The position numbers and the translations under genes were made by a program. A stretch of DNA of 34,530 bases from Bacteroidaceae bacterium (GTDB lineage: Bacteria > Bacteroidota > Bacteroidia > Bacteroidales > Bacteroidaceae), in contig JAKSIZ010000027.1 of the NCBI GenBank assembly GCA_024398515.1, positions 1 to 34,530 of the forward strand, given 5' to 3'. Shown piece by piece: positions 1 to 34,530 of the stretch; the stretch's first letter is position 1, and each line of letters begins with the position of its first letter. The notes under the pieces are model-generated. The model was given only the letters and a program-made list of their open reading frames with translations, did not search any database and was not told where the DNA came from.

Positions 1-43
1 TTTAGGTTTTCAACCAACAACCCACAACCGATAACCAACCACC

Positions 44-90
44 ATCTCATTTTTTACGAACGAAGTGAGATATTTTTTATGCGAAGCATA
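44..90. repeat. Small hairpins beside branched palindrome 1
   Basis: Two simple inverted repeats lie next to the first branched palindrome. ATCTCA (44-49) pairs with TGAGAT (66-71). TATGC (78-82) pairs with GCATA (86-90) around a GAA loop. The second contains GCGAAGC, a heptamer known from physical studies to form an unusually stable single-stranded DNA mini-hairpin. T runs lie between the hairpins. The stretch 1-43 before them is AACC-rich low-complexity sequence in which I see no gene. Confidence 0.5.
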
Positions 91-96
91 TTTTTT

Positions 97-223
97 ATAT
101 GATGTATGGATAGCCACGATAGTGGTGTCTTTGTGTGGTGTGGTGGTGCAAGAACTTGTTCTTAAGCACCGACACACCACACAAAGACATGGGCTTCAGT
201 ATGAAGCACACCATACATCATAT
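97..223 (+). repeat. Branched palindromic element, copy 1
   Basis: This 127-bp non-coding element folds as a four-way junction. The outer stem is 13 bp and perfect (97-109 with 211-223). Side hairpin A is CCAC-GATA-GTGG (114-125). The inner stem is 16 bp and perfect (127-142 with 173-188) and continues through GGTGC (145-149) with GCACC (166-170). The apex is AAGAAC-TT-GTTCTT (150-163). Side hairpin B is GCTTC-AGTAT-GAAGC (193-207). T-rich tracts flank both ends. Copies 2 and 3 share the architecture and the apex decamer GAACTTGTTC but have unrelated arms. Orientation is set to the strand that reads GAACTTGTTC. The family is not one I recognise; it could act as folded single-stranded DNA or as RNA. 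Confidence 0.8.
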
Positions 224-279
224 CATTTTTTTCTATTATAACTACACACGAAATTGTTTTATAGTCATCCGCTAAGTAA

Positions 280-514
280 TAGCCTGAAAGGCTTAATCCT
301 TTGATTTTTATAATGATTTTCTTTAGATTTTAAGGCGCGCAGCGCCGCCCCCAACAAGTCGTCCCCATTATTTTTGTTCAGATTTTAACTATAGATTTTC
401 AAAATCAAGATAAAAATCAAACGAATAATAAGATGAAGGCTTTATTTTGGTCGCTCCGCTCAAAATCTAACTCAAAATCAAAATAAAAATCCGTATAGTA
501 AGCCTTTCAGGCTA
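280..514. repeat. MITE-like element with 16-bp terminal inverted repeats
   Basis: TAGCCTGAAAGGCTTA (280-295) recurs as its exact reverse complement at 499-514. Each end is also a hairpin (AGCCT-GAA-AGGCT). The similarity continues inward: both ends carry GATTTTTAT followed closely by TGATTTT and TTAGATTTT in inverted orientation, so the imperfect arms are about 45-50 nt long. Further GATTTT motifs occur in the middle, with a GC-rich patch near 335-365. No ORF of note lies inside. It resembles a small non-autonomous repeat or MITE remnant; no target-site duplication was established. Confidence 0.55.
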
Positions 515-618
515 TGATTTAGTTGACAATAATCGTAAAGAAATGGTTTTGTAAAGGAAATTGTAACATAATAATACCATTTTTTACTCAAATTCATACA
601 TAGTTGCGAAATAATTTG

Positions 619-626
619 TAACTTTG
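619..626 (+). promoter_or_regulatory. Probable -7 element of the trmD promoter
   Basis: TAACTTTG matches the Bacteroidetes -7 consensus TAnnTTTG and lies 28 nt before the chosen trmD start. The nearest upstream TTG (604-606) is too close for the usual spacing of about 20 nt, so the -33 element is uncertain. Confidence 0.5.
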
Positions 627-654
627 TGCGGTTATTTTTTTATTGAGATATCGC

Positions 655-1332
655 ATGAGAATAGATATAATTACAGTGGTGCCGGAGATGCTTGAAGGCT
701 TTATGAAAGAGTCGATACTCGGCCGTGCACAGGATAAAGGCATCGTGGAGATATACGTTCACAACCTCCGCGACTATACTAACGACAAGTGGAAACGCGT
801 TGACGACTATCCGTTTGGAGGCTTTGCCGGCATGGTGTTGCAGTGCGAACCTATCGACAATGCAATCTCTGCACTAAAGGCAGAACGCGATTACGACGAA
901 GTAATCTACGTGACTCCCGACGGAGAACGGTTCGATCAGCCGATGGCAAACTCGCTTTCCATGTACGAGAACATAATCATTCTGTGTGGACATTATAAAG
1001 GTATTGACCAACGTGTGCGCGACCATCTGATAACAAAAGAGATCACAATAGGCGACTATGTGCTTACTGGTGGCGAACTTGCAGCGGCAGTTATTACCGA
1101 TGCAGTGGTCAGATTACTGCCTGGAAGCATTGGCGACGACGAAAGTGCACTGTCGGATTGCTTCCAGGATAACCTCCTTGCGGCACCGATTTACACACGC
1201 CCAGCCGACTATAAAGGATGGAAAGTGCCCGACATACTGCTCTCAGGCCACGAAGCAAAGATAAAGGAATGGGAGATAGAAGAGAGTCTCAGAAGAACAA
1301 AAGAACTTAGACCGGATTTGTTGGATGAATGA
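655..1332 (+). CDS. trmD: tRNA (guanine37-N1)-methyltransferase TrmD
   Basis: TrmD uses S-adenosylmethionine to methylate G37 next to the anticodon in a subset of tRNAs, which prevents +1 frameshifting. It belongs to the SPOUT (trefoil-knot) superfamily. The protein of 225 aa has the usual family length. It opens with [12 protein letters not shown], which matches the family N-terminus, so the ATG at 655 is preferred over the in-frame TTG at 643. Family motifs are visible: DDYPFGG (residues 50-56), GHYKGID (112-118) and [10 protein letters not shown] (132-141), the last two forming the knot that binds the cofactor. The stop overlaps the ligA start by 8 nt, which implies translational coupling. 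The ribosomal-protein and rimM genes that neighbour trmD in many bacteria are absent here. Confidence 0.97.
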
Positions 1333-3394
1333 AATTGACAGAATAAAGGCTTTGCGGAGCGAACTGCACGCACACAATCATCGCTATTATGTGGAGAATA
1401 ACCCGATAATCAGCGACCAGGAGTTTGATATTCTTATGCACGAGTTGCAGGATTTGGAGGCACGTCACCCCGAACTCTATGATGCAAATTCGCCAACGCA
1501 ACGTGTCGGTTCCGACCTTTCACAAGAGTTCAGGCAGGTGGCACATAAGTATCCTATGCTCTCACTTGCCAACACTTACAACCGCCAGGACGTTGAAGAC
1601 TTCTATAATCGAGTGAAGAATGGGCTGAACGGAGAGGCGTTTGAGGTGTGTTGTGAGATGAAATACGACGGTCTTTCCATATCACTCACATACGAAGACG
1701 GGCGACTTGTGCGTGCCGTGACGCGTGGCGACGGAGTGAAAGGCGACGATGTGACGGCAAATGTAAGGACAATCCGCTGCATTCCATTGGAACTTTCGGG
1801 CAATACTGTATCAGGCAAACCATATCCAAGAGAGTTTGAAATACGCGGCGAAGTGCTGCTGCCGTTCGACTCATTCAATAGACTGAACGCAGAACGTGAG
1901 GCGGATGGCGAACCATTGTTTGCCAATCCACGCAATGCAGCATCGGGAACATTGAAACTTCAAAGCTCAGCCGAGGTGGCCCGACGCGGCTTGGACGCAT
2001 ACCTTTATTATCTGTTGACCGACGAAAACGAGTCGAAACCAGCACAACAATTGGACTTGTTTACGTTTGCAGAACCAGAAGATTCGTTGCCTTCAACACA
2101 TTTCGACCGACTTGAAGCCGCAAAAAGTTGGGGATTCAAGATATCGAAAGGCATGAAACTATGCAAGACTTTGCAGGACATATACGATTACATTGACTGT
2201 TGGGACAAGGAACGCAAGAACCTTCCAGTGGCTACTGACGGCATTGTATTGAAGGTAAATTCACTTCGTCAGCAGAAGTCGCTGGGCTTTACAGCCAAGA
2301 GTCCGCGATGGGCAATAGCATATAAGTTCAAGGCAGAACGTGCATGTACGCGACTTGATGAGGTCACTTATCAGGTTGGTCGCACTGGTGCCATCACTCC
2401 TGTAGCGAATATGCAGCCAGTTTTGCTTGCCGGAACGGTGGTGAAACGAGCTTCGTTGTACAATGCAGATGCCATAAGTCAGCTCGGTTTACACATCGGC
2501 GACTATGTTTATGTGGAAAAGGGTGGGGAGATAATACCAAAGATTGTAGGCATAGATATTGACCAACGACCAATCATAAGCCAACCTGTGCAGTTCATTA
2601 AGCACTGTCCTGAATGCGGCACACCACTTGTGCGCTATGAGGGAGAGGCTGCGCATTACTGTCCAAACGACACAGGCTGCCCTCCACAGATAAAGGGCCG
2701 CATAGAACATTTCATTTCGCGTAAGGCAATGAACATAGATTCGCTTGGACCTGAAACCGTTGAAGACTACTATAATCATGGGCTGATAAAGAACATTGCA
2801 GACCTGTATCGTATTCAGGTGCAAGATATAAATGGCGATGGAAGTCGTGAGAAGTCGGCGGTGAAGATAGTCAACAGCATAGAGGCAAGCAAGCAAATGC
2901 CGTTCGAACGAGTGGTGTTTGCAATAGGCATACGTTTCGTCGGCGAGACTTCAGCCAAGCAATTGGCACGGCATTTCAAGTCGATGGAAGCGTTGGAAAG
3001 TGCAACAAAGGAACAGTTGCTTGAGGTTGACGGCATAGGAGAGGTGATGGCGCAGAGTATAATAAACTATTTCAGCAATCCTGCAAACGTTGAAATAGTG
3101 AATAGATTGAAGTCGTTTGGCTTGCAGATGCAGTTGTCAGAAGATGCACTTGCCGCACATTCAGACAAACTTGAAGGAAAGGTCATAGTGATCAGTGGCG
3201 TGTTTGCCCAGCACTCACGCGACGAATACAAGCAGATAATAGAAACAAATGGGGGAAAGAATGCAAGCAGCATAAGCAAGAATACCGCTTTTGTGCTTGC
3301 AGGTGACAACATGGGTCCGGCAAAACTTGAGAAAGCCGAGAAACTTGGAGTGCCTATCATCAGCGAAGAAGAGTTCCTGCAAATGATAGAGTGA
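1325..3394 (+). CDS. ligA: NAD-dependent DNA ligase LigA
   Basis: LigA seals nicks in duplex DNA during replication and repair using NAD+ as the adenylate donor. At 689 aa it is slightly longer than the family's typical 670. The adenylation motif KYDG is at residues 113-116, with K113 the adenylated lysine. The OB fold follows, then a four-cysteine zinc site (C428, C431, C446, C452), helix-hairpin-helix repeats over about 465-600 and a C-terminal BRCT domain (about 612-689). A hydrophilic insert at about 231-256 (around ENESKPAQQ) accounts for part of the extra length. The gene overlaps trmD by 8 nt. An 89-nt gap with its own promoter separates it from the next gene. Confidence 0.97.
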
Positions 3395-3410
3395 AAGTTT
3401 CATAAAATAA

Positions 3411-3441
3411 TTGTCAGTGTGAAAATAATAGTGTATTTTTG
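3411..3441 (+). promoter_or_regulatory. Promoter of the penicillin-binding protein gene
   Basis: TTG (3411-3413), a 20-nt spacer and TATTTTTG (3434-3441) fit the Bacteroidetes -33/-7 consensus. The pair lies about 43 nt before the start codon at 3484, so the PBP-mltG pair can be transcribed separately from trmD-ligA. Confidence 0.65.
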
Positions 3442-3483
3442 CACCAAAATATGTAATAGATAACATCTCATTAGAGCATATAC

Positions 3484-5793
3484 ATGAAAAAAGAAGAAGA
3501 TAAAACAGAAAACAATATAGCAAAAAAAGGAAAACGTAAGAAGTATATATTGTTGGCGTTGAAGGCTTTTCTGGTATTTATTCTTGCAGTTGTGCTTTTC
3601 CTTTTGGCAGTAAACTTTAACTTCCTTGGGTTGTTTGGCAGTATGCCTTCAACAGAACTCATAATGAATCCGCGTACCGACAACGCTTCGCAGATATATA
3701 GTGAGGATGGAGTGATGATAGGAAAGTTCTATCATGAAAACCGCACTCCGACAAAGTTCCGCGATATAAACCCTGTATTCTGGCAAGCATTAGTCAGCAC
3801 TGAGGACGAACGCTTCTATGAGCATCACGGTATTGACTTCTGGGGTTTTGGCGCAGCATTCAAGGATATGATTGTTCATGGGCATCCACGTGGTGCATCG
3901 ACCATTACACAGCAGTTAGCGAAGAACCTCTATCGTGTACGTACAAACTATTCTACCGGTTTATTGGGCAATATACCAGGTCTGAGAATGCTTATCATTA
4001 AGAGCAAAGAATGGATTTCTGCTGTGAAACTGGAAATGTTCTATAGTAAGAATGAAATACTAAATATGTATGCCAACACGGTTGAATTTGGCAGCAATGC
4101 ATACGGCATAGGTACAGCGAGTAAGGTATATTTCAACAAGACTCCAAATGATTTGACAGCGGAAGAAGCCGCGGTTCTCGTAGGAATACTGAAGGCGACG
4201 ACGTTTTATAATCCTGTTTTGAATCCAGACAATAGCTTGAGGCGCAGGAATACAGTGCTCGACAATATGTACAAACAGGATTTTCTGACAGAACAGCAAC
4301 GCGATTCTTTGTGTGCACTGCCGCTGAAACTCGATTATCATCCTGAAGAAAAGAACGAAAATCTTACAATGTATTTCCGCGAAGCTATTGCCAACGAATT
4401 GAGCGAATGGTGTGATGTTTCAGGCGTGGACCTTTATGCTGATGGATTGAAGATATACACCACAATTGACTCAAGGATGCAAAAGTTTGCCGAGAACTCG
4501 GTGCGTCGTAACATGCAACGCATACAACGCGACTTTGATGCACATTGGGGGAAGCGAGATCCTTGGAGCAAGGAACAACCAGATTTGGTTAAGAATATAG
4601 CGAAAAAGACATCATATTATAAGGAATTGGAGAAAATCTTTCCAGATAATCCTGATTCAATAGAATACTACATCAACAAACCACACGAGACAAAAGTGTT
4701 CTCATACGATGGACCTGTGACGAAAAACTTGTCGTTGATGGATTCCATAAGGTACATGTGCCGCTACATGCATTGTGGATTTGTGGCAATGGATCCTGCT
4801 AATGGCTACGTAAAGGCATGGGTAGGCGATGTGGATTATCGTGCATGGCAGTATGATAAGGTTACAGCATTGCGTCAACCTGGCTCAACATTCAAGTTGT
4901 TTGTTTATACTGAAGCAATGAATCAGGGATTGACTCCAGCTGATAAGCGTCAGGATTCGCCTATAACAGTGAGAGTTCTTGACGACGGAAAGTACCGCAA
5001 TTGGTCGCCAACCAATGCAAACGGACGTTTCAGTGGCGACAGCATGACGCTGAAGAATGCCTTCGCACAAAGCATAAACTCAATCGCAGTCAAGCTTGGA
5101 CAAGAAGTTGGAATATCGTCCATAGCACATACTGCATACGATATGGGCATTACTACCAAGCTTGAAGAGCAACCATCGCTTTGCCTTGGAGCGTCGGAAG
5201 TGAAACTCATAGATCTCGCTGATGCGTACTGTACCGTAGCAAATGGTGGAGCGAAAGTTACACCGACACTCGTCACGAGAATCGTTGATGCAGATGGTAA
5301 AATTATTTATCAAGCACCAGTTGAGAAGGTTCAAGTCCTTGCAAAGCGCACTGTGACAATGATGCAGCAAATGCTGATGGGTGGTGTGCAGAACGAACAC
5401 GGAACTTCTCATTCACTCCTTAATTATATAGGCGATGTCAGTGATACTGACTTTGGAGGAAAGACTGGCACGACAAACAACAACTCTGACGGTTGGTTTA
5501 TGGGAGTTACTCCACATCTCGTTTGTGGTGCTTGGGTTGGTGGCGAGTATCGTTCTATTCATTTCAGCAACGGGCAGGGCCAAGGAGCAAAGACTGCTCT
5601 CCCTATCTGTGCCGACTTTATGCGCGATGTATTCCATTCCTCTTTGTTTAGGAAATATCACGGACAATATCCTCCGCTATCGGATGAAGATATGATGTGG
5701 ATGGACATTGACACTCTCGTCATCGAACCTGACACTGTGCTGATTGACGAAGAAGAATTACTTGACAGTTTTAATTTAGACGAAATGATATGA
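3484..5793 (+). CDS. mrcA: Class A penicillin-binding protein 1A
   Basis: This is a bifunctional peptidoglycan synthase that polymerises glycan strands and cross-links stem peptides in the periplasm, anchored in the inner membrane. A lysine-rich cytoplasmic tail (1-20) precedes one membrane helix (about 21-45). The GT51 glycosyltransferase domain shows TEDERFYEHHG with catalytic E107, GASTITQQLAKN (138-148) and the KLEMFYSKNEILNMY segment (182-196). The transpeptidase domain has SxxK at S468-K471, S530-I-N532 and KTGT at 660-663, so all catalytic motifs are intact. At 769 aa it is a normal class A size. Its stop overlaps the mltG start as ATGA, placing a synthase and a glycan-terminating lytic enzyme in one unit. 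The symbol is by function; paralogues in other Bacteroidales carry various names. Confidence 0.93.
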   Translation: MKKEEDKTENNIAKKGKRKKYILLALKAFLVFILAVVLFLLAVNFNFLGLFGSMPSTELIMNPRTDNASQIYSEDGVMIGKFYHENRTPTKFRDINPVFWQALVSTEDERFYEHHGIDFWGFGAAFKDMIVHGHPRGASTITQQLAKNLYRVRTNYSTGLLGNIPGLRMLIIKSKEWISAVKLEMFYSKNEILNMYANTVEFGSNAYGIGTASKVYFNKTPNDLTAEEAAVLVGILKATTFYNPVLNPDNSLRRRNTVLDNMYKQDFLTEQQRDSLCALPLKLDYHPEEKNENLTMYFREAIANELSEWCDVSGVDLYADGLKIYTTIDSRMQKFAENSVRRNMQRIQRDFDAHWGKRDPWSKEQPDLVKNIAKKTSYYKELEKIFPDNPDSIEYYINKPHETKVFSYDGPVTKNLSLMDSIRYMCRYMHCGFVAMDPANGYVKAWVGDVDYRAWQYDKVTALRQPGSTFKLFVYTEAMNQGLTPADKRQDSPITVRVLDDGKYRNWSPTNANGRFSGDSMTLKNAFAQSINSIAVKLGQEVGISSIAHTAYDMGITTKLEEQPSLCLGASEVKLIDLADAYCTVANGGAKVTPTLVTRIVDADGKIIYQAPVEKVQVLAKRTVTMMQQMLMGGVQNEHGTSHSLLNYIGDVSDTDFGGKTGTTNNNSDGWFMGVTPHLVCGAWVGGEYRSIHFSNGQGQGAKTALPICADFMRDVFHSSLFRKYHGQYPPLSDEDMMWMDIDTLVIEPDTVLIDEEELLDSFNLDEMI

Positions 5794-6809
5794 AAAAAAA
5801 ACAATGCTACATAATTGCTATTGTCGTATGTGCTATATTCGTGATTGCTTATATTGCATACAACTTCTTTGCCTCGTTCTCTGCTTCTGATGAAAAGCAA
5901 AGTATCTATATTGACAACGATGACAACATAGATTCAGTTTATACCAAGTTGCAACCTATGGCGCGTACAATGTCGCTGACCGTATTCTCTACCATGACTC
6001 GTCACACCGAATATGCCGACCATATAAAGACGGGACGCTATGAAATCTCGCCAGGCATGGGTGCACTTCAAGTGTTCCGTATGCTGCGTGGAGGAATGCA
6101 AGAACCTGTAATGGTCACTGTTCCGAACGTCAGAACCATAAACCAGATGGCTGGACGATTGTCGAAAGCACTCATGTGCGACAGCGTAGAACTTGCCGAA
6201 GCACTTTCTGACGATGCCGTTTGTAGGGCATACGGCTTTACAAAGGCAACAATTCCGTCAATGTTCGTTCCAAACTCATATAGCATGTATTGGAACATTT
6301 CAGTCGAAAAACTCTTGCAAAGGATGAAGCAGGAGTATGATGTCTTTTGGAACACTGAACGCAAGACAAAGGCAGCGTCGATGAAACTGACGCCCGACCA
6401 GGTCTGCACCATTGCAAGTATTGTTGATGAGGAAACAAACAAGACCGACGAAAAGCCAACCATTGCAGGACTTTACTATAACCGTTACCTGAAAGGAATG
6501 AAGTTGCAAGCCGACCCAACGGTGAAGTTCGCTCTTCAGGACTTTGGCATACGACGAATACTAAACAGCATGTTGACCACCGATAGCCCATATAACACCT
6601 ATATGTATGCAGGGCTGCCTCCTGGTCCGATACGAGTACCGTCGCAGGAAGGCATAGATGCTGTGCTTAACTATGAGCACCATAATTACCTGTACATGTG
6701 TGCCAAGGAAGACTTCTCGGGCTATCACAACTTTGCTGTAACAGGCACCGAGCACCAAGCCAATGCCCGTCGCTATGCCCAAGCCCTTAATGCAAGGGGA
6801 ATAAGATAG
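5790..6809 (+). CDS. mltG: Endolytic transglycosylase MltG (YceG-like)
   Basis: MltG is an inner-membrane lytic transglycosylase thought to cut nascent glycan strands and so set their length. The 339-aa protein has one N-terminal membrane helix (about 6-28), an N-terminal LysM-like region and the YceG catalytic domain. The family signature appears as ASIVDEET (209-216), followed by the NRYLKGMKLQADPTVKF segment. Many homologues read E rather than D at the position of D213. The conserved second glutamate (E215) is present, so activity is likely but not certain. It is translationally coupled to the upstream PBP by a 4-nt ATGA overlap, which fits joint control of glycan synthesis and release. 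Confidence 0.93.
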   Translation: MKKKQCYIIAIVVCAIFVIAYIAYNFFASFSASDEKQSIYIDNDDNIDSVYTKLQPMARTMSLTVFSTMTRHTEYADHIKTGRYEISPGMGALQVFRMLRGGMQEPVMVTVPNVRTINQMAGRLSKALMCDSVELAEALSDDAVCRAYGFTKATIPSMFVPNSYSMYWNISVEKLLQRMKQEYDVFWNTERKTKAASMKLTPDQVCTIASIVDEETNKTDEKPTIAGLYYNRYLKGMKLQADPTVKFALQDFGIRRILNSMLTTDSPYNTYMYAGLPPGPIRVPSQEGIDAVLNYEHHNYLYMCAKEDFSGYHNFAVTGTEHQANARRYAQALNARGIR

Positions 6810-6824
6810 GCGATGTAAATTGAC

Positions 6825-6832
6825 TATATTTG
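6825..6832 (+). promoter_or_regulatory. Possible -7 element before engB
   Basis: TATATTTG matches TAnnTTTG and lies 41 nt upstream of the engB start. I could not identify a well-placed -33 TTG, so this is a half-supported promoter. Confidence 0.4.
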
Positions 6833-6873
6833 CTTTTTTCGTTAGGAACGTGTAATTTAGAAATCATTGAACA

Positions 6874-7470
6874 ATGGAAATAAAGAATGCTGAATTTGTG
6901 ATTAGCAGCCAGACGGTAAACAGTTGCCCGAAAGATAATAAGGAGGAATATGCCTTCATAGGGCGCAGTAACGTAGGGAAGTCGAGCCTTATCAACATGC
7001 TCTGCAACAATAAAAAACTTGCAAAGACATCGGCAACACCAGGAAAGACGCTGCTCATAAACCATTTCATCATCAATAAGGATTGGTATCTTGTCGATTT
7101 GCCAGGCTATGGATATGCCAAAAGGTCGAAGTCGGAGATAAAACGTCTGGAGCAGATGATACAAGGTTACATACTGCAACGTCAGCAATTGGTGAATGTT
7201 TTCCTACTTGTTGACATCCGTCTTGAGCCACAGAAGATTGACCTTGAGTTCATCGATTGGTTAGGAACGAGCGGAATTCCGTTCTGCATCGTCTTTACTA
7301 AAGCCGACAAGATTGGCAAAGTGGTGGCGCAGAAGAACGTAGCGGCGTATTGCAAGAAACTTAGCGAGACGTGGGACGAGCTGCCTCCATACATTGTTAC
7401 AAGTTCTGAAACTCGTCAGGGTAGGGAAGAGGTGCTGAATTACATCGATTTATGCCGCAGCCAGTTATAG
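6874..7470 (+). CDS. yihA: Ribosome biogenesis GTP-binding protein YihA/YsxC (EngB)
   Basis: This is a small essential TRAFAC GTPase that assists assembly of the 50S ribosomal subunit. The 198-aa protein is almost entirely a G domain: G1 P-loop GRSNVGKS (30-37), G3 DLPG (75-78) and G4 TKAD (142-145, followed by K146). TSATPGKT (52-59) lies in the switch region. Length and motif order match the family. The end of the gene overlaps the following ABC-F gene by 19 nt in another frame, so the two are probably co-translated; both act on ribosomes or translation. Confidence 0.95.
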
Positions 7471-9215
7471 ACGTACAAGGCGTGTCGAAGCGTTTCGGCG
7501 AGCGAATCCTCTTTGAGAATGTCTCGTTTAGTATCGCTGAACGGCAGAAAGTAGGACTAATAGCACGCAACGGCACGGGCAAGAGTACGCTGCTTTCAAT
7601 GATTGCAGGCGTCGAAAGCCTCGATAGCGGTAGCGTTATCTTCCGCAATGGTATTCGTGTGGGCTATCTTTCGCAGGAGTCACTCTTCGATGAAAACGAG
7701 ACTGTGCTTGACGCATGCTTCAACCACAACAACGAGGATGAGAAGATTCTAAAGGCAAAACAGATTCTGACGAAGTTGAAGATTGCCAATCTTGACCAGC
7801 GGATGGGCTCACTTAGTGGTGGTCAGCAGAAGCGAGTGGCACTTGCCAACGTGCTGATTACCGAGCCTGACCTCCTGATTCTTGACGAACCGACGAACCA
7901 TCTCGACATTGAAATGATAGAATGGCTCGAAGGTTTTCTTTCGCGGGGAACGCAAGCGTTGCTCATGGTGACGCATGACCGCTTCTTCCTCGACCGAATA
8001 TGTTCGGTAATCATAGAACTTGACGACCGCCAAATCTACACTTATCGCGGCAACTACAGTTATTATCTTGAGAAAAGACAGGAGCGATTGGATAACCGAC
8101 GGGCTGAAATGGAGCGTTGCATGAACCTCTACCGCACAGAACTGGAGTGGATGCGACGAATGCCACAAGCACGTGGACATAAGGCAAAGTACCGTGAGGA
8201 TGCCTTCTGGGAACTAAAAGATCGCGTGACACGACGCATCGAAGAGCGACAGATGAAACTTAAACTCTTCAACGTCTATATTGGAAGCAAGATATTCGAG
8301 TCGCAATACGTGTCGAAATCGTTCGACGAAAAGGTCATACTCAAGGACTTTTACTATAACTTTGCACGCTATGAGAAGATGGGAATCGTGGGCAACAACG
8401 GCACGGGCAAGAGCACATTTATTAAACTTCTTCTCGGTCTTGTACCGCCCGACGATGGTCGTTTCGTCATTGGCGAGACGGTGAAGTTCGGCTATTTCTC
8501 GCAGGAAGGACTACACTTCAACGACCAGCAGAAGGTAATCGACGTGGTAAAAGCCATTGCAGAATACATTGATGTGGGTAAAGGCAAGCATCTCTCGGCT
8601 TCGCAATTCCTGCAATACTTCCTGTTTTCACCCGAGCAGCAGTACGACTACGTGTATAAACTCAGTGGAGGCGAGAAGCGGAAACTCTATCTTTGCACGG
8701 TGCTGATGCGCCATCCTAACTTCTTGATACTCGATGAACCTACAAACGACCTCGACATTGATACGCTGCAAGTGCTTGAGGAATACCTTGAGGACTTCCC
8801 AGGATGCGTCATAGTGGTTTCGCACGACCGATATTTCACTGACAAGATTGTAGATCATTTGCTCGTGTTCCACGGCGATGGCGACATACAAGACTTCCCT
8901 GGCAACTATACACAGTATCGTGAATACGAGAAATTGCAGGTAAAAGAGAGTTCGACGGAACAGAAACAACGTCCTGCGAGAGAAAAACCGAAGACGGAAA
9001 AGCGCAAACTCTCGTTTAAGGAAAAACGCGAGTTCGAGCTGTTGGAACGCGACATAGAGGCTCTCGAAACCGAACAGAAACAGATAGAGGAAGCCCTGTC
9101 GTCGCCAAATCTTGCCGTTGACAAGATTGTAGAGATGAGCAAACGCTTGCCGGTACTAAAGGAAGAACTCGACGAGAAATCCATGCGATGGCTTGAGTTA
9201 TCCGAGTTCGTATAA
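7452..9215 (+). CDS. ABC-F family ATPase (Uup-like)
   Basis: This cytosolic ATPase has two ABC domains and no membrane segment, as expected for the ABC-F family, whose members act on ribosomes or nucleic acids. Domain 1 shows Walker [10 protein letters not shown] (38-46), signature LSGGQ (121-125), Walker B with DEPTNHLD (145-152) and H-loop H175. The charged linker between domains spans about 205-275. Domain 2 shows GNNGTGKST (314-322), LSGGE (404-408) and DEPTNDLD (428-435). The C-terminal 80 residues are rich in E, K and R and look like the coiled coil typical of Uup. The first Walker A has Ala in place of the usual first Gly. The 19-nt overlap with engB suggests coupling. Antibiotic-resistance function is not indicated; a housekeeping Uup role is the likelier reading. 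Confidence 0.9.
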
Positions 9216-9255
9216 TCATATCAACCTTATCGTTGTTCAATCTTCGAATTTCATC

Positions 9256-9277
9256 CGCGCGTGCGCGCGTATATATA
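9256..9277. other. Alternating purine-pyrimidine (Z-DNA-prone) tract
   Basis: A 22-nt strictly alternating tract, CG-rich then TA-rich, lies 40 nt after the ABC-F stop. Two other intergenic regions (15222-15250 and 34521-34530) carry similar tracts. It marks the boundary between the housekeeping block and the SusCD operon. Such sequence can adopt left-handed DNA under supercoiling. Confidence 0.6.
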
Positions 9278-9307
9278 ATAATGTATGGCGTTAAACAGCC
9301 CATCATT

Positions 9308-9360
9308 GTGTCAACGAATTTTTCCGTTGGCAAAAAACCAAAAAAGTAAATTCGTGACAC
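9308..9360. repeat. Inverted repeat upstream of the first SusC gene
   Basis: GTGTCAACGAATTT (9308-9321) pairs with AAATTCGTGACAC (9348-9360), leaving one bulged A. Inside, TTGG (9327-9330) can pair with CCAA (9338-9341). It lies 93 nt after the ABC-F stop and about 60 nt before the SusC promoter. It could be a late terminator for the housekeeping operon or an operator; no long T run follows, so the former is not secure. Confidence 0.5.
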
Positions 9361-9419
9361 GAAAAACTGCATTTTAATCAAGATATATTAACGTTTTTTG
9401 CATTTTTATTGACAAAAAG

Positions 9420-9451
9420 TTGCAAGAAATAAAAAAAAACAGTTAATTTTG
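9420..9451 (+). promoter_or_regulatory. Promoter of the first SusCD operon
   Basis: TTG (9420-9422), a 21-nt spacer and TAATTTTG (9444-9451) match the Bacteroidetes -33/-7 consensus. It predicts a leader of roughly 100 nt before the SusC start. No sigma or anti-sigma gene or hybrid two-component regulator lies in the window to explain its control. Confidence 0.65.
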
Positions 9452-9555
9452 TAGTCTAATTTGTGAGATTGTGTACATTTGGATAACAAAAAATTCGAGT
9501 AACACTAATTTGAAAGTTGAATATTTTATGTATTATAAGTTTAATTAATGTAATT

Positions 9556-12500
9556 ATGATGAAAAAACTGACAATGATTTTAGCATGTCTTTTCCTCTCA
9601 GTAGGAATGGCATTTGCTCAATCAACTGTTTCAGGTACTGTAACGTCAAAGTCTGACGGCCAGCCAGTAATTGGTGCAACCGTTAAGGTCGTTGGCATAA
9701 ACGTAGGTGCCGTAACAGATGCAAACGGACGCTTCACATTTACAGCTCCTAAGGGTGCAAAGCACGTTGAAGTGTCCTACGTAGGTATGATTACGCAGAC
9801 AATTCCTGTAGGAAGCAACTTGCGTATCGTTTTGGCAGAAGACCCTAAGGTCCTCGACGAAGTAATGGTTGTAGCTTACGGTACAACTAAGAAGTCGTCG
9901 TTCACAGGTTCTGCCGAGACAGTTGATAGTAAGGAAATGGAACTTCGTCCTATCACATCAGCAACAAAGGCAATCGAAGGCCATGTAAATGGTGTGCAGA
10001 CAACGTCTGGTTCAGGACAGCCTGGTTCTTCTCCATCAATCATCATCCGTGGTTTCGGTTCCATCAATGCTTCAAACACACCTCTGTATGTAGTTGATGG
10101 TATCCCTTACGATGGTTCAATTGCATCTATCAACCCGTCTGATATCGAAAGCATGACAGTCCTCAAGGACGCATCAGCGGGTGCTCTTTACGGTGCACGT
10201 GGTGCAAATGGTGTTGTGATGATTACTACCAAGAAGGGTAAGGAAGGTAAGCCAGAAGTAACATGGCGTTCAACAGTAGGTTGGAACTCACGCTCTTTGA
10301 AACCATACGACAATGTAGATATGAAGGAATTTGTTCAGTTGCTTTATGAAGCATACCGCAACGACAATATCTATAGAGATGGTATGGATTGGGAAAGTGG
10401 TGAGGCAGCAGCTCGCGCAGCACTCAGCGGCAAGCTTGGAGGCGAACTCTACAACCCATTCAAGAACTATACGTGGAACAATATCATCGACCCTGCAACT
10501 GGTCAGGTTCGTCCAGATGCACAAGCTGCATGGGACGAAAACTGGATGGATGAAATTCAGCGCAAGAACGCTTTCCGTCATGAACACCAATTCCAGATTG
10601 CTGGTGGTTCAGAACGTACAAAGTATATGATGTCTCTCGGCTACTTGAACGAAGATGGTACTCTGAAGACTACAAACTTCCAGCGTTACTCTGCACGTGT
10701 TAACGTTCAGTCAGAAGTTACTGATTGGTTCTCTGCAAACATGAATACATCTCTCGGTCATTCAATCCAGAACTACAGTCGTTTTACTGGTACAGCAAAT
10801 TCAAACGTATGGTACACAGCTCAGTTTGCTAACCCTCTGTTCCCAGTTTACATCAAGAACCTCGATGGAACGAATGCTCTCGATGCAAACGGTAATCCAC
10901 AGCTTGACTATGGTGAGAATGGACGTCCAGGTACTTTGTCTGACTTCAGCGTACTCGGTGGCTTGTATGATGACATAAGTGACGTTCGTTCAGACATCGC
11001 AAGTGTACGTACAGGTCTCGTATTCGGTTCTGATTCTGACCGCTTCGGTTGGGCTAAGGGCATCAAGTTGGCTCTTAACTTCGGTCTTGATTATAACAAC
11101 AGTAACGAGATGGAGTATTACAATATGTATCATGGCAACCAGGCAAATGCCGGTGGTTTGATTTACAAGTATAACGGAAGAACTCAGAGCTACACATTCA
11201 ACCAGTTGCTCACATGGAATCGTTCGTTCGGCAAGCACAACATCGACTTCCTTGTAGGTCACGAATGGTATGATTACAAGTACAACTACCTCAGTGGAGG
11301 TAAGTCTAATTTGGTTGATGGTATCTATGAACTTCGTCCTGGTACAACTCTTCAGGATGCAGACTCATACTCTGATAATTATAGAATCGACTCATGGCTG
11401 AGCCGTCTCAACTATAATTTCGCTGACAAGTATTATTTCTCAGCTTCTCTCCGTTCAGATAAGTCTTCACGTTTCCACAAGGACAACAACAAGGGTACAT
11501 TCTGGTCGTTAGGTGCTAACTGGCGTATCACTGGTGAAGAGTTTATGAAGAGCGTAAAGTGGGTTGACAACTTGAGCTTCAAGGTTAGCTATGGTGAGCA
11601 AGGTAACGATAATCTCGGTTCATACTATGCTTGGCAGAGCCTTTACAACCTTTCATACTCAAACGGTGATAATGTAGGTGGTGTCATCACATCTCTCGAA
11701 ACCAAGGATCTTACTTGGGAAAAGAATGGTAACTTCAACATCGGTATTGAAGGCGCATTGTTCGACAGACGAGTTCGCTTCAACTTTGAGTATTACTACA
11801 GAAAGACTACTGATATGCTCCTCAGCTATCCAATGGCACTTTCAACAGGTTTCTCTGGCTACAATGCCAACGTAGGCGATATGCGCAATACAGGTGTTGA
11901 AATGGAATTGACAGTAACTCCTATCAAGACAAAGGATCTTGTATGGGATTTCACTTTCATGGGCAACACTGTAAGCAACAAGGTTCTCAAACTTACTCAG
12001 GAAAGTCCTGAAATCGTAAGTTCACCTTTTATTATAAAGGAAGGTATGCCTTACAACACATTCTATTTGCCAAAGAGTGCAGGTGTTGACCCAACTAACG
12101 GTCAACAACTCTACTGGGCATACAAGAAGGATGATGACGGCAATAAGATTGATGGTTCTGAATACATCACAAAGAACACAGCTGAAGCTACAAACAGCCG
12201 CTACTATCAGGGCAGCCGTATTCCTGACTTCTATGGAAGCATTGGAACCAACCTTAGCTGGAAGGGCATCGACCTCTCTGTTTTGACTACTTATTCACTT
12301 GGCGGTAAAATTTACGATGCCTTGTATTATGGTTCAATGAACGTAATGTATATTAATGATACTTGGAACCGCAGCGCACTTCGTCGTTGGCAGCAGCCAG
12401 GCGATGTTACAGACGTTCCACGTATGTCGTTCAACTCAACTAATATCGTTACTGACCGTTATTTGATTGACGCTTCTTACTTCGCAATCAAGAACATTAC

Positions 12501-12696
12501 TCTTGGATATACATTCCCTACTTCTCTTGTTACAAGTTGGGGCTTGGGCGGATTGAAGGTGTTTGCTTCTGCTGACAACCTCGTTCAGTTCAATCACCTT
12601 GATGGTATGAACCCACAGTATAATTTCTCGGGTTCTACCAGTTATACATACGCTCCTAACAAGACTATCTCTTTAGGTATTGAAGTTAAATTCTAA
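9556..12696 (+). CDS. SusC/RagA-like TonB-linked outer membrane protein
   Basis: This is a TonB-dependent outer-membrane transporter that imports large ligands together with its SusD partner. A signal peptide (about 1-21, ending MAFAQ) is followed by a carboxypeptidase-regulatory-like domain (about 24-95), a plug domain with the family segments IIIRGFGSINASNTPLYVVDG and LKDASAGALYGARGANGV, and a long beta-barrel to the C-terminus (IEVKF, ending in Phe as outer-membrane barrels do). The preferred start is the ATG pair at 9556/9559, because the in-frame TTG at 9517 adds an odd hydrophobic stretch before a standard MKK signal peptide. The length is about 1046 aa. It lies 14 nt before the SusD gene. 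The substrate cannot be read from sequence. Confidence 0.95.
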   Translation: MMKKLTMILACLFLSVGMAFAQSTVSGTVTSKSDGQPVIGATVKVVGINVGAVTDANGRFTFTAPKGAKHVEVSYVGMITQTIPVGSNLRIVLAEDPKVLDEVMVVAYGTTKKSSFTGSAETVDSKEMELRPITSATKAIEGHVNGVQTTSGSGQPGSSPSIIIRGFGSINASNTPLYVVDGIPYDGSIASINPSDIESMTVLKDASAGALYGARGANGVVMITTKKGKEGKPEVTWRSTVGWNSRSLKPYDNVDMKEFVQLLYEAYRNDNIYRDGMDWESGEAAARAALSGKLGGELYNPFKNYTWNNIIDPATGQVRPDAQAAWDENWMDEIQRKNAFRHEHQFQIAGGSERTKYMMSLGYLNEDGTLKTTNFQRYSARVNVQSEVTDWFSANMNTSLGHSIQNYSRFTGTANSNVWYTAQFANPLFPVYIKNLDGTNALDANGNPQLDYGENGRPGTLSDFSVLGGLYDDISDVRSDIASVRTGLVFGSDSDRFGWAKGIKLALNFGLDYNNSNEMEYYNMYHGNQANAGGLIYKYNGRTQSYTFNQLLTWNRSFGKHNIDFLVGHEWYDYKYNYLSGGKSNLVDGIYELRPGTTLQDADSYSDNYRIDSWLSRLNYNFADKYYFSASLRSDKSSRFHKDNNKGTFWSLGANWRITGEEFMKSVKWVDNLSFKVSYGEQGNDNLGSYYAWQSLYNLSYSNGDNVGGVITSLETKDLTWEKNGNFNIGIEGALFDRRVRFNFEYYYRKTTDMLLSYPMALSTGFSGYNANVGDMRNTGVEMELTVTPIKTKDLVWDFTFMGNTVSNKVLKLTQESPEIVSSPFIIKEGMPYNTFYLPKSAGVDPTNGQQLYWAYKKDDDGNKIDGSEYITKNTAEATNSRYYQGSRIPDFYGSIGTNLSWKGIDLSVLTTYSLGGKIYDALYYGSMNVMYINDTWNRSALRRWQQPGDVTDVPRMSFNSTNIVTDRYLIDASYFAIKNITLGYTFPTSLVTSWGLGGLKVFASADNLVQFNHLDGMNPQYNFSGSTSYTYAPNKTISLGIEVKF

Positions 12697-12710
12697 ATAC
12701 GACAAGGATT

Positions 12711-14234
12711 ATGAAAAAAATAATGAAATATACAGCAATTGCTCTCTTTGCAATAGGTTCTCTTACTGCTTGTAGCAGCGATAAACTTGAAACGGCTCCG
12801 ACCGATGCAGTTTCAGGTTCTACATTGATGGGTAATTCCAATACAGCTATTGTTGCTTTGAATGGTATTTACCGTACTTTCTATACAATGGGTGCAAATC
12901 AGGAGACATTTGGTCCTACTTCATGGAATCTCGTTTGGGATTGTATGGCTGAAGATATGGTAATGGGTGCTGGTGGTAATGGATGGTTTGAATGGGATGT
13001 TCTCTATCGTTTCAAGAACTACTGGACATCTAGTGGAGAACGCTGCTACAACCTATGGAATGACAACTACACATGGATTTCTAATGCTAACTATATCCTC
13101 GCTGCTGACTCTACAATGACTGGCGACGATGTTGACTATGTAATTGGTCAGGCATACGCCATCCGCGCATTCTCTTACTTCAATCTTGCACAGGCTTATG
13201 CCCGTACACTTGTAGGACACGAGAATGAACCTTGTGTTCCTATCTATACTGAACCTACTGTTCCCGGAACTCAGGGTAAACCTCGCGTTTCAGTTAAGGA
13301 AGTTTATGCACAGATTGATGCTGATATCAACAAGGCAATTGACTACCTGGAGAAAACAAACAACAAGCAAGACGACAAGACTCACATCAGTTATGCTGTG
13401 GCTTTAGGTCTCAAGGCACGTATTGCTTTGGTTGAAAACAAATGGCAGGAAGCAAGTGAAGCTGCAACTGCTGCTATAGCTGCAAGCGGTTGCGAAATCC
13501 AGGATGTTGAAGACTTCTTAGGTTGCAACGATGTTTCTTGCGACAACGTGATGTGGGGTGCTTACATCAAGGCCGACCAGGCAACAGGGTATGCCAGTTT
13601 CTTTGCACACATGGACCCAGGTTATGCATACGGCAAGGATTGCTATAAGATGATTAACAGAACTCTTTATGATAGCATGAACGAAACAGACTCTCGTCGT
13701 GACTGGTGGGATGTAGATATGAACAATGATGGTACTTTAGGTTATCAGCATGTTAAGTTCCTCTTCAAAAACCCACAGGACTGGACGGGCGACTACATCT
13801 GGATGCGTGTTGAAGAAATGTATCTCATCGCAGCTGAAGCCGAATGCCGTCTTGGTCACGAAGCAGAAGCTAAAGAATATCTTTCGCTTCTCATGGATCA
13901 GCGTGACCCTAATTACGATTGCTCTGCTCTTACAGGCACAGCTCTTGGCACAACTTCAAACGAAGAGACAGGCTCACTGCTTGAAGAGATCATCAGACAG
14001 CGTCGTATCGAACTTTGGGGTGAAATCGGTCGTCTGAACGACTTGAAGCGTCTCCACCAAGGTTTCCGTCGTACTGAAGAACAGGGATGGCCAAGCCAGT
14101 ATCTGTTGTCAAGCGTACTTACAGACGATCCTGAAAGCTTTGCATGGATTTTCCTCATTCCTCAGGCAGAGTTTGACGGCAATGTGAATATGGATATCGT
14201 AAAGGACCAGAATCCTTTGGGAGATAAACAATAA
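12711..14234 (+). CDS. SusD/RagB-like surface lipoprotein
   Basis: This is the outer-membrane lipoprotein that caps the SusC channel and captures ligand at the cell surface. The signal peptide ends in lipobox LTAC with lipidated C21, followed by SSDKLET. The 507-aa body has the alanine-rich helical TPR-like segments typical of SusD (for example IGQAYAIRAFSYFNLAQAYA and ALGLKARIALVENKW) and the C-terminal RRIELWGEIGRLNDLKR motif shared by the family. It follows SusC by 14 nt and precedes the lipoprotein gene by 13 nt, so the three form one operon. The ligand is unknown. Confidence 0.95.
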   Translation: MKKIMKYTAIALFAIGSLTACSSDKLETAPTDAVSGSTLMGNSNTAIVALNGIYRTFYTMGANQETFGPTSWNLVWDCMAEDMVMGAGGNGWFEWDVLYRFKNYWTSSGERCYNLWNDNYTWISNANYILAADSTMTGDDVDYVIGQAYAIRAFSYFNLAQAYARTLVGHENEPCVPIYTEPTVPGTQGKPRVSVKEVYAQIDADINKAIDYLEKTNNKQDDKTHISYAVALGLKARIALVENKWQEASEAATAAIAASGCEIQDVEDFLGCNDVSCDNVMWGAYIKADQATGYASFFAHMDPGYAYGKDCYKMINRTLYDSMNETDSRRDWWDVDMNNDGTLGYQHVKFLFKNPQDWTGDYIWMRVEEMYLIAAEAECRLGHEAEAKEYLSLLMDQRDPNYDCSALTGTALGTTSNEETGSLLEEIIRQRRIELWGEIGRLNDLKRLHQGFRRTEEQGWPSQYLLSSVLTDDPESFAWIFLIPQAEFDGNVNMDIVKDQNPLGDKQ

Positions 14235-14247
14235 TATTAAAATCATA

Positions 14248-15129
14248 ATGGTTATGAAATTACAGAAATATATTTTGGGCGCTGTCGTAGCAATAATGAG
14301 CACAATGTTCGTTAGTTGCGATAAGGATAATATAGCAGCAACTTACAGCCCATATACAGACAATGTTTCTTTCATGAGTGAAGAGGCTGCAAGCATCCTC
14401 ACCAAGGATGCCTCTTGCGAGATTCCAGTTCGCGTAGTTCGCGCCACTAAGGGCACTGCTTGCGAAGTTAAGTACTCAATTGAAGTTAGCAAGGATGGTA
14501 TTTTTACCGACCTCAACAATGGTGTCGTTTCATTCAAGGAAGACGAAACTGCTGCTTACATCAACCTGAAGGCTGATAACCTTTATCCAGGCGAAACATA
14601 CGAAGCTATTATCACTTTCTCTAACGAGGTTATTGCTAAGGCTGATACTTTGCTCAATTCAAGTTTCGTTTCTACTTCTGTTGTTGTAGGACGTGACTTT
14701 GTATGGGAGAAGGCTGGTACTTGTACATTCGTTGACTATACATTCAGCGATGGTGCTGAGACAGATGGCGTTGAAATCGAGAACGCAGTGGGTACTAACC
14801 AGTATCGTATCGTTGCTCCTTATACGAATCTGTTTGGAACTATTGATGATGGTGGCTTTGATTGTTCAGACTTTAAGTTCACTTTCAATCCAGAGGACAA
14901 TAGCATAGAACCTATGATGACAGGTGATTATAACGTTATTCTCGATCTTGATGATGGTGGTGACGTATATCAGTTTGTTTGGCCTGCAAAATACATACCA
15001 GATCATTGCTATGTTGAGCAAGAAGGAAATGATTATTACATTTCTGCTCTCGGCATTATAAGTGATGAAGGTTATTATGGACCTTGGGGATTCGAGTTCG
15101 TTTGGGACGAAGGATGGCCAGGAAAATAA
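14248..15129 (+). CDS. Surface lipoprotein of the SusCD operon (SusE position)
   Basis: This 293-aa lipoprotein has lipobox FVSC with C24; a second ATG at 14254 gives the more usual MKLQKY start. The first half (about 35-150) reads as a Calx-beta or DUF1735-like beta-sandwich (IPVRVVRATKGTACEVKYSI and FKEDETAAYINLKADNL). The second half has the aromatic, Gly/Asp-rich segments (WEKAGTCTFVDYTF, NQYRIVAPYTNLFG) often seen in Prevotella and Bacteroides PUL lipoproteins. It occupies the SusE/F position and probably helps to bind ligand at the cell surface. I do not recognise a precise family. A strong terminator follows, so it ends the operon. Confidence 0.8.
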   Translation: MVMKLQKYILGAVVAIMSTMFVSCDKDNIAATYSPYTDNVSFMSEEAASILTKDASCEIPVRVVRATKGTACEVKYSIEVSKDGIFTDLNNGVVSFKEDETAAYINLKADNLYPGETYEAIITFSNEVIAKADTLLNSSFVSTSVVVGRDFVWEKAGTCTFVDYTFSDGAETDGVEIENAVGTNQYRIVAPYTNLFGTIDDGGFDCSDFKFTFNPEDNSIEPMMTGDYNVILDLDDGGDVYQFVWPAKYIPDHCYVEQEGNDYYISALGIISDEGYYGPWGFEFVWDEGWPGK

Positions 15130-15154
15130 GTTGAATTACTTATAAACTAAATAG

Positions 15155-15193
15155 AAAACTGGGGTTTGCATCTTGTGAACCCCAGTTTTTTTT
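15155..15193 (+). terminator. Intrinsic terminator of the first SusCD operon
   Basis: AAAACTGGGGTT (15155-15166) pairs perfectly with AACCCCAGTTTT (15178-15189) around an 11-nt loop, and a run of eight T follows (15186-15193). This is a textbook rho-independent terminator 25 nt after the lipoprotein stop. Confidence 0.92.
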
Positions 15194-15210
15194 GCTCTAC
15201 CCCACAACCT

Positions 15211-15250
15211 ACACCTTATTAATATACGCGCGTGCATGCACGTGCGTACA
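15211..15250. other. Z-DNA-prone tract with shared 15-nt lead-in
   Basis: ACACCTTATTAATAT (15211-15225) leads into a strictly alternating purine-pyrimidine tract (15222-15250, 29 nt) that contains the palindrome CGTGCATGCACG. The same 15-mer leads into a CG repeat at 34505-34530. The rest of the gap (15251-15409) is AT-rich and I see nothing else in it. Confidence 0.7.
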
Positions 15251-15409
15251 AAGTATCAGTTTTTTTACACCTCAAAGTCTCAACTTTGAACGATTAATTA
15301 CCTTTGCCGATGCAATTCTTGATATATATCTATTCTGCACTTGACATTCTTATTATTTCTATTAATTTGATATATTGTGAACTTTTTGCGGAATTTTTTC
15401 GCAAATGTT

Positions 15410-15440
15410 TTGGTAAAATAGAAAATAATACTTAACTTTG
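15410..15440 (+). promoter_or_regulatory. Promoter for the structured leader and dockerin gene
   Basis: TTG (15410-15412), a 20-nt spacer and TAACTTTG (15433-15440) fit the Bacteroidetes consensus closely. Transcription would start near 15447, about 370 nt before the first ORF at 15816. Confidence 0.75.
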
Positions 15441-15815
15441 CAAGCGACAACAGGTTGACTATATTGTTGGCTGGTGTTGCTAGACATTTTGAACAAACAA
15501 CGCACCGCCTACGTGTTAGGCAAAGCGTTTGAGAGGACGTTACTGACGTTATCTTCTACGGTTAAACTTCGCAACTTTGACTTCATTCAGAAGATGCGCA
15601 ATGGGCGTTCACAAAGGGATATGGAGTATCATTCCTCGATTATGGAATGTGCTACACAATTATCCTGCGTGGGCTTTCTATTGCTTATTCTGAATGATGG
15701 CAATGCGAAGGCCAAACCGTGGGATAAGCCGAATGTATAGAACCCACGCTCTTTCAAAACATATTTTATTAATAGCCGAATCAGGGTTTCTATAGGCATG
15801 TAAATTTTATTTGTT
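15441..15815 (+). promoter_or_regulatory. Long structured 5' leader, candidate attenuator or ncRNA
   Basis: This is a predicted untranslated leader of about 370 nt with several hairpins. CGC-acc-GCCTA-CGTGT-TAGGC-aaa-GCG spans 15501-15527. CGCA-n7-CTTC-ATTCA-GAAG-a-TGCG spans 15570-15598. A long hairpin spans 15667-15749: GCGTGGG plus TTCTAT with ATAGAACCCACGC, enclosing GCTTAT/ATAAGC and TGGC/GCCA. The segment TATAGAACCC (15736-15745) can pair instead with GGGTTTCTATA (15784-15794), ending 21 nt before the ORF start. The two pairings exclude each other, as in attenuators and riboswitches. An 88-codon frame at 15474-15740 overlaps these stems and looks like a by-product. The ligand or trigger, and whether it is a separate RNA, are unknown. 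Confidence 0.55.
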
Positions 15816-16106
15816 ATGGATGCAGAAATGACGAACCCCGGATTGATTTGGATTAATGAAATGAATCCTCAAACTCCTGATGCATGTCTAAATGATGAAG
15901 ACATGGTGAATTTTTTCTCTTTTATTAAATCAGCTGTTGATAATAATGCGGAACTTGGAACAGAGGATATTGTGAACTTGCTTAATGATGCAAACTGTAA
16001 CTTCGACTGTAAAGATAATTGGCAGGACGCAGAAAAATCCATATTTGCCAACAAGTATTATGATTTGTACAAGATTATAAAAGAGTATGTACAATGGGCG
16101 AGATAA
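15816..16106 (+). CDS. Small acidic hypothetical protein
   Basis: This 96-aa protein has no signal peptide or membrane segment. It is rich in D, E, N and aromatic residues and contains a run suggesting helices (EDMVNFFSFIKSAVDNNAELGTEDIVNLL cut into two predicted helices, then a C-terminal YYDLYKIIKEYVQWAR helix). I do not recognise a family. It begins just after the structured leader and stops 23 nt before the large dockerin protein, so the two are probably co-transcribed. Its DNA is AT-rich, like the 5' half of the next gene. It may be a real small cytosolic protein or one tied to control of the leader. Confidence 0.55.
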   Translation: MDAEMTNPGLIWINEMNPQTPDACLNDEDMVNFFSFIKSAVDNNAELGTEDIVNLLNDANCNFDCKDNWQDAEKSIFANKYYDLYKIIKEYVQWAR

Positions 16107-16129
16107 ATACAATACTATATTAAACAATT

Positions 16130-18313
16130 ATGAAAAAGTTTATTTTGATTTTTGCATTGATGCTCAACGCAGTTTGGGCAAATGCGCAGATAGCGAAGAC
16201 TGACACCAAAGCTATGTCGGTAGAAACATTTATCGTTGATGACACATATCAACCGTATCTTGTTGGTGGGGAGATTGCAAATTATGATGAATCGTTTGTT
16301 CAAAGAAAAGGTCTCATAATAAGCACTTCTCAAGACAAGATGACAATTACAAATAAAACAAAATTTGTTGCAGTGTTAAATGATTCAGTGCAATACTTTA
16401 GTGATAGGGTGATAGATTGTTCTTCTTTCGAATACTCGAAAGAGCAATTCATCGTTCCAATGAAGTGGTTATGGGGAAATACGAAGTACTATGTAAAAGC
16501 ATACGCAGTGTTGAATGATGGTAGTGTCATATATGGAAATGAGGTGTCTTTTGTTACACAAAATTATAATAGATATAATACATCTGGAGCCTATGCAAAC
16601 GTATGGCATGCGTTTGATGCGACATTATTTGATTTGAAAACAGATGAAATTATCAATCCTAATACAGATGGCTTTTACTATTCAACTAATGAAAATCCAA
16701 CATCTTGCAAATTTCAAGTAGGAACATTTTCATACTTATGCTTTAAGTTTAAGACAAAATGGAATTATATAGTATGGTATAGCAATGTATGGTGGAAACA
16801 TACTTCTAAAACAGACCCTCTTACTAGGGAAGACAAAAATTTCCCGGTAATGTCATATAAAGATGGATACCTTACAATCACCCCATATACTGCTGGAGAT
16901 GACATTTATTACAGCATTGACGGCAATTACTTTTCGCCAGAATCTTTTACTCAAAAATATGATGGACCAATAAAGATAACATCGCCATGTACTGTATGTT
17001 GCTATTCTATCAATAGTGATGGTATGCCAAGTCATACGAATGCTTACCAAATTCGCAAGACAGAGAAACCAAACACTGATATCAACGAGTATAATGATAT
17101 CATTTATGTCAGAGATACTATTGTAAGATACAACGATTCTTTCCCTCTGAACATCAGGATGAAGAACTCTACAGATATCATAAGTTTCCAGTTTGACCTT
17201 GAATTGCCAAAGGGAATGAGCATTGTTTACGATGCTGAGGCTGAAGATTATGACATCAATCTTTCAACTGAACGTACGACAACGAAGCGTCATTCGTTGA
17301 GTTATCTACCACAAGAGGACGGAACAATGAGGATTGTATGTACCTCTGGCACAAATCAAAGTTTCAGCGGATACGATGGAAACATTGTCACAATCATGGT
17401 CAATGTTGATAAAGACATCAACCCTGGCGACTATGCACTTTACTTGAACAACATAGAGATGACTACGTCGGCGTTGAAATCCATCAATGTTGAGCAGTGC
17501 AAATCTACGCTTACTGTGAAGACTTATACGCTTGGCGACGTGAACAACGACGGCAATATTACCGTTACAGATGCTGCTTGCGTTGTGGCATTCATACTTG
17601 GTTCGAGCACCGACGGACTTATCCGTGAGGCAGCAGATGTGAATCAGGACGGCAATATATCTGTCACCGATGCTGCATGTGTTGTTGATATCATCCTTCA
17701 CGGTGGCGCAAGTGCAGCAAAACCAGAGCCTATGCCAAAGGCAACCGACGACACTACAGCGAACAAACTCTTCGTTGAGGACTTCAGCGCAAAGCCTGGC
17801 GACCAGGTTGTCATCCCTGTAATGATGGACAATGATGCAGAGATAACCGCGTTCCAGTTCGATATGTACCTTCCAAATGGCATTACGATAGCTGAGGAAG
17901 ATGGCGAACCGCTTATCGACTTGAGCCAAAGCCGCACCACTTACAAGAAGCATTCGCTCAGCTATCTGCAACAGGAAAACGGTGCAATGCGCATAGTATG
18001 CAACTCGGGTACGAACAAGACCTTCTCGGGCAACTCGGGCGAAGTAGTCAACGTCACGGTAAACATACCTGAGACAATGGCAGAAGGCGAGTACGAGATA
18101 AGCATCAAGGCGCAGGAGTTGACAACATCAGCCCTTCAGTCAATCAATGTTGACGAGACGAAATGTAAGTTGACAATCGAAACGCCGACAGGCATCACGT
18201 CCGTCCGCAATGCAAGTCTATCCGACGCACCAGCCTACAACCTGCAAGGCATCCGCGTAAACAGTGGCTACAAGGGCATTGTAATCAAGGAAGGCAAGAA
18301 GTTCCTGAATTAA
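16130..18313 (+). CDS. Secreted protein with dockerin between two cohesin-like modules
   Basis: A signal peptide (1-20, ending NAQ) leads a 727-aa extracellular protein. An FN3-like segment (about 55-144, YYVKAYAVLNDGSVIYGNEVSF) is followed by a chitobiase C-terminal-like module (about 240-308, IYYSIDGNYFSP). The first cohesin-like beta-sandwich is at about 325-463. A type I dockerin pair follows, with calcium loops DVNNDG (470-475) and DVNQDG (503-508), and then a second cohesin-like module (about 545-683). The two modules are clearly duplicated: both carry HSLSYL, RIVC-SGTN, FSG and TTSAL-SINV. The tail (about 700-727, YNLQGIRV to EGKKFLN) resembles Prevotella C-terminal sorting domains. 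DNA for residues 1-310 is AT-rich, unlike the rest. No catalytic domain is evident; a scaffold or binding role is an inference. Confidence 0.8.
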   Translation: MKKFILIFALMLNAVWANAQIAKTDTKAMSVETFIVDDTYQPYLVGGEIANYDESFVQRKGLIISTSQDKMTITNKTKFVAVLNDSVQYFSDRVIDCSSFEYSKEQFIVPMKWLWGNTKYYVKAYAVLNDGSVIYGNEVSFVTQNYNRYNTSGAYANVWHAFDATLFDLKTDEIINPNTDGFYYSTNENPTSCKFQVGTFSYLCFKFKTKWNYIVWYSNVWWKHTSKTDPLTREDKNFPVMSYKDGYLTITPYTAGDDIYYSIDGNYFSPESFTQKYDGPIKITSPCTVCCYSINSDGMPSHTNAYQIRKTEKPNTDINEYNDIIYVRDTIVRYNDSFPLNIRMKNSTDIISFQFDLELPKGMSIVYDAEAEDYDINLSTERTTTKRHSLSYLPQEDGTMRIVCTSGTNQSFSGYDGNIVTIMVNVDKDINPGDYALYLNNIEMTTSALKSINVEQCKSTLTVKTYTLGDVNNDGNITVTDAACVVAFILGSSTDGLIREAADVNQDGNISVTDAACVVDIILHGGASAAKPEPMPKATDDTTANKLFVEDFSAKPGDQVVIPVMMDNDAEITAFQFDMYLPNGITIAEEDGEPLIDLSQSRTTYKKHSLSYLQQENGAMRIVCNSGTNKTFSGNSGEVVNVTVNIPETMAEGEYEISIKAQELTTSALQSINVDETKCKLTIETPTGITSVRNASLSDAPAYNLQGIRVNSGYKGIVIKEGKKFLN

Positions 18314-18317
18314 GAAT

Positions 18318-18348
18318 AAGGCGAAGCACATAGGGCTTCGCCTTTTTT
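18318..18348 (+). terminator. Intrinsic terminator after the dockerin-cohesin gene
   Basis: AAGGCGAAGC (18318-18327) pairs with GCTTCGCCTT (18335-18344) and runs into six T, 5 nt after the stop codon. Confidence 0.9.
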
Positions 18349-18427
18349 CGTGTCTTTTTTTGGTGTATTCTGGGAACATTGGAATTTTACTGAGGGGACT
18401 CGGATTTAGACAAAAACAAAAAAAACA

Positions 18428-18559
18428 CCTTGGCATTGTTGCAAATGTCTCTTTCGAGCCATAGATGTTGTAGGTGGATGAAAATCCTTGTGAACAAGTT
18501 CACAGATATATTCATCCACCTACAACATCACCCTTACGGGTTCTGCAACAATTCCAAGG
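18428..18559 (-). repeat. Branched palindromic element, copy 2
   Basis: This 132-bp element has the same architecture as copies 1 and 3. Outer stem: 15 of 16 bp (18428-18443 with 18544-18559). First side hairpin: CTC-TTTC-GAG (18449-18458). Inner stem: 19 bp, perfect (18464-18482 with 18511-18529). Apex: TGTGAAC-AA-GTTCACA (18489-18504). Second side hairpin: ACCC-TTAC-GGGT (18530-18541). On the minus strand the apex reads GAACTTGTTC like the other copies, the side-hairpin loops become GTAA and GAAA, and the flanking A-rich tracts become T-rich. Minus is therefore the matching orientation. Confidence 0.8.
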
Positions 18560-18588
18560 CGAAAAACCAAAATAAAAGCTCCTTCCTG

Positions 18589-18637
18589 CTCCCCCAAAGG
18601 GGAGTGACTTGAATCCTTCATCCTCCCTTGGGGAGGA
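18589..18637. repeat. Paired GC-rich hairpins between branched elements
   Basis: CTCCCC-CAAA-GGGGAG (18589-18604) and TCCTCCC-TTG-GGGAGGA (18621-18637) are two compact hairpins that can also pair with each other imperfectly. A T run follows at 18653-18661. They sit between branched copies 2 and 3. Open frames across the region appear to be by-products of these repeats. They may be a dispersed intergenic repeat, or terminator-like for rightward transcripts. Confidence 0.55.
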
Positions 18638-18671
18638 CAGAGGGTGGCTCCTGTTTTTTTTCTGTTTATCT

Positions 18672-18803
18672 CCTTGAAGAGGATGAAAGCCTTCTGAAGG
18701 AAGGTGATGCTATGAGTGCGAGAATTTATCGGAGAACTTGTTCTCCAGGAAATTCTTGCACTCATAGCATCAGGTGCTGACAAGCAACCCATACTCTTCA
18801 AGG
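18672..18803 (+). repeat. Branched palindromic element, copy 3
   Basis: This 132-bp element again has the four-part fold. Outer stem: 13 of 14 bp (18672-18685 with 18790-18803). Side hairpin A: CCTT-CTG-AAGG (18690-18700). Inner stem: 22 of 23 bp (18705-18727 with 18750-18772), the exception being G18720 opposite T18757. Apex: GGAGAAC-TT-GTTCTCC (18731-18746). Side hairpin B: TGCT-GACA-AGCA (18775-18786). T-rich flanks lie at 18653-18668 and 18805-18820. Arms share no obvious sequence with copies 1 or 2 apart from the apex. Confidence 0.8.
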
Positions 18804-18965
18804 GGTTTTTCTTGTTTTTGTTAGATTTCAACTGATACGCATCAATACTCCCCCAGTATTTTTCCGCTAGCCGTCTTCTGTTTTTGTACAAGTTCGATGT
18901 GCACCAGTATGTTTCCGTTGAACTTTGTCATGACATGAGCGTAAGGGTTTTATGGAATGAGCCTA

Positions 18966-19050
18966 ATGTTCCGCAAAAAACTGCTACAGTTTTCGATCGA
19001 AAACTGTAGCAGTTTTGACTTGAAAACTGTAGCAGTTTTTTGCGGAGCAT
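18966..19050. repeat. Three-copy palindromic repeat (17-mer)
   Basis: AAAACTGCTACAGTTTT (18977-18993) recurs as its reverse complement at 19000-19016 and 19023-19039. Each 17-mer is itself a palindrome (AAAACTG-3nt-CAGTTTT). Copies 1 and 3 extend into a perfect 25-bp inverted repeat (18970-18994 with 19022-19046), lengthened to 28 of 29 bp at 18966 and 19050. Copy 1 can pair with copy 2 or copy 3, or each can fold alone. It ends about 80 nt before the GH115 promoter -7 element. Confidence 0.85.
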
Positions 19051-19086
19051 AAAGGTCGTTCTTGTAAGTTATTACATAAAGGTCGT
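19048..19086 (+). promoter_or_regulatory. Direct repeat upstream of the GH115 promoter
   Basis: CATAAAGGTCGT occurs at 19048-19059 and again at 19075-19086, 27 bp apart start to start. The second copy ends 21 nt before the -33 TTG. The placement and spacing suit an activator operator, but the regulator is not in the window. Confidence 0.5.
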
Positions 19087-19107
19087 GAGAAAACTTTTCA
19101 CATATTG

Positions 19108-19139
19108 TTGCAGAATATGAATTATTTTTGTTATCTTTG
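19108..19139 (+). promoter_or_regulatory. Promoter of the GH115 gene
   Basis: TTG (19108-19110), a 21-nt spacer and TATCTTTG (19132-19139) match the Bacteroidetes consensus. The leader to the start codon at 19234 would be about 90 nt. Confidence 0.65.
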
Positions 19140-19233
19140 CAACGCAAACCAGAAAATTATATAGGCTATGTGTGAGTAGATCAAGATTCCTTGAGTCTAT
19201 AAAACAGTTAGCGGATAAAGCAAATAATAAATT

Positions 19234-21663
19234 ATGAAAACATTCTTTTTTGCATTATTGTGCCTTGTGACTGCGTCGGTGCAGGGGGCGGAAAGGTTTA
19301 TAGAGTTCGATAAGAACGAAGGTTTTATCAATCTTACACAGACGAAAGGCAAGATTCGTGTTGACAAAAACGACTTCAAGGGTGTGCATATTGCCATCGC
19401 AAACCTTAGAAACGACCTCACTGCAGTGTGCGGAACCGACCGTGTGCCCGTTGTCATCGGCAGCATTGAACGCAGCAAACTCATACCTAAAAGCATCAAA
19501 AGTCAACTCACAGGCAAGTGTGAACAGTATATAATAACCTCGACCGACCGTGGCGAACTGCTCATCGCTGGCTCCGATATGCGTGGAACCATCTATGGCA
19601 TTTACGAACTTTCGCGGCAGATAGGCGTCTCGCCGTGGTATTGGTGGGCTGATGTGCCAGTGGCAAAACACTCGCAACTCTACTTCAAACGCGGCACATA
19701 CACCGACGGAGAACCTGCCGTGAGGTATCGTGGACTGTTTCTCAACGACGAAGCACCGTGTCTTACGTCGTGGGTGAAGAATTATTTTGGCACAGAATAT
19801 GGCGGACATGAGTTCTATGCAAAGGTCTTCGAACTCCTTCTGCGCCTTAAAGCCAACTTCCTCTGGCCTGCAATGTGGGGATGGAGTTTCTATGCCGACG
19901 ATGCACAGAACAGTCAAACTGCCAACGACATGGGCATCATCATGGGCACTTCACACCACGAGCCAATGGCACGAAACCATCAGGAATATGCCCGCAACCG
20001 TGCAAAGTGGGGCGCATGGGACTACGAGACAAACAAGGAAGGCCTTGACCTCTTCTTCCGCGAAGGCATGGAAAGAGCCAAGAATACCGAGGATCTTATC
20101 ACCATTGGCATGCGTGGCGACGGAGATACATCGATGGGCGGCAAGGAAGGACACGACGATGAAGCGGTGTCACAGGATGAACGAGTAATGGGAATACTGA
20201 AGAAGGTGATTGACAATCAGCGCGAAATCATCGCCGATGTCACTGGTCGTCCGGCAGAAGAACGCCCACAGGTATGGGCTTTATACAAGGAAGTGCAGAA
20301 GTATTACGACAAAGGACTGCGAGTACCAGACGATGTAACGATACTTCTTTCGGACGATAACTGGGGCGACATACGTAGTCTGCCGACACTTGAAGAACAA
20401 CGACGCAAGGGAGGGTGGGGCATTTACTACCACGTTGACTATGTAGGTGCGCCACGAAACTCGAAGTGGCTCAACATCACACCGTTTGCAAATATGTGGG
20501 AACAACTTCAACTCACCTATTCTTACGGCGTAAAAAAGCTTTGGGTGCTGAATGTAGGCGACCTCAAACCTATGGAATATCCTATCAGCATGTTCCTCGA
20601 CATGGCGTGGAATCCGAAGGCTTACGACGAGACAAACCTCATTTCTCATGCCGAAGAATGGTGTGCAGAGCAGTTTGGAAAGAACAATGCAAAGGAGGCT
20701 GCACGTATCCTGAACCTTTACACATGGTATAATGGGCGAGTTACACCCGAGATGCTTGATGCCAGAACATACGATGTTGCCTCGGGCGAATGGAAGTTTG
20801 TACGCGATGAATACGCCCGACTTGCCGAGGAAACAAAGCGACAGTATGCTGCGATAGACGATAATTTGAAGGATGCTTACTATCAAATCCTGTATTATCC
20901 AGTGGTGGCAATGGCAAATCTTTACGATATGTATTACTCCGCAGCAACAGGCGACGAGGCGCAGATTGCCGTAGATTTTCAGTACGACAAGCAACTTTCC
21001 GACCATTACAACCGCACGATGGCAGGTGGAAAATGGAACGGAATGATGACTCAGAAGCATATAGGTTATCGCACTTGGAACGACAATTTCCCTGAAGATA
21101 TAGCTCCAAGAGCGTTGTCTAAACGCACGGAAGAAGTGACAGAACTGTCGAAGGCAGTTATCATCGAAGCAGAAAACTATGCAAAAGCAACGACACCTGT
21201 GGCTGGAACACGCTGGACAACGATACCTTATTTAGGAAGAACGCGGTCGGGAGTGGCGTTGATGCCATACACTTTAAGCCCCGAAGGAGCAACTCTGACC
21301 TACGACATTCCGTTGCCGGAAGGCATGGATACGGCGATGAAAGAGGTCAAGGTGTATGTCATAACCAAGTCAAACCTTGCTTTCAAGAACAAGAACGGAC
21401 ATTGTTTCCGCATCGCATTTAATGGTGCAGAGGCAAAAATTGTGAATACAAATAGGGATTTGAATGAGGATCATCCGTATGATAAACTCTATCCAACCGT
21501 TGCCCGACGAATAATAGAAAATAAGGTAACGCTTGCTTTACCAACGGATGTGAAAGGCAATTTGCAACTGGAAATTGCCCCATTAGACCCAGGAATAGTG
21601 TTTGAAAAGGTCATAGTAGATTTTGGCAACTATCGCCCAACCTATCTTTATGGCATAAAATAA
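19234..21663 (+). CDS. GH115 family alpha-glucuronidase
   Basis: GH115 enzymes remove (4-O-methyl-)glucuronic acid side chains from glucuronoxylan, including internal residues. The 809-aa protein has a signal peptide (about 1-19, ending VQGAE) and no lipobox, so it is periplasmic or secreted. The N-terminal domain contains LLIAGSDMRGTIYGIYELS and IGVSPWYWWADVPV, hallmark segments of the family. The catalytic barrel shows RYRGLFLNDEAP, LKANFLWPAMWGWSF and LLSDDNWGDIRSLP. A C-terminal beta-rich domain follows from about residue 650. The length is near the family norm. It is a single-gene unit with its own promoter, converging on the C10 peptidase. No xylanase or xylosidase partner is in the window. 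Confidence 0.93.
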   Translation: MKTFFFALLCLVTASVQGAERFIEFDKNEGFINLTQTKGKIRVDKNDFKGVHIAIANLRNDLTAVCGTDRVPVVIGSIERSKLIPKSIKSQLTGKCEQYIITSTDRGELLIAGSDMRGTIYGIYELSRQIGVSPWYWWADVPVAKHSQLYFKRGTYTDGEPAVRYRGLFLNDEAPCLTSWVKNYFGTEYGGHEFYAKVFELLLRLKANFLWPAMWGWSFYADDAQNSQTANDMGIIMGTSHHEPMARNHQEYARNRAKWGAWDYETNKEGLDLFFREGMERAKNTEDLITIGMRGDGDTSMGGKEGHDDEAVSQDERVMGILKKVIDNQREIIADVTGRPAEERPQVWALYKEVQKYYDKGLRVPDDVTILLSDDNWGDIRSLPTLEEQRRKGGWGIYYHVDYVGAPRNSKWLNITPFANMWEQLQLTYSYGVKKLWVLNVGDLKPMEYPISMFLDMAWNPKAYDETNLISHAEEWCAEQFGKNNAKEAARILNLYTWYNGRVTPEMLDARTYDVASGEWKFVRDEYARLAEETKRQYAAIDDNLKDAYYQILYYPVVAMANLYDMYYSAATGDEAQIAVDFQYDKQLSDHYNRTMAGGKWNGMMTQKHIGYRTWNDNFPEDIAPRALSKRTEEVTELSKAVIIEAENYAKATTPVAGTRWTTIPYLGRTRSGVALMPYTLSPEGATLTYDIPLPEGMDTAMKEVKVYVITKSNLAFKNKNGHCFRIAFNGAEAKIVNTNRDLNEDHPYDKLYPTVARRIIENKVTLALPTDVKGNLQLEIAPLDPGIVFEKVIVDFGNYRPTYLYGIK

Positions 21664-21668
21664 AAAAC

Positions 21669-21694
21669 CAGGAAACCCCGCTTGAGGTTTCCTG
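21669..21694 (-). terminator. Intrinsic terminator between convergent genes
   Basis: CAGGAAACC (21669-21677) pairs with GGTTTCCTG (21686-21694). On the minus strand the hairpin is followed by a T-rich run (complement of the A run at 21661-21668), so it terminates the C10 peptidase transcript best. It may also slow the GH115 transcript. Confidence 0.75.
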
Positions 21695-21733
21695 TTAATC
21701 ATTTGTAGGCTTTTGTCTTGACAATGCAAAAGA

Positions 21734-24703
21734 CTAATTTCCCAGAATTATTGTTGCGGTGGCGGTGATGTCGGCAACGGTGATGGTGCCGTCGGCATCG
21801 GCATCGGCATTGGTGAGGCTGAACCCCTCAGGGATAGTGCCAAGGATACAGGATGCAATGGCTGTGATGTCGGCAACCGTCACCGCGCCGCCTGCGCCGG
21901 CCTCGCCAGGCAGAACGGTTGGCGTAGGGGTAATCAAGCCGGTAAGGTCGAGCGAGAATGTGCCGTGGGTGTTGGTCGCAATCCATTCGGAAGAATACAG
22001 AGGGTAACGCACAAGGATGGTGTTGGCAGGGAAGGTGATGATGCAACCGTCGAGACTGCCGCATACGCCGAGAGCCATCTGCTCATCGGGAGTAGAGCCT
22101 TCGGCTATAGCCTTGCCTGCAACGCTCGAGAGAACCATGCCGCCATGCTTGGCGTTGAAGGTAACGTTCATGTCCTGAACGTGGGTGAGATAAACTGCAT
22201 GAGGGTTCTCGGCATGAATCTCAAGGTAGGTGTCGTAAGAGTCGGAAGTGTATTTGCCTGTTGAGTTCATAGGGTATGACTTGCCGTATGGGTTACGTAT
22301 GCGGTAGAGACCAGCGTGTTTTGTGTTATACTCTACGTCAACGGAGTAGTCGTATTCCTTGAGTTTAGGATATACTTCGCTTGGCACGAGGTCTTCATGA
22401 TACTTGGCACTGCCAAGTGATGCCCAGTTAGTCACTGCCACATACGTATGCTGATAGTTGGTCAATGCGCAAAGAGAGCCGTCGGTTTTTATGCCACAGA
22501 GTATGACGGTGTATTTTCCCGAGGTAGGGTAGGTGACTTCTATTGAATCTCTTGTCGTAGCAACCGTATATGGTACGGCGCCCGAGGCGATGCTGTTAGC
22601 ATAGTCGGTAATCTCGGCAGCCGACATTTTTGTTTTCACAACGGCTGTCCGCAGTTCGGCAATGTCCTTGCCCACCTTCAGTGCAAGCGTCTGTCGTGCC
22701 GTGTCGTTGTCGAGTTCTGTGGTTTCGGTAGCGTTGAGAACTTCCAGCTTGAAGTCTGTTGCCGAGCCAGGGACATAGAGAGTGTCAACTCCGCTCCACG
22801 ATGTAGATCCGTATGCGACATAGAGTTTGAACAAACCTTTGTCAGGGTCGAACGTGCAAGGATACTTCGTGTAGGTGTATGATTTGCTGTAATTCGGCAT
22901 ATCGGAAATGTAGGTGAGCTTTCCGGAAGTCGTCACGTAGCCGAAGAGTTGCTTTTCTACGGTACACTTGTTTGTAAGTTTGTTGAAGCCGATAATCAAT
23001 GATTCGTTGCCGTTATAGCCCCATCCTTCGACAAGTATCTGGCACGTGTTTACGTCGGATTTGGAAGATCGTATCTTCACAGGAAGGTTGTCGTAGGTCT
23101 GATCATCGACGAAGACAGAGGTCAGGACGTATCGTCCCATGCCATAACCAAAGTTCTCCCACTCGTTCCATTCTATGATGTTGCCCTCGGCATCGGCAAT
23201 AGTTGCAAAATTCTTCCACCCTACGGCAGTGGAATATGAGGATATGCTGCCCGACGGCACAATAAGTTGTGTGGCGTTGCAAAGTTGGGCGTCGAATGTC
23301 GTACCGCAAACAGTGAATGGAATAGGGCTCTCCATTATTATTTGTTCGAGGTTAGGACAACCAAAGAAAGCATTGCCGTTGATGATTTTTACGGTTGAAG
23401 GGATGGTTACCGACGTGAGGTTCTTGCAATTTGTAAAGGCTGCACAACCGATACGGGTGACCGTATAGTCCTTGCCGTCAATAGTGACTTCCGACGGAAT
23501 GACAATGCTGCCAGAGTATGACATGCGTGCAGAATATGCCACGGCAACCTCGTTGTCGCAAAGGATATTATAGATGATGCCGTTTACGCTCTTACGGTTA
23601 GCATCGTTGGCAGGGTGGATGCCATAGACGATGTTTTGCGATTTGGTATATCCGTCAGGATTTGTTGAAAGGAAATAGCCGTTACCCTTGCCATTCCAAC
23701 CGAAATTGAAATGGAAATAATCGCCTGATGCATAGCCGTCGCACACAAAAGCATGGGCACCATTACTGGTGGATCCACCATAAAGAATAGGGCGCATGGC
23801 ATTGATTTCTGTTTTTATTGTGTTGTTCCATGAGGTTGTAGTAGTCGTACTGCTCTTTGATTTATACTTTACATCTGTGCTATAGCTGAAATTACTCTTG
23901 TAGGCTGTTACGCTATTGGTTTTCACAGCTCCGCTACTCGGACCATAATCCATATCGACAGAAATACCTGCATCTGACATCAGACGAGCAACGGCATTGC
24001 CTTGAGCTGAGGTATAAGTATTGTATGTTGGCATCATATTGTTCCATTCATACACAGAATTGCTGAAATCAGCAGTTAGAGTCTTTCCTCCCTTTTCCCA
24101 ATTATATGAATTAGACCCCTTACCTTGGAGTGGCCAATTATGGAAGTACATCACCTGCGCCATTGCTGTTGCAACACATCCGGTGACGCATTGCTCATTG
24201 TTGAGTATCGGCGTATATGTGTTGTACGGTGCGCTTTGACCCCATGAAACGTCGCCAAGGAGTGGAGGCATTATGACCTCAAAAGGTTCTTCGGCGGTAG
24301 TGGCAGCAATGCTTTTTGCTCCATTTTTGCGTGCATACTCTATTTGCTCACTATATTGTGAGAGCCACCACTTGGCGTTTTCGGGCAGTTCGTCGTAGTT
24401 GAAATTATCTTCGTCGGAATATGCGAGCACCTTCTCGCCAATGACATCGTCGGCAGTGACGATGATAAAGCCACGGTCGGACTTGTTGAAAACATAAAAA
24501 TCTTTTTTTCTATTAGTCGTAGCAGTGTAAGCCAATGATAATTGTGAAGAAAGAGTTTTGCGCACTTTTCCTAAAGAAGAAGCCTTGTCAGCAGATTTGC
24601 AGAATGACAACGCTTTTTCCTTAGCGTAGTTTACGTCGATTTCATCAGCGCAAATGTAGATTGAAAACAAGCAGACGGTTAATAGTAAAAAGATTCGTTT
24701 CAT
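21734..24703 (-). CDS. C10 (streptopain-like) cysteine peptidase with LRR and dockerin
   Basis: This is a secreted protease of the SpeB/interpain family. Order: signal peptide (about 1-19); inhibitory Spi prodomain (about 20-140, with GFIIVTADD); C10 catalytic domain with nucleophile C176 in VTGCVATAMAQVMYFHNWP, histidine H317 in GAHAFVCDG and the conserved FGWNG (334-338). A BspA-type LRR_5 segment follows (about 405-500, IGCAAFTNCKNLTSVTIP). Then come beta-rich regions and a C-terminal dockerin pair (about 930-989). The first dockerin loop is degenerate (GEAGAGGAVTVADI): Gly or Glu replaces the calcium-binding Asp residues. The second (DADADG) is intact. At 989 aa it is longer than a minimal interpain. 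It lies 78 nt after the dockerin protein gene, behind a large palindrome, so it may be in the operon. Confidence 0.93.
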   Translation of the reverse strand: MKRIFLLLTVCLFSIYICADEIDVNYAKEKALSFCKSADKASSLGKVRKTLSSQLSLAYTATTNRKKDFYVFNKSDRGFIIVTADDVIGEKVLAYSDEDNFNYDELPENAKWWLSQYSEQIEYARKNGAKSIAATTAEEPFEVIMPPLLGDVSWGQSAPYNTYTPILNNEQCVTGCVATAMAQVMYFHNWPLQGKGSNSYNWEKGGKTLTADFSNSVYEWNNMMPTYNTYTSAQGNAVARLMSDAGISVDMDYGPSSGAVKTNSVTAYKSNFSYSTDVKYKSKSSTTTTTSWNNTIKTEINAMRPILYGGSTSNGAHAFVCDGYASGDYFHFNFGWNGKGNGYFLSTNPDGYTKSQNIVYGIHPANDANRKSVNGIIYNILCDNEVAVAYSARMSYSGSIVIPSEVTIDGKDYTVTRIGCAAFTNCKNLTSVTIPSTVKIINGNAFFGCPNLEQIIMESPIPFTVCGTTFDAQLCNATQLIVPSGSISSYSTAVGWKNFATIADAEGNIIEWNEWENFGYGMGRYVLTSVFVDDQTYDNLPVKIRSSKSDVNTCQILVEGWGYNGNESLIIGFNKLTNKCTVEKQLFGYVTTSGKLTYISDMPNYSKSYTYTKYPCTFDPDKGLFKLYVAYGSTSWSGVDTLYVPGSATDFKLEVLNATETTELDNDTARQTLALKVGKDIAELRTAVVKTKMSAAEITDYANSIASGAVPYTVATTRDSIEVTYPTSGKYTVILCGIKTDGSLCALTNYQHTYVAVTNWASLGSAKYHEDLVPSEVYPKLKEYDYSVDVEYNTKHAGLYRIRNPYGKSYPMNSTGKYTSDSYDTYLEIHAENPHAVYLTHVQDMNVTFNAKHGGMVLSSVAGKAIAEGSTPDEQMALGVCGSLDGCIITFPANTILVRYPLYSSEWIATNTHGTFSLDLTGLITPTPTVLPGEAGAGGAVTVADITAIASCILGTIPEGFSLTNADADADGTITVADITATATIILGN

Positions 24704-24739
24704 TGTAGTATTTGTGGTTTTATGATTATTAGGTTTTAT

Positions 24740-24772
24740 GGTTTGGTCGTTTAGGACCTAAACGACCAAACC
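24740..24772. repeat. Perfect 16-bp palindrome between dockerin genes
   Basis: GGTTTGGTCGTTTAGG (24740-24755) and its exact complement (24757-24772) flank one A. It lies 9 nt after the stop of the dockerin protein gene and 36 nt before the C10 peptidase start on the minus strand. No T run follows on that strand, so it is not a classical terminator. It may stabilise or cut the mRNA, or partly attenuate the peptidase. Confidence 0.8.
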
Positions 24773-24781
24773 AAAATTCAA

Positions 24782-26473
24782 TTAGTTGCCCAAGATAATT
24801 CCTGCAGTGCCAGTGATGTCGGCTACAGTAATTGCCTTGTCACCATCAACGTCGGCATTTTCGAAGTTGAATGGTTGTGGATTGTTGCCAAGAATGTAAG
24901 ATGCTGTAGTTGTGATGTCGGCAACTGTTACAGTTCCATCTTCATCGGCATCACCAGGAACGACATCTATCACAACACCCTGAGTGAGGATGATTGGAGT
25001 GTCAGCAGTTACGCCACGTCCCTTGAGGTAAAGCTTTGCCTGACGGCCCTCAACACCTTCTGGAAGAGGTTCGCATTCGAAACCTATACGTGAAATGTAT
25101 GAACTTTCAGCAGTCGTTGCAGCTCCGTAAGAAATAACCCATTCAGGAAGTTCTTCTTCGTCGAAATAGTAGTACTCTTCAAGGATATTGCCGTCTTCGT
25201 CAACATCTGCCCATTTTGTTGTATGATAAACAAGTACAGAGTCAGCAACTGTACCATCGTCGGCAACTGTCAACTTGTTAGCGCCGTCTTCGGTGTCAAC
25301 ATTGATGCCATCGAACAAACCATAAAAGAATACACCCATTGAATAAGGAGTCTTATATGTGAAAGATTTGGTCGATCCATCTGGGTAACGAACCAATTGT
25401 CGTGCTGGTGTCATTGTATCTTCGTCTGGGTTAAGAACGCCATTGAAACCGATATTAACACCTTCCTGTGCAAGGTCGTCAACTTGAACTGCCAATTCAC
25501 CATCAATAACGAATGGTTCAGTACCTTCGTTTCCGAATTCATCCTCTACGCGCTTGTAGAATGTAACATAACCTGTGTAATAAACACCATAAGTGCTCGA
25601 CGATGATTTTTTCTGTACTACATCTTCTGGCTTAGCATAAAGAATAGCGTAGTTGTCCTTTGTTGTAGGATTGTAAACGTACATCTTAATCTGCTTTCCT
25701 TCTGGGATAGGAGTCTGAGAGAAAGAGACATATTTCATAAACACCTTCTCAACATAGAGAGGACCTGCAGGGGCTTCAAACACCTGATATGCTCCAGTTG
25801 CCTGGCAAGAATCCTTATATGTTCCTGAACCAAAAAGATAATGAGCATCCAAAGTTCCCCAGCCAACGATATTCTTTACGTTTGTGTGGTCATCGAAGAA
25901 AGACATTGGTAAGATGTCTGTTGTAGGAGATACACGAGTGAAGTAAGTTTTGTTTTTTGTTGCCCAATAAGAACTCTTTTCACCAATTGTGAATGTGCTA
26001 TCGCCTTGAATCAATGTTGGAGCAGCAATGTAATAACCAGGTTTTAATCCAGGATAAACAAGATTTCCAGTTATCGAGTCAACATATTCGTTAACATCAA
26101 CTACTCGGGTAGAGTCAGTAGTAATATAGCGAAATTCCCAAGAAACAGGAGTGGTGATGTCAGCTACTTGAGATGTGAAGACGAGATCCTTAAAAGGAGG
26201 TGTATAGAGATAGATAGGACCAACGCCAGAACCTTCTTCATTCCATGAACGATACAAGGTTCCTGCTGGACGGTTATAATACAAACCGAAATTGTAAGAA
26301 GTCTTAGGCTGCTTCTGAATAAGAGAATAGTCTTCAGGCTCGTTAGCTACTGCTACTTCGTCTGATACGTCGAAAGAAGGAGCATTCATAAGAGGCTCGT
26401 TCTTGTCAATCATTTGTGCAAAGCTGCTTGCTGAGCAAGCCAACAATGCAATTGTAAGTAATCTTTTGACCAT
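24782..26473 (-). CDS. Secreted protein with C-terminal dockerin pair
   Basis: This 563-aa exported protein starts at the ATG at 26473 (MVKRLLTIALLACSASSFAQ, a good signal peptide); an upstream in-frame start would add an implausible N-terminus. The long middle (about 25-505) is beta-rich with many Tyr, Thr and Asp residues. I do not recognise its family, and no catalytic motif is evident. The C-terminus is a type I dockerin pair with calcium loops DADEDG and DVDGDK, each followed by the VADIT signature. It lies 34 nt after the DUF4302 gene and probably belongs to the same operon. Its dockerins closely resemble those of the C10 peptidase downstream, which suggests a shared docking partner. 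Confidence 0.8.
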   Translation of the reverse strand: MVKRLLTIALLACSASSFAQMIDKNEPLMNAPSFDVSDEVAVANEPEDYSLIQKQPKTSYNFGLYYNRPAGTLYRSWNEEGSGVGPIYLYTPPFKDLVFTSQVADITTPVSWEFRYITTDSTRVVDVNEYVDSITGNLVYPGLKPGYYIAAPTLIQGDSTFTIGEKSSYWATKNKTYFTRVSPTTDILPMSFFDDHTNVKNIVGWGTLDAHYLFGSGTYKDSCQATGAYQVFEAPAGPLYVEKVFMKYVSFSQTPIPEGKQIKMYVYNPTTKDNYAILYAKPEDVVQKKSSSSTYGVYYTGYVTFYKRVEDEFGNEGTEPFVIDGELAVQVDDLAQEGVNIGFNGVLNPDEDTMTPARQLVRYPDGSTKSFTYKTPYSMGVFFYGLFDGINVDTEDGANKLTVADDGTVADSVLVYHTTKWADVDEDGNILEEYYYFDEEELPEWVISYGAATTAESSYISRIGFECEPLPEGVEGRQAKLYLKGRGVTADTPIILTQGVVIDVVPGDADEDGTVTVADITTTASYILGNNPQPFNFENADVDGDKAITVADITGTAGIILGN

Positions 26474-26507
26474 AATTATAATATAATGTATTAAAAAATA
26501 TTTTTTG

Positions 26508-27884
26508 TCATTTAACGATAAACCAATTGTCCAATGCCGACACTGGAGCAAGTTTTATCTCTTTCAAGTTGAAAGGATTGCCAGTATCATCTATGAGAAT
26601 ATCACCATTCAGAATATCAATCATATCTTGAATAGCTGTCACTTTTGCCTTTATGTTTTCAGCACCAGTGTTGGCAGCACCTGTAAAAGTGAATTTTACA
26701 TTTTCGCCAGACTGCTCTATATCGAAATTGTAATAAGTCTTTACAGTTGCTGTCTTTGAAGTCTTATATGCTATAACTAATTGGCAACTCTTTTCTGTTA
26801 TTGGCGTTAACTGAAGGAATGACAGGGAATAATTTTTGTTCACTTTCTTGAACTGAGCATTCATGTTGTTAATAATGCCACTGACAGTTTCCGACATTGA
26901 CGACTTTAAATCCCACTGCCATGAAGTATTCTTTGCAGGCTCCATCGTGTTGAACCAGAAATCTGCAGGTACTTCACTTGTTATTGAACAAAGTTCGTTG
27001 TCACTCCCCTTAAAATACTGTTTCTCTGCATCCCATACAAATTCTTGAACGGTACTTTTTTCATCGCCCTTGACATCAAACTTGTTTTTAAAGCGAAGGT
27101 AATATGTATCGTTGCGCTTTGTGACCATAAAAGGATGATAACTCTCGTCAGCAATGCTATCGCCCTTCATTGGATATATATTTGGGATTGTTGAGTACGA
27201 ATTTCTCATGTATCTCTTCTCTCCGTTAAGGTCGAGTACAAGCATATTTGGAGCTTCTGACGGGAAATACTTAGCCAAGAAACCATTCACATCAGCCAAA
27301 TAATCCTTAAATACAGTTCCTTCAGGCAGTCGAGTCATACGGATATACGATCCGCTCTTCTTACCTTTGATGGTTGCCATTTCTGCACCCTCTTTCATGT
27401 CGATAATGATAAACTCATAATCGCCACCGTAGCCTTCACCTAATTTATATATAGCAGGGTTGCAAAAATAGTGGAGACATTCATTGTAGGTTGAAAATGA
27501 AATTACAGGACCTGTATCAGTTATAATCTCCCAGAGGGAAGAAGATTCCTGGTAGCCACCACTAAGCTCATTGTCCATGCCAATGGTTACTGTGCCATCT
27601 TTCCTTATATCGGCAAGGAGGAGATAACAACAACCCGTAGGTGCTGAAAGAGCTGTTGTTGGATAATACTCCATAACCCAACCTCCAGGTGAGGACGAGA
27701 ATCTGTCTGTGTAGATTCCCTTCGACTCGTCAAGACGTTCTATCGCACTTTTATCAAACAGGTCCTCTTCTTCGTTAACACAACTTGAATACAACGTGCA
27801 AAATGTTGTAGCCAATATGCCGCAAGAAATGAATCCTGCATGACGCTTTGCTTTATCAAAGAAATTTTTCAATATACTTTTCAT
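26508..27884 (-). CDS. DUF4302 domain-containing lipoprotein
   Basis: This 458-aa lipoprotein has a signal peptide with lipobox YSSC (C35) after a basic N-terminus. The following region (SKGIYTDRFSSSPGGWVMEYYP, split around the Ser run; then LLLADIRKDGTVTIGMDNE) matches my knowledge of DUF4302, a family almost confined to Bacteroidetes and usually found beside SusCD and a putative zinc metallopeptidase. The function is unknown; a surface ligand-binding role is inferred from position. It starts 14 nt after the metallopeptidase stop, which supports one operon. Confidence 0.8.
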   Translation of the reverse strand: MKSILKNFFDKAKRHAGFISCGILATTFCTLYSSCVNEEEDLFDKSAIERLDESKGIYTDRFSSSPGGWVMEYYPTTALSAPTGCCYLLLADIRKDGTVTIGMDNELSGGYQESSSLWEIITDTGPVISFSTYNECLHYFCNPAIYKLGEGYGGDYEFIIIDMKEGAEMATIKGKKSGSYIRMTRLPEGTVFKDYLADVNGFLAKYFPSEAPNMLVLDLNGEKRYMRNSYSTIPNIYPMKGDSIADESYHPFMVTKRNDTYYLRFKNKFDVKGDEKSTVQEFVWDAEKQYFKGSDNELCSITSEVPADFWFNTMEPAKNTSWQWDLKSSMSETVSGIINNMNAQFKKVNKNYSLSFLQLTPITEKSCQLVIAYKTSKTATVKTYYNFDIEQSGENVKFTFTGAANTGAENIKAKVTAIQDMIDILNGDILIDDTGNPFNLKEIKLAPVSALDNWFIVK

Positions 27885-27898
27885 ATTCGAACATTGTT

Positions 27899-29155
27899 TT
27901 ATTTCCTACGTAATTCCTCAAACTTCAATACTTGCTGACGCAATTCATCAATCAACTTGGTTCCATCAGGACGGACGTATGTGAAGTTATTGATGAAGCG
28001 ACCCTTTGAGTCAAACACAAAGTCTCCGTTTTCATCCGTGAGCCACTGCTTGCGCTGAACACCCATACGTACTTTTTCAATGTCATAATTGAAGTTTTCC
28101 TTCAACCATGCCTTTACCATCTCAAGCTTCTGCAAGATAACCTGACGGCCATTTACACCTGAACTATGCTTATAGACAATTTCGCCTGAAGCATCAGTTA
28201 CAGCATATTTGTTGTCGGCATCACGTTGTATGGCTTTTCTCAGGATGAAAGCAATGTCACCATTGTTTCCAACCTTGTAACCAACAGAGTCGCGATGTGC
28301 TGTGCCGAAATATACTTTTGAATTCAGACTATTCCAGTAGTTCAAGTCAACATCTTCAACATATTCCCACTCAAAACTTGCAGTATTCAACATGTTGTTC
28401 CATGTAATCGTATCTTTCACAATATAATTTGCAATCACTTCAACCCAGTCTTCACGTGCTTGTGAAGAAGCGTATGGTGAAATGAAGCCACGCCCAAGAG
28501 CCACAGAGTCTTGTGTATCTCCCCAGTCCTCAGCGTTATACTTACCGTTTGAAATCAGGTCGAAGTCTGTTGGACGGTTAACGTTTTGATTCAGGATGTG
28601 GCTGAACTCATGGTGCATTGTCTTGAAGAAATACTCGTTCATGAAGTCAATGTCATCAACTGAAATAGCATTTGCATTGTAAAGAGAAATTTTCAGACCA
28701 CCTTCTGCAAGTCCAAGACGCTCCGTTCCTGAAGCAGGATTGTATGCAGGCGAACCGATGACGTGGATAATTCTTGGTGAATACTTCTTCAAGAACTGTA
28801 CACCGTTTTCGATACTGTCGCCATATACATCATACCACAAATACTTACACAATACGGCAAGAATTACACTTTGGTCGTATGTACAAGGTACAAGATTATA
28901 GTCCATATCAGAACTGATATCCTGCATCTTGTATAGGAATCTCATGTTGTAAGGTTCCTGGAAGTTGACCTTGCAAAATGAATCCAGAGGGAACGTGTAT
29001 TCGTCCTTGTCCAGAGGATAGTCATTTGTATCAAAGATAGTTGCGCCCAAATCATCGTTGCTACAACTAACCATACTGAAACCTATCGTCAGCACAGTAG
29101 CGAAAAGACCGCAAATCAGTATTTTATTATGTATTCTTTTCATAGTAATAATCAT
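27899..29155 (-). CDS. Putative zinc metallopeptidase lipoprotein
   Basis: This lipoprotein has the zinc-binding motif HEFSH (182-186 counted from the first ATG) within FFKTMHHEFSHILNQN, with DWVEVIANYI downstream as a possible third-ligand region. It fits the putative zinc-binding metallopeptidase family (PF15890-like) that accompanies SusCD operons in Bacteroidetes. The lipobox is MVSC. Two starts are possible: ATG at 29155, which overlaps the SusD stop as ATGA, and ATG at 29143, which gives a cleaner MKRIHNK signal peptide. It would act on the outer face of the cell, probably on proteins or peptides presented to the SusCD pair. Confidence 0.87.
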   Translation of the reverse strand: MIITMKRIHNKILICGLFATVLTIGFSMVSCSNDDLGATIFDTNDYPLDKDEYTFPLDSFCKVNFQEPYNMRFLYKMQDISSDMDYNLVPCTYDQSVILAVLCKYLWYDVYGDSIENGVQFLKKYSPRIIHVIGSPAYNPASGTERLGLAEGGLKISLYNANAISVDDIDFMNEYFFKTMHHEFSHILNQNVNRPTDFDLISNGKYNAEDWGDTQDSVALGRGFISPYASSQAREDWVEVIANYIVKDTITWNNMLNTASFEWEYVEDVDLNYWNSLNSKVYFGTAHRDSVGYKVGNNGDIAFILRKAIQRDADNKYAVTDASGEIVYKHSSGVNGRQVILQKLEMVKAWLKENFNYDIEKVRMGVQRKQWLTDENGDFVFDSKGRFINNFTYVRPDGTKLIDELRQQVLKFEELRRK

Positions 29156-30945
29156 TTATTATTTGTAACAATACTCTCATCGCTGCGCTTAACTTCAATA
29201 GCATCGCCAGAATTTGGATCAGATGGCTCGAACGGAGTCTCGTATGACGATTGCATACCTGCAACCATTACTTCTTGTGGAACCTCGATAGCACGACGTT
29301 TGTCAAACTGTGGCACCATAAGAGTATCGCCAATGACACCTGTTTCAACCTTTTCGCCATAAACATGGTAGAAAGGCATACCAAAACGTTTCAAGTCAAA
29401 GAATCTGCGACCAGTAAAAGCTGTTTCCCAACGACGGAAATCATTGAGGCAGTTCATATAAATATAGAGATTTTCAGGTACTACAAAGTCTGGACTCTGT
29501 TGCTGTGTGAAACTCCAGTCAACAATTATATTAGCCTTTAGTGCCATCGGGTCAACAGGTTGCACAATCTTGTAATACTTTTCAATGTCTTCGCGTGTCA
29601 AATAGTGCATAGCATTACTTGCCATACGATATGAAAGGTTTGCATCCGAGAATGACATCTGACTGTTTTCGTATGCTATTAAATCTGCGATACATCCGTC
29701 AACATCAGGATCCTTCTTCAGCAATTTTGCCTCCGCACGTTCAAGCAAAAGTTCACAACCTGTAAACTCTCTTTTGATTAGGTGCGGATAACCAGTTCCT
29801 GCCAGTTTGTTAGTGTATTCAAATTCCTCTCCAATCTTTGTACTACGGAAACCATAGTCTGAATTCTTTGAATAGTACATGCCACTTATGTTTGCGGCAG
29901 GACGAGCTGTCCAGTTGCAATTAGGACCAGTGTGGTAATAAACATCGCGGAGTGCAAGACCTGCACATGCATAGCGATAGCCTATTGAGTGTCGAGATTG
30001 CTTTGAATATGTTGCAAGAAGGAAGATATTGTTTGGCTCCGCAGGATCCTGCCATACGTGAGCCTTGTCAGAACTTGTTACGCAATCATCAAAACGAACA
30101 TAACTCATCAACTTTGAAGGAAGTGCAGAATAATCTGTACCAAGAACAGCATCTGCATGTTCAATTACTTTCTCATAATCTCTTTTATACAGATAGAAAC
30201 GAGCAGCAAAAGCGTGAGCAGCATTTGCGTTGAAGTGCCATTTTCTGTAATCGCTAAAATTCACGTCACTCACCCAATTGAGACCTTTAATTAAATCTTC
30301 CTCAATTTTATTATATGTGTCAGTAACGGTGCTTCTGTCGTAATCAACAAACACTTTATCTTCAGGAGTTGTCGTGTAAGGGATTCCTATATCCTTCTTA
30401 CTAAGTTCGTCATTTCTGTATGCCTGTGAGAATACATTGACGAGAATAAAATGACAGAATGCACGGATTAGATAACCTTCAGCGTAAGTTGCCTTATACT
30501 TTGTCGGCAGGTCGTCTCCATATACCAAACCATTCTTTTCGCATATTTCGTCGAGTTCTTTTAGTGCATGGTTTACAGTTGAGATAGCACTGTAATTCGA
30601 CTGCCAAATACTTGTAGGGGAATCTGTACTTTTTGAAGACTTTACAGGTTCAAAATGGAAAATCTCATCATCCATTCGCTCGTATGACTTCAAATTGTAG
30701 TGCAGAAGGTTTGTCCAGTCTGCCTTATGATTTACGTAAGGAGCATTAACATCTATCACATTGTCACTCGACAATTCACACAACCATCCATAATTAGATG
30801 TTGGATATGCCGATGCCATTAATTGAATCACTTGATTAAGTTCTGTGATTTCTACACGTTCGTCTGGCGACTGATCAAGAAAGTCGTCACAACTATACAA
30901 ACCAAGACTCAATCCCAAAAGTGCAATATATAAAAACTTTTTCAT
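29152..30945 (-). CDS. SusD/RagB-like surface lipoprotein (second system)
   Basis: A 597-aa SusD homologue with lipobox LYSC (C19) followed by DDFLDQSPDERVEI, a typical SusD opening. Helical TPR-like segments (TYAEGYLIRAFCHFILVNVFSQAY and HAFAARFYLYKRDYEKVIEHAD) and the C-terminal FTGRRFFDLKRFG segment support the family. It lies 27 nt after the SusC stop and overlaps the metallopeptidase start. With a metallopeptidase, DUF4302 and a C10 peptidase downstream, it is more like a RagB-type peptide receptor than a glycan receptor, though this is inference. Confidence 0.94.
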   Translation of the reverse strand: MKKFLYIALLGLSLGLYSCDDFLDQSPDERVEITELNQVIQLMASAYPTSNYGWLCELSSDNVIDVNAPYVNHKADWTNLLHYNLKSYERMDDEIFHFEPVKSSKSTDSPTSIWQSNYSAISTVNHALKELDEICEKNGLVYGDDLPTKYKATYAEGYLIRAFCHFILVNVFSQAYRNDELSKKDIGIPYTTTPEDKVFVDYDRSTVTDTYNKIEEDLIKGLNWVSDVNFSDYRKWHFNANAAHAFAARFYLYKRDYEKVIEHADAVLGTDYSALPSKLMSYVRFDDCVTSSDKAHVWQDPAEPNNIFLLATYSKQSRHSIGYRYACAGLALRDVYYHTGPNCNWTARPAANISGMYYSKNSDYGFRSTKIGEEFEYTNKLAGTGYPHLIKREFTGCELLLERAEAKLLKKDPDVDGCIADLIAYENSQMSFSDANLSYRMASNAMHYLTREDIEKYYKIVQPVDPMALKANIIVDWSFTQQQSPDFVVPENLYIYMNCLNDFRRWETAFTGRRFFDLKRFGMPFYHVYGEKVETGVIGDTLMVPQFDKRRAIEVPQEVMVAGMQSSYETPFEPSDPNSGDAIEVKRSDESIVTNNK

Positions 30946-30972
30946 AATACTCTGTGTTTTAATTCCTATCCA

Positions 30973-33900
30973 TTAAAGTCCAAGTCTCAATGTGAATGTA
31001 AACTGTTTTGAGAGTGGAGTTGCAACACCACCAGCATTAACGAATTCAGGATCTTGTCCATTCAATTTCTTGTCCGAGTAGAGCAAGCAGAGGTTTGTTG
31101 CGTCAAGCTTCAAAGAAGCAGAGTTCAAACCAATCTTGTGTAAGAATGTCGGTGGAACATCGTATGTCAGAGAAATGTTCTTCAAACGTACAAAACCACC
31201 GTCAGCAATACGGTCGGTAGAATAGTTATATGCATTGTAAGCATAGCTTAAATGCTGAATATCCTTATACTGACGTTTGCTGGCAATAACAGGAATTGTT
31301 GTTATCATTTCATCGCCTGGCTGTGCCCAGCGGTTCTTGAATTCTTTTGACATAGCACTCTGGTCTGAGTATGCAGACTTAAACACTGCATCAAGGCGTA
31401 CCTTATTTCCAAATGAATAAGTGAAGAACAAGTTCAGACGCCAACGCTTGTAGGTCAACGTATTGTTAAAACCACCAGTAATAGTTGGTTCTGTTGGACC
31501 TTCATACTTCAGGAAGTCAAGTTTTTCATATTCCTGGAACCAAATTTCTGTGCTCGTCACTTCACCATCTTCATTGATGATCTGTGGAATACCTTCGTCG
31601 CTCAGTCCTACAAATGGTATTGAGAACAAAGCTGATACAGGGTAACCTACTCTAAAGTGGTTTGAACTTGAACCTGAAACAAGGTTTATAACGTTCGACT
31701 GAGAATGCAAGTCGGTAATTTCATTGTGAGCGTATGAGAATGTCAGGTCAGTGTTCCACTTGAAATCCTTTGTCTTGATATTCTGTGAACTAATTGTTGC
31801 TTCAACACCATCCGACTTCATTGTTGCTACGTTGGCAAGTTTATTGATTACACCACCTACACCTTGAGTCTGAGTATAGCCGATGAGGTCGTAGTTGTTA
31901 CGCCAATAGATATCGAAATTAACGTTCAATCTATTTCTCAGGAAACCGGCATCGAAACCAAAGTTGAACTCATGTTTCTTTTCGTATGTCAATTCTGTAT
32001 TGGCAATGTTTGTCAATTCAATCACAGTTTGCATTTGGTCGCCATTTGGTTTCCATGCATTTTCTGATCTGTAGATAGGGAGTGCATTTGAAACTGATGA
32101 AGGACCACGGTCTGCGGTCAATGAGTATGATGCACGGAACGTAAAGTGTGAGAACCAGTACTTGGTCCTTTCCATCCATGATTTCATCCAGTCTTCCTCG
32201 TGAGCGTTCCATGCGCCAGACAAGTTCCATGTAGGCAACCAACGGCTACTGCGGGCTTTTCCCAGTTTGTTTGTTCCTTCGTAACGGCCCGTAACATTGA
32301 TTGTGTAGCGTCCTTTGTACGAATAACTGCCAGAGAAGAAATATGCCAGGTTTCTTGTCCAACTTTTGTAGAACGAACTCAGTTCCGTATTTTCTTCCTT
32401 AGCCTGCTTGAAGAAATCAGGAGTTATTGTTACCAGTCGTGCTGAATTGTAGTCAACACCGTATTCGGAATTAAAAGTCTTGTCCTTATCTGTTTTGTTT
32501 GCTTCAATACCAGCAAATATATTCATGATGTGAGTATCGTTCCACACCTTATTATATTGTGCTGTTCCACGGAAGTCGTATTGGTTCACTCCGTAGTTGG
32601 TTTTCGTATAGATACCGCCATTTGGCATTACCGATATAGGCAGTTCGCCTGGTTTGTCGGGATCATCATACAAGAATCTGTTTGAATACTGAATGTTTGG
32701 ATCGCCGACACCTGCACGATAGGCTTCTGCCTGATTACTTTCGTTCAGGATAAAGTGTTCCTGTGATGAGCGATATACGCGATATGCTGCCAATCCCTTC
32801 AGCTCGAGTCCTTGAATAGGTTTCCAAGTTACTTCTGCCTGGAACTTCATATCGTTCACGTTCGACTCGATATAGTTGTTGTCCAACTCTCTGAAGATAT
32901 TGAACGGAGCATAGTTTCTTGTATATTCTCCGTCTGGGTTAAGTGTTCTCGATGTATTCAGGGCATAGCTGAAAGGGTTAATGTCAAATGAACGTGTAAC
33001 TTCACCACTTACCACATCTGTTGTACGTGACAACGTACCTGGAGACCTTTGGTCACGGAACGAACCGTTAGTCAAGATTGAAACTGAGAGTTTCTTTGAA
33101 AGGTTGAAAGTGGCGTTCATGTTTGCAGTATAGCGACTAACCTTGCTCTGCTTTGTCCATCCTGGGTCGAACATTGCGCTGACTGAACCATAGAGGTTTG
33201 CTTTGTCTGTACCTGTCGAGATGCTTACCGAATGGTTGTGCATGATATTCTGGTTAAACAAGAGGTCAAACCAGTCTGTATTTCTGAACTCTGCTTCCTG
33301 TAGGAACTTGTTCATTGCGGCATCGGTGTAAGGCAGGTCGAATTGTCCCGTCGTTTCGTTGTACTTTGCGATATGCGAATACATTTCGCCATACAAACCT
33401 TTCGTTGAGTTGTTTGCAAGGGCTGCGAACTCGAGCCATCCCTTTTCAGCCATTTCCTTGTAGATACCCATCTGCTCCTGTGAGTTGCAGACGTTGTAGT
33501 TTTGATACGATGGCTTCAGTCGCATAGTAAATTCACCAGTGTAGTTTACAGTTGAACGTCCTGCCTTTCCACGTTTTGTAGTGATGACAACGACACCTGC
33601 CATTGCCCTTGCACCGTAGATAGACGTTGCACTACCATCCTTCAATACTTGGAAACTCTCAATGTCATCGGCACTAAGTCCTGCGATTGCATTTGAAATC
33701 AGGGTAACAGCATCTCCCGAAGACAAGTCGTCGGCACTTACGTCAACTGCGTCTTCCTGAATCACACCGTCGATAACCCAGAGAGGTTTCGAACTACCAT
33801 AGATTGACGTAGCACCACGAACGCGGATCTTTGGTGCCGTACCAAACGTACCGGATACGTTCTGTACAGATACACCGGCGACACGTCCTTCGAGTGCACG

Positions 33901-34308
33901 GCTCACGTCGGCAACACCGTCCAGTTTAGTCGTCTCTGCGTCAATCTTTGTCGTTGCACCCGTAAACAATCGCTTGTCCCTCTTCTGCATACCGGTAACG
34001 ACCACATCATTGAGTGTCGTAGCGTCCGACTCCATCACGATGTTCATCTTTGCTTTGGCTGTAAGTGTGACCGACTTCATGCCAATGTAGCTGACAGTAA
34101 TCTTCTTGCCAGCGGGAACCGTCAGGGAGAAGCGCCCGTTAATGTCGGTTACCGTACCTGTTTTTGAGCCCTGTACCATAACAGAGGCACCGATAACAGG
34201 TTCGTTCGTTCCCGACTCAACTACGGTTCCACTTACTTTTGTCTGGGCTATAGCTGTTCCAATAAATAGGAAGATGCAAGCCAAGAACAGAGTAAATTTT
34301 TTCTTCAT
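30973..34308 (-). CDS. SusC/RagA-like TonB-linked outer membrane protein (second system)
   Basis: This 1111-aa TonB-dependent transporter has a signal peptide (1-21, ending AIAQ), a carboxypeptidase-regulatory-like domain (about 23-95), a plug with IRVRGATSIYGSSKPLWVIDG and LKDGSATSIYGARAMAGVVVIT, and a beta-barrel to the C-terminus (FTLRLGL). It is longer than the first SusC (about 1046 aa). The plug carries an extra Ser/Asp-rich stretch (SADDLSSGDAVTLISNAIAG) before the DIESFQVLKDG motif. It heads the minus-strand operon. Confidence 0.95.
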   Translation of the reverse strand: MKKKFTLFLACIFLFIGTAIAQTKVSGTVVESGTNEPVIGASVMVQGSKTGTVTDINGRFSLTVPAGKKITVSYIGMKSVTLTAKAKMNIVMESDATTLNDVVVTGMQKRDKRLFTGATTKIDAETTKLDGVADVSRALEGRVAGVSVQNVSGTFGTAPKIRVRGATSIYGSSKPLWVIDGVIQEDAVDVSADDLSSGDAVTLISNAIAGLSADDIESFQVLKDGSATSIYGARAMAGVVVITTKRGKAGRSTVNYTGEFTMRLKPSYQNYNVCNSQEQMGIYKEMAEKGWLEFAALANNSTKGLYGEMYSHIAKYNETTGQFDLPYTDAAMNKFLQEAEFRNTDWFDLLFNQNIMHNHSVSISTGTDKANLYGSVSAMFDPGWTKQSKVSRYTANMNATFNLSKKLSVSILTNGSFRDQRSPGTLSRTTDVVSGEVTRSFDINPFSYALNTSRTLNPDGEYTRNYAPFNIFRELDNNYIESNVNDMKFQAEVTWKPIQGLELKGLAAYRVYRSSQEHFILNESNQAEAYRAGVGDPNIQYSNRFLYDDPDKPGELPISVMPNGGIYTKTNYGVNQYDFRGTAQYNKVWNDTHIMNIFAGIEANKTDKDKTFNSEYGVDYNSARLVTITPDFFKQAKEENTELSSFYKSWTRNLAYFFSGSYSYKGRYTINVTGRYEGTNKLGKARSSRWLPTWNLSGAWNAHEEDWMKSWMERTKYWFSHFTFRASYSLTADRGPSSVSNALPIYRSENAWKPNGDQMQTVIELTNIANTELTYEKKHEFNFGFDAGFLRNRLNVNFDIYWRNNYDLIGYTQTQGVGGVINKLANVATMKSDGVEATISSQNIKTKDFKWNTDLTFSYAHNEITDLHSQSNVINLVSGSSSNHFRVGYPVSALFSIPFVGLSDEGIPQIINEDGEVTSTEIWFQEYEKLDFLKYEGPTEPTITGGFNNTLTYKRWRLNLFFTYSFGNKVRLDAVFKSAYSDQSAMSKEFKNRWAQPGDEMITTIPVIASKRQYKDIQHLSYAYNAYNYSTDRIADGGFVRLKNISLTYDVPPTFLHKIGLNSASLKLDATNLCLLYSDKKLNGQDPEFVNAGGVATPLSKQFTFTLRLGL

Positions 34309-34381
34309 AGTCTTTATTTTTTAAATATAATGTTTCTAAATCAGAATAGCACATAATGCACCATAATACATAAAAAACGTG

Positions 34382-34389
34382 CAAATTTA
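34382..34389 (-). promoter_or_regulatory. Possible -7 element of the second SusCD operon
   Basis: CAAATTTA on the plus strand reads TAAATTTG on the minus strand, matching TAnnTTTG, 74 nt before the SusC start. No TTG is found at the usual spacing upstream, so the promoter is tentative. Confidence 0.4.
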
Positions 34390-34504
34390 ATTATTTTTTA
34401 TGAAATATGAAAGATTTTCACAAAAAAGTTTATCAACCGAAATGTTAAAATCATATTTGTGTTTTATTCATGGTCTTTCCTTGTCTTCATTCCATACATC
34501 GGAT

Positions 34505-34530
34505 ACACCTTATTAATATTGCGCGCGCGT
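34505..34530. other. Z-DNA-prone CG repeat with shared 15-nt lead-in
   Basis: ACACCTTATTAATAT (34505-34519) is identical to 15211-15225 and is again followed by an alternating CG tract (34521-34530), which is cut off by the window edge. Confidence 0.65.

Follow-up and report, generated by a model that had tools for sequence, protein, structure and literature searches.

The closest described counterparts of the repeats studied here are REPIN/BIME doublets, which two papers describe as dispersed together with a proposed enzyme, the REP-associated tyrosine transposase (RAYT) (PMC3116915; PMC3733652). REPINs resemble the palindromes analyzed in this study in forming opposite-facing doublets (17 of our 24 neighbors at most 700 nt apart are arranged minus-plus) and in being dispersed, intergenic, and divided into species-specific families, with many gene-less copies beside few genes for the proposed enzyme (PMC3116915; PMC3733652). 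Unlike REPs, which are 20–40 bp long and tagged with GTAG, the units here are 119–137 nt long and branched, and the ends of families A, B, and C carry no GTAG tag as read; unlike REPINs, which are associated with a Y1/HUH transposase, their likely partner gene encodes a predicted PD-(D/E)XK nuclease, GxxExxY.

The repeats also resemble MITEs, including those of Porphyromonas gingivalis (PMC5771137), in being short, non-coding, repeated, and disruptive to short-read assemblies; different from these, their ends are kept in fold more than in sequence and are accompanied by no known transposase family. At least 13 contigs of the source genome terminate within a copy. Integron attC sites, which are read as folded single-stranded DNA, are conserved in fold more than in sequence and bear RYYYAAC and GTTRRRY boxes at their outer ends. 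Conservation of fold above sequence is shared with our elements; unlike attC sites, the outer ends of families A, B, and C have no such boxes as read, and the units form inverted pairs rather than cassette arrays.

The window denotes the whole 34,530-nucleotide stretch analyzed here (contig JAKSIZ010000027.1 of a Bacteroidaceae genome, GCA_024398515.1). We propose, with a probability of roughly 0.57, that its branched palindromes represent the folded termini of small, non-autonomous copies of a mobile element linked to GxxExxY genes.

Branched palindromes and their families

An initial annotation made from the sequence alone had reported three intergenic elements of the same branched topology in the window. 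All three were confirmed, with the fold as described, at 97–223 (plus strand), 18428–18559 (minus strand), and 18672–18803 (plus strand). Folded with RNA energies on both strands, they have z-scores of −10.2 to −11.5 (−10.96 for 97–223), and 0 of 200 shuffles matched the native fold in each of the six folds (three elements, two strands). The annotation had also likened the order of the arms to a tRNA cloverleaf while noting the absence of tRNA motifs; ARAGORN identifies 0 tRNA genes in the window, in agreement with that absence, and the likeness of order has no bearing on the elements.

The three elements share an apical decamer, GAACTTGTTC, located at 152–161, at 18492–18501 on the minus strand, and at 18734–18743, which has 81 matches in the 2.65-Mb source genome vs. 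15 for a reversed control pattern. By pattern, 48 of these matches were sorted into six full-length families (A, 21; D, 13; F, 5; E, 4; B, 3; and C, 2), and the 33 unsorted ones were read as 20 incomplete or pattern-missed copies and 13 stretches of ordinary sequence, two of which fall in the window (31426 and 33304). The decamer-bearing copies number 68. A topology scan of 167 kb around the copies gave 46 matches, a few of them coding-like, and revealed a seventh family, G, and an arm covariance model revealed an eighth, H, so that at least eight sequence families of branched palindromes are present. The elements at 97–223, 18428–18559, and 18672–18803 belong to families A, B, and C, respectively, each of which has additional copies in the genome, and arms are therefore related within a family. 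Accordingly, the annotated view that the arms are unrelated between copies fails within a family, where copies are close relatives. In one family C copy (G000:C3:4224-4305), the apical hairpin is seemingly inverted relative to other copies.

Composites of opposite-facing palindromes

The repeat unit is a pair of palindromes, not a single palindrome. Besides the 17 minus-plus arrangements, the 24 neighbors at most 700 nt apart include three plus-minus, three minus-minus, and one plus-plus. All 17 minus-plus neighbors are heterotypic, joining matched different families ({A,F}+{D,G} in 10, B+C in four, and E+H in three), with 34 of 82 catalogue entries assigned by hand. The chance of a matched pair under random partners is 0.279, and the random-partner calculation gave 5.4e-4 with 11 {A,F}+{D,G} pairs and about 1e-3 with the recounted 10.

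One such composite (approximately 18410–18821, outer limits tentative) is bounded by the window elements starting at 18428 and 18672 and reads ACAAAAAC (18410–18417), B, a short non-coding cargo of 112 nt (18560–18671), C, and GTTTTTGT (18814–18821). Composites are about 400 bp in size and contain, between their two halves, small hairpins separated by A/T runs, plus variable cargo. A hairpin/T-run string at 50–78 (plus strand), beside the family A element, belongs to another composite, the left half of which lies beyond the contig start. The B+C layout recurs on contigs C50, C1, and C59 of the source genome and in genome G044; C57 and C9 hold C without B, at the position where B lies between A-rich direct repeats in the remaining copies (by reading). 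Paired end sequences, ACAAAAAC/GTTTTTGT and AACAACAAT/ATTGTTGTT, were seen, with conservation extending beyond both, and the composite ends examined for target-site duplications gave no consistent result. Upstream of the window composite, 16130–18313 encodes a protein that matches dockerin as well as cohesin domains; this gene is itself upstream of a GH115 gene (19234–21663).

Occurrence in other genomes

The string at 50–78, searched with up to three mismatches, has 34 matches in the source genome and 0 in 148 other genomes; its pattern gave none in a set of genome contigs from which the source genome was possibly excluded. No match was found in plasmids searched with window positions 18428–18803, in phages searched with 90–240, or in viral contigs searched with the family A tail. 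Across 100 genomes, the family A model matched the source genome and a single site in G004, a CTCCCC-type repeat within an apparent gene that we took as chance-like. The family of G044 was found in one genome among 129. GAACTTGTTC was rejected as a genus-wide mark, its matches in six sampled relatives looking coding.

The inner arm is more widely distributed. An arm covariance model, R2, matched eight of 149 genomes at E ≤ 0.01 (source genome, 32; G044, 9; G040, 2; G111, 2; G049, G050, G115, and G004, one each; both strands of one site are counted). When the matched loci were folded, the topology scan found the layout at both G040 loci and at G044 C13, and inspection by eye showed it at the second G044 locus and in G049 and G111; the matches in G115 and G004 look like chance. 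The match in G050 lies approximately 105 bp from a GxxExxY gene. The covariance-model search recommended by the initial annotation has thus found the class in the source genome and, among other species of the genus, in G044, G040, G111, G049, and G050. The annotation's statement that no named family has this architecture agrees with Rfam, in which 0 families reached the gathering score in the window and none of 36 matches did so among nine loci searched at E up to 5. Opposite-facing, near-threshold matches to Acido-Lenti-1 RNA lie beside an R2 palindrome of G111 (L199:1637-1681, minus, and 1778-1822, plus; 36.8 and 26.2 bits, gathering score 37).

GxxExxY genes at the palindromes

A gene between palindromes E and H on contig C12 encodes a GxxExxY protein (TIGR04256, E 1e-39; PF13366, E 2e-36). 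The second above-cut-off GxxExxY gene of the source genome, on C73, is located between an A/F-type hairpin string and an F-like palindrome (R2, E 0.0026), on a contig that ends before the left palindrome. Both such genes (2/2) therefore sit in or against composites; two further GxxExxY matches are below the cut-off and within longer ORFs. Six E/H composites were identified, one with the gene and five without. As with MITEs, non-coding copies thus share the genome with a relative that apparently carries the gene, both for E/H and for the A/F-type string at C73.

Based on its family match and conserved catalytic residues, GxxExxY is a predicted PD-(D/E)XK nuclease with E, D, ExK, and QxxxY signatures: E34, D74, K86, Q98, and Y102 are invariant among 30 rows, and E84 is present in at least 90%. 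No solved structure searched was significantly related (best E 0.43); non-significant matches to T7 endonuclease I (E about 0.5) and, in one GxxExxY protein out of four, a weak similarity to a Cas4b profile (E 8e-4) are leads only. In the open-access literature searched, we found no stated role in mobility for GxxExxY or PF13366; one paper has a GxxExxY annotation near a reverse transcriptase (PMC8934634).

R2 matches adjoin GxxExxY genes in G044, G050, and G001, and the gene on G044 C29 has a composite on each side. R2 marks only five distinct GxxExxY loci and 0 of 24 sampled control stretches (16 of 40 sampled were left out, 10 from G044 and six short); across 80 GxxExxY loci of named genomes it gave one match, a duplicate of G050.

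Many more GxxExxY genes are bracketed by repeats, as seen when 450-nt flanks on both sides of each gene were compared. Among relatives (46 loci: the 30 best matches from the genus and order and 16 from multi-copy genus genomes; 45 usable), a flank repeat was shared in 36 of 45 loci (15 direct and 21 inverted), vs. 3 of 133 ORFs of 100–250 aa and 4 of 61 isolated ORFs, both control sets being drawn from six same-genus genomes. In the named genomes (80 loci, 76 usable), a flank repeat was present at 59 of 76 GxxExxY genes vs. 8 of 45 other ORFs taken from these loci. Genes without a flank repeat number 9 of 45 and 17 of 76 in these two sets, which were ranked by match rather than drawn at random and which overlap (L335 is L216, and L271 is apparently L217). 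The ends vary in kind: among 12 of the 80 loci viewed, short motifs, for example CACGAATTA or CACAGATT, form foldbacks in several taxa, and branched palindromes lie on both sides of the gene in L332 (a Prevotella MAG). Flanking hairpins show only a weak increase in strength (z ≤ −8 in 10/90 vs. 6/160; z ≤ −6 in 11/90 vs. 15/160), and the strict topology scan was not enriched near GxxExxY genes (four matches in 122 kb near, all coding-looking; 10 in 385 kb far); both results count against the GxxExxY-linked reading.

The four positives among isolated controls include an IS200/IS605-like transposase gene within a 113-nt inverted repeat of 74% identity (L176:10839-11324, G016), an accidental positive control, and a gene for a four-helix-bundle protein (TIGR02436) bracketed, as GxxExxY genes are, by a 58-nt inverted repeat of 88% identity (L164:1403-1780, G058), perhaps another repeat-linked family; the test therefore also detects known mobile genes.

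It is unlikely, in our estimate, that the composites, as mobile or host repeats, depend on a different enzyme and that GxxExxY is a passenger or a homing-type nuclease gene invading them. This explanation would account for the majority of composites being gene-less (16 of the 17 minus-plus composites, a count that weighs against the GxxExxY-linked reading), for the palindromes in G040 without a GxxExxY match (genome 80% complete), which likewise counts against that reading, and for the genes of G044 C29 and G001, which lie between two complete units and not inside one. In G028, the palindrome occurs solely beside its GxxExxY gene, and 100 genomes yielded no gene-less copy, a further point against the GxxExxY-linked reading. 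The other-enzyme explanation fits poorly, however, with the C12 and C73 genes, which occupy the cargo position of a composite, and with the bracketing of GxxExxY genes across many taxa. RAYT as the agent is not supported: the genome has a single PF01797 (Y1_Tnp) match, a broken fragment covering 68 of 121 positions with a stop (L114; G000:C18:22396-22599), beside unrelated REP-like GCCCTGAAAGGGC/CCCAGGGC repeats. These repeats also occur between composites elsewhere in the genome. A tblastn search of 16 short composites, including the window cargo, identified no GxxExxY remnant (best E 0.57).

Nature of the folded strand

Under DNA energies, 44 of 48 copies fold more stably on the decamer strand than on its complement, and under RNA energies 42 of 48 do; the energies therefore do not decide between DNA and RNA. 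We consider it improbable that the palindromes act as structured RNAs such as bidirectional terminators or RNA stabilizers, which the T-runs after hairpins and the RNA stability of the decamer strand would fit. Against such a role, the islands with both neighbors called (n = 18, crude ORF calling) comprise 13 tandem, four head-to-head, and only one tail-to-tail arrangement, and the gene upstream of the window composite has its own terminator-like site at 18318–18344. A consensus terminator scan of 18314–19233 found none at the palindromes and one elsewhere (0.7 expected by chance), no Rfam match reached the gathering score, and the dispersal and opposite-facing pairs look mobile. DNA rather than RNA is tentatively favored as the form of the folded strand.

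Covariation and a fixed mismatch loop

The annotated claim that complementarity is kept while sequence changes was borne out above both shuffled and slid controls. The family A alignment comprises 21 rows, 20 of them distinct; pairing holds in 98.0% of its cells, compared with 24–53% for structures slid out of register. Double changes affect 16 of 28 inner-helix pairs and none outside that helix, with 63 doubly changed cells vs. 19.7 in shuffles. The inner helix has diverged by 0.210, compared with 0.114 for unpaired columns and 0.006 for the outer and side stems. All 21 copies have C(GNYA)G as their left loop, which fits a class of stable DNA loops.

Class I arms, aligned without structure in 14 rows from two species (families B, C, F, and G of the source genome and P2 of G044), include the inner arms of the window elements B (18464–18529, minus strand; R2, 85.5 bits) and C (18706–18771, plus strand; 85.3 bits). 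Across these five families, 27 of 28 pairs are doubly changed, with 119 doubly changed cells vs. 40.4 shuffled and 92.5% pairing vs. 62.4%; the pair-type count, reached by 37 of 500 shuffles, is the weakest measure. Inner arms are 63–67 nt long, two over-long pattern matches (G and one A row) having been corrected by hand to 64 and 66.

Within this varying helix lies a 3 × 3 mismatch loop, formed in B by ATC (18505–18507) and AGG (18486–18488) on the minus strand and in C by ATC (18728–18730) and AGG (18747–18749) on the plus strand. C25, A42, G43, and G44 are invariant in the 14 rows, position 23, facing G44, is A or G, and the middle is T·G in 13 of 14 rows, where a wobble is possible. A script for NTC-6-loop-6-AGR, run over 15 class I rows, found the motif with at least five of six pairs in 12 (11 distinct, one G001 locus having been entered twice) and missed G040 b, G049, and G111 C39, where a variant is visible by eye; it found none in families A, D, and E.

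That template-switch self-correction during replication keeps the arms alike without selection is very improbable: the changed pair types of family A (12 double transversions, eight double transitions, and eight one-sided) and the seemingly inverted apex of the C3 copy (by reading) would accord with it, but such a neutral process does not predict the fixed ATC/AGG loop, the outer two positions of which stay unpaired in 14 of 14 rows despite the changing helix, nor does it sit well with nearly unchanged outer and side stems beside a diverged inner helix, or with an arm length that stays at 63–67 nt. Selection on the palindrome structure is well supported.

Proposed mechanism and implications

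The initial annotation had suggested a selected structure, either a DNA substrate for a nuclease, transposase, or recombinase or a structured RNA; of these, DNA is favored, and GxxExxY is a likely nuclease partner. In the GxxExxY-linked reading, a full-length element would consist of a GxxExxY gene (TIGR04256/PF13366) between two opposite-facing ends, each of which would fold into a branched form as single-stranded DNA or as an extruded cruciform. Each end would comprise a family-specific outer stem and side hairpins around an inner arm of about 63–67 nt, one class of which would present a mismatched NTC/AGR loop beneath a 6-bp hairpin with a CTTG-type cap. We infer that the GxxExxY nuclease reads this fold and cuts there, upon which ends and cargo would be copied or moved, and that gene-less copies may be served in trans, as has been proposed for REPINs and their RAYTs. 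By this analogy, the best reading is that the window elements would work like REPINs with a RAYT, with another enzyme in its place.

More tentatively, and with somewhat less than even confidence, GxxExxY proteins might be the mobilizing enzymes of a widespread, unrecognized class of mobile DNA, present in several phyla besides Bacteroidota, in which the nuclease would act on folded single-stranded or cruciform ends, the end families change fast, and gene-less copies form populations.

Linking GxxExxY to repeat ends gives the family a testable role, and the covarying arms with their fixed mismatch loop offer a clear substrate for a first assay. The link would account for many intergenic palindromes and assembly breaks and, if true, a PD-(D/E)XK enzyme would join the factors that mobilize DNA through recognition of its folded form.
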